From assembly GCF_002001085.1 (NCBI RefSeq), contig NZ_MUNU01000009.1, forward strand, positions 124,001 through 188,000: a stretch of DNA of 64,000 nucleotides. The letters are read 5' to 3'. A program made the translations under genes and the position numbers. The stretch comes from Rhodanobacter sp. B05 (GTDB taxonomy: Bacteria > Pseudomonadota > Gammaproteobacteria > Xanthomonadales > Rhodanobacteraceae). Below, one piece after another: positions 1 through 64,000 of this stretch (position 1 is its first letter; each line of letters opens with the position of its first letter). The notes under the pieces were generated by a model. It had not been told where the DNA came from. It searched no databases and saw nothing but the letters and a program-made list of their open reading frames with translations.

Positions 1-17
1 ACATGTGCAGAAAACGA

Positions 18-1361
<1,344 letters not shown>

Positions 1362-1427
1362 GCTCGAGCACTTGTCGCACCGCCCCCGAGGTACAAAGAT
1401 GGACCATCGAAACGGAGGAGGTGCAAC

Positions 1428-1769
1428 ATGGTTTTCCGAGGTTCGCTGATGGCTTGCGCCGTGCTGTTTGCCGGCGGGCTCGCCGCCCAGACCGCCGCGC
1501 CGGGCCAGACGACGCAGAACGATCGCTGGGACGCGGTACCGCCTGCGGCCAGTTCATCGACGTATCGGACCGATCACTCGCTGCCGGGCAGCGGGAGCAC
1601 CGATCACAGCCCATTCCATTTCAAGCAGCCGGTCACCCGTGGCCCGGCCTATGCGCCACCGCCCGAGGCCAATGACAAGGCGGCCGTGATGGGCAAGCCG
1701 CGGCCATGGCAGAACGGACGGCCGCCGGTGGACTGCGCGGTGGATCCGAGAGATCCCGCATGCCACTGA
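1428..1769 (+). CDS. Small secreted protein of unknown function
   Basis: A 113-residue protein that I do not recognise. The first ~21 residues form a Sec signal peptide (positive start, hydrophobic core, cleavage near LAAQ), so the product is likely periplasmic. The mature part is Pro/Gly/Ser-rich without predicted membrane segments and ends in a short segment with two cysteines (DCAVDPRDPAC) that could form a disulfide. A strong ribosome binding site, GGAGGAGG, lies just upstream of the ATG. It sits between a response regulator and its kinase, in the same direction, and is probably co-transcribed with them. It could be a target or a sensory accessory of the system; nothing in the sequence proves either. 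Confidence 0.7.
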   Translation: MVFRGSLMACAVLFAGGLAAQTAAPGQTTQNDRWDAVPPAASSSTYRTDHSLPGSGSTDHSPFHFKQPVTRGPAYAPPPEANDKAAVMGKPRPWQNGRPPVDCAVDPRDPACH

Positions 1770-1800
1770 GCAGTTGGCTCGGGATGGGAGGCCGTGAAGC

Positions 1801-3222
1801 ATGTGGCTGCTGCTGAACTCGCTGCGCGCGCGACTGAGCCTGCTGCTGCTGGCGGCCGGCGTGGCTGGTGCACTGATCTACGCCGGAGTCACCGAGTGGC
1901 CGTTGCCGCAGACGCTGGCATGGCTGCATGAGCTGCTGACCGCAAAAGCCGATGCGACGATCCTGCCGGCCAAACCGGCGCCCATGCCGCATCTGGATAT
2001 CTACACCGCGCTGGCGATCGGGCTGGTGCTGCTGTTGCTTGCGGCGATCTGGCTGGCGGGTCGCGCGATGGCCCCGGTCAGCCGCCTGCTGCGTGCACTG
2101 GAAGGCGCGGTGGCCAGCTATCGCGATGGCGATTTCAGTTTCTCGATCTCGGCCAGTCGCCGCGACGAGCTGGGCGAGCTGATCCGCATGCACAACGACC
2201 TGGGCCATACCTTGCGCGAGCAGCGCCAGCACCTGGCCCAGCGCGAATTGCTGCTGGACACGGTGGTGCAGAACACACCGGTGGCGCTGGTGCTGACCGA
2301 CGCCAGCGGCCGGGTCGCCTATGCCAACATCGCCTCGCGGCACCTGTTCAACGAGGGTCGCAGCCTGATCGGGCTCGACTTCGCCGAACTGCTGGCCGGC
2401 GCGCCGGACTTGCTGCGGCAAGCCGTCGACAGCGGCGAAGACGCGCTGCTCACGGTGGAGATGGATGGCAGCGAGGAAACGTTCCACCTGTCACAGCGCG
2501 CGTTCCGGCTGCAGGGCCGGCCGCACCGGCTGCAGTCGTTCCGGCGCATGACGCGCGAGCTGTCGAGGCAGGAGGTGGCGACCTGGAAACGGGTGATCCG
2601 GGTGATCAGCCACGAGCTCAACAACTCACTGGCGCCGATCTCCTCGCTGGCGCATTCCGGTGCCGAGCTGGCGCGGCGCGGCGACGTCGAACGGCTGCCC
2701 AGCGTATTCGCCACCATCGGTGAACGCGCACGCCATCTGCACGGCTTCATCGCCGGCTACGCCAGTTTCGCCAAGCTGCCGACGCCGCAACTGGCGAACG
2801 TGGAGTGGCCGGCGTTCCTCGATGGCCTGGCGCTGCATTGCCGGTACCGGTTCACCGGATCGATGCCGAAGCGGCCGGCGCGGTTCGATGCGGCACAGAT
2901 CGAGCAGGTACTGATCAACCTGGTCAAGAACGCGCACGAGGCCGGTGGCGCGGACGATGAGGTCACCCTGTCCATCGTGGAAGCGGCCAGCGAGGTGCGC
3001 ATCGAGGTGGCCGACCGCGGCCCCGGCATGAGCGAGACGGTGCTTTCGCAGGCCTTGCTGCCGTTCTATTCGACCAAGCGTTCCGGCACCGGCCTGGGGC
3101 TGGCGCTGGCGCGGGAAATCACCGAGGCCCATGGCGGGCGCATCGCGCTGACAAACCGCGAGGGTGGCGGTCTGCGCGTGACGCTGTTCCTGCCGACGGT
3201 CATCCGCCAGGAGCGAGGTTGA
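1801..3222 (+). CDS. Membrane sensor histidine kinase with HAMP and PAS domains
   Basis: Inner-membrane kinase of 473 residues that should phosphorylate the NtrC-type regulator encoded at 18. Two membrane segments (about 10-32 and 66-88) flank a short periplasmic loop, followed by HAMP (about 90-140) and PAS (about 150-240). The H-box VISHELNNSLAP supplies the phosphorylated His. The N-box NLVKNAHEA, G1 DRGPGM and G2 GTGLGLALA form the ATP-binding domain. The H-box with NNSLAP resembles NtrY/AtoS-type kinases. The gene ends at 3222, immediately next to the convergent phoU stop at 3223, so no spacer or terminator separates them. The signal it senses is not evident. Confidence 0.9.
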   Translation: MWLLLNSLRARLSLLLLAAGVAGALIYAGVTEWPLPQTLAWLHELLTAKADATILPAKPAPMPHLDIYTALAIGLVLLLLAAIWLAGRAMAPVSRLLRALEGAVASYRDGDFSFSISASRRDELGELIRMHNDLGHTLREQRQHLAQRELLLDTVVQNTPVALVLTDASGRVAYANIASRHLFNEGRSLIGLDFAELLAGAPDLLRQAVDSGEDALLTVEMDGSEETFHLSQRAFRLQGRPHRLQSFRRMTRELSRQEVATWKRVIRVISHELNNSLAPISSLAHSGAELARRGDVERLPSVFATIGERARHLHGFIAGYASFAKLPTPQLANVEWPAFLDGLALHCRYRFTGSMPKRPARFDAAQIEQVLINLVKNAHEAGGADDEVTLSIVEAASEVRIEVADRGPGMSETVLSQALLPFYSTKRSGTGLGLALAREITEAHGGRIALTNREGGGLRVTLFLPTVIRQERG

Positions 3223-3960
3223 TCAGGGCCTGTCCGGCTTGACCGGTAGCCCTGAAAAATCCGCGCTGGCCGTTTCGTCGAGCTTCCTGCGTGGTGCCTG
3301 CAGAGGTTCTCCGGTGACCTGGAACCACACGTTTTCGGCGATGTTGGTCGCGTGGTCGCCGATGCGCTCGATGTTCTTGGCCATGAACAGCAGATGCGTG
3401 CATGGGGTGATGTTGCGCGGGTCTTCCATCATGTAGGTCAGCAGTTGCCGGAAGTAGCCGGTGTAGGCCTCGTCCAGCACGGTGTCGTTCTGCCATACCG
3501 CGTGGGCGCGTTCGGCGTCGCGATCCTGGTAGGCGGCGAGGACGTCGCGCACCCCGGTCGCGGCCAGTGTGGCCAGATGTTCGAGGCCGGCGGCCGGTCG
3601 CACCGGCGCCACCATCGACAGCGGAATCGCGCGCTTGGCCACGTTGGCGGCGTAGTCGCCGATGCGCTCGATATCGGCCGCGATGCGCAGCGCGGCAAAC
3701 ACGTTGCGCAGATCGCCCGCCATCGGCGCGCGCAAGGCCAGCAGGCGCACGACATCGTGGCTGACATCCTGCTCCATCCGGTCGATCGTGTCGTCGTTGT
3801 CGACCACGCGCTGGGCGGCGCGTTCGTCGCGGCGCTCGACCACGTCGATCGCCGCCTCCAGCTGCTTCACCGACAACTCGCCCATGCGCACGATTTCGCC
3901 GGTCAGCCGGGTCAGTTCGGTATCGTAACTCTTGATGATGTGGTCTTTGTCGGTGGTCAT
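3223..3960 (-). CDS. phoU: Phosphate signalling protein PhoU
   Basis: Cytoplasmic negative modulator that links the Pst transporter to PhoR so that the Pho regulon is off when phosphate is plentiful. The 245-residue protein has two tandem three-helix PhoU repeats; metal-binding acidic clusters are visible (NDDTIDRMEQD and DRDAERAH). I start it at the ATG ending at 3960 (MTTDKDHIIKSYDTELTRL), because upstream residues do not belong to the family. It is the last gene of pstSCAB-phoU on the minus strand, 60 nt after pstB. That gap contains a perfect palindrome (3981-4010). Confidence 0.95.
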   Translation of the reverse strand: MTTDKDHIIKSYDTELTRLTGEIVRMGELSVKQLEAAIDVVERRDERAAQRVVDNDDTIDRMEQDVSHDVVRLLALRAPMAGDLRNVFAALRIAADIERIGDYAANVAKRAIPLSMVAPVRPAAGLEHLATLAATGVRDVLAAYQDRDAERAHAVWQNDTVLDEAYTGYFRQLLTYMMEDPRNITPCTHLLFMAKNIERIGDHATNIAENVWFQVTGEPLQAPRRKLDETASADFSGLPVKPDRP

Positions 3961-3980
3961 GCGATGCCTCTGTTCTGTTT

Positions 3981-4010
3981 CCCTCTCCCTGCGGTCGCCG
4001 CGGGAGAGGG
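3981..4010. repeat. Palindrome CCCTCTCCC/GGGAGAGGG between pstB and phoU
   Basis: Nine-base perfect arms (3981-3989 and 4002-4010) with a 12-nt spacer. The same arms occur in the element inside valS (25152-25172), and a relative lies before mazG. It could form an mRNA hairpin between pstB and phoU. I read it as a dispersed palindromic repeat rather than a terminator, because no U-run follows on the minus strand. Confidence 0.7.
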
Positions 4011-4020
4011 GAGTCATTGA

Positions 4021-4830
4021 TTAGCCGAAGCGACCGGTGATGTAGTCCTCGGTCTGCTTCTTGTCCGGTTTGGTGAAGATCTTTTCGGTCTGGGCGAACT
4101 CGATCAGTTCGCCCAGATACATGAAGGCAGTGAGGTCGGAGACGCGCGCGGCCTGCTGCATGTTGTGGGTGACGATGACGATGGTGAACTGGCTTTTCAG
4201 TTCTTCCACCAGTTGCTCGATGCGGCCGGTGGCGATCGGGTCGAGCGCCGAGGTGGGCTCGTCCAGCAGCAATACTTCCGGCTTCAGCGCGATCGCGCGG
4301 GCGATGCACAGACGCTGCTGCTGGCCGCCGGAGAGGCCGAGCGCATTCTGCTTCAGCTTGTCCTTCACCTCGTTCCACAGCGCGGAACTGCGCAGCGCCT
4401 GCTCGACGCGGTTCTCCATCTCCGCCTTCGGCAGTTTCTCGTGGTGGCGGATGCCGTAGGCGACGTTCTCGAAAATGGTCATCGGGAACGGCACCGGCTT
4501 CTGGAACACCATGCCGATCTTGCTGCGCAGGCGGTTCATCGAATAGCTGGGGTCGAGGATATTCTCGCCGTCCAGCTCGATCGAACCTTTCGCCTCCAGC
4601 TTCGGATAGATCGCGTAGATCCGGTTGAAGATGCGCAGCAGGGTCGACTTGCCGCAGCCGGACGGACCGATGATCGCGGTGACCTGCATCGAAGGGATGT
4701 CCATGTCGATGCCTTTCAGCGCATGGAAACCGTTGTAGTAGAAGTGCAGGTCGCGCACGGCGAGCTTGGGAGGCACCGCCGCTGCGGCCGCCACCGGCGT
4801 CGGGTTGGTGGCGATTGCGGAATCAGTCAT
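4021..4830 (-). CDS. pstB: Phosphate ABC transporter ATP-binding protein PstB
   Basis: ATPase that powers high-affinity phosphate import through PstC-PstA. The 269-residue protein has Walker [10 protein letters not shown], the Q-loop [10 protein letters not shown], signature LSGGQQQR and Walker [13 protein letters not shown], followed by the switch His in IVTHNMQQA. The pattern [14 protein letters not shown] is diagnostic for PstB. Its start overlaps the end of pstA by 8 nt, which suggests translational coupling. Confidence 0.97.
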
Positions 4831-5689
4831 GGGACACCTTGGTGCGAGAAAGGATCAGGCGCGAGCCGAGGCTGAGCAGCAGCACGAACATGGTGATCAC
4901 GAACGCGCCGGCCCAGGCCAGCGCATGCATCGCGTCGCCCGGATCGTTGGCGTACTGGTAGATGATCTGCGGCAGGCTGGACATCTTCTCGATCGGGTTG
5001 ATCGCCATATAGTTGTTGCCGAAGGCGGTGAACAACAGCGGTGCCGTCTCGCCGCTGATCCGCGCCAGCGCCAGCAGCACGCCGGTGATGATGCCCGAAC
5101 GCGCCGCGCGGATCAGGATCTGCAGGGTCAGCTTCCACTGCGGCACGCCCAGTGACAGCGCCGCTTCGCGCAGGGTGGACGGCACCAGCCGCAGCATCTC
5201 GTCGGTGGTGCGCACGATCACCGGCAGCGCGATCAGGGCCAGCGCCACGCCGCCGGCGAAACCGGAGAACGTGGTCGAGCCATGGGTGAGGGCGGTGCTC
5301 GGCAGCACGATGATGGTGTAGACGAACAGGCCCATCACGATCGACGGTGCCGACAGCAGGATGTCGTTGAGGAAGCGGATCGATTCGCCCAGCTTGGTAC
5401 GGTTCGCGTATTCCGCCAGCCAGGTGCCGGCGAGCACGCCGATCGGGGTGGCGATCGCGATGCCGATGAAGTTGATCACCAGGCTGCCGACCATCGCGTT
5501 GGCGAGGCCGCCGTCCTCGCCATAGGCGGTGATTTTCGTGAACAGTTTCAGATCCAGCGCGCTGATGCCCTGGCGCAGGGTTTCCCACAGGATCCAGGCC
5601 AGGAACGCCAGGCCGACCAGGGTGGCCAGCATGCTCAGCGTCATCGCCAGTGCGTTGGTGATACGGCGGCGCAAGTACAAGGTATTCAT
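4823..5689 (-). CDS. pstA: Phosphate ABC transporter permease PstA
   Basis: Inner-membrane permease of 288 residues with about six transmembrane helices. It forms the phosphate channel with PstC. The binding-protein-dependent transport signature is visible near residues 185-225 ([12 protein letters not shown], then [11 protein letters not shown]). The start at 5689 ([17 protein letters not shown]) gives the usual cytoplasmic basic tail before the first helix. It lies 142 nt downstream of pstC; that gap holds a pair of inverted REP sequences, which is unusual inside this normally compact operon. Confidence 0.95.
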
Positions 5690-5709
5690 GCGCTGGCCCC
5701 AGGCAACCC

Positions 5710-5801
5710 GTAGGAGCCCGCTTGCGGGCGATGCTTTTGTGCCGGGATTCGGAATTCGGGATTTGGGATTCGCAAAAGCATCGCCCGCGAGCGGGCTCCT
5801 G
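5710..5801. repeat. Inverted pair of REP sequences (REPIN-like) between pstC and pstA
   Basis: The left unit begins with GTAG and reads GTAGGAGCCCGCTTGCGGGC (5710-5729), continuing GATGCTTTT to 5738. Its near-perfect reverse complement is at 5773-5801. Each unit is itself an imperfect palindrome. The 34-nt centre contains tandem GGATTCGG-like repeats. A GTAG head and a head-to-head doublet are hallmarks of REPINs mobilised by RAYT transposases, common in Pseudomonas and Xanthomonads. No RAYT gene is in the window. Confidence 0.8.
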
Positions 5802-5831
5802 CAGCAACGGCGAGGGTGATGATGCGATTCA

Positions 5832-6839
5832 TCAGCGGCCTTCCTTGCTGGCCAGCCGGCGTAACATCAGTCGCGCGATCAGCAGCACGATGAAGGTGAC
5901 CACGAACAGCAGGAACGCCAGCGCCATCAGCGAGGACTTCTGCAGGCCGGAGGCTTCGCTGAACTGGTTGGCGATGGTCGAGGCGATCGAGGTACCGGGA
6001 TCGAGCAGCGACGCGGACAGCTGCATCGCGTTGCCCAGCACGAAGGTTACTGCCATCGTCTCGCCCAGCGCGCGGCCGAGGCCGAGGAAGATGCCGCCGA
6101 TCACCGCCGAGCGGGTGTACGGCAGCACGATGTCCCACGACACCTCCCAGGTGCTGGAGCCCAGCGCATAGGCCGATTCCTTCAAGCGCGTCGGCACGGT
6201 CTGGAACACCTCGCGCATCACCGAGGAAATGAACGGGATGACCATGATCGCCAGCACGATGCCGGCGACCAGGATGCTGGCGCCGAACGGATAGTCGCTG
6301 CCGAACAGCTTGCCCACGAATGGCACGTGTTCGGCCACCCACGACAGCTTGCCGTCGTCGGGCTTGTTGCCAAGGTTGTTGGTCAGCCACGGCTTGATGT
6401 GGTTGGCGAAGAACGGGGCGAAGACGAACAGGCCCCACATGCCGTAGATGATCGAGGGGATGCCGGCGAGCAATTCGATCGCCGAGGCGACCGGCGTGCG
6501 CAGCCAGGTCGGTGCCACCTCGGAAAGGTAGAGTGCGATGCCGAAGCTGATCGGTACCGCGATCAGCAGCGCGATGAACGAAGTGACGATGGTGCCGTAG
6601 ACCGGTACCAGTGCGCCGTAGACATCGTTGCCCGGGTCCCATGACGAACTGACCAGGAAGTGCCAGCCGAACGTGGCGAATGCGTCGCGACCGCCCCACA
6701 GCGTGGCGCCGGCGGCACCGAGCAGGGCCGCCAGCACGATCAGCGCGCAGCCCTTCAACAGCCAGCGGAACAGCCGCTCGTGACGGACGTCGCGGCGGCT
6801 GCGCTGTTCGAGGATGTCGGTGGGGGTGGCAACGGGCAT
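5832..6839 (-). CDS. pstC: Phosphate ABC transporter permease PstC
   Basis: Inner-membrane permease of 335 residues, partner of PstA. A basic cytoplasmic N-terminus precedes the first helix (GCALIVLAALLGAAGATLW). The family loop with EVAPTWLRTP, ELLAGIPSIIYGMWG and the signature region ALGSSTWEVSWDIVLP followed by GLGRALGETMAV are present. It contains a longer loop around residues 140-180 (NNLGNKPDDGKLSWVAEH), as in many gammaproteobacterial PstC proteins. It is second in the pst operon, separated from pstS by 149 nt that hold a long inverted repeat. Confidence 0.95.
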   Translation of the reverse strand: MPVATPTDILEQRSRRDVRHERLFRWLLKGCALIVLAALLGAAGATLWGGRDAFATFGWHFLVSSSWDPGNDVYGALVPVYGTIVTSFIALLIAVPISFGIALYLSEVAPTWLRTPVASAIELLAGIPSIIYGMWGLFVFAPFFANHIKPWLTNNLGNKPDDGKLSWVAEHVPFVGKLFGSDYPFGASILVAGIVLAIMVIPFISSVMREVFQTVPTRLKESAYALGSSTWEVSWDIVLPYTRSAVIGGIFLGLGRALGETMAVTFVLGNAMQLSASLLDPGTSIASTIANQFSEASGLQKSSLMALAFLLFVVTFIVLLIARLMLRRLASKEGR

Positions 6840-6875
6840 GAGAACTCTATGGTTCGGTTTGCGAAATTTTCATTG

Positions 6876-6960
6876 ACCGTTCGCCCTGAGCGTAGCGCAG
6901 CGAAGTCGAAGGGCTGCCCTTCGACTTCAACCCTGCGGGTCTACGCTCAGGGCGAACGGT
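6876..6960. repeat. Nested inverted repeat between pstS and pstC
   Basis: Outer 20-bp arms are perfect (6876-6895 against 6941-6960, beginning ACCGTTCGCCCTGAGC). A second perfect 13-bp pair sits inside (6902-6914 against 6916-6928). The motif TTCGCCCTGAGCGTAG ... GAAGTCGAAGGGC is a dispersed intergenic repeat familiar from many proteobacterial genomes. In the pst mRNA it would fold into a strong hairpin 3' of pstS, which could protect pstS mRNA and favour high PstS output over the membrane subunits. Confidence 0.8.
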
Positions 6961-6988
6961 GGGGAGATCCCACCGTTCGGTTAAACGA

Positions 6989-8023
6989 TCAGTGCTTGAA
7001 CTCGGATGCCCAGTACGCCTCGATCCTGCTGACCAGTGCATTCGGCAGCGGCACGTAGTCCAGCTCGCTGGCGGACTGCTGGCCATGTTCCAGCGCGAAC
7101 TTGAAGAAGTCGAAGGCGACCTTGCTGTTGTTGGCGTTCTTCGGCGTCTTGTACATGATCATCCAGGTGGTGGCGGTGATCGGCCACGCCTGCGCGCCCG
7201 GTGCATTGGTCATGATCAGGTTGAAGTCCTTGGCGCTGGCCCAGTCGGCGGTGGCAGCGGCCGCGGCGAAGGCATCGGCGCTGGGCTTCATGAAGTTGCC
7301 GCTGGCGTTCTTCAGGTCGACCCAGGCGAGCTTGTTCTTCACCGCGTAGGCGTATTCGACGTAGCCGATCGAGCCCTTGATCTGGCGAACGTACTGCGAC
7401 ACGCCTTCGTTGCCCTTGCCGCCCACGCCGGTCGGCCATTCCACGGCGGTGCCGAACTTGACCTGGCTGGCCCAGGTCGGGTTGACCTTGGACAGGTAAT
7501 TGGTGAAGTTGAACGAGGTGCCCGAACCGTCCGAACGATGCACCACGGTGATCTTGCCGGCGGGCAGGCTCAGGCCGGCGTTCAGTGCGGCGATCTTCGG
7601 GTCGTTCCAGTTGCTGATCTTGCCCAGGAAGATGTCGGCCAGGGTGGTGCCGTCCAGCTTGATCTGGTCGGCCCGCACACCGGCAATGTTGACCACCGGC
7701 ACGATGCCGCCGACCACGATCGGAAACTGGCCCAGACCGAATTTCTGCAGGTCCTCGGCCTTCATCGGCGCGTCGGAGGCGCCGAAGTCGATCGTGCCTT
7801 CCTTGATCTGCGCGATGCCGGCGCCGGAACCGACCGACTGGTAGTTGAGGTGGTTGCCGGTCTTCTCGGCGTAGGCGGCCGACCACTTGGACATGACCGG
7901 ATAGACGAAGCTGGAACCGGCGCCGGTGATGTCGGTGGCTTGCGCGGACACGCCGAATGTCGAGGCCACGACGAGCGCGGCGACGGCGACAAATCGAATC
8001 GGGTTTTTGTTGAGGGTCAACAC
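6989..8023 (-). CDS. pstS: Periplasmic phosphate-binding protein PstS
   Basis: Captures phosphate in the periplasm for PstCAB. I start it at GTG 8021-8023. This codon has an AAGGAG ribosome binding site 6 nt upstream and yields an ideal signal peptide (LTLNKNPIRFVAVAALVVAS, cleaved near VSAQA). An ATG at 8062 would add 13 non-signal-like residues. The mature protein starts with the ligand loop ITGAGSSFVYPVMSKW and has the other phosphate-binding loops (SVGSGAGI, FGASDAPM, HRSDGSGTSFNF). A candidate PhoB promoter lies at 8083-8116. Confidence 0.95.
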   Translation of the reverse strand: MLTLNKNPIRFVAVAALVVASTFGVSAQATDITGAGSSFVYPVMSKWSAAYAEKTGNHLNYQSVGSGAGIAQIKEGTIDFGASDAPMKAEDLQKFGLGQFPIVVGGIVPVVNIAGVRADQIKLDGTTLADIFLGKISNWNDPKIAALNAGLSLPAGKITVVHRSDGSGTSFNFTNYLSKVNPTWASQVKFGTAVEWPTGVGGKGNEGVSQYVRQIKGSIGYVEYAYAVKNKLAWVDLKNASGNFMKPSADAFAAAAATADWASAKDFNLIMTNAPGAQAWPITATTWMIMYKTPKNANNSKVAFDFFKFALEHGQQSASELDYVPLPNALVSRIEAYWASEFKH

Positions 8024-8082
8024 GGTAGCTCCTTGGGGGGAAGTCGGATGCGACCACGCCATTTCAGGTCCTTCGTGTTGCT

Positions 8083-8116
8083 ATTGGATGAAATGAATGT
8101 TTCAGACAGATGACAG
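8083..8116 (-). promoter_or_regulatory. Candidate PhoB-dependent promoter of pstS
   Basis: Reading the minus strand, 8116-8099 is CTGTCAT-CTGT-CTGAAAC, two 7-mer half sites 11 bp apart. The first is a perfect match to the Pho-box half CTGTCAT and the second matches CTGTCAC at five of seven. Ten bases later comes TCCAAT (8088-8083) as a -10. The same 10-bp spacing, as in E. coli phoA, recurs at four other sites in this window. The leader to the GTG start is about 55 nt. Confidence 0.7.
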
Positions 8117-8184
8117 TCCACGCGAATTGTCATCTGCCGCTGACGGAGCGCCCGCCGCACCCGCAGTTCTGGCCGCGTCGAGGC

Positions 8185-8410
8185 CCCTGTGTGCCTGTTC
8201 GAACAGCTCCAGGAAGCCAGCGGTTGACCACGCCGCAGAACAGCTTGGCGGTGCGTCTGGCATCGTACAGCGCCGAAGGTACCTCGTGGCTGTCGAAGGT
8301 GCGGCCGGCAGCACAGCTGCGATTTTCTGCGGGGCATCGCATTCAGCATCGGAACAACCGCTGATCACGTCCACCATGACGGTCCGAAAATCGCGGAAAC
8401 CTCTGGCCAT
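8185..8410 (-). pseudogene. rnt: Remnant of ribonuclease T (internal deletion and frameshift)
   Basis: Two pieces of RNase T can be read on the minus strand in different frames. From the ATG at 8410, MARGFRDFRTVMVDVISG ... QKIAAV resembles the family start (FRDF-PVVVDVETGGF ... LLEIAAV), but the catalytic DxE is ruined (DVI). Near 8307 the frame changes and FDSHEVPSALYDARRTAKLF-CGVVNRW follows, matching the family end ([20 protein letters not shown] in E. coli). The catalytic His is Pro here. About 110 middle codons are missing. It lies in the pstS-porin intergenic region and is surely non-functional as RNase T; an intact copy elsewhere is expected. Confidence 0.75.
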
Positions 8411-8498
8411 GCGAGGCGCAGCAGCTGCTGCCGATGGTCTCCGTCCGCGACGCAGGTTCAGTCACCCATGTCGGCGCATCGAGTGCCTTCGTTGCGCG

Positions 8499-8532
8499 CT
8501 GTCTCGAATTTGTCACGAAAGATGCATCCAGT
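8499..8532 (+). promoter_or_regulatory. Candidate PhoB-dependent promoter of the porin gene
   Basis: 8499-8516 reads CTGTCTC-GAAT-TTGTCAC, a two-half Pho box. Ten bases later TCCAGT (8527-8532) can serve as -10, nearly identical to the TCCAAT of pstS and ppk. The predicted leader to the ATG at 8630 is about 90 nt. It places the porin under the same control as pstS, transcribed divergently from it. Confidence 0.7.
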
Positions 8533-8629
8533 CGTAAAAAAGCCTCGGCAGACTTGTTAACGAATCGCTAGCCGGCCGTCGGATCGAGGGGCAGTCGATA
8601 TGTATCCAACCCAACTTGCGGAGAATTAC

Positions 8630-9877
8630 ATGCGTTTCAAATTGATTGCGTTGGCGATCGTCGCCGGCCTCGGCGTTACCAGTTTCACGGCCGCCGCTGC
8701 GCCGGCACAGCAAGTCGTCAGCAGCAGCGAAGTCGAGTTGCTGAAGGCGCAGCTGGCTGCGCTGCAGGCCAAGGTGGATGCACTGGAGCAGCGCACCGAT
8801 GCCCAGTCCGACATCAACGTCAGCACCGGCCAGGCGGTGGAGAAAGCCACCAATGTGACGGCGGCCAGCGACAAGAAGCTCGCGGCACTGGAGAAGGCGA
8901 TCAACAACACCACGCTGTCCGGCAAGATGTATTTCGACTTCACCGGCATCGACCAGAAGAACAGCGACACGGGCAAGACCAGCGCATCCGGCCTCGGTCT
9001 GGACGTGAAGCGCTTCTACCTCGGCGTCGACCACAAGTTCAACGACGTGTGGTCGGCCAACCTCACCACCGACTTCAACTACGTCAGCAACGACGGTGAA
9101 ACCAACCTGTTCGTCAAGAAGGCCTACCTGCAGGCGAAGTTCGACCAGGCGGCCGTGTTCCGCGTCGGTTCGGCCGACATGCCGTGGATCCCGTTCGCCG
9201 AGAAGTACTACGGCTTCCGCTATGTCGAGCCGACCCTGACCGATCGCCTGAAGTACGGCAACTCGGCCGACTGGGGCCTGCACCTGGGTGGCGACATCGG
9301 TGCCAGCAAGTCGTTCAACTACGCGGTGTCGGTGGTCAACGGCAATGGCTACAAGAACCCGGGTCGCAGCAAGGGTGTGGATTTCGAGGGCCGTATCGGC
9401 TTCGTGCCATTCGAGAACATGATCGTGGCGATCGGCGGCTACAGCGGCCATCGCGGTCAGGAGACCGAAACCACCAGCGCACCGAACACCGCACAGCGCG
9501 GCAACCTGATGGTGGCCTACGCCAGCGATGCGTTCCGCCTCGGTGCCGAGTACTTCACCGCCAAGGACTGGAACAACGTGCTGACCCCGTTCAGCGACAA
9601 GTCGGACGGTTATTCGGTGTGGGGCAGCGTGGCGATCGCCGACGGCGTGAGTCTGTTTGCCCGCTACGACAACGCCAAGCTCAGCAAGACCCTGGACAGC
9701 GCCAACAAGGATGTCTACTACAACGCCGGTGTCGAGTACCAGGTGACCAAGGGCTTCAAGCTGGCCGGTGTGTGGAAGCACGAGAAGGCCGACAAGTCGG
9801 TCGGCACCCCGGTGCCGCCGCACGTGCAGAACGTGAAGACCAACGAGATCGGCGTGTTCGGCGAAGTGGCGTTCTGA
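8630..9877 (+). CDS. Phosphate-selective outer-membrane porin (OprP/OprO family)
   Basis: Outer-membrane channel for phosphate or polyphosphate entry. I start at ATG 8630, preceded by GGAGA at a good distance, which gives a clean signal peptide (MRFKLIALAIVAGLGVTSF ... AAAA). A short coiled coil follows (VELLKAQLAALQAKVDALEQ), typical of OprP-type trimeric porins, then a beta-barrel of alternating strands ending in the aromatic terminus GVFGEVAF. The length of 415 residues fits the family. It is divergent from pstS and carries its own Pho box. A strong terminator follows at 9965. Confidence 0.9.
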   Translation: MRFKLIALAIVAGLGVTSFTAAAAPAQQVVSSSEVELLKAQLAALQAKVDALEQRTDAQSDINVSTGQAVEKATNVTAASDKKLAALEKAINNTTLSGKMYFDFTGIDQKNSDTGKTSASGLGLDVKRFYLGVDHKFNDVWSANLTTDFNYVSNDGETNLFVKKAYLQAKFDQAAVFRVGSADMPWIPFAEKYYGFRYVEPTLTDRLKYGNSADWGLHLGGDIGASKSFNYAVSVVNGNGYKNPGRSKGVDFEGRIGFVPFENMIVAIGGYSGHRGQETETTSAPNTAQRGNLMVAYASDAFRLGAEYFTAKDWNNVLTPFSDKSDGYSVWGSVAIADGVSLFARYDNAKLSKTLDSANKDVYYNAGVEYQVTKGFKLAGVWKHEKADKSVGTPVPPHVQNVKTNEIGVFGEVAF

Positions 9878-9964
9878 AACTGTCACACAGCCGCGGCATA
9901 CTGCGGTCATCCGGATAACGGTTGGCAACGTTTATCGCAACGGAGTTTCACCCACGGAAGGAAA

Positions 9965-9999
9965 ACGGCGGGCCTGGATGGCCCGCCGTTTGTTTTTTC
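9965..9999 (+). terminator. Rho-independent terminator of the porin gene
   Basis: The hairpin CGGCGGGC / GCCCGCCG with a 6-nt loop is followed by TTTGTTTTTT, about 90 nt after the porin stop. The rest of the 335-base stretch between the porin and ppk (9878-10212) shows no other gene or clear element. Confidence 0.9.
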
Positions 10000-10212
10000 C
10001 GGTGTGCGAAACATGGCGCATTCGCCCAGCGTCCGTTGAAGCATCCGGAGATGCGCCGGAATACTGGAAGGCGCGCGGGTCGTCGGTCCATCCGGAAACC
10101 CGGCAGGGCGTCGTCGAAGGGCAGCAGCGCAGGTCATGGCACGCGATCGGGAGGCGCCGGATGTTGCCGGTGCCGGCATCGATCCGGGAGCTGGCAGCAA
10201 GCGAATCCCGAT

Positions 10213-12324
10213 TCAGGGCCTGAGCTGTTCCAGCAGCCACTGCTGCGCCGAATGCGGGGGCGCGTCGCCCGGCGTGGCGCGGTGGTATTGGCCACTGGCG
10301 TCCAGCAGCCACGCCTGCACGTTGTCGTCCAGGTAGTTTTGCAGCGTTTCCCGGAAGATGCGCGCCGCGAGACGGGCGTCGCGTATCGGGAAACATGCCT
10401 CGACACGGCGCAGCAGATTGCGCTCCATCCAGTCGGCCGACGAGCAGTAGAGTTCCGCGTCGCCGCCGTTGGCGAACCAGTACACGCGGCTGTGCTCGAG
10501 AAAGCGCCCCAGCACCGAACGCACGCGGATACGTTCCGAAACGCCGGGCAGCCCGGGGCGAAGCATGCAGGAGCCGCGTACGATCAGGTCGATCTCGACG
10601 CCGGCGCAGGAGGCGCCATAGAGCGCCTCGACCATGGAAGGTTCGTTCAGTGCGTTCATGCGCGCGACGATCCGGGCCGGGTTCCCCGCGCGCGCCTGCG
10701 CGATCTCGCGCTCGACCAGGGCCAGCAGGCCGCGGTGCAGGCTGAAGGGCGACTGCAGCACGTGTTCCAGCTCGACCACCGGCCCGAGGCTGCACAGCTG
10801 CTGGAAGATCCTGCCCACGTCCGCGCAGATGCCGGCGTCCCTGGTCATCAGGCCGATGTCGGTATACAGGCGGCTGGTGGCCTGGTGGTAATTGCCGGTG
10901 GACAGGTGGGCATAGCGGCACAGCACGCCCCGTTCGCGGCGCACGATCAGCAGCATCTTGGCGTGGGTCTTGTAGCCGACGACGCCATACACGACCTGCA
11001 CGCCCGCTTCCTGCAGGCGGTCGGCCAGGCGGATGTTCGCTTCCTCATCGAAGCGCGCGCGCAGTTCGATGACGACGGTCACTTCCTTGCCGGATCTGGC
11101 GGCATCGACCAGGTATCCGATCAGGGGCGAATCCTCGCCGACGCGATAAAGCGTCTGCCGGATCGCCAGCACATCGGCATCCACGCTGGCCTGGCGCAGC
11201 AGTTCGAGCACCGGCGTGAAGGATTCGAACGGATGGTGCAGCAGCAGGTCGCCCTGGGCGATGGTCTCGAAAATGCCGGCGTCGGTCGTGAACGGCCGCG
11301 GCACGGTCGGCACGAATGGCGGGTATTTCAGGTCCGGGCGATCGACCATGTCGTAGACCGCCGACACGCGATGCAGATTGACCGGGCCACCGCACAGATA
11401 CACGTCGGCATCCGTCAGGCCGAAGTTGTCGAGCAGCATCTGTCGTATCGCCGGCGTGCAACCCTCGCCGAGTTCGAGCCGCACCGCTTCGGCATAACCG
11501 CGATCGCGCAATTCCACGCTCAGTACGCGCGCCAGATTCTCGGTATCGTCGTCTTCGAGTTCCAGTTCGGAATCGCGCGTGACGCGGAACTGGCAGGCGC
11601 CGCGGATCGCCATGCCGGGAAACATCGCGTCGGCGAATGCCTCGAGCAGGGTGGAGAGAAACACGAACTGGTGCGGCACATTGGCGACGCCCGGCGGCAT
11701 GCGGATCACGCGCGGCAGCGAGCGGGGTGCGCGCACCACGGCGACATTGCCCTCGCGTGCGAACGCGTCCTCGCCGTGCAGCACCACCGCGACGTTGAGG
11801 CTCTTGTTGAGGATCCGCGGAAATGGATGGGCCGAATTCAGCCCCAGCGGCGACAGCACCGGCAGGATCTCGCGCTGGAAAAGTTCGCGCGCCCAGCGCG
11901 TCTGCGCCGGCGACCATTGCGTGCTGTCGCTGAAGACGATGCCTTCACGGGCCATCGCCGGACGCAGTTCGTCGTTCCATGTTTCGTACTGGGCGTGCAT
12001 CAGCCGGGTGGCGCTTTCGCGTACCCGTGCCAGCACCTCGCTCAAGGGCATGCCGTCCGGGCCCGGGCGCGCGTCGCCATAGGCGATCCAGTGCCGGAGG
12101 CTGGCCACGCGCACCTCGAAGAATTCGTCGAGGTTGCGCACGGAAATGCACAGGAAGTGCAGCCGTTCCAGCAGCGGCACCGTGGCGGTGCGCGCCTGTG
12201 CCAGTACCCTGAAGTTGAATTCGAGCGCGGAAAGTTCGTGGTTGAGGTAGAGCTCCGGCGCCCGCAAGTCCATGCCGGCCGGCTCTGACGCGGCGTCTTG
12301 CGGTGCGGTCGCGGGATTCGTCAT
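10213..12324 (-). CDS. ppk: Polyphosphate kinase 1
   Basis: Makes polyphosphate from the gamma-phosphate of ATP, storing phosphate. The 703-residue protein has the N-terminal domain start (LYLNHELSALEFNFRVLAQA), the helical head region (NLDEFFEVR) and two PLD-like catalytic domains. The autophosphorylated His lies in GYKTHAKMLLIVRRE, and the second conserved His is in LSTGNYH. A canonical Pho box lies 92-109 nt upstream of the ATG (12416-12433), so expression should rise under phosphate limitation. Its neighbours are all Pho-linked. Confidence 0.97.
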   Translation of the reverse strand: MTNPATAPQDAASEPAGMDLRAPELYLNHELSALEFNFRVLAQARTATVPLLERLHFLCISVRNLDEFFEVRVASLRHWIAYGDARPGPDGMPLSEVLARVRESATRLMHAQYETWNDELRPAMAREGIVFSDSTQWSPAQTRWARELFQREILPVLSPLGLNSAHPFPRILNKSLNVAVVLHGEDAFAREGNVAVVRAPRSLPRVIRMPPGVANVPHQFVFLSTLLEAFADAMFPGMAIRGACQFRVTRDSELELEDDDTENLARVLSVELRDRGYAEAVRLELGEGCTPAIRQMLLDNFGLTDADVYLCGGPVNLHRVSAVYDMVDRPDLKYPPFVPTVPRPFTTDAGIFETIAQGDLLLHHPFESFTPVLELLRQASVDADVLAIRQTLYRVGEDSPLIGYLVDAARSGKEVTVVIELRARFDEEANIRLADRLQEAGVQVVYGVVGYKTHAKMLLIVRRERGVLCRYAHLSTGNYHQATSRLYTDIGLMTRDAGICADVGRIFQQLCSLGPVVELEHVLQSPFSLHRGLLALVEREIAQARAGNPARIVARMNALNEPSMVEALYGASCAGVEIDLIVRGSCMLRPGLPGVSERIRVRSVLGRFLEHSRVYWFANGGDAELYCSSADWMERNLLRRVEACFPIRDARLAARIFRETLQNYLDDNVQAWLLDASGQYHRATPGDAPPHSAQQWLLEQLRP

Positions 12325-12399
12325 GGGCTCGGGCTGGTTGGCGGCAACCGCCGGCGGCGCAGGGGCGCACGCCGCAACATGCAGGTCGGTCTATCCGCG

Positions 12400-12433
12400 A
12401 TTGGAGCGCCGCTGCATGACATCCCGATGACAG
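12400..12433 (-). promoter_or_regulatory. Candidate PhoB-dependent promoter of ppk
   Basis: On the minus strand 12433-12416 is CTGTCAT-CGGG-ATGTCAT, the best Pho box in the window (13 of 14 half-site bases match CTGTCAT). After exactly 10 bases comes TCCAAT (12405-12400), the same -10 as the pstS site. Transcription would start near 12394, leaving a leader of about 70 nt. Confidence 0.8.
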
Positions 12434-12460
12434 TCGGCGGGAGTTTTCAACGGGGTGGTT

Positions 12461-13027
12461 TCAAACGGCGGCGAGTGCGCCGAGCAGCAGGGGGTCGAGC
12501 CACAGCGAGCCGACGCCGAGCAGCGCGCCGAGCGCTGCGCCGGCGAGCACGTCGGTCGGATAGTGCAGGCCAAGGATCACCCGCGACATCGCCACCAGCA
12601 CGGCGAACAGGGCCAGCGGCGGGGCCAGCACGGGAAACCAGGCGGTGGCGACGATGCCGAAGCTCACGGCATGCAGCGTGTGCCCGGACGGGAAACTGTA
12701 TTCGTCCAGTGGTGGCGCACGCGCGACCACGCCGGAGTGCACGCGGAACGGCCGCAAGCGGCGGGTGCGGCGCTTCAGTGTCCGGTACAGCAGCCACGCA
12801 ACGATGCCGGTGCACAGCATTTGCAGGGCGGCATGCAGGCCGCGCCTGCCGGCGCAGGTCGCCAGCGCAGCCATCAGTCCATACCAGAGCCAGCCGTCGC
12901 CCAGGCGGCTGACCGCGCCGAACGTCCGATGCACGCCACGATGTTCAGCCCAGCGGCTGGCCAGCAGGCACAGGCGGGGATCCAGGGCCCGGCCTGTTCG
13001 CTCAGGCGACGGCGCGGAGATGGTCAT
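12461..13027 (-). CDS. PAP2-family membrane phosphatase
   Basis: A 188-residue integral membrane phosphatase with several hydrophobic helices. The three PAP2 motifs are complete: KRRTRRLRP (K-x6-RP), the PSGH motif in FPSGHTLHAV, and SRVILGLHYPTD (SR-x5-H-x3-D). Family members dephosphorylate phosphatidic acid, phosphatidylglycerol phosphate or undecaprenyl pyrophosphate. It overlaps the end of the upstream glycosyltransferase gene by 26 nt, so the two are translated as a pair. In a phosphate-starvation island a role in phospholipid turnover to diacylglycerol is plausible but inferred. Confidence 0.85.
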   Translation of the reverse strand: MTISAPSPERTGRALDPRLCLLASRWAEHRGVHRTFGAVSRLGDGWLWYGLMAALATCAGRRGLHAALQMLCTGIVAWLLYRTLKRRTRRLRPFRVHSGVVARAPPLDEYSFPSGHTLHAVSFGIVATAWFPVLAPPLALFAVLVAMSRVILGLHYPTDVLAGAALGALLGVGSLWLDPLLLGALAAV

Positions 13028-14147
13028 CGGGATATCCGCGTACCAGTGAGGTCAGCAGTTTCTCGAACTCGGCGATCACCGCATCCGGCGGGCAACGCAG
13101 GGCGGCGCGTCGCGCGTTGGCGCCCAGCAGCCGGCGCGTCTCGGGATCCAGGCCGAGCTGGTAGGCCGACGTGATGAAACCGCGCGCGTCCGTCGGCGGC
13201 ACGACCAGCCCCGAGACGCCGTTGGCGACGTGCTCCTGCGCTGCCGCATGGTCGAAGGCGACCAGCGCCAGCCCTGACGCCATCGCCTCCAGCACGACGT
13301 TGCCGAAGGTCTCCGACAGGCTCGGAAACAGGAACAGATCCGCGCTGGCGTAGTGTGCGGCGAGTTCGGCCTCGCGCTTTGTGCCGACAAACAACGCATC
13401 CGGGTAGGCGCTGGCCAGTGTCTCGTGCTGCGGGCCATCGCCGACCAGCACGATGCGCGAGGCGGGGCGGTGTGCGTGCAGGGCCCGGAACGCCTGCACG
13501 GCGAGCCCGAGGTTCTTTTCCGCGGCGATCCGGCCGACGCACAGCATCACCAGGGCGTCGTCGTGCACGCCCCAGCTCCGGCGCAATGCCGGGTCGCGCC
13601 GTTCCGGCGAGAACAGGGTGGTGTCGACGCCGCGGCGCAGCTTCTGCACGTGATCGATGCCGGCGTCCATCAGTTCGGCCTGCAAGGCCCTGGTCGGAAC
13701 CAGGGTCATTTGCGCGCGGCGGTGGAATCCCAGCAGGTGGTTGCGCACCAGCGGCGCCAGCAGTCCGATGCCGTAGTGGGCGGCGTAGTCGTGGAAGCGC
13801 GTGTGGAAGCCGGTCAGGACCGGTATGTCCAGGGCATTGGCCGTGCGCATCGCCGATGCGCCCAGCGGGCCCTCGGTCGCGATGTAGATCGCGTCGGGCC
13901 GCCGTGCGTTCCAGCGCCTGCGCAGCGCGTTGCCCGCGGGCAGGCCGAACTGCACGCTCGGATAGCGCGGCATGGCCACGCCACGTGCGCAGACCAGGCC
14001 GACCTTGCCGTCGCGACCGTCGGCGCCCGGCCGCACCACTTCGACTTCACAGTCGCGTGCGGCCAGGCCTTCGGCGAGCGTGCGCACGGTCAGGGCGACG
14101 CCATTCACTTGTGGTGGCCAGGTTTCCGTGACGAAGGTGATCCGCAT
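13002..14147 (-). CDS. GT4-family glycosyltransferase (candidate glycolipid synthase)
   Basis: A 381-residue GT-B enzyme. The N-terminal domain begins MRITFVTETWPPQVNGVALT, like sulfolipid synthase SqdX, MgtA and related diacylglycerol or mannosyl transferases. The C-terminal donor-binding domain has VGRIAAEKN and the E-x7-E motif ETFGNVVLE. I start at the ATG ending at 14147, which has GGGAGAG before it; upstream residues are not family-like. It is coupled to the PAP2 phosphatase by overlap and lies between ppk and phoR. A phosphorus-free glycolipid product fits this setting but is inferred. No Pho box faces this gene. Confidence 0.85.
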   Translation of the reverse strand: MRITFVTETWPPQVNGVALTVRTLAEGLAARDCEVEVVRPGADGRDGKVGLVCARGVAMPRYPSVQFGLPAGNALRRRWNARRPDAIYIATEGPLGASAMRTANALDIPVLTGFHTRFHDYAAHYGIGLLAPLVRNHLLGFHRRAQMTLVPTRALQAELMDAGIDHVQKLRRGVDTTLFSPERRDPALRRSWGVHDDALVMLCVGRIAAEKNLGLAVQAFRALHAHRPASRIVLVGDGPQHETLASAYPDALFVGTKREAELAAHYASADLFLFPSLSETFGNVVLEAMASGLALVAFDHAAAQEHVANGVSGLVVPPTDARGFITSAYQLGLDPETRRLLGANARRAALRCPPDAVIAEFEKLLTSLVRGYPDDHLRAVA

Positions 14148-14277
14148 CGCTGCTCTCCCGTCGGGACTGCTGCGGATCTTCGCGCTGTTGTATTGCACCA
14201 ACGCGACGGGGGCGTGACTCCCGTGCGCGACCTGCGCAGACCCTGGCGCCTGGCGCAGCTTCCGCGCAGTCCCATGC

Positions 14278-14311
14278 ATGTCATCGGCTTGTCATTCTGG
14301 AGCGTGACAAT
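14278..14311 (+). promoter_or_regulatory. Candidate PhoB-dependent promoter pointing at a non-coding region
   Basis: 14278-14295 is ATGTCAT-CGGC-TTGTCAT, two half sites each matching CTGTCAT at six of seven. Ten bases later GACAAT (14306-14311) fits a -10. The site faces right, away from the glycosyltransferase gene and into a region with no plus-strand gene, only a terminator 77 nt further on. Confidence 0.7.
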
Positions 14312-14317
14312 GCTTCT

Positions 14318-14419
14318 GCCTGTCGTGACTCCCCTCCATGGCAAGGCAGCTGGAGAAAGCCGCTCTCTCCCCTCCCCAATCGGCCTGCGGCGTGGATCCC
14401 TTCCACGCCGTATTTTTTT
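14318..14419 (+). ncRNA. Candidate PhoB-activated small RNA with C-rich loops
   Basis: Not annotated by homology; proposed from the sequence. Downstream of the Pho promoter, TGCCT (14317-14321) can pair with AGGCA (14344-14348), exposing a loop with CCCCTCC. GCCG (14359-14362) can pair with CGGC (14381-14384), exposing CTCTCTCCCCTCCCC. An intrinsic terminator follows (CGGCGTGG/CCACGCCG, 14388-14410, then TATTTTTTT to 14419). The layout, hairpins presenting CCCC-type loops that can bind Shine-Dalgarno sequences, resembles the Xanthomonas sRNA sX13. The only ATG inside (14338) opens a frame that runs through the terminator into antisense phoR, so coding is unlikely. Confidence 0.6.
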
Positions 14420-14447
14420 GTGCGACAGGCGCCTTCCGCATGAAGGC

Positions 14448-15731
14448 TCAGTCAGGCGATGCCTCGGCCCGGCTGCTGCCGTCGTTTTCCGGCGGCAGCA
14501 CGCGTGAGGCTTCCATCACGCAGGAGAAGGTCGAGCCCCGGCCGGGTTCGCTTTCGATGACCAGGCGGCTCTGGTGGAGGTTGAGCACGTGCTTGACGAT
14601 CGAGAGTCCGAGGCCGGTTCCGCCGGACTCGCGCGAGCGGCTGGAGGACACGCGATAGAAGCGCTCGGTGAGACGAACCAGATGCTCCGCGGAGATGCCC
14701 AGCCCGCTGTCGCGCACCGAGAAGACGGCTTCGCCGTCGGCGGTCTGCCGCCAGCCGATCACGATCTCGCCGCCGCTGGGCGTGTAGCGCACGGCATTGC
14801 TGACCAGGTTGGAGAAGGCGCTGTGCAGGTGGTGGATCGAGCCGCGCAAACGCGCCCGACTGCTCGCCTCGACGGTGATGCCATGCCTTCCCCGGCTGAG
14901 TGCCTCGGCTTCGCGACGCAGCGTCTCCAGCAGCGGGACCATGGCCACCTCCTCGTCGGGCAGGGCTTCACGGGTTTCCAGGCGCGACAGGGTCAGCAAG
15001 TCCTCGACGATCTGCCGCATCCGTTGCGATTGCATGCGCATCTCGCCGAGCACGGGAGCCAGTTCCGGGACGTCCGTCGGATCCAGCAGCTCCAGGTAAC
15101 CGTGGATGACCGTCAGCGGCGTGCGCAACTCGTGCGATACGTTGGCCACGAAATCGCGTCGCACCTGCTCCAGGCGACTGAGCGTGCTTATGTCGCGCGC
15201 GAGCAGCAGCCGCAGATGCGCGCCGAACGGCATCAGCGTCACGCTCAACCGCAGCGACGGATCCGCCGGGGCCGGCATGTCGGTGGCCGACTCGGCCATG
15301 TCCGTCTGCAGCCATGTGCCCAGCTCGCTGCCGGCCAGTCGCCTGGTCAGCGAGCCTTCGGGGTGTCGCTCGCGCAACCCGAGCAGGCGGGTCGCCGCCG
15401 CATTGAACCAGCGCACGTTTCCCCGGGCATCGAGCAGCACGACGGCATCCGGCAGGGCGCCCGCCGCATCACGTACGTCATGCAGCTGGGCCACCAGACG
15501 ACGACGTTTCTGTCTCTGGTCGGGGGAGGGGAGCGGCACATTTTTCGCGTCGCGGTCCGTCGCCTTCATGTCCACAACCAGCCATGCCAATGTGATGATC
15601 TGTCCGCCGAGAACCACGCCGAAAGACCACCAGCTCAGCCCCCACACCGCCGTCGCCACGGCAGCCAGCACCAGGGTGGCGACCAGGACGGCAGCAGGCC
15701 CAGTGGGAAACCCCGGATTGGCGTGACGCAT
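14448..15731 (-). CDS. phoR: Phosphate regulon sensor kinase PhoR
   Basis: Inner-membrane histidine kinase that phosphorylates PhoB under phosphate limitation. The 427-residue protein has two N-terminal membrane helices with almost no periplasmic loop, typical of PhoR, which reads the Pst-PhoU state instead of an external ligand. A PAS domain (about 95-190) follows, then H-box FVANVSHELRTPLTVIHGYL, N-box SNLVSNAVRY, G1 DSGLGI and G2 GGTGLGLSIVKH. It lies 15 nt downstream of phoB in the same operon. Confidence 0.95.
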   Translation of the reverse strand: MRHANPGFPTGPAAVLVATLVLAAVATAVWGLSWWSFGVVLGGQIITLAWLVVDMKATDRDAKNVPLPSPDQRQKRRRLVAQLHDVRDAAGALPDAVVLLDARGNVRWFNAAATRLLGLRERHPEGSLTRRLAGSELGTWLQTDMAESATDMPAPADPSLRLSVTLMPFGAHLRLLLARDISTLSRLEQVRRDFVANVSHELRTPLTVIHGYLELLDPTDVPELAPVLGEMRMQSQRMRQIVEDLLTLSRLETREALPDEEVAMVPLLETLRREAEALSRGRHGITVEASSRARLRGSIHHLHSAFSNLVSNAVRYTPSGGEIVIGWRQTADGEAVFSVRDSGLGISAEHLVRLTERFYRVSSSRSRESGGTGLGLSIVKHVLNLHQSRLVIESEPGRGSTFSCVMEASRVLPPENDGSSRAEASPD

Positions 15732-15746
15732 GCGCGGACTTCGCGA

Positions 15747-16451
15747 CTAGGCGCGCGCGGGCGCGGGGTGGGCGGAAAACCGGTAGCCCGTGCCGCGCAC
15801 GGTCTGTATCAGGGTGTCGAGGTTGCAGGCTTCCAGCGTCTTGCGCAGGCGGCGGATATGCACGTCGACGGTGCGCTCCTCCACGTACACGCTGCCGCCC
15901 CAGACGTGGTCGAGCAACTGGGCGCGGGAATACACGCGCTCGGCGTGCGTCATGAAGAAATGCAGCAGGCGATACTCGGTCGGCCCGATGGTGACCTGCT
16001 GATCGCCGGCGTACACCCGATGCGCCAGGCCGTCGATGCGCAGGCCGCCGAGGTCGATCATGCCCGAGCTGTCTTCGCCGTGGCTGCGGCGCAGCACGGC
16101 CTTGATCCGTGCCACCAGTTCGCGCGCGGAGAACGGCTTGACGACGTAGTCGTCGACGCCGGCGTCGAGCCCGGCGACGCGATCGGTCTCCTCGCCGCGC
16201 GCGGTGAGCATGATGATCGGCAGTTCGCGGGTCAGGTCGTCCCGGCGCAAGCGCCGCGCCAGATCCATGCCGCTGATGCCCGGCAGCATCCAGTCAAGCA
16301 GGATGAGATCGGGAATCTTCTCGGCGATCGCCAGCTGCGCCTCGCCGGCATCGCCGGCGGTGACCGGCAACATGTCCGCCTTACGCAGCGCGAACGCCAC
16401 CATGTCGCGGATCGGGGCCTCGTCTTCGATGATCAGGATGCGCTTTTGCAT
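15747..16451 (-). CDS. phoB: Phosphate regulon response regulator PhoB
   Basis: DNA-binding activator of the Pho regulon. The 234-residue OmpR-type protein has a receiver with acidic pocket IIEDEA, phospho-acceptor Asp in [10 protein letters not shown] and Lys in VVKPFS. A winged-helix domain follows ([20 protein letters not shown] ... [13 protein letters not shown]). It should bind the CTGTCAT-type repeats found upstream of pstS, the porin, ppk, the candidate sRNA and possibly its own gene. Confidence 0.97.
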
Positions 16452-16477
16452 GGGTCGCTCATTGGACTATGCGAACT

Positions 16478-16511
16478 ATGGCAGCACGGTAATATTACGC
16501 GAGGATGACAG
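16478..16511 (-). promoter_or_regulatory. Weak candidate Pho promoter of phoBR
   Basis: On the minus strand 16511-16494 is CTGTCAT-CCTC-GCGTAAT. The first half is perfect, the second matches only four of seven. TGCCAT (16483-16478) follows at the same 10-bp spacing seen at the other Pho sites. Autoregulation of phoBR is common in other bacteria, which supports the call. Confidence 0.45.
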
Positions 16512-16639
16512 TGGCCGTGGCGCTGCGCCAGACGGCGTTCCGGGCGCGAACCCGGCTTGTGGCCAGCCGCGTCCCATGCGCTGCTCGACCGGCGTGCACT
16601 CCCCTATACTGGCGGCTTCACGGGCATGGGGAGAGTTTC

Positions 16640-17605
16640 ATGGGTTTCGGACAGTTGCTTGCGCTGGTTGTCGTGGTGGTGGTCATCATCGGCATCGTCA
16701 AGCTGGTGCGCATCGTGCCGCAGGGTTTCGAGTGGACGGTGGAGACATTCGGCAAGTACACCAGCACCCTGAGCCCGGGATTGCATTTCCTGATCCCGAT
16801 CTACCAGGCGATCGGGCGCAAGATCAACATGATGGAACAGGTGCTCGACGTGCCCTCGCAGGACGTGATCACCAAGGACAACGCGGTGGTGCGCGTCGAC
16901 GGCGTGGTGTTCTACCAGGTGCTGGACGCGTCGAAGGCGGCGTATGAGGTGTCCAATCTCGAGCAGGCGTCGCTGGCGCTGGTGATGACCAATATCCGTA
17001 CCGTGCTCGGCTCGATGGATCTGGACGAGTCCCTGAGCCAGCGCGACGCGATCAACGCGAAGCTGCTGAAAGTGGTGGACGAGGCGACCCATCCGTGGGG
17101 CGTCAAGGTCAACCGCATCGAGATCAAGGACATTGCGCCGCCGCGCGACCTGATCGATGCGATGGCACGGCAGATGAAGGCCGAGCGCGAGAAGCGCGCC
17201 AACATTCTCGATGCCGAGGGCTTCCGTCAGGCGGCGATCCTCAAGGCCGAGGGCGAGAAGCAGTCGGTGATCCTGGCCGCCGAAGGCGAGAAGGAGGCCG
17301 CCTTCCGCGCCGCCGAGGCGCGCGAGCGTTCGGCCGAGGCGGAAGCCAAGGCGACCACGATGGTGTCCAACTCGATCGCCAACGGCAACGTCAACGCATT
17401 GAACTACTTCGTTGCGAACAACTACGTCGAGGCGCTGAAGGAAATGGCCAAGTCGCCGAACCAGAAGATGCTGCTGCTGCCGATCGAGGCCACCGGCATC
17501 CTCGGCTCGCTGGCCGGCATCGCCGAGCTGGCGAAGGAATCGTTGGGTCAGCAGCAGCGGTCGGTGGCGATCCAGCCCCCGCTCGGCCAGCCACCCTTGC
17601 GTTGA
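16640..17605 (+). CDS. Stomatin/prohibitin (SPFH) membrane protein, QmcA-like
   Basis: A 321-residue protein anchored by one N-terminal helix ([20 protein letters not shown]), followed by an SPFH domain beginning [17 protein letters not shown] and a charged, Ala/Glu-rich coiled coil (about residues 190-260). I start at ATG 16640 after GGGGAGAG; the longer open frame upstream is not family-like. Bacterial SPFH proteins scaffold membrane microdomains and partner with NfeD proteins, and an nfeD-like gene follows 17 nt downstream. Confidence 0.9.
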
Positions 17606-17622
17606 GTCGGGAGCATCCTGCG

Positions 17623-18069
17623 ATGTGGCAATTGTCGACACATTATCTCTGGTGGATCCTCGCCCTGCTGCTGATCGCCGGCGAGCTGCTGCTGCCCGGC
17701 TATTTCCTCCTCTGGATCGGCGTGGCGGCGGCGCTGATGGGCGTGCTGCTGTGGGTCGCGCCCGGCTTGAGCCTGCTGACGCAGGCGATCCTGTTCGGCC
17801 TGCTCGCGTTCGCCGCGTGCTTCGCCTATGCGCGCTGGCTGCGACCGAAGCTGGAGCGACGCGCGCCGGGCAGTGCGCGGCTGAACCGGCGCGCCGAACA
17901 GATGATCGGTCAGCGCTACGAGTTGATCGAGGCGATCGTCAACGGTCGCGGCAAGGCTCGCGTGGGCGATGGTCAGTGGCTGGTCAGTGGCCCGGATCTG
18001 CCGCTGGGCAGCACGGTGGAAGTGATCGCCGTCGATGGCACCACCCTGAAGGTGCGCGCGGCCGCATGA
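17623..18069 (+). CDS. NfeD-like membrane protein (short form)
   Basis: A 148-residue protein with three or four hydrophobic helices in the first half (WWILALLLIAGELLLPGYFL and following) and a C-terminal OB-fold domain (MIGQRYELIEAIVNGRGKAR ... STVEVIAVDGTTLKVRA). This is the short NfeD type without a serine-protease domain. Such proteins act with stomatin-like partners, here the gene just upstream. Its stop overlaps the next start (ATGA at 18066). Confidence 0.9.
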   Translation: MWQLSTHYLWWILALLLIAGELLLPGYFLLWIGVAAALMGVLLWVAPGLSLLTQAILFGLLAFAACFAYARWLRPKLERRAPGSARLNRRAEQMIGQRYELIEAIVNGRGKARVGDGQWLVSGPDLPLGSTVEVIAVDGTTLKVRAAA

Positions 18070-19334
18070 GTGAGGCCATGTTGCCGCCTTTCGCGACCGC
18101 CGCGCTGACCACGCGGATCGCGTTCCTGCTGGAACTGGCGCGGCGGCTGCACCAATACGGTACCGCGGCGCCGCGGCTGGAGGTGGCGGTCCATCGTGCC
18201 GCCCGGCGACTCGGCGTGCAGGCGGATGTGTGGTCCAGCCCCACCGCGATCATCATCTCGTTCGCCGAACTCGGGCAGGCTGACGAGGGCCTGGCGCAGA
18301 CCCAGGTCATGCGGCTGCCGCCAGGCGACGTGAACCTGGCGCGGCTGTGCGCCGCCGACGAGATCGCCGACCGGGTCATCGCGGGTGACCTGGATCTGCG
18401 CGAGGGTTTCCATCTGTTGCGCGCGCTGGGCGCACCCGATACGCGCCGCGCGAAGATCACCACGGTGCTCAGCTACGGATTGTCCGCCGCGAGTATCGCC
18501 GCGCTGTTCCTGCACAGTTCGTGGGTGGATCTGCTGGTGGCCGGGTTCATCGGCCTGTTGATCGGCTGGATCACGATTCTTTCCGCCACCCGGCCGCGGC
18601 TGGCGGTGGCCAGTGACGCGATCTGCGCGATGGTGGCGACGACGGTGGCCATCGTGGTGAGCGCCTTCGTGGTGCCGCTGGCGATCAAGCCGGTGGTACT
18701 GGCGGCGCTGATCGTGCTGATTCCCGGCATGTCGCTGACCACGGCGGTGCGCGAAGTGTCCAGCGGCCATCTGGTTTCCGGCATGGCCCGGCTGGGCGGC
18801 GCCACGGCGACCCTGCTCAAGCTGACGTTCGGCACGGTGGCCGCCACCCAGGTCTGCGCCGCGCTCGGCATCGTGGCGCGCGATTTCACGCTGCCACCAC
18901 TGCCCTCGTGGACCGACTGGCCGGCGCTGCTGGTGGCGGCGGTGGCGTTCGCCATGCTGTTCCGCGCGGCGCGGCGCGACTGGCCGGCGGTGATCGTGGC
19001 GGTGATCGCCGGCTACCTGGCCACACGCTGGGGCGGCGAGATTCCCGGCCGCCTGCCGAGCGCTCCGGTCGGCGTTTTCATCGGTGGCCTGCTGGTGGGC
19101 GCGCTGGCCAACCTGTATGCGCGCATCGCCAAGCGTCCGGGCGCCGTGATCCGCGAGCCGGGCATCCTGCTGCTGGTGCCGGGCAGCGTCGGCTTTCGCA
19201 GCGTGTCCTTCCTGCTGGATCGCGACACGTCGCTGGGCATGGATACGGCCCTGCTGCTGCTTACCCTGCTGGTGTCGCTGGTTGCCGGCCTGCTGTTCGG
19301 TGAATTGCTGGTGTCCCCGCGGCGATCCCTGTAA
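18066..19334 (+). CDS. Threonine/serine exporter family (ThrE-type) protein
   Basis: A 422-residue protein of the ThrE/YjjP-YjjB type. An N-terminal soluble region (ARRLHQYGTAAPRLEVAVHR ... ADVWSSPTAIIISF) is followed by about ten hydrophobic helices and the motif LIPGMSLTTAVREVSSGHLV. Family members export threonine, serine or small dicarboxylates. Here both halves that are separate in YjjP/YjjB are fused. The start is the ATG at 18066, overlapping the nfeD-like stop. A bidirectional terminator follows at 19388. Confidence 0.85.
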   Translation: MSEAMLPPFATAALTTRIAFLLELARRLHQYGTAAPRLEVAVHRAARRLGVQADVWSSPTAIIISFAELGQADEGLAQTQVMRLPPGDVNLARLCAADEIADRVIAGDLDLREGFHLLRALGAPDTRRAKITTVLSYGLSAASIAALFLHSSWVDLLVAGFIGLLIGWITILSATRPRLAVASDAICAMVATTVAIVVSAFVVPLAIKPVVLAALIVLIPGMSLTTAVREVSSGHLVSGMARLGGATATLLKLTFGTVAATQVCAALGIVARDFTLPPLPSWTDWPALLVAAVAFAMLFRAARRDWPAVIVAVIAGYLATRWGGEIPGRLPSAPVGVFIGGLLVGALANLYARIAKRPGAVIREPGILLLVPGSVGFRSVSFLLDRDTSLGMDTALLLLTLLVSLVAGLLFGELLVSPRRSL

Positions 19335-19387
19335 AGCAAGAGACCGCTGGCGTCCCGGGCCCTGCGTGATCGAGGGGCATCGAAAAC

Positions 19388-19416
19388 GAAAACGCCGGCC
19401 CTGGGCCGGCGTTTTC
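19388..19416. terminator. Bidirectional terminator between the ThrE-type gene and hns
   Basis: The perfect 14-bp inverted repeat GAAAACGCCGGCCC/GGGCCGGCGTTTTC has a 1-nt centre, GC-rich arms and A/T tails on both sides. It sits between two convergent genes and can serve both. Confidence 0.85.
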
Positions 19417-19438
19417 ATTCGCTGCGGAGCAACGGCAA

Positions 19439-19759
19439 TCAGATCGTCAGATCCTTTTCCTTCTTGCCGGCCTTCAGCGCGTCGCTGAACCAATGCGGAC
19501 GCTTGCCGCGGCCGGACCAGGTCTGTGCCGGATTCGCCGGGTTGCGATATTTCGGGGCGACCTTGCCGCCGCTGCGCTTGGCCTTGCGGGCCGCGCCAAA
19601 AATGTCCTCGAAGGTGTAGCCCTCGGCCTTGATCAGCGCGTGGACCTTCTGGCGCAGCTTGACGACCTTATCCTTGCGCAGTTCGTCCTGACGCAATTGT
19701 GCCTTGCTGATCAGGTCATTGAGCTGGTTGTGGTTGAGGCTCTTGATATCGACGGCCAT
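19439..19759 (-). CDS. H-NS family nucleoid-associated protein
   Basis: A 106-residue nucleoid protein. An N-terminal coiled coil (KSLNHNQLNDLISKAQLRQ and following) mediates oligomerisation. The C-terminal DNA-binding domain carries YRNPANPAQTWSGRGKRPHW, matching the H-NS core TWTGRGRxPxW. I start at ATG 19757-19759 (MAVDIKSLN), since the longer frame adds 34 unrelated residues. It would bind AT-rich DNA and silence horizontally acquired genes. Xanthomonads carry several such small paralogues. Confidence 0.93.
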   Translation of the reverse strand: MAVDIKSLNHNQLNDLISKAQLRQDELRKDKVVKLRQKVHALIKAEGYTFEDIFGAARKAKRSGGKVAPKYRNPANPAQTWSGRGKRPHWFSDALKAGKKEKDLTI

Positions 19760-19975
19760 GTTATGGACTCCGGGTGTGGGGCGGTAAATTGCGTCGCGAT
19801 TATGGGGACGATACGGACGCACTGAATGCGGATTCGTCCGTGATTCTCGCCGATTCAACAAATATTTGTAAAGTCAGGAAATCATCCCGATACGCGGGAG
19901 TTCTTATTCGGCACGATTATCAAGTGATCGCGTGCGCAGGAATATGCCACTGTCCAATAACCGTGGGCCGGTGAA

Positions 19976-21676
19976 TCAGGCGAGCAGCGCAAACAGCTCG
20001 TCCTGGCTGACCGTGCGGCTTTCGCTTTCTGCGCGGCCGCGATATTCGAGGGTGCCTGCGGCCAGCCCCCGTTCGCTCACCACGACGCGGTGCGGAATGC
20101 CGATCAGCTCCATGTCGGCGAACATGTTGCCGGGACGCAGCCCGCGATCGTCCAGCACGGTTTCGATGCCGCGCTGGCTCAGCGCCTGGTACAGCGCCGC
20201 GGCCGCTTCGTTGACCGCCGCCGAGGCGTTTTTCGGATTGATCACGCAGACCGCCACGCGCCATGGCGCCATCGCCTCGGGCCAGATGATGCCGACGTCG
20301 TCATGGCGCTGCTCGATCGCCGCGGCGACGATGCGGCTGACGCCGATGCCGTAGCAGCCCATGGTCATCAGCTGGGCCTTTCCGCTTTCGTCGATGACGG
20401 TGGCATCGAGTGCCTCGGCATATTTTTGGCCGAGCTGGAATACATGGCCCACCTCGATGCCGCGCGCCAGGTGCAGGATGCCCTTGCCATCCGGCGACGC
20501 ATCGCCCTCGACCACGTTGCGCAGGTCGGCGATGCGCGTTATGCGGGCATCGCGCTCCCAGTTGGCGCCGGTGTAGTGCGTGCCGTTGGCGTTGCCGCCG
20601 CAGACGAAGTCGGCGAGCACCGCCGCGTCGCGGTCGACGATCACCGGCACCGAGTCGGGCAGGCCGACCGGGCCGATGAAGCCGGGGCGGGTGCCGCAGG
20701 CGGCAAGGATTTCCTCCTCGCTGGCCAGCACCGAAACGCCGGGCAGCTCGGCCAGTTTGCCGGCCTTGACCTCGTTGATTTCGTGGTCGCCGCGCAGGCA
20801 CAACGCGACCAGGCCATCGACGCCGCGCACCAGCAGGGTCTTCACGCATTGCTGCGGCGATACCTTGAGGAAGGTGGTGACGTCGGCGATGGTCTTCTGC
20901 GTGGGGGTATCCACTTTCTGCAGCGTGGCGGTGGCGGCGGGGCGGCTGGCCACGGGTGCCAGCGCTTCGGCCTTTTCCAGGTTGGCGGCGTAGTCGGAAC
21001 CGTCGGAGAACGCGATCGCATCCTCGCCCGAATCGGCCAGCACCTGGAACTCGTGGCTGGCGTTGCCGCCGATCGCGCCGGTGTCGGCCTGGACGGCACG
21101 GAAGGTCAGGCCGAGGCGGGTGAAAATGCGCACATAGGCCTGGTACATCGCGGCATAGGTCTGCGCCAGCGATTCCTGGTCGAGGTGGAAGGAATAGGCG
21201 TCCTTCATCAGGAATTCGCGCGCGCGCATCACGCCGAAGCGCGGGCGGATCTCGTCGCGGAACTTGGTCTGGATCTGGTAGAAATTGACCGGTAGCTGCT
21301 TGTAGCTCTTGAGCTCGTTGCGGGCGTAATCGGTGACCACTTCCTCCGCGGTGGGGGCGTAGCAGAACTCCTGCTCCTTGCGATCCTTGATCTTCAGCAG
21401 CTGGGGGCCGAACTTCGCCCAGCGGCCGCTTTCCTCCCACAGCTCCTTGGGCTGGATGGTCGGCATCAGCATTTCGATGGCGCCGGCGCGGTCCATCTCC
21501 TCGCGCACGATCGCCTCCACCTTGCGCAGCACGCGCAGGCCCAGCGGGCTCCAGGTATACAGGCCCGAAGCAAGCCGCCGGATCATGCCGGCGCGCAGCA
21601 TCAACCGGTGGCTGACGATTTCGGCGTCGGCGGGAACTTCCTTGACGGTGGCCAGGTGAAATTGGCTGAGGCGCAT
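19976..21676 (-). CDS. proS: Prolyl-tRNA synthetase
   Basis: Cytoplasmic enzyme charging tRNA-Pro, 566 residues. It starts [20 protein letters not shown] at 21676, and class II motifs are visible (motif 2 [20 protein letters not shown]; motif 3 region [12 protein letters not shown]). Between motifs 2 and 3 lies the bacterial YbaK-like editing domain (about residues 235-390, with [14 protein letters not shown] and [10 protein letters not shown]) that removes mischarged alanine. The C-terminal anticodon-binding domain has [20 protein letters not shown]. It appears monocistronic. Confidence 0.97.
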
Positions 21677-21752
21677 GCGTGCAATTCCGGCGTAAGGATA
21701 AAGCGGCCATTGTAGCCGCGCGCCGCAAGCGCCGGAGTGCCAGGGCTGTCGA

Positions 21753-22184
21753 TTACTTGCCCTGGCAATACTGGTTGTACTGGGCCTGGGCGGTATCGAC
21801 CTGCTGTTTGCGTTGCGCCGCATCCAGTGCGCTGGGCTTGCCGTCCTTCTCCATGACCACGGGGCCGCTGCCCTGCAGGGCGGCCAGATTGGACTTCAGC
21901 GACTCGCACAGGGATTTGCGATTCTCGGGGGTATCGGCGACTGCCTTGGGTGCGGCCGTGGGCTCGTTGCTGCCACCGCTGCCGTCTTCCGTGTTGGCCT
22001 GGTGCGCCGGTTTGGCCAAGGGCTCCACCGTGCCGGTGGTGGTGACCTTGCTGTATTTGGTGCCCTGTGCCGGCGGCGCTTCGGAGTAATGCACGGTGCC
22101 ACTGGCGTCGGTCCATTTGTACACTTGGGCGGTGGCCAGCGGGGCCAGCAGCAACAGCGCCAGGGCAATCAGCAGACGGTGCAT
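21753..22184 (-). CDS. DUF4124-domain periplasmic protein
   Basis: A 143-residue protein with a signal peptide ([20 protein letters not shown]) and a DUF4124 domain just after it ([20 protein letters not shown]). A Ser/Gly/Pro linker and a C-terminal helical region ([20 protein letters not shown]) follow. The start at 22184 is preferred because it gives a clean signal sequence. DUF4124 is widespread in gammaproteobacterial envelope proteins without a known biochemical role. It stands alone between proS and the divergent pssA. Confidence 0.8.
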
Positions 22185-22294
22185 GGGGTTCTCCAAATCT
22201 GAGGAAAAGTAGACGTCTCTTGTTAACACTCCGGGGGCCCGGACTCAAGCGGGCAATGGTTTACACTGCGAGCACCCCGTCACGATCCTGATTC

Positions 22295-23077
22295 ATGAGC
22301 GAATCCATGCCCGTCCGCCCGCCCCGACACCGTGGCATTTACCTGTTGCCGAACCTGTTTACCACGGGAGCGATGTTCGCGGGCTTCTACGCGATTATCT
22401 CCAGCATCGGTGGCCATTTCACCGAGGCGGCGGTGGCGGTTTTCCTTGCCGCGCTGCTTGATGGCATGGATGGCCGCGTGGCACGGATGACCGGTACCCA
22501 GACCGAGTTCGGCGTCCAGTACGATTCGCTCTCCGACCTGGTCAGCTTCGGCCTGGCCCCGGCGCTGGTGATGTATACATGGTCGCTGTCGGCCCTGCGC
22601 GATCTCGGGCCGCTGTGGGGCAAGTTCGGCTGGGCCTGCGCCTTCATCTACGCCGCCTGTGCCGCGCTGCGCCTGGCGCGTTTCAATACCCAGGCCGGGG
22701 TGGCCGACAAACGCTATTTCCAGGGCCTGGCCAGTCCCGCGGCGGCGGCGGTCAACATGTCGTTCGTGTGGACCATGGAGAAAGCCGGCTGGTCCGGCAG
22801 CGAGCTGTGTTTCGCCAGTGCCGCGATCGTGGTGGTCACCGGCCTGCTGATGGTCAGCCGCTTTCGGTATTTCAGCTTCAAGTCGTTGCCTATGGGGGAT
22901 CGCGGCAGCGTGCCGTTCGCCTGGATGGTGATTGTGGTGCTGCTGCTGGCGCTGCTGTACCTGGCCCCGGCGCAGGTGCTGCTGGTGAGCTTCACGCTGT
23001 ACCTGCTGTCCGGACCGATATGGACGATCTGGGCGCGGCTCGCCCATCGGCGCCGTGGCCGGCGTCAGGCGACATGA
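22295..23077 (+). CDS. pssA: CDP-diacylglycerol-serine O-phosphatidyltransferase
   Basis: Inner-membrane enzyme making phosphatidylserine from CDP-diacylglycerol and serine, the first step to phosphatidylethanolamine. The 260-residue protein has the full CDP-alcohol phosphotransferase motif (DGMDGRVAR, then G and two D residues in FGVQYDSLSD), with NLFTTGAMFAGFYAI before it. Seven or eight hydrophobic helices are visible. The N-terminal PNLFTTG marks the PssA type-II (Bacillus-like) family. Its stop overlaps the next start (ATGA, 23074-23077). Confidence 0.9.
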   Translation: MSESMPVRPPRHRGIYLLPNLFTTGAMFAGFYAIISSIGGHFTEAAVAVFLAALLDGMDGRVARMTGTQTEFGVQYDSLSDLVSFGLAPALVMYTWSLSALRDLGPLWGKFGWACAFIYAACAALRLARFNTQAGVADKRYFQGLASPAAAAVNMSFVWTMEKAGWSGSELCFASAAIVVVTGLLMVSRFRYFSFKSLPMGDRGSVPFAWMVIVVLLLALLYLAPAQVLLVSFTLYLLSGPIWTIWARLAHRRRGRRQAT

Positions 23078-23556
23078 GCGCAAGTTCGGCTGCGGGAGTG
23101 GCCTCGGCGCACCGGATCCGCGTGCTACGGGCACTGGGGCTGACGCCATGGGTGCGCCGGGCGGCCACGGCCGCACCGACGTTCGAAGTGGAGCCCGCGC
23201 CGAACGGCACCGGCGTGGCCTGCGTGGTGGTGCTGCCGGAGCAGTGCAGCGCGCGCGAACTCGACTTGCTGGGTCGTGCGCTCAGCGCCGGCGGTGCGTG
23301 GCTGGCGCGTGCGGCACGCCTTCGCGTGAAAGCGGGCCAGCTGGCCGCCGACGTGCCGGTGGCGCAGGCGTACCTGGTATTCGGCGAGGCGCAGGCACAT
23401 GCGCTGGGGCGGGTTCTGCCTGCGACGGTGATGAACCAGGCGCTCATCGTGCTGGCTGACGAGCCGAGCCTGGTGCTGGGCAGTGCCGCCGCGAAGCGCC
23501 GTTTGTGGAGCGCGACGCGCAGCTTGCGCCGCGCCCTGGCCACGACAGGAGACTGA
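23074..23556 (+). CDS. Probable DNA polymerase III psi subunit (HolD-like)
   Basis: A 160-residue protein with only weak similarity. Two features point to HolD. The N-terminal segment HRIRVLRALGLTPWVRR lines up with the E. coli psi start (RRDWQLQQLGITQWSLRR), which contacts chi. The gene sits directly upstream of rimI, as holD does in E. coli. The C-terminal AAKRRLWSATRSLRRAL also resembles the family end (ARAALWQQI). Psi would tie the clamp loader to SSB through chi. The start overlaps the pssA stop and rimI begins 3 nt after its stop. I rate it well above a coincidence but below proof. Confidence 0.6.
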   Translation: MSASSAAGVASAHRIRVLRALGLTPWVRRAATAAPTFEVEPAPNGTGVACVVVLPEQCSARELDLLGRALSAGGAWLARAARLRVKAGQLAADVPVAQAYLVFGEAQAHALGRVLPATVMNQALIVLADEPSLVLGSAAAKRRLWSATRSLRRALATTGD

Positions 23557-23559
23557 GCC

Positions 23560-24042
23560 ATGGTCGCGGTGATCAAGCCAGCAATCCAGGTGCGCGGGAT
23601 GCGGCTGGATGACCTGCCCGCGGTGAGCGCCCTGGAAAATCTTTCCTACGAGTTTCCGTGGTCATCGGGGGTTTTCGGCGACTGCGTGAAAGCCGGCCAT
23701 TCGTGCTGGGTGTTGTGCGTGGACGGAGTGGTTGCCGGCTACGGCATCCTGTCGACCGGCGCAGGCGAGGCACACCTGCTGAATCTGTGCGTCGGGCCGG
23801 AACATCGCGGCCGCGGTCTGGGTCGGCATCTGCTGGGGCGACTGCTCGACATCGCGAAGTGGAACCGCGCCGAGCGTATTTTCCTTGAAGTGCGCCCGTC
23901 GAACCCGTTGGCGAAAACCCTGTACGAATCGGTGGGATTCAGGCAGATCGGCCTGCGCCCGCGCTACTACCCGGCGCGGGACGGGCGCGAGGATGCGATC
24001 GTGATGGTGCTCGATATGGCCGCAGGCCATATCGAGAAATAG
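23560..24042 (+). CDS. rimI: Ribosomal protein S18-alanine N-acetyltransferase
   Basis: GNAT enzyme of 160 residues that acetylates the N-terminal alanine of ribosomal protein S18. The acetyl-CoA-binding motif A is visible (LLNLCVGPEHRGRGLGRHLL, with the R-G-x-G-x-G/A core), followed by EVRPSNPLAKTLYESVGF and the family tail RPRYYPARDGREDAIVM. It is co-directional with pssA and the HolD-like gene, and convergent with valS. Confidence 0.92.
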   Translation: MVAVIKPAIQVRGMRLDDLPAVSALENLSYEFPWSSGVFGDCVKAGHSCWVLCVDGVVAGYGILSTGAGEAHLLNLCVGPEHRGRGLGRHLLGRLLDIAKWNRAERIFLEVRPSNPLAKTLYESVGFRQIGLRPRYYPARDGREDAIVMVLDMAAGHIEK

Positions 24043-24118
24043 GTAAAGACGCTCTTGATCTTCCACTCCGGACGACGGGGCGGAACGTGTAGTCAGCAAA
24101 CCCACGAGATACCGAACG

Positions 24119-27139
<3,021 letters not shown>

Positions 27140-27249
27140 CGGGATTGGGCTCGGTGGCGCGCGCAGGGCGCACGCTTTGTCTTGGGATAAGCGGGTCATT
27201 GTACGGGGAGGGGGCTGGGCTGCCAAAAATCGTGGCTGCAGCGTGGCCA

Positions 27250-27310
27250 GTTTTGTCCCCTTTCCCTACTGGGAGGGGTCTGTAACCGAAGGGAGCCCCC
27301 TTTTGGCATG
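27250..27310. repeat. Degenerate copy of the CCCTCTCCC-type repeat upstream of valS
   Basis: TCCCCTTTCCCTACTGGGAGGGG and then CCGAAGGGAGCCCCCTTTTG resemble the mirrored ends of the element inside valS. This is part of the 305-base stretch between valS and the DUF3147 gene (27140-27444), which otherwise holds a REP unit at 27363 and no gene. Confidence 0.5.
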
Positions 27311-27362
27311 GTGAAGGCTTGGGGCTTGTGGGATGCTGGTACCGGTTCACGCCGCATCCAAT

Positions 27363-27391
27363 GTAGGAGCGACTTCAGTCGCGATGCTCTT
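27363..27391 (+). repeat. Single REP unit with GTAG head
   Basis: GTAGGAGCGACTTCAGTCGC begins at 27363 and continues GATGCTCTT. The core GCGAC-TTCA-GTCGC is a stem-loop. It has the same GTAGGAG head and GATGCT tail as the REP pair in the pst operon but a different stem, so it is a related subfamily. Confidence 0.7.
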
Positions 27392-27444
27392 GCTCTCTGC
27401 GATTGGCTAGATCGAAGCGCGTTCGATCGCCTTTGGCGACCGAG

Positions 27445-27795
27445 TTACAGCAACTCGATCCCAAACCGCCGAACCAGCAGCGCAAACAGCCAGAAACACA
27501 CCACCGTAATCACCACGCAGGCGAGCAGGGTCGGCCAGAAGCCGAGGCGTGGCAGCAGCAGGGGAAAGGCCAGGAACATCGGCAGGGTCGGCACCACGTA
27601 CCAGAACGTGTACCAGGCGTGGTTGGCGATTTTCGATTGCGGCTGGCGTTCGACGTACAGCCAGATCAGTGCCAGCACGGTGACCAATGGCAACGCGGCG
27701 AGCAGGCCGCCGAGTCGGTCACTGCGTTTGGCGGCCTCGGAGACGAGCACGACGACGGCCGCGGTGATCAGGTACTTGGTGACGAGCCATCCCAT
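27445..27795 (-). CDS. DUF3147 family small membrane protein
   Basis: A 116-residue protein with four predicted transmembrane helices (KYLITAAVVVLVSEAAKRS, GGLLAALPLVTVLALIWLYV, WYVVPTLPMFLAFPLLLPRL, TLLACVVITVVCFWLFALLV). The conserved motif RSDRLGGLLAALP fits DUF3147. The start at 27795 (MGWLVTKYLI) is chosen because upstream residues are not membrane-like. Function unknown. It sits between a HemE remnant and a repeat-rich spacer. Confidence 0.8.
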   Translation of the reverse strand: MGWLVTKYLITAAVVVLVSEAAKRSDRLGGLLAALPLVTVLALIWLYVERQPQSKIANHAWYTFWYVVPTLPMFLAFPLLLPRLGFWPTLLACVVITVVCFWLFALLVRRFGIELL

Positions 27796-27818
27796 CGGTC
27801 GACTCCCTGGAGCGTCGC

Positions 27819-27953
27819 TTAATTGCCGTACGGAATGCGTCCGTACACGTGTGCTTCGTCCATCAACACTTTCGCATGCACCGGATCGACTTCCGGGGTG
27901 ATGCCGTGGGCGAGGTTGAACAGGTGGCCCGGATGGTTGCCGTAGCTGTGCCC
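27819..27953 (-). pseudogene. hemE: Fragment of uroporphyrinogen decarboxylase (C-terminal ~45 residues)
   Basis: Only the tail of HemE is readable on the minus strand: YGNHPGHLFNLAHGITPEVD continuing VHAKVLMDEAHVYGR and a TAA stop. The family has GPGHIFNLGHGI followed by P-x3-H here. Upstream (27954-28030) no HemE-like sequence or start is seen, so about 300 codons are missing. It is probably a relic of a partial duplication or rearrangement, with the working hemE elsewhere. Confidence 0.7.
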
Positions 27954-28035
27954 TGGGCACCGAAGGCGCACGAAATCTCTTGAGATATTGCTCCAAAAAA
28001 GGGTATCGGCCAAAGCGGCCACCCCAAGAGAAAAC

Positions 28036-28611
28036 TCAGGCCCCGAGCGCCAGCTTCGCCCCGAGATCCAGCAGCGGTGCCGCGATCAGGATGCGCGCCA
28101 GCAGCAGCACGATCATCACCGCCATCGGGCCGAAGTCGATCTGGCCGAACACCAGCTTGCCGTCGAGCGGCCGCAGCAGCGGGGCGACGATGCTGCCGGC
28201 CAGCCGCAGCACCGGTTGGCGGCGATCCACCGCGAACATGCTGAGCAGCGACCAGCCGAAGATCACCACGATGTAGAACAGCAGGGTGAAATCGAGCAGT
28301 TCGGCCAGCGACAACACCAGCAGCCCCGGCAGGCTCGGCAGCATCCCGACCAGCGCAAACAGCAGCAGGCGCTTGAGCAGCATCGCCAGCCACGCCAGCA
28401 GCAGGCCGGCCAGGTTGATCCGGCGCCAGTTCGGCAGCACGCGCCGGATCGGCGCCAGCACCGGGTTGGTGGTGCGGTAGAGGAACTGGCTCAGTGGATT
28501 GTTGAAGTCCGCGCGGCAGGCCTCGGCCAGCACGCGCAGCAGCAGGATGACGACCACGGCATCGAAGGCCAGGTCGATCAGCAAGGACAATGCCTGCAGC
28601 AGATAACTCAC
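28036..28611 (-). CDS. YggT family membrane protein
   Basis: A 191-residue protein with two YggT repeats. Each has a pair of hydrophobic helices and the basic motif between them (first NPLSQFLYRTTNPVLAPIRR, second near QPVLRLAGSIVAPLLRPLDG). YggT proteins are linked to osmotic or cation homeostasis and to membrane-associated division functions. The start overlaps the end of proC by 4 nt, the usual proC-yggT arrangement. Confidence 0.9.
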   Translation of the reverse strand: MSYLLQALSLLIDLAFDAVVVILLLRVLAEACRADFNNPLSQFLYRTTNPVLAPIRRVLPNWRRINLAGLLLAWLAMLLKRLLLFALVGMLPSLPGLLVLSLAELLDFTLLFYIVVIFGWSLLSMFAVDRRQPVLRLAGSIVAPLLRPLDGKLVFGQIDFGPMAVMIVLLLARILIAAPLLDLGAKLALGA

Positions 28612-29432
28612 GACTGCCTGTCCAGTTCAGCGGCCAGTTCCGCGCCGCGTCGGGTGGCGGCAGCGACTGCGCGGGCCACGATGCGCGGCAGCCCGTCGGC
28701 GCCGAAGCTCTCCAGCGCCGCCTGGGTGGTGCCATGCGGTGAGGTGACACGCTGGCGCAGCACGGCGGGATCCTCGCCGCTGTCGATCAGCATGCGCCCG
28801 GCGCCGAAGCAGGTCTGCGCGGCAAGCGCCCGGGCGCTGTCGCGGGGCAGGCCTTGCGCCACGGCGGCATCCTCCAGCGCCTCGACCAGGGCGAAAAAGT
28901 ATGCGGGTCCCGAACCCGAAATCGCGGTCACGGTATCCATCAGGGCCTCGTTGTCGATCCAGCGGGTGAGGCCGGCGGCGTCGAGGATGTGCTGGGCCTG
29001 CGCTTTCTGCGCCGGGCTGACCCGGTTGTTCGCGCACAGGCCGGTGGCGCCGCTGCCGATCAGCGCCGGCGTGTTCGGCATGCAGCGCACGATCGGCAGG
29101 GTGCTGCCGAACCAGCGTTCCAGTTGGTCCAGCCGAACTCCGGCGGCGATCGAGATCAGCAGCGGCCGGTTGCGATGCAGGATGTCGTGCAGTTCGCCGT
29201 GGATGGCCGGCATCACCTGCGGCTTGACCGCCAGTACGATGACCTCGGCTTCGGCCACCGCCACCCGGTTGTCGGCATAGCAGGCCACGCCGAAATCGCG
29301 CCCCAGTGCCTGGCGCCCCTCGGCATTGGGTTCGGCGACGCTGACCGTGGCGGGGGCAATCCCGGTTTTCAGCAGGCCGCCGATCAGGCTGCGTGCCATG
29401 TTGCCGCCGCCGATGAAGGCTAGTCGTGTCAT
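28608..29432 (-). CDS. proC: Pyrroline-5-carboxylate reductase
   Basis: Last step of proline synthesis, NAD(P)H-dependent reduction of pyrroline-5-carboxylate. The 274-residue protein starts MTRLAFIGGGNMARSLIGGL at 29432 (Rossmann motif) and has AVKPQVMPAI, MPNTPALIGSGATGLCAN and the C-terminal signature SGSGPAYFFALVEALEDAAV. It is divergent from pilT. In related genomes yggS sits between proC and pilT; it is not found here. Confidence 0.96.
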   Translation of the reverse strand: MTRLAFIGGGNMARSLIGGLLKTGIAPATVSVAEPNAEGRQALGRDFGVACYADNRVAVAEAEVIVLAVKPQVMPAIHGELHDILHRNRPLLISIAAGVRLDQLERWFGSTLPIVRCMPNTPALIGSGATGLCANNRVSPAQKAQAQHILDAAGLTRWIDNEALMDTVTAISGSGPAYFFALVEALEDAAVAQGLPRDSARALAAQTCFGAGRMLIDSGEDPAVLRQRVTSPHGTTQAALESFGADGLPRIVARAVAAATRRGAELAAELDRQS

Positions 29433-29800
29433 GCGGGGATCCTCGATGGTTCCAGCCGCGTACCTTACCGGAATCCCGCCCGGTGGCGCAGACGCGCTTG
29501 CGATGTTCGCGGTGCTCCCGCGAGCTCCCGACGATCGCTGGCCAGCGTGGGTTGCATGATTTTCGACCGGACGCACAAACCGGATCGACAGTTTCGGCAT
29601 GATGAGCGGGAAAGACTGGCCGCACAGCCAGTTGCCCGAGTAGTATCGACGTCGCTGCAGGGGGATTCGGGTTGCTTGTCCGGGGGCCGTGGCGCGCCGA
29701 TCAGGCGTCGCCTGGCGCCGGCCGGAGGCAACGGCGCCGAACCCCGGATGTGGCATCCAAATTCATGCCATCCAGACGATCGGTTGAGGGGAACGACTTC
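29433..29800. other. Divergent proC-pilT intergenic region
   Basis: This 368-base stretch must hold the promoters of proC (leftward) and pilT (rightward). I see no convincing sigma-70 or sigma-54 box pair, no gene and no repeat. yggS, which normally lies here or beside proC, is absent. Confidence 0.5.
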
Positions 29801-30838
29801 ATGGACATTGCCGAACTGCTTGCCTTCTCGGTGAAGAACAAGGCCTCCGACCTGCACTTGTCGGCCGGGCTGCCGCCGATGATCCGCGTCGACGGCGATG
29901 TCCGTCGGATAAACATCCCCGCGCTGGAACACAAGCAGGTGCATTCGCTGGTCTACGACATCATGTCGGACAAGCAGCGGCGCGACTACGAGGAGTTTCT
30001 GGAGACCGACTTCTCGTTCGAGATTCCCGGCCTTGCCCGCTTCCGCGTCAACGCGTTCACGCAGAACCGCGGTGCCGGTGCGGTGTTCCGGACCATTCCG
30101 TCCGAAGTGCTGACGCTGGAAGATCTGGGTTGCCCGCGCATCTTCAAGGAGTTGATCGAGCAGCCGCAGGGTCTGATCCTGGTGACTGGCCCGACCGGTT
30201 CGGGCAAGTCCACCACGCTGGCGGCGATGGTCGATCACATCAACAAGAACGAATACGGTCACATGCTGACGATCGAGGATCCGATCGAGTTCGTGCACAC
30301 CTCGCAGAAGTGCCTGGTCAACCAGCGCGAGGTGCATCGTGATACGCATGGCTTCAACGAAGCCTTGCGCTCGGCGTTGCGCGAAGATCCTGACTTCATC
30401 CTGGTTGGCGAGTTGCGCGACCTGGAGACGATCCGGCTGGCGCTGACCGCGGCGGAAACCGGCCATCTGGTGTTCGCCACCGTGCATACCAGCTCGGCGG
30501 CCAAGACCATCGACCGCATCATCGACGTGTTCCCCGCCGGCGAGAAGCCGATGGTGCGCTCGATGCTGTCCGAGTCGTTGCGTGCGGTGGTGTCGCAGTC
30601 GTTGCTGAAGAAGGTGGGTGGCGGCCGCATCGCGGCGCACGAGATCATGGTCGGCATCCCGGCCATCCGCAACCTGATCCGCGAGGACAAGGTGGCGCAG
30701 ATGTACTCGTCGATCCAGACCGGCCAGCAGTTCGGCATGCAGACGCTGGACCAGTGCCTGCAGGACCTGGTCAAGCGCGGCCTGGTCACGCGCCAGCAGG
30801 CGTCCAGCTACGCCAAGAACAAGGACAGCTTCAAGTGA
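29801..30838 (+). CDS. pilT: Type IV pilus retraction ATPase PilT
   Basis: Cytoplasmic hexameric motor that depolymerises pili and drives twitching. The 345-residue protein starts at ATG 29801 (MDIAELLAFSVKNKASDLHL). It shows Walker A GPTGSGKSTT, the Asp box EDPIEF, Walker B LVGELRDLETI, the His box TVHTSSAAKTIDRI and the PilT-specific C-terminal AIRNLIREDK. The next gene encodes its paralogue PilU. Control comes from the Pil-Chp system 8 kb downstream. Confidence 0.97.
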   Translation: MDIAELLAFSVKNKASDLHLSAGLPPMIRVDGDVRRINIPALEHKQVHSLVYDIMSDKQRRDYEEFLETDFSFEIPGLARFRVNAFTQNRGAGAVFRTIPSEVLTLEDLGCPRIFKELIEQPQGLILVTGPTGSGKSTTLAAMVDHINKNEYGHMLTIEDPIEFVHTSQKCLVNQREVHRDTHGFNEALRSALREDPDFILVGELRDLETIRLALTAAETGHLVFATVHTSSAAKTIDRIIDVFPAGEKPMVRSMLSESLRAVVSQSLLKKVGGGRIAAHEIMVGIPAIRNLIREDKVAQMYSSIQTGQQFGMQTLDQCLQDLVKRGLVTRQQASSYAKNKDSFK

Positions 30839-30850
30839 AGCCGGGGTTGG

Positions 30851-30881
30851 GGAGTCGGGATTCGGGATTGGCAAGTGCCAA
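30851..30881. repeat. GGGATTCGGGATT repeat and small hairpin between pilT and pilU
   Basis: GGAGTCGGGATTCGGGATTG (30851-30870) is followed by the palindrome TTGGCA-AG-TGCCAA (30868-30881). The GGATTCGG motif also occurs in the centre of the REP pair at 5745-5771, which suggests related mobile or slippage-prone sequence in this genome. Confidence 0.55.
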
Positions 30882-30981
30882 AGCCCGGGTTCGGTTTCCG
30901 ACAGCAGCCTTTTCGACGAGTCCCGCATCCCGGTCTTCAACAGACGAATGTCTGGTCATTCCGAATCCCTGAGGTAACGCC

Positions 30982-32151
30982 ATGAGCGACTTCGATTTCA
31001 CATCGTTCCTGAAACTGATGGTGCACAAGAAGGCATCCGATCTGTTCATCACGGCCGGCGTGGCGCCATCGATGAAGGTGCAGGGCCGCATCGTGCCGAT
31101 CACGCAGAGCCCGCTCAGCGTGCAGCAGTCGCGCGACATGGTGCTCAACGTGATGACGCCGGGCCAGCGCGAGGAGTTCGAGAAGACCCACGAGTGCCAG
31201 TTCGCGATCTCCGCCCAGGGCGTTGGCCGTTTCCGCGTCTCGTGCTTTTACCAGCGCAACTGCGTCGGCATGGTGCTGCGCCGGATCGAGTCGAGGATCC
31301 CCACCACCGAGGAACTGAACCTTCCGCCGGTGATCAAGCAACTGGCGATGACCAAGCGCGGCATCATCATCTTCGTCGGCGCCACCGGCTCGGGCAAATC
31401 CACCTCGCTGGCGGCGATGGTGGGCTACCGCAACCTCAATTCGACCGGCCACATCATCACCATCGAGGATCCGATCGAATACGTGCACAAGCACGAGGGC
31501 TGCATCATCACCCAGCGCGAAGTCGGCATCGACACCGACAGCTGGGACAACGCGCTGAAGAACACCCTGCGCCAGGCGCCGGACGTGATCATGATCGGCG
31601 AGGTGCGTACCCGCGAAGGCATGGATCATGCGATTGCGTTCGCCGAAACCGGCCATCTGGTGCTGTGCACGCTGCATGCGAACAATGCCAACCAGGCGAT
31701 GGACCGCATCCTGCACTTCTTCCCGGAGGATCGCCGCCAGCAACTGCTGATGGATCTGTCGCTGAACCTGAAGGGCATCGTGGCGCAGATGCTGATTCCC
31801 ACCCCCGATGGCAAGGCGCGCCGGGTCGCGGTGGAAGTGCTGCTGGGCACGCCGCTGGCGCAGGACTACATCCGCCAGGGCGAGATCCACAAGCTGAAGG
31901 AACTGATGAAGGAATCCACCCTGCTCGGCATGAAGACGTTCGACCAGGCGCTGGTCGAGCTATATCACGCCGGCGAGATCAGCTACGAGGACGCCTTGCG
32001 TTACGCCGACAGTTCCAACGAGGTACGCCTGCGCATCAAGCTGGCCCAGGGCGGTGATGCGCACACCCTGTCGCAGGGCCTGGACGGGGTGGAGCTCGAG
32101 GAAACCCGCGACTCGCAGAACTTCGGCGGCAGCAATCTGCTGAATCGCTGA
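30982..32151 (+). CDS. pilU: Type IV pilus ATPase PilU (PilT-dependent retraction)
   Basis: PilT paralogue of 389 residues that supports forceful pilus retraction with PilT. It starts MSDFDFTSFLKLMVHKKASD. Walker A is GATGSGKSTS, the Asp box EDPIEYVHKHEGCIITQRE, Walker B MIGEVRTREGM and the His box TLHANNANQAMDRIL. The AIRNLIRE motif of PilT is absent, as in PilU. The C-terminus extends about 40 residues beyond the core (QGGDAHTLSQGLDGVELEET). A strong terminator begins 10 nt after the stop. Confidence 0.96.
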   Translation: MSDFDFTSFLKLMVHKKASDLFITAGVAPSMKVQGRIVPITQSPLSVQQSRDMVLNVMTPGQREEFEKTHECQFAISAQGVGRFRVSCFYQRNCVGMVLRRIESRIPTTEELNLPPVIKQLAMTKRGIIIFVGATGSGKSTSLAAMVGYRNLNSTGHIITIEDPIEYVHKHEGCIITQREVGIDTDSWDNALKNTLRQAPDVIMIGEVRTREGMDHAIAFAETGHLVLCTLHANNANQAMDRILHFFPEDRRQQLLMDLSLNLKGIVAQMLIPTPDGKARRVAVEVLLGTPLAQDYIRQGEIHKLKELMKESTLLGMKTFDQALVELYHAGEISYEDALRYADSSNEVRLRIKLAQGGDAHTLSQGLDGVELEETRDSQNFGGSNLLNR

Positions 32152-32160
32152 AGTCGATGT

Positions 32161-32208
32161 CGCACACGAGAGAAAAGGAGCCGTGAGGCTCCTTTTTTCT
32201 CGTGTGCG
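32161..32208. terminator. Terminator after pilU (long perfect hairpin)
   Basis: The 22-bp perfect arms 32161-32182 and 32187-32208 (CGCACACGAGAGAAAAGGAG and its complement) enclose GTGA. The run CCTTTTTTCT within the right arm supplies the U-tract. It separates pilU from the convergent BON gene and may act in both directions. Confidence 0.9.
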
Positions 32209-32231
32209 TCGGCATCTGCCGCGCTTGCGGC

Positions 32232-32651
32232 TCAGTGGCTGCTCATGCTGGACGAGGGCATGCTGTCCGACTTCATGTCGTGCGATTTCATCGTGTCCAC
32301 GGCCAGGCCCGAGGCATCGACGCTCTTCACGCCCTTGACCTTCTTCGCCACCCGGACGGCATGCATCTTCTCCCTTGCGCTGCCTACCGTGCCGCTCAGG
32401 GTCACCACGCCATCGCTGGTACTGACCGAGATTTCGGTGGCGTGCACGCCCTTGGTGGTGCCGAATTCGCTTTTCACCTTGGTGGTGATCCAGGCATCGG
32501 CGGCCTTGTCCGGCACGGTCTGGTTGTCCGACGATTTCTGCATGGCTTCGCCGCTCTGCGAAGCCATGGCCTGACTGAAGGGCACGGCGGCGAAGGCGAG
32601 AATCATGCCGGCGGCGATCATGCTGCGGCGAATCGGGGAATGCTTGTGCAT
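32232..32651 (-). CDS. BON-domain periplasmic protein (OsmY-like)
   Basis: A 139-residue protein with a signal peptide (MHKHSPIRRSMIAAGMILAF ... AMA) and one BON domain (about residues 50-115: AWITTKVKSEFGTTKGVHAT, VVTLSGTVGSAREKMHAVRV, KGVKSVDASGL). The C-terminal tail is Ser/Met/His/Asp-rich (SHDMKSDSMPSSSMSSH), which might bind metal. BON proteins associate with membranes and are often stress-induced. A strong AAGGAGAT ribosome binding site precedes the ATG. Confidence 0.87.
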   Translation of the reverse strand: MHKHSPIRRSMIAAGMILAFAAVPFSQAMASQSGEAMQKSSDNQTVPDKAADAWITTKVKSEFGTTKGVHATEISVSTSDGVVTLSGTVGSAREKMHAVRVAKKVKGVKSVDASGLAVDTMKSHDMKSDSMPSSSMSSH

Positions 32652-32837
32652 GGCGATCTCCTTGTGGGAAAGAGGGCTGTCATGAAGACAGCCGGGACGG
32701 GTTGACTCCGGTGTCCGTGACGCGATGGCAACAGGTGCCGCGTGAACCTGGTGTCGGCGGCAGCCATGCCGATTCAGCCGGCAACGGGGTTTGCGAAGAG
32801 GGCGTCAGGACAATGTTGTCGGAGCGTTCCGTGCGCG

Positions 32838-32879
32838 CATGAAAAAGCCGGGGCGCCGCAGCGCCCCGGCTTTTTCATG
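32838..32879. terminator. Bidirectional terminator upstream of the lipoprotein gene stop
   Basis: The 19-bp perfect arms CATGAAAAAGCCGGGGCGC and its complement enclose CGCA, with A-run and U-run on the two sides. On the minus strand it follows the lipoprotein gene stop (32890) by 10 nt. Confidence 0.9.
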
Positions 32880-32889
32880 AACCATCGGA

Positions 32890-34680
32890 TTACTTCAGCA
32901 CCGTCTGGCTGGTGATCACCATGCCGCTGCCGTCGACGTGCATCTCCGCATCAATGCTGTCGATGCGCTCGGCCTGCAGCTTCATGGCGGCAAACTGCGC
33001 CTTGGAACGCGCCGCCATGGCGGCAGCCTGCCTGGTGCTGTCGTCGCTGTCGGTCTTGTCGGTGGCCGTTTCGTCGCTCTTGCTCATGGCGTTCGCGGCG
33101 GCGGTCAGGCTGTCGACCTTCTGCGCCATCAGTTGCACCCACTCCAGGTACATGGCGCCGCTCAGGTGCATCCGGCTCATCTGGCCGGCGCTGCCGCCGG
33201 GTTCCTTCAGCGTATCGGCCAGCTTGGCATCTTCGCCGGCGCCCACGCCGAGCGCGAGCGCCTTGTCGCCCATCGCTGCCCAGGCAGGCTGTCCCAGCAT
33301 GCCGGCCATCTGTTGCGGCAGCGCCACCGGCTTGCCATCGTTCGACGGTTTCAGCTGGGCCAACGCCGGCACCATCATCTGGCCCATGGCGAGCAGGCCG
33401 GACGGATTGCTGGTGGCCAGCACCAGCCGGCCGCTGAAGCTCGGCAGGCTGGAGTTTGCGTTCGGCGACAGCGAATCCATCGCGATGCGCACGCCGAGCA
33501 GGTCTCCGAACGGCGGGATCGCCGCTTTCTGCATGGCCGGACCGAGCTTGGCGAAGCCGTCGTTGAGATCGGTCAGGGCCGGGCAGGCGAACGGCTTGGC
33601 CGCCACCGCGTCTGCCTGTGCCAGCCAGAACGTGCGCAGGTTGGAAACCGGCAGGGCCAGGCTCAGATCGAACGGCGCCGTGCCGGTGTTGCCCAGTCCG
33701 GGGAGATCGACCTTGAGGCCGACGAAGGCCTTGCTGATGTCGTCCGCCAGGGCGATGTCCATGCGGCCATCCTGGTGTTTGGCGTCGAGCCGGGTGTAAC
33801 CGAAGCTGATCGTCGGCACCCGCGCCGCGATGCGCGCGGCATCGGTGCTGCAGGCTGGCGAGGTCTGCAACTGGTTGGCCACCGGTTCGCCGGTCTTGGC
33901 CGATTCCGCCACGGCGTGCGCCTTCATGATCGCGCCGACCAGCGCATCCTTGCCGCCAAACGCCAGCGGTAGGGCGCGGGTCAGGTCCAGTTCGCCGACC
34001 AGCCACTTGTTGTAGCCCTTGGCCTTGGCCAGGGTGGCGAGGCGGCCGTCGTCCTGCAGGCTCTTCTGCGGCCGGTCCAGGCCGAGCGCTTCACGCAGCA
34101 TGGCCTGTGTCGGGTTGGCAGGCAGCAGCGCCGCGACGGCCTGCTTGTCGACCGTAGCCAGGATCAGCTCGGTGCCCGATGCGGCGGATACGTACTTGCG
34201 ATAGCTCTGCTTGCCCTCGCTGGCCACGTCGAGCTTCTTGCCATAGGCGATCTCGAGCCGGCCAACGAAAGCCTCGAAGGCAGCCGGATCGCTCAGCTGG
34301 AAACGCAACACCGGCGCCAGGCCCAGGCCATAGAACGCGGAATGGCCTTTCAGGTCCAGTCCGGCGGACTGGGCGAAGCTTTCGACCGTCTTGCCGTTGA
34401 ATTCGGCGCGCAGCGCGCGCAGCAGGCGCGCAGCATCGGGGTCCCTGGTCGCCAGGCGGTCCGCCGCGGCGTCCATCTGGGCCAGTTGGGATGGCAACTG
34501 GGCATCGGCCTGGGCGAGCAGCGCTTTTTGGGTGCTGTCATCCATGATCTCCAGGTTGGCCACCACGTAAGGCGTGTCGGCCGGCACGAACGCCAGCGGT
34601 GCATCCTTGTCCTTGTGCGAACAGGCGGCCAGCATGACGCTGGCCAGGCCCATCGCGAGATAGCGCGTCGTCGATCGCAT
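32890..34680 (-). CDS. Large lipoprotein of unknown function
   Basis: A 596-residue protein with a lipoprotein signal peptide (MRSTTRYLAMGLASVMLAAC; Cys of the lipobox LAAC near residue 20). The start at 34680 is chosen because it gives this signal. The mature part begins FVPADTPYVVANLE, a phrase typical of Xanthomonad lipoproteins related to DUF3352-type proteins, and is otherwise rich in Ala, Leu and Gly with no enzyme motif I can identify. A charged C-terminal stretch (SDETATDKTDSDDSTRQAAA) precedes a beta-rich end. It lies where pyrC lies in Pseudomonas. Confidence 0.75.
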   Translation of the reverse strand: MRSTTRYLAMGLASVMLAACSHKDKDAPLAFVPADTPYVVANLEIMDDSTQKALLAQADAQLPSQLAQMDAAADRLATRDPDAARLLRALRAEFNGKTVESFAQSAGLDLKGHSAFYGLGLAPVLRFQLSDPAAFEAFVGRLEIAYGKKLDVASEGKQSYRKYVSAASGTELILATVDKQAVAALLPANPTQAMLREALGLDRPQKSLQDDGRLATLAKAKGYNKWLVGELDLTRALPLAFGGKDALVGAIMKAHAVAESAKTGEPVANQLQTSPACSTDAARIAARVPTISFGYTRLDAKHQDGRMDIALADDISKAFVGLKVDLPGLGNTGTAPFDLSLALPVSNLRTFWLAQADAVAAKPFACPALTDLNDGFAKLGPAMQKAAIPPFGDLLGVRIAMDSLSPNANSSLPSFSGRLVLATSNPSGLLAMGQMMVPALAQLKPSNDGKPVALPQQMAGMLGQPAWAAMGDKALALGVGAGEDAKLADTLKEPGGSAGQMSRMHLSGAMYLEWVQLMAQKVDSLTAAANAMSKSDETATDKTDSDDSTRQAAAMAARSKAQFAAMKLQAERIDSIDAEMHVDGSGMVITSQTVLK

Positions 34681-34795
34681 GGTGATCCCCGATGTAGTGA
34701 GTGCTGCAGGCGCCATTATGCCCGCTTGGCAAAGGCGATGCCGAGGCGGGCGGTTGGCAAGGTCCGGTTCCTGTGGGGATGCCGCGGAAGGCGGT

Positions 34796-35722
34796 TCAGC
34801 GCGCGAGCAGTTCGTTCAGGACGGCCATCCGCACGAAGACGCCGTTGCCGACCTGTTCGAGGATGCGCGACTGGGCGCCATCGGCCACGTCGGAGGCAAT
34901 CTCGATACCGCGATTGATCGGCCCGGGATGCATCACCAGGCAACCTTTGGCGGCGCGTGCAAGGCGCCGCTGGTCCAGCCCGTAATGGGCGAAATAGGCC
35001 GCTTCGTCGGGCAGGTCGATCGAGGCCATGCGTTCCTTCTGCAGGCGCAGCATCAACACGGCGTCAGCACCTTCGATCGCCTGGTCGAAATCGTGATGGC
35101 GCTGCCCGGCGGGAACCTCGACCGTATCCGGCATCAATTCGGCTGGCGCGCACAGGCGGATTTCCTTCACGCCCAGTGCGGTGAATGCATGGATATCCGA
35201 GCGGGCCACGCGCGAGTGCTTGATGTCGCCGCAGATCACCACCTTCAGATTCTCGAAGTCCGGCCGGTGCTGGCGGATCGTCAGCGCGTCCAGCAGGCCC
35301 TGGGTGGGATGCGCGTGGTTGCCGTCGCCGGCGTTGATCACCGACACGCCGCTCATCGCATGACGCACCAGTTCATCCGGCGTGCCGGACTGCTTGTGGC
35401 GCACGATGATCGCGTCCAGATGCATCGCCTCCAGCGTGTGCAAGGTGTCGAACAGCTCCTCGCCCTTGCTGGTGGACGACGCGCCGAGGTCGAAATTGAT
35501 CACGTCGGCGCCGAGTCGGCGTGCGGCCAGCTCGAACGAGGTGCGGGTGCGCGTGGAGGGCTCGAAAAACAGGTTCAGCACGGTGCGCCCGGCCAGGATC
35601 CCGAGCTTGCGCGTGCCGTGCGCGCAGGCGTCGCGCAGCGCCTCGGCACGATCGAGCAGGCGCACGATCGTCTCGCGCGGCAGGTTTTCAAGCGTGGTCA
35701 GGTGGCGCAGGCGAGGGCTCAT
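34796..35722 (-). CDS. pyrB: Aspartate carbamoyltransferase catalytic subunit
   Basis: Second step of pyrimidine synthesis, carbamoyl phosphate plus aspartate. The 308-residue enzyme starts MSPRLRHLTTLENLPRETIV at 35722 and has the carbamoyl-phosphate motif FEPSTRTRTSFELAA, the HPTQGLLDALTI motif and MHPGPINRGIEI. No pyrI or dihydroorotase-like pyrC adjoins it. In P. aeruginosa PyrB needs the PyrC-like partner encoded next door, which is not seen here. Confidence 0.96.
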   Translation of the reverse strand: MSPRLRHLTTLENLPRETIVRLLDRAEALRDACAHGTRKLGILAGRTVLNLFFEPSTRTRTSFELAARRLGADVINFDLGASSTSKGEELFDTLHTLEAMHLDAIIVRHKQSGTPDELVRHAMSGVSVINAGDGNHAHPTQGLLDALTIRQHRPDFENLKVVICGDIKHSRVARSDIHAFTALGVKEIRLCAPAELMPDTVEVPAGQRHHDFDQAIEGADAVLMLRLQKERMASIDLPDEAAYFAHYGLDQRRLARAAKGCLVMHPGPINRGIEIASDVADGAQSRILEQVGNGVFVRMAVLNELLAR

Positions 35723-35765
35723 GGACGGGGTTCGCTGGGGTCGATGGGATGGATGGAGTGTGCGT

Positions 35766-36215
35766 TCAATCCGGGCTTTGGTTGTCCGCGGGAACCGCCG
35801 CTTCGGCCAGCCAGTGTTCGAGGATGACGGCGGCGGCTTCGGCGTCGATGCTAGCCGCGTCGCGGCGACGCCTGAGTCCGGCGGCACGTCCGGCGGCAAA
35901 CCGCCGTGCGGCTTCCTGCGAACTGTGGCGCTCGTCGACGAAGATCACGGGCAGGCGGTAACGCTGCTGCAGGCGTGCGCCGAAATCCCGCGCACGCCGA
36001 CTGGCGGGTTGTTCGGCACCCTCGAGCGTCAGCGGCAGCCCGACCACCAGAATGTCGGGTTGCCACTCCCGGCGCAGTGTGTCGAGGCGAGCCCAGTCGG
36101 GTCTGTCGTCATGCACCGGCACGGTGGTCAGCGCGCGGGCGGTGGCGGTGAGGCGGTTGCCAATCGCCACACCGGTCAGGCGGCTGCCGACATCGAAGCC
36201 GAGCACACAACTCAT
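35766..36215 (-). CDS. ruvX: RuvX/YqgF Holliday-junction-resolvase-like protein
   Basis: A 149-residue RNase H-fold protein implicated in 5'-end maturation of pre-16S rRNA. It starts MSCVLGFDVGSRLTGVAIGN at 36215; the acidic active-site residues lie in FDVGSRLTG, in the D-I-L-V-V-G-L-P region and in the C-terminal DAEAAAVILE. The start overlaps the yqgE stop by 4 nt and pyrB starts 43 nt downstream, forming a compact operon. Confidence 0.93.
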   Translation of the reverse strand: MSCVLGFDVGSRLTGVAIGNRLTATARALTTVPVHDDRPDWARLDTLRREWQPDILVVGLPLTLEGAEQPASRRARDFGARLQQRYRLPVIFVDERHSSQEAARRFAAGRAAGLRRRRDAASIDAEAAAVILEHWLAEAAVPADNQSPD

Positions 36216-36781
36216 GCGTGGCCCGCATAGCCGGACAGCTGGCGCGGGTCGACCCCGACCAGGCCGGCGGCGGCGCTCCAGCGTTCCTCCAGCGGCGTGT
36301 CGAACACCACCCGGCTGCAGGCTTCGGCGGTCAGCCATGCATTCGCCATCAGCTCCTGCTCCAGCTGGCCGGCATCCCAGCCGGCATAGCCGAGCACCAT
36401 GATCGCCTGGCGCGGGCCATCGCCGGCGGCCATCGCCACCAGGATGTCGCGCGAGGTGGTTACCGACCAGTCCCCGTTGATGCGATAGCTCGATTCCCAC
36501 TCGCCGGCTTCGCGGTGCAGCACGAAGCCGCGTTCCTGCTGGACCGGGCCGCCGATCAGCACCGGCGCGTCGACCAGTTCGTTGTCTGCGCACTCCAGCT
36601 TCATCTGGGCCAGCACGTCGCCGAAGCGGTATTCGGACAACTGGTTCACCAGCAGGCCGACGGCACCATCCTCGTCGTGCTGGCAGAGCAAGGCGACGCC
36701 GCGCGAGAACGGCGGGTCGGCCAGGCCCGGCATGGCGATCAGGAAGTGCCCGGTGAGGGTCGAGGGTTGCATGGCAGCCAT
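36212..36781 (-). CDS. YqgE/AlgH family protein (UPF0301)
   Basis: A 189-residue cytoplasmic protein of the AlgH family, once linked to alginate regulation in Pseudomonas, biochemical role unknown. Family hallmarks are visible: LTGHFLIAMPGLADPPFSRG, GAVGLLVNQ, GGPVQQERGFVLH and GYAGWDAGQLEQELMANAWL. It overlaps ruvX by 4 nt; the pair yqgE-yqgF is conserved in gammaproteobacteria. Confidence 0.93.
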   Translation of the reverse strand: MAAMQPSTLTGHFLIAMPGLADPPFSRGVALLCQHDEDGAVGLLVNQLSEYRFGDVLAQMKLECADNELVDAPVLIGGPVQQERGFVLHREAGEWESSYRINGDWSVTTSRDILVAMAAGDGPRQAIMVLGYAGWDAGQLEQELMANAWLTAEACSRVVFDTPLEERWSAAAGLVGVDPRQLSGYAGHA

Positions 36782-36820
36782 GCGCTCATTGTAGTCGCAG
36801 CCGCCTTCAAGCGCAGGGCC

Positions 36821-37690
36821 TCAGCGGGTCTGCAGCACGTTGTTCGGCTGGAACTGCCAGGTACGGGTGATGTTGAGTTCATCGATGTGATCGCCACTGT
36901 GGGGAGCCGGCGGAAATGGCGCGGCCAGGCGCACGATGAGTTTCGCGGCGTCGTCCAGGGTCTTGTAGCCCGAACTCTGGATCACATCGATGCTCTTGAT
37001 GCTGCCGTCGAGGTTGAGCACCACGGTGAGCAGCACGTTGCCGTGCAGGCCGCGCCGGCGCGCCTCCTCCGGGTAGTTCAGGTTGCCCACCCGCTCGACC
37101 CGGTCGGACCAGCCGCGCATGTAGGCGGCATAGGCGTATTCCCGGGTATTCGCGGTGAGGTACTTGACCTTCGGGCGCTTGGCGTACTCCATCTTCTTGC
37201 GACGCACCTCGGCAGCCAGTTGGGCGATCGCCTCCTGGCGCTGCAGGTCGGCGGCGGTCGGCGTGGCCTGTTGCGGATCGACCTCGGTTTGCGCGGTATC
37301 GCTGCTGACGCTGAAATCGCTGCGGCTGGTGGTGGTGACCATCCGGGTCGGCGTGGCGCTGCGCGGCGGCGGCGTGGTGTTCGCCATCGGCTGGGCGGCG
37401 ACACCCGGATCGGGGCGCGGCAACGCGCCGGAAAACTCTTGCGAGGGGCGCGCGGCATGATCGCCCTGGCCGCCGCCCCGGTTGTTGGCCTGGGCCAGGA
37501 AATCCGCCTTGTCCGGCGTCTCCTGGTTGGCGACATTGACCAGGGCCACGTCCAGCGTGGGCAGGCTCGGCGTGGGCTTGGCGAAATGAAAGGTGATGCC
37601 CAGCAGCAGCACGCCGTGCAGGAGCAGCGAGAACAGCAGGGTGGCGCCGATCGGATCGGGGCGGGTGACGACGGTTGCAGTTGCACTCAC
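36821..37690 (-). CDS. TonB-family energy transducer (TonB3-like)
   Basis: A 289-residue periplasm-spanning protein with a single N-terminal anchor (GATLLFSLLLHGVLLLGITF with the characteristic HGVLL), a Pro-poor flexible middle and a C-terminal TonB domain (NYPEEARRRGLHGNVLLTVV, SIKSIDVIQSSGYKTLDDAA). Position between gshB and yqgE matches P. aeruginosa tonB3, which is needed for twitching and pilus assembly instead of iron uptake. No exbB/exbD adjoins it. It overlaps gshB by 4 nt. Confidence 0.9.
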   Translation of the reverse strand: MSATATVVTRPDPIGATLLFSLLLHGVLLLGITFHFAKPTPSLPTLDVALVNVANQETPDKADFLAQANNRGGGQGDHAARPSQEFSGALPRPDPGVAAQPMANTTPPPRSATPTRMVTTTSRSDFSVSSDTAQTEVDPQQATPTAADLQRQEAIAQLAAEVRRKKMEYAKRPKVKYLTANTREYAYAAYMRGWSDRVERVGNLNYPEEARRRGLHGNVLLTVVLNLDGSIKSIDVIQSSGYKTLDDAAKLIVRLAAPFPPAPHSGDHIDELNITRTWQFQPNNVLQTR

Positions 37691-38664
37691 GCAGTACGGT
37701 TTCCACGGGCGTGCCGTTCGATGACGTCGAACAGCTGGCCTGCGATATTAAGCCCGAACTGGCTGTCCAGCTCGCGTACGCAGGTCGGGGATGTGACGTT
37801 GATCTCGGTCAGGTAGTCGCCGATCACGTCGAGGCCGACGAACAGCAGCCTGCGGCGACGCAGTTCCGGCGCCACTTGCGCCACGATCCAGCGATCCCGT
37901 TCGGACAACGGCACGCCCTCGCCACGGCCACCGGCAGCGAGGTTGCCGCGGAACTCATCGCCTTGCGGGATGCGTGCGAGCGCGTACGGCACCGGCTCGC
38001 CTTCGACCACCAGGATGCGCTTGTCCCCGGCGCTGATCTCGGGAATGTATTTCTGGGCGATCGCCATTTGCCGGCCTGTTCCATGGCTGTCGCCACCCAG
38101 CAGGGTTTCCAGCATCGAGTTGAGGTTGCTGTCGCCATGGCGGACGCGAAAGATGCCGCGGCCGCCCATGCCGTCCAGCGGTTTCAGCACGATTTCGTCG
38201 TGCTCGGCGGCGAACCGGCGCAATTCGGCCGGGTCGCGCGCGACCAGGGTTGGCGCGATGCACTGCGGGAACGCCAGCGCGAACAGCTTCTCGTTGCAGT
38301 CGCGCAGCGCCTGCGGGTCGTTGACCACCATCACGCCGGCACGCTGGGCCACTTCCAGCACCATGCTGTCGTAGATGAACTGCGCGTCGACCGGCGGATC
38401 CTTGCGCATCAGCACCACGTCGAGTTCGCGCAAGTCGCGCCATTGCGGCTGGCCCAGCGTGTACCAGCTGTGCGGGTCGTCGCGGACGCTCAGCTTGGCA
38501 AGGCGCGCCCATGGCACGCCATCGCGCAGCGCCAGGTCACCTTGCTCGAGGTAGTGCAGCGCGTGGCCGCGTCGCCCGGCTTCCAGCAGCATCGCCAGGC
38601 TGGTGTCCTTTGCCACTTTTATCGCACCGATGGGGTCCATCAGCACGGCGACCGAGAGGGTCAT
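37687..38664 (-). CDS. gshB: Glutathione synthetase
   Basis: ATP-dependent ligase adding glycine to gamma-glutamylcysteine, 325 residues. It starts MTLSVAVLMDPIGAIKVAKD after GGAGAAACC. The ATP-grasp domain has DEIVLKPLDGMGGRGIFRV and FVGLDVIGDYLTEINVTSPT. It is the first gene of the leftward gshB-tonB-yqgE-ruvX-pyrB run and is divergent from pilG. Confidence 0.96.
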   Translation of the reverse strand: MTLSVAVLMDPIGAIKVAKDTSLAMLLEAGRRGHALHYLEQGDLALRDGVPWARLAKLSVRDDPHSWYTLGQPQWRDLRELDVVLMRKDPPVDAQFIYDSMVLEVAQRAGVMVVNDPQALRDCNEKLFALAFPQCIAPTLVARDPAELRRFAAEHDEIVLKPLDGMGGRGIFRVRHGDSNLNSMLETLLGGDSHGTGRQMAIAQKYIPEISAGDKRILVVEGEPVPYALARIPQGDEFRGNLAAGGRGEGVPLSERDRWIVAQVAPELRRRRLLFVGLDVIGDYLTEINVTSPTCVRELDSQFGLNIAGQLFDVIERHARGNRTA

Positions 38665-38862
38665 CGCGGTTTCTCCGTGGGTTGCCGGGTTTGTGCGCTG
38701 GCGCCAGCAGGCACAAGCTGACAGGTGGCTATACTAACGGCGGATCGATGGTTCGGCGGCGCACCGGCGCGTTGGCGACATGGGGCCGTGGTTGCGACGG
38801 ACAGGCGGGGTACCAATATGCGTCAACTTGTGCGGTCGGCGGGCAGTGCGGGTGATTATTGC

Positions 38863-38892
38863 TTGACAGTTTCGCCGGGCAGGCAGTAAACA
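38863..38892 (+). promoter_or_regulatory. Probable sigma-70 promoter of the pilG operon
   Basis: TTGACA (38863-38868) is followed after 18 nt by TAAACA (38887-38892), about 140 nt before the pilG start. It lies in the 367-base gshB-pilG intergenic region (38665-39031), which has no gene; a TATACT at 38730 there lacks a matching -35. Confidence 0.55.
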
Positions 38893-39031
38893 GCAAAGCT
38901 TCGGAGGCACCGCCACGAAGCGGGTTTCGAACGGTTTGGCCAACGGAATTTCCATATGTGTACCATGCGGCATGACAGTTGCATGCCATGGTACTTGTCC
39001 TGAGCTCGTGGCGGGCCGCAGGGGGGAGTAA

Positions 39032-39442
39032 GTGAATTTGAACGTGAGTGCTAGTGACTTGGCGGGCCTCAAGGTCTTGGTGATCGATGACTCCAAGACC
39101 ATTCGCCGTACCGCGGAGACCCTGCTGAAGAAAGAGGGCTGCGAGGTGTTGACTGCGGTCGACGGCTTCGAGGCCCTGGCCAAGATCTCCGACCAGAAGC
39201 CGGCGATCATTTTCGTCGACATCATGATGCCGCGGCTCGACGGCTACCAGACCTGCGCGTTGATCAAGAACAACCCCCAGTTTCGCGCCACGCCGGTGAT
39301 CATGCTCAGTTCGAAGGACGGTCTGTTCGACAAGGCACGCGGCCGCATCGTGGGCGCCGAGCAGTACCTGACCAAGCCATTCACGCGCGACGAGTTGCTC
39401 GGCGCGATCCATCGCCATGTCAGCATTGCTGCGAGCCACTGA
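39032..39442 (+). CDS. pilG: Twitching motility response regulator PilG
   Basis: Single-domain CheY-like regulator (136 residues) phosphorylated by ChpA that promotes pilus extension. It starts at GTG 39032, with GGGGGAG upstream. The acidic pair is in VIDDSKTIRRTAE, the phospho-acceptor Asp in IFVDIMMPRLDGYQT, and the conserved Lys in YLTKPFTRDEL. An N-terminal tail of about 15 residues is typical of PilG. It leads the pilGHIJ-chpABC operon. Confidence 0.96.
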   Translation: MNLNVSASDLAGLKVLVIDDSKTIRRTAETLLKKEGCEVLTAVDGFEALAKISDQKPAIIFVDIMMPRLDGYQTCALIKNNPQFRATPVIMLSSKDGLFDKARGRIVGAEQYLTKPFTRDELLGAIHRHVSIAASH

Positions 39443-39464
39443 CTGCAGATTCTGAGGGGGACCT

Positions 39465-39836
39465 GTGGCCAACATACTCATCATCGACGATTCACCGACC
39501 GACGTACGCGTGTTCACCACGTTGCTGGAGCGGGCCGGACATCAGGTTGCTGCAGTGAGCACCGCCGAGGAAGGCATCGAACGGGTGCGCGCCGCGTTGC
39601 CGGACCTGGTCATCATGGACGTCATCATGCCTGGGATGAATGGTTTCCAGGCGACGCGCACGCTTACACGCGACCCGAAAACCCAGCATGTTCCGGTGGT
39701 GATGATCACTACCAAGTCGATGGAAACCGATCGGGTCTGGGGCATGCGCCAAGGGGCTCGCGCGTTCATCACCAAGCCGGTGAACGAGAAGGAATTGCTG
39801 GCCTGCATCAACGATTTGCTGTCGAGTGGAACATGA
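39465..39836 (+). CDS. pilH: Twitching motility response regulator PilH
   Basis: Second single-domain CheY-like regulator (123 residues), generally the phosphate sink or retraction-linked partner of PilG. It starts at GTG 39465 (next residues ANILIIDDSPTDVRV). Phospho-acceptor Asp is in LVIMDVIMPGMNGFQAT and the conserved Lys in FITKPVNEKELL. The stop overlaps the pilI start (ATGA). Confidence 0.95.
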   Translation: MANILIIDDSPTDVRVFTTLLERAGHQVAAVSTAEEGIERVRAALPDLVIMDVIMPGMNGFQATRTLTRDPKTQHVPVVMITTKSMETDRVWGMRQGARAFITKPVNEKELLACINDLLSSGT

Positions 39837-40372
39837 ACCAGTCCGTCAACCGTACCCCGTTCGAGATTCTGGCCCGCTACGAGCGGCTATCGCTGGCGCA
39901 TGCCTCCGACACGCAGGACAAGTTCGAGGCGCCCGGATTGTGGCGTGGCATCGGTTTCCGCGTCGGTTCGCGGACGCTGGTGAGCGGTATCGACGAGATC
40001 AACGAGCTGCTTGCCGTGCCGGTGCTCACGCCGGTGCCTGGAACCCAGCCGTGGCTGCTTGGCGTGGCCAATGTCCGCGGCAACCTGGTGCCGGTGGTCG
40101 ATTTTGCGCGCTTCCTGTTTGGCGAGCGCACGCAGCATTCCGATCGCAGCCGCCTGCTGGTGGTGCGCCAGGGCAGCGGCAACGTGGCACTGCTGGTGGA
40201 TGAAGTATTCGGCCAGCGCACGGTGGACGAGGAGCAGCGACAACACACCCGGGACGAGGACGACCCGCGGCTGGTCCGTTTCGTGGACAGCAGGGTGGGC
40301 GAGCAGCAACTGGCGATTTTCAGCATGGGCCGGCTGGTGCGTGCCCCGGATTTCCGTCAGGCCGCGGCGTGA
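39833..40372 (+). CDS. pilI: CheW-like adaptor PilI
   Basis: Adaptor of 179 residues linking the receptor PilJ to the kinase ChpA. It is a CheW domain with GFRVGSRTLVSGIDEINELL, TPVPGTQPWLLGVANVRGNL, VPVVDFARFLFG and VALLVDEVFGQRTV. The next gene, pilJ, begins 145 nt later. That gap has no gene and only an AT-rich TATAAC near 40490. Confidence 0.94.
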   Translation: MNQSVNRTPFEILARYERLSLAHASDTQDKFEAPGLWRGIGFRVGSRTLVSGIDEINELLAVPVLTPVPGTQPWLLGVANVRGNLVPVVDFARFLFGERTQHSDRSRLLVVRQGSGNVALLVDEVFGQRTVDEEQRQHTRDEDDPRLVRFVDSRVGEQQLAIFSMGRLVRAPDFRQAAA

Positions 40373-40517
40373 TGGCAGGGTAACTCCGGCAGGTGAAGGG
40401 GGCCGGCGCCGGTGCGGGTCGGAAATTTGGAAGAACAGCCCTGGCCAGTAGCCGCCTCAGGCGATGCGGCAACGGCGATGCATAGCGGCATATAACAGTT
40501 AGACCGATGAGGTGAAC

Positions 40518-42548
40518 ATGAGCACTACAGGGGGCGTCAGCCGGGAACGCGGATATACCGCACTCATTGTCCTGCTGCTGATCGCGATCGGCTTTGCGGC
40601 ACTCGACTTCTTCATGCTCAACCAGAAGAACGGCGAGGATCGTCAGGCGAGCGCGCTGACCACGCAAATCCAGGTGCTGTCGCAGCAGACGGCGAAATTC
40701 GCGCTGGAATCCGCCGACGGCAACGTCGAATCCTTCAAGGAGCTCGAAGGCACCCGCAATGCCATCGACTCGGCCGTGAAGCGACTGAACAAGGGCGATC
40801 CGTCCAGCGGCATGAAACCCTATGCCGACAACAACGCCACGCCGGCGGGACGCGCCGCCAGCGCCCTCGATGCTTCGTGGGCGCAGCTGGATGCGGATAT
40901 CGGCAAGATCCTGTCGAACAAGGCCGTCGTGCTCGATTCCGGCCAGCGCGCCGCCACGCTGTCGCAGCAGATGCCCTTGCTCAACTCCAGCATGGAGCAG
41001 GTGGTCAACATCCTGCAGCAACGCAATGGCAGCTCCGAGCAGATGCTCGGTACCTCGCGCCAGATGCTGTCGGCCGACCGCATCATCCGCCGCGTGCAGG
41101 AAGTGCTGCAGGGCGGCGACAACGCCCAGTCGGCCGCCGATGGCCTGTCGCGCGATGCGCAGCTCTACGGCAACGTGCTGAAGGGGCTGATCGAAGGCAA
41201 TTCCGACAGTGGCGTCAGGCCGATCGCCGACGCGAATGCGCGCAAGATCCTCACCGACATGGACGCCAACTGGGCCAAGCTGGCAGATCCCGTGGCCAAG
41301 CTGGTCTCGGCCGCCAGCAACATCGCGGATGTGAAGCGCGCCGGCAACCAGGCCTCGCTGGATTCGCAGACGGTGCTGCTGCGCGCGAACGACCTGTCCG
41401 ACCAGATCGGCAAGCTGCCGCTGCGCCGGCTGTTCCCGAATGTCTGGTGGGGCCTGTTCGGTGCGATCGCCGCGGTGGCCTTCGCGCTGCTGCTGGTCAT
41501 CGCCCTGGTCGGCGATCAGCGCCGCCGCTTCGCCAGCAGTACCGAGCTTAACCAGCGCAACCAGGAGGCGATCATGCGCCTGCTGGACGAAATGGGTTCG
41601 CTCGCCGAGGGCGACCTCACCGTGAAGACCACGGTGTCCGAGGACATCACCGGCGCCATTGCCGACTCGGTGAATTACGCCATCGACGAGCTGCGATCGT
41701 TGGTGACCACCATCAACGAGACCTCCGAACAGGTCTCGTCGTCGGCGCAGGAAACCCAGACCACCGCCCGCCACCTGGCCGATGCGGCCGAGCAGCAGGC
41801 GCAGCAGATCAGTTCGGCGACCTCCGCGATCAACCAGATCGTGAGTTCGATGGACGTGGTATCGAAGGACTCCGCGGAGTCGGCCGACGTGGCCGAGCGC
41901 TCGGTGAAGATCGCCTCGCGCGGCGCCGAAGTGGTGCGCGAAACGATCTCCGGCATGGACTCGATCCGTGACCAGATCCAGGAGACTTCCAAGCGCATCA
42001 AGCGTCTGGGCGAATCCTCGCAGGAGATCGGCTCGATCGTGGAACTGATCAACGACATTGCCGAGCAGACCAACATCCTCGCCTTGAACGCGGCGATCCA
42101 GGCCGCCTCCGCCGGTGAGGCGGGTCGCGGCTTCGCGGTGGTTGCGGACGAAGTGCAGCGACTGGCGGAACGTTCCACCAGCGCCACCAAGCGTATCGAG
42201 ACCCTGGTGCAGACGATTCAGTCCGATACCAACGAAGCGGTGAACTCGATGGAACAGACCACCGCCGAGGTGGTGGCCGGTGCCCGTCTGGCCGAGGATG
42301 CCGGCAGCGCGCTGGGTGACATCGAGCGCGTCTCGCACGATCTGTCCGCGCTGATTCAGAACATCTCCACCGCAGCACGCGAGCAGTCTGCGGCGGCGAC
42401 GGATGTTTCGCATTCGATGAACGCGATTCAGGAAATTACCTCGCAGACCTCGCAGGGCGCCAGCCAGACCGCCGACTCGATCGGTACGCTGGCGCAGCTG
42501 GCGAGCGATCTGCGGCGCTCGGTGGCGCACTTCAAGCTGCCGGGATGA
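40518..42548 (+). CDS. pilJ: Type IV pilus methyl-accepting chemoreceptor PilJ
   Basis: Polar membrane receptor of 676 residues that signals surface contact or pilus tension. I use ATG 40518 with GAGGTG ahead of it; GTG 40512 is in frame. It has a first membrane helix (about 15-35), a periplasmic region with two PilJ-type modules, a second helix (about 307-330, [20 protein letters not shown]), HAMP, and a signalling domain with hairpin tip [21 protein letters not shown] methylation system would act on it, but no pilK methyltransferase gene lies between pilJ and chpA. Confidence 0.95.
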
Positions 42549-42651
42549 TGTCGGTCGGAGCGGATACCAGCCGGATGAACACAAGCACAAAACGGGGGGC
42601 AGTCTCGCTGGTTTCGCCATGCCTGCATGGCGCGACCGTTGAGAGAGGCGC

Positions 42652-45600
42652 ATGAGACTTCAAGACCACATCGATTTCACTACGCTGCAGTGGGTCAAGC
42701 CGGAGCTCGACGATACCTTGTCGATCGCCCGCGAGGCACTGGAGTCCTACGTCGACAATCCCGACAAGCGCGATTTCATGCGCACTTGCGCGGATCATCT
42801 GCATCAGGTGCATGGCACGCTGAAGATGGTCGAGCTGTATGGCGCGGCGACGGTCACCGCGGAAATGGAGACCCTGGTCGGCGCCTTGCTGGACGACAGG
42901 GTCACCCAGCGCGAGGAGGCCTACGCCGCCCTCATGCGCGGCCTGATGCAATTGCCGGATTACCTGGAACGATTGTCCAGCGGCCATCGCGATGTGCCGG
43001 TGGTGCTGCTGCCGTTGCTCAACGATCTGCGCGCCACGCGCGGGGAAGAACCGCTGCCCGAATCGGCGATGTTCCATCCCAACCTGGACGCGTTCCTGCC
43101 CGAGCAGGCGCCCGCCGCAATGAGCGAGACGTATGCCGCCTCCCATCGTGGTGAGTTGTCGGGCCTGCGGCTGCGCTTCCAGCATCAGCTGCTGGCCTGG
43201 TTCCGCGGGCAGGATACCGCGCAACAACTAGTCGGCATGCGCAAGACCCTGCTGGCGATCACCGCACGCTGCTACCACGTGCATGGCCGCCGTCTGTGGT
43301 GGATTGCCGCCGGTGTACTGGAAGGTCTCGAGCAGGGGATGCTCAAGGGCCAAGGCGCCGAAGTGCGCCAGCTGATCGGCAAGGTCGACCGCAACATCCG
43401 CCTGTTGATCGAGCATGGCGAAGGCAGCCTGCGCGCCGGCGATGCCGACGAGGTGGCCTGCAAGCTGCTCTACATCGTGGCGCAGGCCAAGCAGCGCAGC
43501 CCGCAGATGGAGCAGTTGCGCATCACCTACGGGCTGGACAACCTGCTGCCGGACGCCGGCGAGCTGGAGCATGCGCGCGGCTCGATGGCCGGGCACAACC
43601 GTGCCTTGCTCGACTCGGTGTCGCGTGCGCTGAAGGATGACTTGCTGCGCGTGAAGGAAGCTCTGGATCTGTTCCTGCGCCAGCAGGATGGTGACCCGGC
43701 GCAACTGGCTGCGCAGGGCGAAGTGCTTGAGCGGGTGGGCGACACGCTGGGCATGCTGGCGCTGGCCGTCCCGCGTCGGGTGGTTACCGAACAGCGTCGG
43801 GTGCTTGACGAAATCTCCAATCGTCTGCGGCCTGCCGACGAGGAAACGCTGCTGGACGTGGCTGGCGCCTTGCTCTACGTCGAGGCCTCGCTGGACGACC
43901 ATATCGAGAGTCTGGGTTCGGAAGACGAACAGCCCACCAACGAGGCCATGCAGGGCCTGCCGCGCAGCGAGGCGCTGGGTGTCGTGTCCACCTTGATGCA
44001 GGAGGCGATCGGGAATACCGGCGGCGTGAAGGATGCCATCGTGGCCTTCGTGGAATCCGGCTGGGAGCACGACCGTCTTGCCGGCGCCCCGTTGCTGATG
44101 GATGAAGTGGCCGGCGCCATGCGCATGCTGTCGTCGCCGCGCCCGGCCGAACTCGCCCAGGGCGTGGGCCGGTTCATCGACAATGAATTGTTGCAGGATC
44201 GTCGCGTGCCCAGCGGCGCGCAGATGGATCACCTGGCCGATGCGCTGGCGGCGCTGGAGTATTACCTCGAGGCGGCACGCGAACACCGCGGCGGCCTGGA
44301 GCACATCCTCGACGTGGCCGAACACAGCCTCGGCCAACTGGGCTACTGGCCGCTGCCAGCCATGCGCGCCGCACCGGAATCCCCGGCGCAACCGGCGCCC
44401 GGTCCGACGCATGCCGGCGCCGGCATGGAGCACGAACAGCATCCCGAGCTGACCGAGTCGGTCAGCCTGTTGCCGGGCGAGGATCTGGGCAAGCTGTTCA
44501 TCGGCGAGTCGCAGCCCTCGGCCGAACATCCGCATGACCTCGACGGGCTCCGCCTGGCCGAGACCGAATCAACCGGACCGGCGGCTCTCGAGGGAGCCAC
44601 GGCGACGCATCCGGACGAGGACTGGATCGAGGTCGAGGAAGAGGTGGTCGAGCAGGCCCCCGTTCGCGACGCGCTCGCTGCGAATACCCGTTTCAATGCC
44701 AATGCCGAGGGTATCGACGACGACATCCGCGAGATCTTCCTGGAAGAAATGCAGGAGGAAATCGACAACCTCGCGAATGCGGAAAAAGCATGGCTGGCCG
44801 ATCCGACGCAGACCTCTTCGCTGGTCGGCATCCGCCGTTCGTTCCACACCTTGAAGGGTTCCGGTCGCCTGGTGGGTGCTGGCGTACTGGGCGAGTTCGC
44901 CTGGAAAGTCGAGGACATGCTGAATCGCGTGCTCGACAACACGATCGAGCCGAATCAGAACGTGCAGGACCTGATACGTCATGCCATCGATGCACTGCCG
45001 CAGTTGCTGGCCGCGCTCAAGGGCGAGGCCACTCCGGACGCGCCGCTCAGCGCGATAATGCACACCGCCGAGCAACTTGCGGCGGGCCACCCGGCGCGTC
45101 TGGAAGACCAGGCGCCGCGTGCCACGGAGACGGTCACGCGCACGGTAGTCCGGCGTGTGCCGCGCGCCAGCGTCGAAGCGGAAGCGGTGCCGCAGGCTGG
45201 CCTCACCGATGCGGCGACCGCAGCCGCGGCGCCCGCGCCGGAGATGCATGAGCCGGGGATCGCGCTGCCGGTGATGCCGCCGGTGGACCCGGTGCTGCTG
45301 GAGATCCTGCGCAGCGAAGTGGCGCAATACCTGCAGACCATTCGTGCCGCGATCCAGCGTAGCGACACCGAACTGCCGATCAGCGAGGAATTGTTGCGCG
45401 CGGTGCATACCTTGCACGGCGCGATCGCGATGGTCGACATCCCGTTGCTGACCCAGTTGTTGTCACCGCTGGAGGGTTTGTTCAAGCGTCTGCGTGCGTC
45501 CGGCCAGTCACTCTCGGCGGTGGGCGTACGCCTGCTCGGCCAGTCGGTCGATGTGGTCGATCGCGTCATGAGCCAGTTCGATGCGGTGGAGCCGCGGTTG

Positions 45601-48588
45601 CCGGATGCCAGCGCGCTGACTGCGCAGATCATCGAGATGCGGGACGAGTATCCGGAATCCCAGGTGGCGCACGTGGTGTACGAATCGCCCGGGCATGGCG
45701 ATGTGCATGATGAGCCGGTCCGGGAAGAGGAGCACCTCGTCGACGATGAGGGGATGACCGCTTCGACGCGATCTGGCGAGCACGAGCCGATCGACACGAC
45801 GATCACTCCGGTCGATGACCGGCATGCTGACGTCGCTGCCGAGATGGCCGCGGCGCTGAGTGCGTTCGAGCCAGTCGATAGCGCCAGCGATCACGCCGCC
45901 GCCGAGCGTGCTGCGGCGGAGCGGGCCGCCGCCGAGCAAGCTGCCGCGGAGCATGCAGCGGCCGAGCAGGCTGCAGTCGAGCAAGCTGCCGCGGAGCATG
46001 CAGCGGCCGAGCGGGCTGCCGCGGAGCGCGCAGCGGCTGAACAGGCGGCTGCCGAGCGCGCTGCCGCTGAGCGTGCGGCGGCGGAGCACGCCGCTGCAGA
46101 GCACGCAGCAGCAGAGCACGCAGCAGCAGAGCGAGCCGCCGCTGAGCAAGCTGCGGCCGATCAGGATGTGTCGGAGGAAACGCCGGAGCACGCCTTCGCG
46201 CTGGCCGGAAGTGGCCAGATCGATGCGGATCTGCTGGAAGTCTTCGTCGACGAGGCGCGCGAGATTCTCGACCATGCCGATGGCGTGCTGGCTCAATGGC
46301 ATGCCGAACCCACCGAACTGTCCAGCGTGGGTGAGTTGCAACGCGACCTGCATACCCTGAAGGGCGGCGCCAGGATCGCGGGTCTGGTACCGCTGGGCGA
46401 TCTCGCCCATGCGATCGAGACCGTGCTTGAAAAGCCGATTCGCGATGCCAGCAGGACCGGTGCGTTGATTGGCACGCTGGAGGCGAGTTTTGACCGGTTG
46501 CACGCCCTGGTGCAGCGGGTGTCACAAGGCCAGATACTGGAATATCCGCAGGCGATGATCGACCGCCTGCTTGGCATGGCCGGCGAAACCGCTCTGAGCG
46601 ACGACACCGAGGTGGCATTCGTTGCGGCCCCGACTCCGCTCGAGGATGTCCCGCGGCTGGCGACGCCCGTCGCCGTCGATGCTAGTGATCTGCCCGAGCT
46701 GCTGCCGGAAATGGAGCAGGAAGTCCATTCGCCGCAGGAGCAGATCCGCGTCCGCGCCGACCTGCTCGACAGCCTGGTCAACCACGCTGGCGAAGTGGCC
46801 ATCTATCGTTCGCGGTTGGAACAGCAGGTGGCCGGGTATCGGTTCAACCTGGTCGAGCTGGAACAGACCGTGGCTCGCCTGCGCAGCCAGCTGCGCATGC
46901 TGGAAATCGAAACCGAGGCACAGATCATCGCGCGCTTCCAGCGCGAGCACCGCGAGGCGGGCCTGACGGTATTCGATCCGCTCGAGCTCGATCGTTATTC
47001 CCAATTGCAGCAGTACTCGCGTGCGCTGGCCGAGTCGGTATCCGATCTGGTGTCGATCCAGAACATGCTGGATGAGCTGACCCGCCAGGCCGAGACCCTG
47101 CTGATCCAGCAGTCGCGTGTCAGTACCGAGCTGCAGGACGGCTTGTTGCGCACGCGCATGCTGCCGTTCGACACCATGGTGCCGAACCTGCGCCGTACCC
47201 TGCGCCAGGCCGCCCAGGAACAGGGCAAGCACGCCCAGCTCTACGTGGACGGTGCGCACGGCGAAATGGACCGCAACCTGCTCGACCGCATCAAGGCGCC
47301 GTTCGAGCACATGCTGCGCAATGCGATCGCGCACGGCGTCGAGAGCCCGGCGGAACGCCGCAAGGCCGGCAAGCCGGCCGAGGGTTCGGTGCATATCAAG
47401 GTCGCGCGCGAGGCGACCGAGGTGGTGATCCGGGTCAGCGACGATGGCCGTGGACTCAACCGCGAGGCGATCCGCAAGCGCGGCATCGAGCGCGGGCTGC
47501 TGCGCGCCGAGACCAAGCCCACCGACAACCAGCTGCTCTCGCTGATCACCCAGCCGGGCTTCTCCACCGCCAGCAAGGTGACCCAGCTGGCCGGCCGCGG
47601 CGTCGGCATGGACGTGGTGGCGAACGAGATCAAGCAGCTCGGTGGTTCGCTGTCGATCGAGTCCGAGGAGGGCCAGGGCAGTACCTTCGTGCTGCGTCTG
47701 CCGTTCACCCTCGCAGTGACCCAGGCCATCCTGGTGCGCATCGGTGAAGCCACCTTCGCGATCCCGATGACCTCGGTGCAGGGCGTGGCGCGGGTCAACC
47801 CGGACGATCTGGCCGCGCTGCTGGCCGAGGACGAGCCCTCGTTCCGGTACGGCAACGAGGATTACGGCATTCATGACCTGGCTGAGCTGCTCGGGTTGCC
47901 GCCCGGTCTTCCGACCGAGGACGAACAACAGCCGTTGCTGCTGACCCGTGCGGGCGATCTGCGCGCGGCAATCCGCATCGACGCGGTGCTTGGCTCACGC
48001 GAGATCGTGGTCAAGTCGGTGGGTCCGCAGATCAGTTCGGTGCCCGGTCTGCTCGGCGCCACGATCATGGGCGACGGTTCGGTGCTGATCATTCTGGATC
48101 TGGCGCCGCTGGTTCGTCACGGCATGATTCGCCGCGAGCAGCGCCTCGCCGAAGGTCTCAGCGCGGTGCAGGCTCCGGTCATCGAGGAGGTGAAGGAGCG
48201 GCCGCTGGTGATGGTGGTGGATGATTCGATCACCATGCGCAAGGTCACCACCCGCGTGCTTGAACGTCACGAGTACGAGGTCAGCACCGCCAAGGACGGT
48301 GTCGATGCGCTGGAGAAACTGCATGAACGCGTGCCGGATCTGATGCTGCTGGACATCGAGATGCCGCGCATGGATGGCTACGAACTGGCCAGTCACATGA
48401 AGGCGGATCCACGCCTGCGCGATGTGCCGATCATCATGATCACCTCGCGTACCGGCGACAAGCATCGCCAGCGTGCGTTCGACATCGGCGTGGAACGCTA
48501 TCTCGGCAAGCCGTACCAGGAGGCCGAGCTGTTGCTGCAAATCGGCGAAGTGCTTGAAAAGCGCGCGATGGAGCCGGTTCATGATTGA
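42652..48588 (+). CDS. chpA: Hybrid chemosensory histidine kinase ChpA (PilL)
   Basis: Giant CheA-type kinase of 1978 residues controlling pilus motors through PilG and PilH. Phosphotransfer His residues are at about 54 (HQVHGTLKM), 732 (HTLKGSGRL), 919 (HTLHGAIAM) and 1234 (HTLKGGARI); several further HPt-like regions are degenerate. A dimerisation helix pair begins near 1364, the ATPase domain (HMLRNAIAHGVE, DDGRGLN, GRGVGMDVV) spans about 1543-1683, a CheW domain about 1686-1830, and a C-terminal receiver starts near 1852 with Asp 1901 (LLDIEMPRMDG). Residues 1081-1170 are a pure Ala/Glu-rich repeat. It overlaps chpB by 8 nt. Confidence 0.95.
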   Translation: MRLQDHIDFTTLQWVKPELDDTLSIAREALESYVDNPDKRDFMRTCADHLHQVHGTLKMVELYGAATVTAEMETLVGALLDDRVTQREEAYAALMRGLMQLPDYLERLSSGHRDVPVVLLPLLNDLRATRGEEPLPESAMFHPNLDAFLPEQAPAAMSETYAASHRGELSGLRLRFQHQLLAWFRGQDTAQQLVGMRKTLLAITARCYHVHGRRLWWIAAGVLEGLEQGMLKGQGAEVRQLIGKVDRNIRLLIEHGEGSLRAGDADEVACKLLYIVAQAKQRSPQMEQLRITYGLDNLLPDAGELEHARGSMAGHNRALLDSVSRALKDDLLRVKEALDLFLRQQDGDPAQLAAQGEVLERVGDTLGMLALAVPRRVVTEQRRVLDEISNRLRPADEETLLDVAGALLYVEASLDDHIESLGSEDEQPTNEAMQGLPRSEALGVVSTLMQEAIGNTGGVKDAIVAFVESGWEHDRLAGAPLLMDEVAGAMRMLSSPRPAELAQGVGRFIDNELLQDRRVPSGAQMDHLADALAALEYYLEAAREHRGGLEHILDVAEHSLGQLGYWPLPAMRAAPESPAQPAPGPTHAGAGMEHEQHPELTESVSLLPGEDLGKLFIGESQPSAEHPHDLDGLRLAETESTGPAALEGATATHPDEDWIEVEEEVVEQAPVRDALAANTRFNANAEGIDDDIREIFLEEMQEEIDNLANAEKAWLADPTQTSSLVGIRRSFHTLKGSGRLVGAGVLGEFAWKVEDMLNRVLDNTIEPNQNVQDLIRHAIDALPQLLAALKGEATPDAPLSAIMHTAEQLAAGHPARLEDQAPRATETVTRTVVRRVPRASVEAEAVPQAGLTDAATAAAAPAPEMHEPGIALPVMPPVDPVLLEILRSEVAQYLQTIRAAIQRSDTELPISEELLRAVHTLHGAIAMVDIPLLTQLLSPLEGLFKRLRASGQSLSAVGVRLLGQSVDVVDRVMSQFDAVEPRLPDASALTAQIIEMRDEYPESQVAHVVYESPGHGDVHDEPVREEEHLVDDEGMTASTRSGEHEPIDTTITPVDDRHADVAAEMAAALSAFEPVDSASDHAAAERAAAERAAAEQAAAEHAAAEQAAVEQAAAEHAAAERAAAERAAAEQAAAERAAAERAAAEHAAAEHAAAEHAAAERAAAEQAAADQDVSEETPEHAFALAGSGQIDADLLEVFVDEAREILDHADGVLAQWHAEPTELSSVGELQRDLHTLKGGARIAGLVPLGDLAHAIETVLEKPIRDASRTGALIGTLEASFDRLHALVQRVSQGQILEYPQAMIDRLLGMAGETALSDDTEVAFVAAPTPLEDVPRLATPVAVDASDLPELLPEMEQEVHSPQEQIRVRADLLDSLVNHAGEVAIYRSRLEQQVAGYRFNLVELEQTVARLRSQLRMLEIETEAQIIARFQREHREAGLTVFDPLELDRYSQLQQYSRALAESVSDLVSIQNMLDELTRQAETLLIQQSRVSTELQDGLLRTRMLPFDTMVPNLRRTLRQAAQEQGKHAQLYVDGAHGEMDRNLLDRIKAPFEHMLRNAIAHGVESPAERRKAGKPAEGSVHIKVAREATEVVIRVSDDGRGLNREAIRKRGIERGLLRAETKPTDNQLLSLITQPGFSTASKVTQLAGRGVGMDVVANEIKQLGGSLSIESEEGQGSTFVLRLPFTLAVTQAILVRIGEATFAIPMTSVQGVARVNPDDLAALLAEDEPSFRYGNEDYGIHDLAELLGLPPGLPTEDEQQPLLLTRAGDLRAAIRIDAVLGSREIVVKSVGPQISSVPGLLGATIMGDGSVLIILDLAPLVRHGMIRREQRLAEGLSAVQAPVIEEVKERPLVMVVDDSITMRKVTTRVLERHEYEVSTAKDGVDALEKLHERVPDLMLLDIEMPRMDGYELASHMKADPRLRDVPIIMITSRTGDKHRQRAFDIGVERYLGKPYQEAELLLQIGEVLEKRAMEPVHD
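45892..46161 (+). repeat. AAAE(R/H/Q) codon repeat within chpA
   Basis: About 90 codons encode tandem AAAER, AAAEQ and AAAEH pentads (15-nt units of GCx GCx GCx GAG xxx). The codons vary between units, so it is not a fresh expansion everywhere, but runs near 46083-46130 are almost identical. The product would be a long charged helix linking the second and third clear HPt domains. Confidence 0.9.
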
Positions 48589-50383
48589 CACGCCACCAGC
48601 CGTTGCGCTGCTGTTCGACGATAGGGAACTCGGCGGGCATCTGCGCGACGCGCTGCATGAGCGTGGTGCGCGGATCGTCCACGAAGGCGACGTATCCGGG
48701 GCAAGTCGCGAACTGCTGCAACAGGTGGGTGCCGATGTGGTGGTGGTCAACCTGGACGAAGGCGCGGACGATGCGCTCGACCGGTTGTACGAGATGCTGG
48801 ACAGTGATCGGCCGCGGGTCGTGTTCAACGATGCCCAGGCCAGCCGTGCCCTGGTCGGATGGGATCGCGCGCGCTGGGCACGTCACCTGGCGGTGAAAGT
48901 GCTGGCGATGGGCGACGTGGACCCACCGCGGCCCGAAGATGCCCGCGAAGTTCCCATGCCGGCGCCTGCGCCGGCGACCGTAGTGGCGCCGACATCGACC
49001 GACACATCCGCAAGCGCGGTGACGGTCGAGGAGGACGTGCCGGAGTCGATGCAGGCGGCGACTTCGTTGCCGGGCAGCCAGGCGCCTGCACCTGAAGTCG
49101 AAGCCGTGGTGGAGCATGCGGCGCAGCCGACGATGGAGGCAGCGCCGGCCGTGGTACCACAGGTCGAGTCGGCGATCGAAACGGACACCGATTTCCCCGT
49201 GCACGAAGGCATCGCTGACCTGGCAGAGCATGGAGCGACCGCCGAATCGGAGGATCTGGCCGCGGAACTGGAGGCCTTGCTGGCTTCCGGCGACCTTCCT
49301 GGCGACGAGGATGTGGAGACATCCGGGCCGGGTTTGCGTTTCACCGGAGCAGAGGAACCGCCGCCGCTGTACGACGGGAATTTTGGCGCGCTGGAAGCTG
49401 ACGATTCGCATGCCGCCGAAGCCGCGGCGAGCACGAGCGACCCAGCCGGGTCTGGCGCGGTGCCGCCGCCGTTTCCAACCGACCATCTGCAGCTTTCAGC
49501 GATGACGGATTCCGCGCTCATCACAGAATCCCCGGCGGTGACCGAACCGACTCCCGTACCGTCGCTGGACTCGGTGCGGGCGCCAGAGGGCTGGTCGCTC
49601 GTCGACGAGGATGCGCCGGCGGAGCCTGCCCACAAGCCGGATCCGGCGGCGTTCGGCATCCAGAAGCTCAGTGCGGCCGAATTCCTGGCGCCGGAGGCGG
49701 AGGCGGCCTCGCCCGACGTCGAGCCCACCATGAGCCTGGAGCTGGTTTCGCTCGAAGAAGCGATCGCGCCGCAGGCCTATGTGCAAGAGCACGAAATGAT
49801 TCTCGACGACCGCGGCTCGGCACTGAGCCGGATCGTGCTGCTGGGCGCCGCGGTTGACGGTACCGATTCGGTTTGCGCTTTCCTGGCCGCCATGCCGGCG
49901 ACCACGCGGCTGACTTTCCTGCTTGTCCAGCACTTGGGAGGTCAATCCGATGCTGCGTTGTGCGAAAGATTTGCCGGACATTGCGCGCTGCCGGTGCGAC
50001 TGGCCGATGGCGGGCGTCGTGCGGGCATGGGCGAGGTGCTGATGGTGCCTGCCGGTCAGCAGGTGCGCCTGCGCCGTGACGGCAGCATGGAACTGCAGGG
50101 AGAGGGCGCGGATGGCGGGCTGGAGCCATCGATCGACGCCAGCCTGACCATGGCCGCGAATGCGTTCGGTCGCGATGCACTGGCGATCGTGTTCGCCGGC
50201 CGTGGCAACGATGCAGTCGCCGGCGCGCAGGCGATCCATGATCGCGGCGGCCAGGTCTGGGTAGAGTCGTCGTCCGGGGAGCATTTCGCCGACATGGTCA
50301 GCGGAATATTCGCCGAACGGCTGGTCAGTTATTCCGGTACGTCGCCTGAGCTGGCGGCGCACCTGATCGAGGTGTTTCCATGA
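48581..50383 (+). CDS. chpB: ChpB-type CheB-like protein lacking the catalytic serine
   Basis: A 600-residue protein: an N-terminal receiver-like domain (about 1-120), a long acidic Ala/Pro-rich linker, and a C-terminal CheB methylesterase domain (about 415-600). Methylesterases use Ser, His and Asp. The Ser motif GASTGG reads GAAVDG here (Ala 424 in the Ser position), while His 451 (VQHLGG) and Asp 544 (GRGNDAVAG) remain. The receiver-like part also lacks a clear phospho-site loop. It is therefore probably inactive as an esterase and may be structural. It overlaps both neighbours (8 nt with chpA, 4 nt with chpC). Confidence 0.85.
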   Translation: MIDTPPAVALLFDDRELGGHLRDALHERGARIVHEGDVSGASRELLQQVGADVVVVNLDEGADDALDRLYEMLDSDRPRVVFNDAQASRALVGWDRARWARHLAVKVLAMGDVDPPRPEDAREVPMPAPAPATVVAPTSTDTSASAVTVEEDVPESMQAATSLPGSQAPAPEVEAVVEHAAQPTMEAAPAVVPQVESAIETDTDFPVHEGIADLAEHGATAESEDLAAELEALLASGDLPGDEDVETSGPGLRFTGAEEPPPLYDGNFGALEADDSHAAEAAASTSDPAGSGAVPPPFPTDHLQLSAMTDSALITESPAVTEPTPVPSLDSVRAPEGWSLVDEDAPAEPAHKPDPAAFGIQKLSAAEFLAPEAEAASPDVEPTMSLELVSLEEAIAPQAYVQEHEMILDDRGSALSRIVLLGAAVDGTDSVCAFLAAMPATTRLTFLLVQHLGGQSDAALCERFAGHCALPVRLADGGRRAGMGEVLMVPAGQQVRLRRDGSMELQGEGADGGLEPSIDASLTMAANAFGRDALAIVFAGRGNDAVAGAQAIHDRGGQVWVESSSGEHFADMVSGIFAERLVSYSGTSPELAAHLIEVFP

Positions 50384-50904
50384 GTGATCCGTTGCCGCGT
50401 GAAATCCGCTGCGTGCTGGTGCCGGTCGGCGACCTGCGTCTGTTGCTGCCCAATGCCACGATCGCCGAAGTGGTTACGCAAAGCACGCCCGAGCCGGTCG
50501 AGGGCGCACCGCGCTGGCTGCTCGGTCGCATCGCCTGGCGTGGCTGGCGTGTACCGCTGGTGTCGTTCACGCGACTGGCCGGGACCGGCGAAGGTGATGC
50601 CGGGTTGACCGTCCGCGTGGCGGTGCTCAAGGCGCTGGGTGGCGATCCGAAGTTGCCATTCATCGCCGTGCTTACCCAGGGTTTTCCACGCCTCACCACG
50701 CTGAATGCGGAATTGATCATTCCCACTCACGATGGCAAGGAATTGCCTGAGGGCGTGCGTGCCCACGTGCTGGTACGCGATGACGTGGCGATGATTCCCG
50801 ATCTGGAATGGATCGAGGCTACCTTGCTCGGCCTGCTCGGCGGCGCCGAAGCTGGCGCAGCGGACGATGACGGCGAAGCGGCGCGGGTATCGGATCTGTC
50901 CTGA
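50380..50904 (+). CDS. chpC: CheW-like protein ChpC
   Basis: A 174-residue second adaptor of the Pil-Chp system: REIRCVLVPVGDLRLLLPNA, EGAPRWLLGRIAWRGWRVPL and the C-terminal HVLVRDDVAMIPDLEWIEAT fit the CheW fold. In Pseudomonas ChpC links other receptors to ChpA. It is the last gene of the operon. The gap to the convergent rsmE (118 nt) shows no clear terminator. Confidence 0.88.
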   Translation: MSDPLPREIRCVLVPVGDLRLLLPNATIAEVVTQSTPEPVEGAPRWLLGRIAWRGWRVPLVSFTRLAGTGEGDAGLTVRVAVLKALGGDPKLPFIAVLTQGFPRLTTLNAELIIPTHDGKELPEGVRAHVLVRDDVAMIPDLEWIEATLLGLLGGAEAGAADDDGEAARVSDLS

Positions 50905-51022
50905 GCTGTCTGTCGAAGAGAGGCTTGGCCGCTCTTGCTCAACGCGCCGAATCCGGTCGGTGTCAGATCCCTGTCATGCAAGATCGGGCGCCTGATCCGC
51001 AGCGAGTGTTTCCGTGACCCTG

Positions 51023-51757
51023 CTAGCCGTCGCCGTGCAGCGTTTGCAGCGAAGCGAGCGCCGCCATGCCGGCGGTTTCCGTGCGTAACACACGCGGCCC
51101 GAGCCGTAGCCCCTTGAAGCCGGCGTCGCGCAAGGCCGTGATGTCGCGATCGCCGAGGCCGCCCTCGGGTCCCACGACCAGGACGCCGCCAGTTTTGGCG
51201 AACTGCAGCTCGCGGCACGCCAGGGTGGCTTCGGGCAGCAGGGCCAGTCGCAGTGAATCATTGGCGGGCAGCGCCTCCAGCCATGCCGACAGGGCGGTCG
51301 CCGGCTGGATCTCGGGCACGCGCGCACGACCGCATTGCTCGCAGGCGCTGGCCGCCACGGCGCGCCAGTGGGACAGCCGCTTTTGCGCGCGCGTCGGGTC
51401 GAGCTTCACTTCCGAGCGTTCCGTCAGCAGCGGCACGATACCCACGACGCCCAGTTCGGTGGCCTTCTGCACGATCAGGTCCATCTTGTCGCCGCGCGCG
51501 ATGCCCTGGGCGAGGATCAGCGGCAGCGGCGATTCGTTCTGCAATGGTTGGCGCGAAGTGATTTGCACGGTGACTTCGCGCTTGCCGATGGCGCAGATCC
51601 GGGCCTGGTAGTCGCTGCCGTCGCCGTTGAACAGGACCAGCGGATCGCCTTCCTCCAGTCGCAATACCCGGATGGCGTGTTCGCCGGCCTGCGGCGGGAG
51701 CGCCAGTTCGGCGCCAATAGCCAACGGCAGCTCGGCATGGAGTCGGATCGCGCGCAT
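51023..51757 (-). CDS. rsmE: 16S rRNA m3U1498 methyltransferase RsmE
   Basis: SPOUT-class methyltransferase of 244 residues that methylates U1498 of 16S rRNA. It starts MRAIRLHAELPLAIGAELAL at 51757. An N-terminal PUA-like domain (EHAIRVLRLEEGDPLVLFNG) precedes the knot domain with QKATELGVVGIVPLLTERSE, LVVGPEGGLGDRDI and GPRVLRTETAGMAAL. In Xanthomonads rsmE is usually near bioA, as here. Confidence 0.94.
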   Translation of the reverse strand: MRAIRLHAELPLAIGAELALPPQAGEHAIRVLRLEEGDPLVLFNGDGSDYQARICAIGKREVTVQITSRQPLQNESPLPLILAQGIARGDKMDLIVQKATELGVVGIVPLLTERSEVKLDPTRAQKRLSHWRAVAASACEQCGRARVPEIQPATALSAWLEALPANDSLRLALLPEATLACRELQFAKTGGVLVVGPEGGLGDRDITALRDAGFKGLRLGPRVLRTETAGMAALASLQTLHGDG

Positions 51758-51921
51758 GCGGGCAGGGATCTCAAAAACCCAAGCATAGCGGAGCCCGGGC
51801 GGACCGCGGTTGCGTGGTATCAGCTGAACCTGGACGAGATGGTCGATACCCGCCGATTGCCCGTCGCGCGCGAAGGGTGCAGCATGGAGCCACCTCCCCA
51901 CAGCGATTGACGAGGTCCCCC

Positions 51922-52251
51922 ATGTCCAGACCAATCATTCTTGTCGCCAGCTTGATCGCCGCCCTCGGCGTCAACGCCGTCGTCATGGCCCAGAGTGCGC
52001 CTGCAGCCAGCCAGGAGCAGATCACCGCTGGCCAGTCAGCGCGGCAATCGGCGAAGGCCGACCAGCCGGTCATCAAGCCGGGCGACCGCAACTGCCTGCG
52101 GCATACCGGCAGCCTGATCCCGCCGAAGAAAGGCGAGTGCATGCCGGCGGTGGGCCGCAGCTACAGCGGCGATGAATTGCGTCGTACCGGCGCACCGAAC
52201 AACGCACGCGCCTTGCAGATGCTGGACCCGAGCATCAGCGTAGGCCATTGA
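51922..52251 (+). CDS. Small secreted protein of unknown function
   Basis: A 109-residue protein I cannot name. The signal peptide MSRPIILVASLIAALGVNAV (cleaved after VMAQS or nearby) makes ATG 51922 the sensible start. The mature part has two cysteines (GDRNCLRHTG and KKGECMPAVG), likely a disulfide, and a conserved-looking C-terminus with SYSGDELRRTGAPNNARALQ. A ribosome binding site GACGAGG lies before the ATG. It is convergent with bioA. Confidence 0.7.
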   Translation: MSRPIILVASLIAALGVNAVVMAQSAPAASQEQITAGQSARQSAKADQPVIKPGDRNCLRHTGSLIPPKKGECMPAVGRSYSGDELRRTGAPNNARALQMLDPSISVGH

Positions 52252-52299
52252 GACCATCACGGCGGCGATCCATGCCCGCCGCCGCGAGCTTGCCGATCG

Positions 52300-53664
52300 T
52301 CAATTGGCGACTGCGTTTTCGATGCCGCGTACTGCCCTGTCGACCAGCAGGTCGATTTCATCGCGGGTGACCACGTATGGCGGCATGAAGTACACCACGT
52401 TGCCCAGTGGTCGCAGCAGCACGCCGTGCTGCAGGCCATGCAGATAGACGCGCAGTCCACGTCGCTCGGCCGCCGGGAAGGGCTGCCGGCTGGCCTTGTC
52501 CGCCACCAGTTCGATCGCCGCGATCAGGCCGGTCTGGCGCACGTCGGCCACATGCGGGTGGTCGCGCAGCGGTTCGAGTCGCCGTGACAGATGGGCGGCC
52601 AGTTGGCGATTGCGCTCAAGCACCGGCTCGTCGCGGAAGATCGCCAGCGTTTCCAGCGCCACCCGGCAGGCCAGCGGGTTGCCGGTGTAGCTGTGCGAGT
52701 GCAGGAAGGCCTTGCCGGCGTTGTACTCGGCGTAGAACGCGGCATAGACCTCGTCGGTCGTGAGCACCGCCGACAACGGCAGGAAACCGCCGGTGAGCCC
52801 CTTCGACAGGCACATGAAGTCGGGCGACACGCCGCCTTGCTCGCAGGCGAACAGGGTGCCGGTGCGGCCGAAGCCGACTGCGATCTCGTCGGCGATGAAG
52901 TGCACCGCGAACTCGTCGCACAGCGCACGCAGGCCGGTGAGGTAATCCGGGTGATACATGCGCATGCCGCCGGCGCATTGCACCAGCGGCTCGACGATGA
53001 CGGCGCAGGTTTCGTGCGCGTGCCGTTCCAGCAGGCTGCGCAACTGCTGCAACCGGCGCGCGGCCGTCTGTTGCGGGCTCTCGCCCGGTTCGCCGTCGTA
53101 GCTGTCCGGCGATGGCGCCAGCAACGGGGTCAGCAGCAGCGGTGCATAGGTCTTGCGGTACAGGGCCACGTCACTGACCGACAGGGCACCCAGCGTCTCG
53201 CCGTGGTAGCTGCCGGTCAGCGCGATGAAGCGGGTCTTCTCGCCATGGCCCAGGTTGAGCCAATAGTGGAAGCTCATCTTCAGCGCGACCTCGATCGCCG
53301 ACGAGCCGTTGTCGGCGTAGAACACCCGCTCCAGCCCGGGCGGCGTGATGCGCACCAGTTCCTCGGCCAGCCTGATCGCGGGCTCGTGGGTGAAGCCGGC
53401 GAAGATCACGTGCTCCAGCGTGCGTGCCTGCTTGGCCAGCGCGGCGGCGATGCGCGGATTGGCATGGCCGAACAGATTGACCCACCAGGAACTGATGCCA
53501 TCCAGGTAGCGCCGGCCTTCGGCATCGATCAGCCATGCGCCCTCGCCACGGACGATGGGCAGCATCGGAATGCTTTCGTGATCGTGCATCTGGGTGCACG
53601 GATGCCACACGTGCTTGAGGTCGCGCGCAGCGAGCGCGGCATTGCTGTTTTCGGGAGCATTCAT
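52300..53664 (-). CDS. bioA: Adenosylmethionine-8-amino-7-oxononanoate aminotransferase
   Basis: PLP-dependent step of biotin synthesis, converting KAPA to DAPA with SAM as amino donor. The 454-residue protein has DLKHVWHPCTQMHDH (the family start), DGISSWWVNLFGHANP, ALTGSYHGETLGALSV, IADEIAVGFGRTG and the PLP Lys in CLSKGLTGGFLPLS. No other bio gene is adjacent. It is divergent from the GspN-like gene with a gap of only 28 nt if that gene starts at 53693. Confidence 0.96.
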   Translation of the reverse strand: MNAPENSNAALAARDLKHVWHPCTQMHDHESIPMLPIVRGEGAWLIDAEGRRYLDGISSWWVNLFGHANPRIAAALAKQARTLEHVIFAGFTHEPAIRLAEELVRITPPGLERVFYADNGSSAIEVALKMSFHYWLNLGHGEKTRFIALTGSYHGETLGALSVSDVALYRKTYAPLLLTPLLAPSPDSYDGEPGESPQQTAARRLQQLRSLLERHAHETCAVIVEPLVQCAGGMRMYHPDYLTGLRALCDEFAVHFIADEIAVGFGRTGTLFACEQGGVSPDFMCLSKGLTGGFLPLSAVLTTDEVYAAFYAEYNAGKAFLHSHSYTGNPLACRVALETLAIFRDEPVLERNRQLAAHLSRRLEPLRDHPHVADVRQTGLIAAIELVADKASRQPFPAAERRGLRVYLHGLQHGVLLRPLGNVVYFMPPYVVTRDEIDLLVDRAVRGIENAVAN

Positions 53665-53692
53665 CCGGCTATCATCGACGCTTGCGCCATGC

Positions 53693-54529
53693 ATGCTCAA
53701 GTCTGCGCATGGCATCGCCGGGAATCGATGCTTGAGATATCTGCGAAATGCCCTGATCGGCGTGGCCTTGCTCGGCGTGTGCGCCGCCGTCTTGCTGTGG
53801 TTCCTGCCGGCGCGCTGGGTGACACCATGGATCGAGCCACAGTTGCACGGGCTGCGCCTGCAGCAGGTGCACGGTTCGCTGTGGAATGGCCAAGCTGACG
53901 CGACCAGTGCACTCGACGGAAAGCAACTGGGACACCTGCGATGGCAGCTGTCCCGTCGTGCGCTGCTTGGCGAGATGCATCTGCAACTGGCGTTCGACGG
54001 ACCCGGGCTCACTTTTTCCGGTATGACGCGGCGCTTGCCGGATGGCCGCATCGAGGCCCGCGACCTGCGTGTGCACGCGCAGCTGGCGGCGCTGCACCCG
54101 GGCATCGACACGCCGTGGGGCAATCCCGCAGGCGAGTTGCAGGTGACCGCGTCGCATCTCCTGCTGCAGGGTGGCTGGCCGCTGGAGTTGCAGGCACAGG
54201 GACAGTGGCGGGACGCCAGCATGCACACCCGCGATGGCGACGTGGCGTTGGGTGAACTGCAACTGCAGGCGCAGGCCGAAGCTGGCGTGATCCACGCGCA
54301 ATGGCACGACGATGGACGCGGGCCGCTGCAGGCGACGGGTGAGCTGCAACTGAGCCCACTCGGCTGGCGGCTGGACGCGGGCTTGCGGGCACGCCAGACT
54401 GATCCTGCGCTGCAACACTGGCTGGCCCGGCTCGGGCCGATATCGGCAGACGGCAGTGTGCGCATCCAGCAAAGCGGCGGCCTGGCCGGCAGTCCGCCAT
54501 CGACCGACAAGGGCACCAGGCAACCATGA
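53693..54529 (+). CDS. Type II secretion protein N (GspN-like), orphan
   Basis: A 278-residue inner-membrane protein with one N-terminal anchor (NALIGVALLGVCAAVLLWFL) and a periplasmic domain beginning LPARWVTPWIEPQLHGLRLQ followed by VHGSLWNGQA, the hallmark start of GspN/XpsN. Most of the rest is beta-rich. No other type II secretion gene is in the window. The start is uncertain: ATG 53693 lacks a good ribosome binding site and a downstream TTG near 53730 is an alternative. Its stop overlaps the next start. Confidence 0.75.
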   Translation: MLKSAHGIAGNRCLRYLRNALIGVALLGVCAAVLLWFLPARWVTPWIEPQLHGLRLQQVHGSLWNGQADATSALDGKQLGHLRWQLSRRALLGEMHLQLAFDGPGLTFSGMTRRLPDGRIEARDLRVHAQLAALHPGIDTPWGNPAGELQVTASHLLLQGGWPLELQAQGQWRDASMHTRDGDVALGELQLQAQAEAGVIHAQWHDDGRGPLQATGELQLSPLGWRLDAGLRARQTDPALQHWLARLGPISADGSVRIQQSGGLAGSPPSTDKGTRQP

Positions 54530-55302
54530 ATCCCGAACTCGCCGCTTTGGCGCTGGCTGCGGCACGCGACGCCGCGGCCGCGGCCGCCGACGTGATCAGG
54601 CACTACTGGCACCGTGGCGTCGAGGTGGAGCTGAAGGCCGACGCCACCCCGGTGACCGTGGCCGACCGCGAAGCCGAGCGCGCGATCAGGAAGATCCTGC
54701 AGGCAGCGCTGCCGCAGGCGTCGATTTATGGCGAGGAGTTCGGCCTGGACGGTGAGCGCGGGGGCCTGTTATGGCTGGTCGACCCGCTCGATGGCACCAA
54801 GAGCTTCGTGCGCCGCACGCCGTTCTTCTCGACCCAGATCGCCCTGATGGAAGGTGACGACCTCGTGCTCGGCGTTTCCAGTGCGCCGATCTATGGCGAG
54901 ACGATGTGGGCCGGCGCCGGCGACGGCGCGTGGTTCGACGGCGAACGCGTACGGGTCGCCGACACCCGCGCGATCGAGCAGGCTTCGCTCTCCATCGGCA
55001 ACGTGAGGACACTCACCGCCGATGCGCGCTGGGACGCCTTGGGCGCGCTGATTCGCGACAGCAACCGGATCCGTGGCTACGGCGATTTCTGCCACTACCA
55101 CCTGCTCGCGCGCGGCAGCCTGGATCTGGTGATCGAGTCGGACGTGAACATCCTCGACATCGCCGCGCTGGCGGTGATCGTGCGCGAGGCCGGCGGTGTG
55201 TTCACCGATCTCGATGGGGCGCCATTGACGCTGGACACGCGCAGCGTGCTGGCCGGCACGCCGGCGATCCATGCACAGGCCTTGCAGCGTCTGCGGCGCT
55301 GA
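54526..55302 (+). CDS. Inositol-monophosphatase-family phosphatase (histidinol-phosphatase-like)
   Basis: A 258-residue Mg-dependent phosphatase. Metal ligands are in YGEEFGLDGE and WLVDPLDGTKSFVRR; the C-terminal motif is DVNILDIAALAVIVREAGG, where the usual W-D-x-A-A is replaced by L-D-I-A-A, a variation common in histidinol phosphatases of this fold (HisN). The substrate cannot be read from sequence; histidinol phosphate or inositol phosphate are the options. The start overlaps the gspN stop (ATGA). Confidence 0.85.
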   Translation: MNPELAALALAAARDAAAAAADVIRHYWHRGVEVELKADATPVTVADREAERAIRKILQAALPQASIYGEEFGLDGERGGLLWLVDPLDGTKSFVRRTPFFSTQIALMEGDDLVLGVSSAPIYGETMWAGAGDGAWFDGERVRVADTRAIEQASLSIGNVRTLTADARWDALGALIRDSNRIRGYGDFCHYHLLARGSLDLVIESDVNILDIAALAVIVREAGGVFTDLDGAPLTLDTRSVLAGTPAIHAQALQRLRR

Positions 55303-55325
55303 GCGGCGCGCGCTAGAATGCGCAG

Positions 55326-55883
55326 ATGCCAAAACTGCCGATCATCCATGCCACGCGCGACGTCGACCACAGTCGGCTGTTACAGGTCGAACAGCTCGAT
55401 CTGGAGTTTTCCAACGGCGTGCGGCGCACCTACGAACGCCTGAAGGGCAGCGGCCTGGGCGCCGTGATCATCGTGCCGATGCTCGATGACGACACCGTGC
55501 TGCTGGCGCGCGAATACTGCGGCGGCGTCGGTCGCTACGAGCTGGGTCTGCCCAAGGGGCGGCTGGACCAGGACGAAACCGCCGAGCAGGGCGCCGAGCG
55601 CGAGCTGAAGGAGGAGCTCGGCTATGGCGCGCACAAGCTGAAGATCCTGCACAACCTGTCGCTGTCGCCGGCGTACATGACGCATATGGCACATGTGGTG
55701 CTGGCGCAGGACCTGTATCCGGAGAAATTGCCCGGCGACGAGCCGGAGGAGATCGACGTGGTGCCATGGAAGATGTCCGAGCTGCATGCGCTGCTCGGTC
55801 GCGACGATGTGACCGAAGGGCGCTCGATCGCCGCGTTGTTCATGGCCCGCGAATACCTCGCCGGACGCTTCCGCCGGTCATGA
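55326..55883 (+). CDS. nudE: Nudix hydrolase NudE (ADP compounds hydrolase)
   Basis: A 185-residue Nudix enzyme cleaving ADP-ribose, NADH and Ap-type dinucleotides. The Nudix box is complete: G-x5-E-x7-REL-x-EEL-G in GRLDQDETAEQGAERELKEE-LG. The family start LPIIHATRDVDHSRLLQVEQ and the region SPAYMTHMAHVVLAQDLYPE fit NudE. It overlaps cysQ (ATGA at 55880), the usual nudE-cysQ pair. Confidence 0.93.
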   Translation: MPKLPIIHATRDVDHSRLLQVEQLDLEFSNGVRRTYERLKGSGLGAVIIVPMLDDDTVLLAREYCGGVGRYELGLPKGRLDQDETAEQGAERELKEELGYGAHKLKILHNLSLSPAYMTHMAHVVLAQDLYPEKLPGDEPEEIDVVPWKMSELHALLGRDDVTEGRSIAALFMAREYLAGRFRRS

Positions 55884-56692
55884 GCATGCCGCCTGAATTT
55901 TCCCGCCGCATCGGCGAGATCGCGCGCGCCGCCGGTGACGCCATCCTGAAGATCTACCACGGCGATTTCGCGGTCGAGACCAAGGCCGATGCCTCGCCGC
56001 TGACCGCCGCCGACCTTGCGGCCCAGCAGGTCATCGTGGCCGGCCTGAGTGAGCTGGAGCCACGCCTGCCGATTCTTTCGGAGGAAGCCAAGGCCTTGCC
56101 GTGGACGGAACGCCGGCACTGGTCGCGCTACTGGCTGGTCGACCCGCTCGACGGCACGCGCGAGTTCGTCAAGCGCAACGACGAGTTCACCGTCAATATC
56201 GCCCTGATCGATCAGGGCCATTCCGTGCTTGGCGTGGTGCTGGCGCCGGTCAGCGGCGAGCTCTACGTTGCCGAACATGGCCATGGCGCGTGGTTGCAGC
56301 GACAGCCCGGTGGCGCGTGGCAGCGCCTGCATTCGCGCCCGCTGGCGCAGCCGCCGGCGGTGGCCGGCAGCCGTTCCCATGGCGGTGCGCAAGGCGGCTT
56401 GCTCGACCATCTGATCGGCAGAGACTACCGGATGCTTCCGCTGGGTTCGTCGCTGAAGTTCTGCCTGATCGCGCGCGGCGAAGCGGACGTCTATCTGCGC
56501 CAGGGCCTGACCAGCGAATGGGATACGGCGGCAGCCCAGTGCGTGCTGGACGAAGCCGGCGGGGCGGTGCTGGACCTGCAGGGTCGGCCGTTTCGCTACA
56601 ACCGCGGGGAGTCGCTGCTGAACCCGGAGTTCATCGCGGTGGGGGATTGCTCGATTGATTGGGCGGGGCGGTTGCTGGGGGCGCATGGTTGA
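55880..56692 (+). CDS. cysQ: 3'(2'),5'-bisphosphate nucleotidase CysQ
   Basis: Removes the 3'-phosphate from PAP, a by-product of sulfate assimilation, 270 residues. It starts MSMPPEFSRRIGEIARAAGD. Metal-site motifs are SEEAKALPW and YWLVDPLDGTREFVKRNDEF; the C-terminal W-D-x-A-A motif is TSEWDTAAAQCVLDEAGGAV. The PAP-binding G-S-S-L-K-F is visible. It is translationally coupled to nudE. Confidence 0.94.
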   Translation: MSMPPEFSRRIGEIARAAGDAILKIYHGDFAVETKADASPLTAADLAAQQVIVAGLSELEPRLPILSEEAKALPWTERRHWSRYWLVDPLDGTREFVKRNDEFTVNIALIDQGHSVLGVVLAPVSGELYVAEHGHGAWLQRQPGGAWQRLHSRPLAQPPAVAGSRSHGGAQGGLLDHLIGRDYRMLPLGSSLKFCLIARGEADVYLRQGLTSEWDTAAAQCVLDEAGGAVLDLQGRPFRYNRGESLLNPEFIAVGDCSIDWAGRLLGAHG

Positions 56693-56732
56693 TTTCGGTG
56701 GCAGTTCTGCGCGGCGTGGCCCCTCATCCCTG

Positions 56733-56756
56733 CCTTCTCCCCTCAAGGGGAGAAGG
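56733..56756. repeat. Palindrome CCTTCTCCCCT/AGGGGAGAAGG between cysQ and mazG
   Basis: Perfect 11-bp arms (56733-56743 and 56746-56756) with a 2-nt loop, preceded by CCCTCATCCCTG. It resembles the ends of the element in valS and the pstB-phoU palindrome, so it is probably another dispersed copy. Confidence 0.65.
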
Positions 56757-56786
56757 TGTTCCGGTGCTTGTGAGCATTTGCGCAGG

Positions 56787-57599
56787 ATGAGTACGTCGGA
56801 GCGCTACGGGGTAGATGATTTGCTGGAAATCATGGCGCGGCTGCGCGATCCCCAGCACGGCTGTCCGTGGGATGTGCAACAGGACTTCACCTCGATTGCC
56901 CCGTATACGATCGAGGAAGCCTACGAGGTCGCCGATGCGATCGACCGGGGCGACTTCGACGATCTGCGCGACGAACTGGGCGATCTGCTGTTGCAGGTGG
57001 TGTTCCACGCACGCATGGCCGAGGAGGCGGGCCGGTTCGGGTTTGCCGACGTGGTGCACGCGATCAGCAGCAAGATGCGGCGGCGACATCCGCATGTGTT
57101 CGGCGACGTGCGTCATGCCGACGTGGCGGAGCAGACGCGGGCGTGGGAGGCCATCAAGGCCGCCGAGCGCACGGGCAAGGGCGACGCTGCCGACACCAGC
57201 GTGCTGGCCGGCGTCTCCAGCGGGCTGCCGGAGTGGCGGCGTGCGCTGAAGCTGCAGCAGCGCGCGGCCACCGCCGGCTTCACCTGGCCGGACCCGCAGC
57301 CGGTGCTGGACAAGCTGGTCGAGGAGGTCGACGAGGTGCGCGCGGAGTTTGCCAGCGGTGCCGATCCGGCACGGCTGGAAGACGAAATCGGCGACGTGCT
57401 GTTTGTCGCGGTGAACCTGGCCCGCCACGCCGGCGTCGACTTTTCGCGGGCGTTGCGCCATGCCAACGCCAAGTTCGAGCGGCGCTTCCGCAAGATGGAG
57501 GAGCTGGCCGCCGCCGCAGGCGGCACGTTCGCCGAGCGCGATCTGGTTGAACAGGAGGCCTTGTGGCAGCTGGCCAAGGCGCAGGAACCGCCGGGCTGA
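56787..57599 (+). CDS. mazG: Nucleoside triphosphate pyrophosphohydrolase MazG
   Basis: Hydrolyses NTPs to NMP and PPi, cleansing the pool and dampening ppGpp signalling. The 270-residue protein has two MazG domains: the first with RDPQHGCPWDVQQDFTSIAP, YTIEEAYEVADAI and the acidic helix LRDELGDLLLQVVFHARMAE; the second with KLVEEVDEVRAEF and EDEIGDVLFVAVNLARHAGV. The start at ATG 56787 excludes repeat-derived residues upstream. Confidence 0.95.
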   Translation: MSTSERYGVDDLLEIMARLRDPQHGCPWDVQQDFTSIAPYTIEEAYEVADAIDRGDFDDLRDELGDLLLQVVFHARMAEEAGRFGFADVVHAISSKMRRRHPHVFGDVRHADVAEQTRAWEAIKAAERTGKGDAADTSVLAGVSSGLPEWRRALKLQQRAATAGFTWPDPQPVLDKLVEEVDEVRAEFASGADPARLEDEIGDVLFVAVNLARHAGVDFSRALRHANAKFERRFRKMEELAAAAGGTFAERDLVEQEALWQLAKAQEPPG

Positions 57600-57691
57600 T
57601 TGACCGCGCCGGACCTGGCCCGCGATCGCGCTTGCAACCTTTTTCCCGCCGGCTGCATCCCAACGGATATCCCAACCACTGGAGTCCGCCC

Positions 57692-58462
57692 ATGCGTCGT
57701 CTCGCTCTTGCCGCGCTGCTGCTCGCCCCGCTCACTGTTTTCGCCTCGCCCTGCAAGTTCGAGGCGCCGCGCAACCTCCAGCTCGACCTGGCCGGCGTGA
57801 AGTCGGTGCAGATCGACGTGCACAGCCAGGACCTGCACCTCGTCGGCAGCGACAGCAACAAGGGGCTGAACCTCACCGGGCGGGCCTGCGCCTCGGACAA
57901 ATCGGCGCTGGAGCAGTTGCAGGTCACTCAGCATCGCGAGGGCGACCAGCTGCGGCTCGATATCGGCGGCAACGGCCACTTCTCGTTCAACCTGTTCGGC
58001 AGTTCCTATGCCAATCTCGAAGTCACCGTGCAACTGCCCGCCAGCATGCCGGTGAACGTGAACGTGGGCTCCGGCGACGCCGATGTGCACGGCTTGCAGC
58101 AGTTGCAAAGCATCGTGGGCTCGGGCGATCTGCATGTGCGCCAGGTCGCCGGCAAGTTCTCCACCAGCGTGGGCTCGGGTGATGTCGACGCCACCGATGT
58201 CGGCAGCCTTGAGGTGGGTTCGGTGGGTTCGGGCGACCTCAAGGCGTCGGGCATCAAGGGTGACGCCAGGGTCGGCAGTGTCGGTTCGGGCGATGTCACC
58301 CTGCGCCAGGTGGGCGGCAACGTGAATGCCGGCACGCTGGGTTCGGGCGACTTCACGGTCAACGACGTGACAGGTGATTTCACGCTCGGTGCCAAGGGCA
58401 GTGGCGACGTCAACCACTCGGGCGTGAAGGGCAAGGTCAGCGTGCCGCATGACGACGATTGA
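57692..58462 (+). CDS. GSGD-repeat periplasmic protein (DUF4097/DUF2807-like beta-helix)
   Basis: A 256-residue protein with a signal peptide (MRRLALAALLLAPLTVFASP). From about residue 125 it carries seven VGSGD or similar units roughly every 15-25 residues (VGSGDADVHG, VGSGDLHVRQ, VGSGDVDATD, VGSGDLKASG, VGSGDVTLRQ, LGSGDFTVND, KGSGDVNHSG). Such repeats build a stacked beta-solenoid, as in DUF2807/DUF4097 proteins. The first part contains a possible disulfide (C-K-F ... G-R-A-C). Role unknown; a surface or envelope-stress role is a guess. Confidence 0.75.
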   Translation: MRRLALAALLLAPLTVFASPCKFEAPRNLQLDLAGVKSVQIDVHSQDLHLVGSDSNKGLNLTGRACASDKSALEQLQVTQHREGDQLRLDIGGNGHFSFNLFGSSYANLEVTVQLPASMPVNVNVGSGDADVHGLQQLQSIVGSGDLHVRQVAGKFSTSVGSGDVDATDVGSLEVGSVGSGDLKASGIKGDARVGSVGSGDVTLRQVGGNVNAGTLGSGDFTVNDVTGDFTLGAKGSGDVNHSGVKGKVSVPHDDD

Positions 58463-58471
58463 TCGTCGCGG

Positions 58472-59605
58472 TCAGCCCAGCCAGCGCCACGTCATGTAAA
58501 CCAGTGGCGCGCAGATCAGCAGAAACGGTACCGATACCCGATGCAGCAGCCGCAAGCCGTTCGGCTGTTTCGCCAGACGCAGGGCGATCAGGTTCGCCAG
58601 CGAACCGATCGCCACGCCGAAGCCGCCCACGTTCACCGCCACCGCCAGCGCGATCGGGTCCGGTGCGCGCTCCAGCAGCAGCACCGTTGCCGGCACGTTG
58701 CTGATCAGTTGCGCGGCGACGATGCCGCTGGCGTACAGGGTCAGCGGCTGGTTGAAGTCGAGTCGACCGAGCGTCTGCTGCACCAGTGGCAGCTCGGCGC
58801 CGTGGCCCAGGCCGAGGAAGATCGCGGCGAACGTGAGCAGCAGCAGCCAGTCGATCCGCGCCAGGCTCGCGCGCGCCAGCAGCGCGAACAGCACCAGCAG
58901 CAAGCCTGCGCCCAGTGGCGCCTGGCCGTACTCCATCAGCAGCACCATGCCGACCAGGGCGGCCATCGAGCACGCGCCGAGACGGGTCGATGTCACCGCG
59001 CCGTCGATCCGTTCCGGCGTCAGCGCCACGCGGTCGTTTGGCAACCACAGCCAGGTGAACGCCGCGACCAGCGCAAGCATCATCGCTGCCGCTGGCAGCA
59101 TCGCCGCGACGAAATGCAGGAACGGCAGTTGCGAGTGCTGCCACAGCAACAGGTTCTGCGGGTTGCCGATCGGGCTCAGGGTGGAACCCGCATTCACCGC
59201 CAGCGCTTCCAGCACCACCATGCGCAGCACCGGCAGGTTGGAGACGCTGCCGATTGCCAGCGTCAGCGGCACGATCAGGAACAGGCTGACGTCGTTGGTC
59301 AGCACCATCGACAGCAGCGCCGTCGCCGCGACCAGCAGCAGGCCCAGGCTGCGCAACGAATGCGCGCGCGCCACCAGGACCACCGCCGCATGCTGCACCA
59401 GGCCGCTGTCGCGGATGCCCTGGATCGCGATCAGCAGGCCGGTCAGGCCCGCCAGCGTGGGCAACTGCAGCCAGCGCCGGTAGTCGCTGGCGGGGCGCGG
59501 ATCGAGCACGGCAAGTAGCAGCGCCAGCAGCGCGAAAACCAGCAGCAGCCATTCGTTCCGCAGCCGCGGAACCCAGCCGGGCGGCTTTTGCCTGGGCGGG
59601 TTCAT
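58472..59605 (-). CDS. SLC13/CitT-family anion permease
   Basis: A 377-residue membrane protein with about ten helices. The first half has the ion-transporter signature NAGSTLSPIGNPQNLLLWQH and the second the mirrored region NVGGFGVAIGSLANLIALRL, the inverted-repeat hairpins of the ArsB/NhaD/SLC13 superfamily. Substrate is unclear: dicarboxylates, sulfate or arsenite are family options. It is convergent with the GSGD-repeat gene (9 nt apart). Confidence 0.8.
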   Translation of the reverse strand: MNPPRQKPPGWVPRLRNEWLLLVFALLALLLAVLDPRPASDYRRWLQLPTLAGLTGLLIAIQGIRDSGLVQHAAVVLVARAHSLRSLGLLLVAATALLSMVLTNDVSLFLIVPLTLAIGSVSNLPVLRMVVLEALAVNAGSTLSPIGNPQNLLLWQHSQLPFLHFVAAMLPAAAMMLALVAAFTWLWLPNDRVALTPERIDGAVTSTRLGACSMAALVGMVLLMEYGQAPLGAGLLLVLFALLARASLARIDWLLLLTFAAIFLGLGHGAELPLVQQTLGRLDFNQPLTLYASGIVAAQLISNVPATVLLLERAPDPIALAVAVNVGGFGVAIGSLANLIALRLAKQPNGLRLLHRVSVPFLLICAPLVYMTWRWLG

Positions 59606-59662
59606 GGTTTCAACGCGGGCCCGGAAAACACGTCATCGTCCAGTGCGCCGGGTGGCCTGGCA

Positions 59663-60157
59663 TCACCAGCGCGCCAGCAGCATCAGCATGCCGGGGATCC
59701 AGCAGGTGACGATGCCCACGACCACCGTGTACGGCGCGAGGAAGCGCTTCACGCGCAGGCCGGTGCAGGAGTCGATGAAGAACAGCAACCACAGGCTCGA
59801 CCAGATCAGCCAGATGGCGGCCATGCGCAGATCGCCGAGGCGGTACGCATCCCAGCTCAGCGGCAGCGCGGTGATCGCGACGAACAGGCAGTACCAGCCC
59901 AGTCCGCGGCCATCCAGCTTGAACCAGTGCACGGCGGCCACGTACAGATAGGTGAAGGCGAACAGCAGGCCCGAACCCACGGCGAGAAAGTCCGCCGGCG
60001 TGGAAGCCTGGATGGCGCCCAGCGCCGCCGCGAATGCCGAGAGGCTGCCGACCAGCAGGTTGAGTACCGCGGCCTCCTTCGCCTCGATGCGCCCGGCGAG
60101 GGTCAGTCCGTTGACGATCAGGATGACACCGACAAAAAGCAGGACGACGCCGAGCAT
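59663..60157 (-). CDS. AmiS/UreI-family urea/amide channel
   Basis: A 164-residue membrane protein with six helices. It begins MLGVVLLFVGVILIVNGLTL and has RIEAKEAAVLNLLVGSLSAF, LLFAFTYLYVAAVHWFKLDG and RGLGWYCLFVAITALPLSWD, all typical of AmiS/UreI. UreI is a proton-gated urea channel and AmiS a short-chain amide channel. No urease, amidase or ureC gene is nearby, so its permeant is unknown. It lies upstream of the SLC13 gene on the same strand. Confidence 0.85.
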   Translation of the reverse strand: MLGVVLLFVGVILIVNGLTLAGRIEAKEAAVLNLLVGSLSAFAAALGAIQASTPADFLAVGSGLLFAFTYLYVAAVHWFKLDGRGLGWYCLFVAITALPLSWDAYRLGDLRMAAIWLIWSSLWLLFFIDSCTGLRVKRFLAPYTVVVGIVTCWIPGMLMLLARW

Positions 60158-60252
60158 GGGCGAACTCTCATGAGTGGACGGATGGACGTGTGATGCCGCG
60201 GCGGCCAGTCTCGCATGGCCTCGCCGCGGAGGCGATGATCGCGGCGCGGCCC

Positions 60253-62736
60253 TCAGCCCTCGCGCAACAACCGCATCGGCGGCGTGCGGCTGACCTTGCG
60301 GGTGCCGGCCAGGCCCAGCAGCATCACCACCAGTGCCGCGCCGACGGCGCCGCCGAGCAGCGGCCACAACGGCGGCACGAAGTGCTCGATATGGAACACC
60401 GCATGGCCCAGCCACAGTCCGGCACCGGCCGCGCCGAGCGCGGCGGTGAGGCCGGCGACCAGGCCGAGCAAGGCGAACTCGCAGGCCGCGGCCACGCGCA
60501 ACTGCGCACGGCGCGCGCCCAGCGTGCGCAACAGCGCCGCTTCATGGCGGCGTTCGGCGGCACTGGCGGCGAGCGACGCGGCCAGCACCAGCGCGCCGGC
60601 CAGCAGGCTGAAGCCTAGGATCCAGCGCACCGCATTGCCGACCCGGTCCACAATTTCGCGCACGCGGTCGAGCAGCGCATCGACGTCGACCAGGCTGAGG
60701 TTGCCGTAATCGCGCGACAGCTGTGCCAGCGCCTCGGCATGCCCGCCGGACAGGTGGAAGCTGGCCAGCCAGGTGTGCGGCAGCTCGCTCGCATGCACCG
60801 GGTCCAGCAGCAGGAAGAAGTTGACCCGGAACGAGCTCCAGTCGACCTTGCGCACGCTGCCGACGGTGGCCTGGATGTCGCGCTCGCCGACGTGGAAGGT
60901 CAGCGTGTCGCCCAGCTTCAGCGCAAACATGTCGCGCCACATGGTGTCGATCGAAACCTCCGCGTGCGCCGGCGCAGGCCCGGCCCAGCGACCGGCGATC
61001 ACCTCGTTGGCTGGCGGCAGCTGGCCGGCCCAGGACAGCCGCAACTGCCGGTCTGCCCAGTCGTTGGCGCGGGCGTCGTCGAAATGGAGTCGGTCGATCG
61101 GCTGGCCGTTGATCGCCGTGAGCTTGCCGACCGCCAGCGGCGCCATGTTGAGCTGGTCGGCACCGATGCGCTGCAGTGCCTGCGCGAAGCCGGCGCGCTG
61201 GTCGTCCTGCAGGTTCAGCGCGAACCAGTTCGGCGTGTCGGCCGGCAACTCCTGGCGCCAGCCCTGCAGCAGCGACGGCGCCACGATCGCCAGCAATAGC
61301 AGGGCGCACAGACCAAGGCTCAACGAGGTGGCCTGGATCACGCTCAACATGCGGCGCCGCGCCAGCGCGGCCAGCCCCAGGCGCAATGCAGGGTGTGCGC
61401 CGGGAGCCACGCGTCGTGCCAGCCACAACAGCAGCAGCGCCAGCAGCGCCGCGATCGCCGCCACGCCGATGAGGCTGGCGGCGAGGATGCCGGCGAGCTT
61501 GAGCGAGCTGCTCTGGCTCCAGATCAGCAGCAGCGCCACCAGCAGCGGGATCAGGTACAACGCGTCGAAACGGCGCGCGCGCCGGGTCATGCTCTGGCGG
61601 AACACCGCCACCGGCGACACCTCGGCCAGCCGCGCCAGCGGCGGCAGCGCGAACCCAACCAGCACCGCCAAGCCCATCGCGGCGGCGGCGAGCGCGGGCG
61701 CCAGCGGCAGCGAGGTAGGCACGTTGCCGAACAATTGGCTGGCCAGCAGCCATGCCAGTTGCGCCAGGCCGAGCGCCAGCAGCATGCCGAGCGCTGCGGC
61801 CGGCACCGCTAGTGCGCCCAGCGTGCCCAGCAGCAGGCCAAGCACGCGCCGTCGCGAGGTGCCGAGCGCACGCAGCAAGGCCACCTCGGTGCTCTTGCGC
61901 CGCGCGTAGCGCTGCGCGGACAGGGCGATGGCGATGCCGGCGAGCAGCGCGGACAGCAACGCCGTCAGGCGCAGGAACGCACCGGCGCGATCGAACGCGC
62001 TGCGCATGCGTTCCTGCGTCTGTTCCGGCGTGATCAGCTGGGCGCCCTGCGGCAGCGTGGCGATCCGGGCCCAGTCGCGCCAGCGCTGCACGTCTGCCGG
62101 CGAACCGGCCAGCAGCAGGCGATGCCGCGCGCGACTGCCCACCCCGAGCAGACCGGCGGCCTCGGCGTCGACCAGGCTCATCATCGCCCGCGGCGCCAGC
62201 GCCAGCAGCTCGCCGCCGTCGGGTTGGCGCATCAATTCGGCGGCGATGGTCAGCTCACGTCCGCCCAACTGCAAGCGGTCGCCCACCTTCAGGCCCAGCG
62301 CCACCAGGGCCCGATGATCGAGATAGACGGTACCCGGCGGTGCGCCGTGTCCGATGCGCTGGCGACCCGCCGCATCGGCCAGTTCCAGCGTGCCGCGCAA
62401 CGGGTACTGCGCATCGGTGGCTTCCACGTCGAGCAACTGGGCCTGCTGGTGCGCGAACGCCACGCTGGGGAAACCTGCCGTGCGGGTGATCGCCAGACCA
62501 TCCTGTCGCGCCTTGACGGCGAAGCTGTCGGGCAGGGCTTGCGGCGAACCGATGCCGATATCGCCACCGATCAATTCCGCGGCACTGGCCAGCATGCCGC
62601 GTTCGATTCGCGTGGCGAGCGTGGCCACCACGCCCAGTGCGACCACCGCCAGCACCAGCGAAGCCGCCAGTGTGCGCAACTCGGGCAGGTGCCATTCACG
62701 GCGCAGGTTGCGCAGGGCGAGTCGCAGCATCCTCAT
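60253..62736 (-). CDS. ABC transporter permease, YbbP/FtsX-like
   Basis: An 827-residue inner-membrane protein with ten predicted helices in three groups and two large periplasmic domains. It begins [20 protein letters not shown] and has two FtsX-type repeats (RYARRKSTEVALLRALGTSR and ERRHEAALLRTLGARRAQLR). The layout fits E. coli YbbP, partner of the ATPase YbbA and divergent from tesA. The system is thought to act in the envelope, perhaps with lipids; the substrate is unproven. It overlaps the ATPase gene by 4 nt. Confidence 0.88.
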   Translation of the reverse strand: MRMLRLALRNLRREWHLPELRTLAASLVLAVVALGVVATLATRIERGMLASAAELIGGDIGIGSPQALPDSFAVKARQDGLAITRTAGFPSVAFAHQQAQLLDVEATDAQYPLRGTLELADAAGRQRIGHGAPPGTVYLDHRALVALGLKVGDRLQLGGRELTIAAELMRQPDGGELLALAPRAMMSLVDAEAAGLLGVGSRARHRLLLAGSPADVQRWRDWARIATLPQGAQLITPEQTQERMRSAFDRAGAFLRLTALLSALLAGIAIALSAQRYARRKSTEVALLRALGTSRRRVLGLLLGTLGALAVPAAALGMLLALGLAQLAWLLASQLFGNVPTSLPLAPALAAAAMGLAVLVGFALPPLARLAEVSPVAVFRQSMTRRARRFDALYLIPLLVALLLIWSQSSSLKLAGILAASLIGVAAIAALLALLLLWLARRVAPGAHPALRLGLAALARRRMLSVIQATSLSLGLCALLLLAIVAPSLLQGWRQELPADTPNWFALNLQDDQRAGFAQALQRIGADQLNMAPLAVGKLTAINGQPIDRLHFDDARANDWADRQLRLSWAGQLPPANEVIAGRWAGPAPAHAEVSIDTMWRDMFALKLGDTLTFHVGERDIQATVGSVRKVDWSSFRVNFFLLLDPVHASELPHTWLASFHLSGGHAEALAQLSRDYGNLSLVDVDALLDRVREIVDRVGNAVRWILGFSLLAGALVLAASLAASAAERRHEAALLRTLGARRAQLRVAAACEFALLGLVAGLTAALGAAGAGLWLGHAVFHIEHFVPPLWPLLGGAVGAALVVMLLGLAGTRKVSRTPPMRLLREG

Positions 62737-63425
62737 GCGTGGATGCCTGGCACGACACGACCTTCGTCCAGCTCGATCCCGCGCTGGCAGCGCGCGGCCA
62801 GGCTCGCGTCGTGGGTGACCAGCACCAGGGTGGTGTGGTGGTCGCGGTTCAGCGCGAACAACAGGTCGCAGACGTGATGGCCGGTACGCTGGTCGAGGTT
62901 GCCGGTGGGCTCGTCGGCGAACAACACGCACGGGCCGTGCACGAAGGCACGCGCGATCGCCACGCGCTGCTGCTCGCCGCCGGAAAGCTGGGCCGGATAA
63001 TGGCGCCGCCGCGGCGACAGCCCGACCGCGTCGAGTGCCTCGCGGGCGCGACTTCGCGCATCGCTGCTGCCTTCGAGCTCCAGCGGCAGCATCACGTTTT
63101 CTTCGGCGGTCAAGGCGGGCAACAGATGGAACGACTGGAACACGAAGCCGACCAGGCGCCGGCGCAGGTCGGCGCGCGCCTCCTCGTCGAGTCGATGCAG
63201 CGCGTGGCCGTCCAGCGTGATATCTCCCGCATCGGGCGTGTCCAAGCCCGCCAGCAGGCCGAGCAGGGTGGTCTTGCCCGAGCCGGAGGCGCCGACGATG
63301 GCGAAGCTCTCGCCGGCCATGATGTGCAGATCGACGCCGGACAGGATCTCCAGCCTGCCCTCGGGGCCGCGGACCGACTTGCTAACATGGCAGGCTTCGA
63401 GGAGCGGACGGGTAGGGTCATTCAT
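62733..63425 (-). CDS. ABC transporter ATP-binding protein, YbbA-like
   Basis: A 230-residue ATPase of the MacB/LolD class. Walker A is [11 protein letters not shown], the Q-loop [12 protein letters not shown], signature [13 protein letters not shown] and Walker [13 protein letters not shown], followed by [10 protein letters not shown]. It pairs with the YbbP-like permease downstream. Its start codon (63423-63425 on the minus strand) overlaps the tesA start codon, so each gene's promoter must lie inside the other. Confidence 0.93.
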
Positions 63426-64000
63426 GCGTCGATGCCTGTGGTTGCTGGTTTTTCTCTGCGGCATCGGCGGTGCCCAAGCTGCGGTGCCGAAAACCGTCCT
63501 GGTCCTGGGCGACTCCCTGTCCGCCGCGCACAACATCCCGGTCGAGTCCGGCTGGGTGCATCTGCTGGACGTGCGTCTTTCCAACATGGTGCCGAAGTGG
63601 ACGGCGGTCAATGCCAGCATCAGCGGCGAGACCTCCCTGAGCGCGCGCCATCGGCTGCCGGCCCTGCTGCGGGAATACCATCCGGCCGTGCTGGTGATCG
63701 AGCTGGGCGCGAATGACGGCCTGCGCGGCTTGCCGTTGCCGGCGCTGCGCGACAACCTGGCGGCGATGGTCGAGCTGGCACGGCAGCACAAGGCGAAGGT
63801 GTTGTTGCTGGGGATCGAGCTGCCGGTCAACTACGGGCCGCAGTATCGCGACGGCCTGCGCGCGATCTACGCCGACCTGGCGCGCGATCGACATATCGCT
63901 CTGGTGCCGTTTCTGCTTGACGGCATTGCGCTGGATCCGGCGCTGATGCAGGACGATGGCCTGCATCCGGTGGCCAGCGCCGAGCCACGCGTGCTGGACA
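63424..64000 (+). CDS. tesA: Acyl-CoA thioesterase I / lysophospholipase TesA (partial, cut by window end)
   Basis: Periplasmic GDSL-family esterase; 192 codons are visible and the C-terminal end lies outside. The signal peptide [20 protein letters not shown] is followed by TVLVLGDSLSAAHN with the nucleophile Ser, the block-III region VIELGANDGLRGLP, and GLHPVASAEP with the catalytic D-x-x-H near the edge. The divergent tesA/ybbA arrangement matches E. coli. Confidence 0.93.
   Translation, partial: MRRCLWLLVFLCGIGGAQAAVPKTVLVLGDSLSAAHNIPVESGWVHLLDVRLSNMVPKWTAVNASISGETSLSARHRLPALLREYHPAVLVIELGANDGLRGLPLPALRDNLAAMVELARQHKAKVLLLGIELPVNYGPQYRDGLRAIYADLARDRHIALVPFLLDGIALDPALMQDDGLHPVASAEPRVLD

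Follow-up and report, generated by a model that had tools for sequence, protein, structure and literature searches.

The window of this study, i.e. the whole 64-kb stretch of Rhodanobacter DNA that was analyzed, contains the gene of a small RNA (sRNA) which represents a real and apparently new RNA family with a conserved Pho promoter. The gene is probably a free-standing member of the Pho regulon that is activated by PhoB, and its product would act in trans and repress mRNAs with G-rich ribosome-binding sites, likely including that of a CsgG-like gene. Conservation in related genomes had been set beforehand as the test for such a gene: promoter, paired arms, loop and terminator were found to be conserved with covariation in 68 loci of several genera. 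The observation lies far above chance.

The comparison is based on two alignments. The sequence-only alignment A2 comprised 40 of 51 loci (five duplicates and six short matches were left out), and its 40 sequences were used to build covariance model R1. Alignment A4 comprised 68 loci, 67 of them distinct: the 40 of A2, nine new R1 loci (the other 21 of the 30 listed were already included) and 19 further fetched loci. The latter came from 20 further R1 places that were read, a part of all such places, with L154 left out as a chance match. The admission limit of A4 was stricter than that of alignment A3 and shut out three spurious rows. Locus L162 and the divergent loci of the g28, g29 and L251 type were read and kept outside A4.

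Genomic setting of the sRNA gene

The initial annotation had placed the sRNA between a glycosyltransferase gene and phoR. This setting holds with corrected bounds: by sequence reading the intergenic gap extends from 14148 to 14447, since the minus-strand glycosyltransferase gene begins at 14147. On the other side lies the convergent neighbour of the sRNA gene, a phoR-like sensor kinase gene on the minus strand (14448-15731; HisKA, HATPase_c and PAS domains), next to a phoB-like response regulator gene (15747-16451, minus strand; Response_reg and Trans_reg_C domains) for the proposed activator. The name PhoB was chosen because the gene adjoins phoR and lies near ppk, and has no specific model behind it. 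According to a domain search, ppk, a PAP2 phosphatase gene, the glycosyltransferase gene, phoR and phoB form a phosphate cluster around the sRNA gene.

There is no plus-strand gene in the gap, as had been stated before; the plus-strand ORFs 13353-14507 and 14338-14658 overlap the minus-strand genes. Open frames crossing the region on this strand would speak for a small protein encoded in the RNA. However, 48 of the 68 homologs have no closed ORF within the RNA and the remaining 20 vary in length (2-31 aa), for which reason a conserved peptide was rejected. Furthermore, the changes between the homologs preserve pairing. A coding role is thus hardly credible.

On the opposite strand of the aligned loci the radC motif was present in 62 of 68 and phoR in four, with neither in two. 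All four phoR-adjacent copies (the window, L003, L012 and L013, whose genomes gave one DNA match each) had an intact promoter and terminator. The occurrence at two loci with both elements intact fits an autonomous unit, and judged by these neighbourhoods the gene appears to have travelled as a whole between the radC and phoR loci. Regulation of the neighbouring genes, which had been considered earlier, is unlikely, because the gene is not tied to phoR (64/68 loci without an adjacent phoR). In genus g40 the loci L037, L040 and L042 carried GGCCATSSATGGCCGC-type repeats downstream of the terminator, close to the sRNA.

Pho box and promoter

The plus-strand Pho box TGTCATCGGCTTGTCAT is located at 14279-14295, one base shorter than first annotated (14278-14295). 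It consists of two TGTCAT half-sites with an 11-base period and is an exact match. The -10 element GACAAT (14306-14311, plus strand) follows at the standard distance, as had been proposed, with 10 bases between the Pho box and the -10. The arrangement is that of Pho-regulon promoters, with two TGTCA-type half-sites 11 bases apart in place of the -35 and the -10 about 10 bases downstream of the box. A promoter scan for a -35 hexamer gave no match, as expected if the Pho box replaces the -35.

The pattern TGTCAY-N5-TGTCAY had two exact sites in the 3.8-Mb assembly, namely the sRNA promoter and the upstream region of ppk, and the reversed control pattern had none. With up to two mismatches allowed the pattern was found 270 times vs 184 times for the control, which is mostly noise. 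The perfect box of ppk, TGTCATCGGGATGTCAT, is located on the minus strand at 12416-12432, approximately 90 bases upstream of the gene. A looser Pho-box-like site, CTGTCATCCTCGCGTAAT, was found upstream of phoB (16494-16511, minus strand), a sequence that suggests autoregulation of phoB.

The promoter was conserved throughout A4. In 68/68 aligned loci the best site in the expected window agreed with 9 or more of the 12 half-site bases, and in the same maximised scan none of 1428 upstream flank windows reached 9/12, the maximum being 8. Outside the promoters, six positions scored 10 and 48 scored 9 among 421,008 in the whole loci on both strands; therefore the Pho motif alone is not unique. The GTC of the first half-site was invariant and the second half-site was conserved in 59 to 68 of 68 loci per position, with little information in the positions further upstream of the box. 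The -10 was conserved in 68/68 as well, position 2 being always A and position 6 always T. Based on these sequence features, activation of the sRNA gene by PhoB is very likely.

Structure of the RNA and terminator

The predicted sRNA spans 14316-14419 on the plus strand. Its 5' end at about 14317 is deduced from the -10 and its 3' end is the T run. The RNA 14311-14425 folds at -43.8 kcal/mol (z = -3.59), and 0 of 200 shuffled sequences folded as well. Together with the covarying structure this is in line with the folded product of about 100 nt that had been predicted. Model R1 scored 91 bits in the own genome, whose sequence is among the 40 rows behind R1.

Four elements can be distinguished, all on the plus strand. 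Hairpin 1 (14316-14349) was given by single-sequence folds of the window RNA and of the first 10 of 40 sequences, and all eight modelled pairs showed double-sided changes in A4. Its loop, ACUCCCCUC (14328-14336), here named loop 1, is the proposed pairing seed; CUCCCC was present there in 66 of 68 loci, and the mean unpaired probability of CCCCUC was 0.97 in the fold of the window RNA. The second element is helix S1, GGAGA/UCUCC (14352-14356 with 14366-14370), with double-sided changes in 4/5 pairs. It interleaves with the third, helix S2, GCCG/CGGC (14359-14362 with 14381-14384). Between the S2 arms lies a second C-rich single strand, CCUCCCCAAU (14371-14380), with CUCCCC or CCUCCC in 59 of 68 loci. 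The fourth is the intrinsic terminator at 14386-14419, with a stem at 14386-14412, seven T residues and double-sided changes in 5/9 pairs. It is a strong one; its start had initially been annotated at 14388. Terminator-like sites numbered two in the region 13500-15000 vs a shuffled mean of 0.9, the other being a 5-pair stem at 14171.

In A4, 92.3% of cells paired and 20 of 27 pairs were changed on both sides. Double-change cells numbered 193 vs 56 in shuffles and 13-40 with slid partners. Hairpin 1, S1 and the terminator guided the fitting of A4, which therefore leans towards those helices. S2, to which A4 was not fitted, paired in 98.5% of cells, with double-sided changes in 2/4 pairs and an additional inner pair in one third of the sequences. 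For S2 alone the double-change cells were 11 vs 5.3 in shuffles and at most 7 in slid controls, two of which exceeded S2 in covariation score; pair types were not more numerous. For hairpin 1, the outer stem paired in 68% of the A2 cells. RNAalifold on A2 drew S2 and the terminator and paired the CUC of loop 1 with the GAG of S1; hairpin 1 was not drawn.

The left arm of S2 is located inside the loop of S1 and the right arm beyond it, so that both helices together would form an H-type pseudoknot. In a simple test of H-type loop lengths 63 of 68 sequences passed. The energies of S1 and S2 taken separately were similar in most Rhodanobacter, and S2 was favoured by several kcal/mol in some other genera. 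Since each helix alone has a similar energy in most Rhodanobacter, a switch between the two predicted helices is as possible as a pseudoknot.

The two hairpin loops with CCCCTCC proposed in the initial annotation were thus found in part. The first CCCCTCC begins in loop 1, its last C being paired. The second (14369-14375) is in a loop only under the GCCG/CGGC fold; the minimum-energy fold uses its first two bases to close the helix 14352-14356/14366-14370 and leaves the rest mostly single-stranded. In most members the second C-rich stretch is placed in the candidate pseudoknot rather than in a plain hairpin, and in the g29 and g28 loci that were read the element resembles a plain hairpin with a C-rich loop.

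The conservation of S1 and S2 bears on the partner of the RNA. In Rhodanobacter and a sister genus both helices are at least as conserved as the loop, and a pseudoknot is unusual in a plain antisense sRNA. This would suit a PhoB-controlled sRNA that chiefly binds a protein or the ribosome, with the pseudoknot-like element and the C-rich strand titrating an RNA-binding protein. However, the stem of hairpin 1 changes in a compensatory manner around a loop that stays C-rich and exposed, which fits base pairing. Moreover, CsrA-type sponges carry GGA repeats, and these were not seen in the window RNA. We regard such a partner as unlikely and prefer pairing with mRNAs.

The position of the terminator was considered as well. 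The gene is convergent with phoR in the window and with radC in L008, and in L251 (genus g31) C-rich hairpins and a terminator were found beside radC without a Pho box. It is conceivable that the element is chiefly a transcription end for radC or phoR or that its promoter is under another regulator than PhoB, and we give this reading a low probability. As a transcription end for these genes the T run would be misplaced, since it is on the plus-strand exit of the stem, and the conservation of hairpin 1, S1, S2 and the Pho box would be left unexplained. Against another regulator stand the same box at ppk and the related site upstream of phoB. In L251 the promoter has possibly been replaced, as far as the sequence tells. 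With conserved structure, compensatory changes and its own terminator, the gene has the features of an intrinsically terminated intergenic sRNA.

Distribution of the sRNA

A DNA blast gave a match in 32 of 60 genomes, i.e. the own genome, 31 of 35 other Rhodanobacter and none of 24 from other families. The match was thus present in 32 of 36 Rhodanobacter genomes and absent in four, one of which is 79% complete. G001, the one of the four that was searched with the covariance model, had no match there either.

With R1 at E<=0.01, matches were found in 76 of 197 Rhodanobacteraceae genomes and in 17 of 26 genera, with no match in 121 genomes of the family sample; the 76 are not a clean count, because chance matches within the family were seen (L154, L163, L164). 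The same plan with very different sequence was present in the genera g21, g22, g32, g36, g37, g39 and g40, where 20 stretches and ten loci were read. A broader model, R2, applied to an order sample of 200 genomes, added the genera g29 and g28. In the six g29 loci and one g28 locus that were read, radC was adjacent in all; the Pho box was clear in the g28 locus and in five of the six g29 loci, and weak in L244.

Outside the family, an earlier covariance-model match, L161, was without a Pho box. R2 matched genomes of other families as well, 25 of them at E<=0.05, with a best value of 5.5e-4. Loci of seven of these 25 were read and had neither the radC motif nor the Pho box; the matches were all taken as chance. 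A scan with the sRNA pattern gave 25 stretches: 20 from Rhodanobacter, one from Dyella, three from unclassified or Lysobacteraceae MAGs and one from a Geobacteraceae MAG. The contig carrying the last one, L118, is perhaps mis-binned. Additionally, L050 and L051 contained in their middle a near-identical match of 24-25 bases to the loop-1 region, TTGACTCCCCTCCATGGC, within an apparent further small transcription unit that perhaps belongs to a mobile element.

Comparison with Rfam families and sX13

In the covariance search suggested by the initial annotation, the relatives from Rhodanobacteraceae were matched, and no Rfam family reached the gathering cut-off, whether in the 64-kb window or in the 16 homologous loci searched. 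Of the 12 sub-threshold Rfam matches the best, tfoR, scored 19.6 bits vs a cut-off of 70 and aligned best at the terminator stem; it was rejected.

The sRNA sX13 of Xanthomonadaceae had been named as a counterpart with C-rich loops. Through these loops, and apparently independently of Hfq, sX13 represses mRNAs that carry GGGG motifs close to the start; it is located at polA, as described in the cited passages (PMC3771888). Both RNAs have stem-loops with C-rich loops and a terminator, at approximately 115 nt and 100 nt, respectively. The new sRNA differs from sX13 in its radC or phoR locus, its sequence, its pseudoknot-like two-helix element and its Pho-box promoter. The shared plan and a weak score of 10.6 bits with RF02232 (sX13) would be compatible with a paralog or ortholog of sX13 whose Pho box is incidental. 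This score is below the curated cut-off of 50, though, and the own genome contains a better RF02232 match of 41.9 bits, itself below 50, beside polA. Upstream of this match there is one TGTCAT, without a further half-site at the proper distance, and no sequence intermediates between the two families turned up incidentally. Membership in sX13 was rejected on the score, the non-polA locus and the separate sX13-like gene at polA, and kinship is very improbable. The likeness proposed earlier holds for the plan of C-rich loops and not for orthology.

An aacttt-N16-ctaa-like pattern, which we take to resemble an envelope-stress (sigma-E) promoter, was found upstream of the Rhodanobacter sX13-like matches, in L070 and most of L055-L081; it was not obvious in L052-L054. 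These upstream regions were read in 30 loci, with L074 and L080 in the wrong orientation, and the adjacency to polA was established for L070.

Candidate targets

The initial annotation proposed pairing of the C-rich loops with Shine-Dalgarno sequences and a target prediction on this basis. In the own genome GGAGGGGAG had 16 sites vs 8 for the control, the sRNA gene itself accounting for two of the 16. After inspection of these 16 sites a CsgG-like gene (Pfam CsgG) was picked, whose ribosome-binding site carries 10 nt of loop-1 complement. Half of the genus sample, 20 of 40 genomes, carries the gene. Nineteen homologs had a readable start; GGAGGGGA occupied the ribosome-binding site in 17 of them, where the complement to loop 1 measured 8 to 16 nt, and the site was absent in the other two. 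The homologs share ancestry, their starts were self-called, and G002 with its csgG match in two pieces is excluded. In 15 of the 17, those with an sRNA sequence from the same genome, the complementarity is to the loop of that genome's sRNA. Among 255 control starts, crudely called, none had at least 7 nt of loop-1 complement. Pairing with the anti-SD of 16S rRNA gains nothing from the bases beyond GGAGG, and their retention therefore speaks for a partner other than 16S rRNA.

A second contact, of the C-rich linker with the leader of the CsgG mRNA, was not established: among 15 genomes with the loop-1 site and an sRNA sequence, the complement measured 8-9 nt in three and 3-6 nt in the other 12. 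Complementarity was thus conserved for loop 1, which gave the CsgG-like candidate, and not for the second stretch. A link in presence was unconvincing: all four sRNA-less genomes among 36 lack csgG (P = 0.052).

In the own genome, GGGGAG was located 4-10 bases before ATG 122 times vs 27 times for the reversed pattern. By this count the genome may have a considerable number of G-rich ribosome-binding sites, which makes the target specificity of loop 1 less clear-cut. As judged from the complementary sites, the CsgG-like export or outer-membrane gene is a good lead for a target of the sRNA in Rhodanobacter.

Proposed function and comparison with phosphate-linked sRNAs

From the features above we infer a transcribed, PhoB-dependent sRNA that pairs with its target and represses it. 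In low phosphate, phosphorylated PhoB would bind the Pho box standing in for the -35, transcription would start near 14317 and RNA polymerase would stop at 14419. The resulting RNA of about 100 nt would show the CUCCCC-type sequence in the loop of hairpin 1 and hold the second C-rich strand in or beside the two-helix element, be it a pseudoknot or a pair of switching hairpins. The exposed loop could then pair with G-rich, GGAGGGGA-like ribosome-binding sites of chosen mRNAs and block their translation. Repression by C-rich pairing is likely by analogy and is the simplest reading, because sX13 works by the same chemistry.

Activated genes make up most of what is known of the Pho regulon, and such an sRNA would add a repressing arm to it. 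In the Fur regulon a nutrient regulator uses an sRNA, the Hfq-dependent RyhB, to repress genes. RyhB responds to another nutrient and has the opposite sign of control, and no sequence relation is claimed.

Links between phosphate and sRNAs have been described before. EsrL of enteropathogenic E. coli is a reported phosphate-induced sRNA with PhoB binding reported upstream, as cited in PMC10294691; in E. coli K-12 no such binding could be detected (PMC10294691). It shares the link to phosphate with the new sRNA and comes from an unrelated organism. In Synechocystis 6803 the transcript PsiR1 is induced by phosphate depletion and is missing in the sister strain 6714 (PMC5386190); the cyanobacterial RNA comes without a C-rich-loop model in the cited description. 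Several intergenic sRNAs with a putative PhoB site as promoter were predicted in Sinorhizobium meliloti, where the transcripts rising in phosphate starvation had no evident PhoB site (PMC2573895). Finally, a PhoB-induced sRNA acting on E. coli rpoS is cited in PMC8829014. The earlier statement that a Pho-controlled version is not known thus applies to sRNAs with C-rich loops in these passages, while Pho-linked sRNAs have been reported or predicted elsewhere. Among the matches listed in a literature search, mostly outside subscription journals, no title or beginning of an abstract describes this RNA.

A conserved Pho-box sRNA across many genera would be the repressing arm of the Pho regulon in Rhodanobacteraceae, comparable to RyhB for iron. 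It also offers a candidate link between phosphate starvation and surface export, and a cell in which two C-rich-loop sRNAs under different switches can be compared cleanly. More tentatively, and with some doubt on our side, a pseudoknotted C-rich sRNA might throughout the family repress genes of surface and secretion functions, the CsgG-like gene first, beside an envelope-stress sX13-like sRNA with overlapping targets. If true, one pairing chemistry would serve two signals, phosphate and envelope stress, on overlapping G-rich targets.
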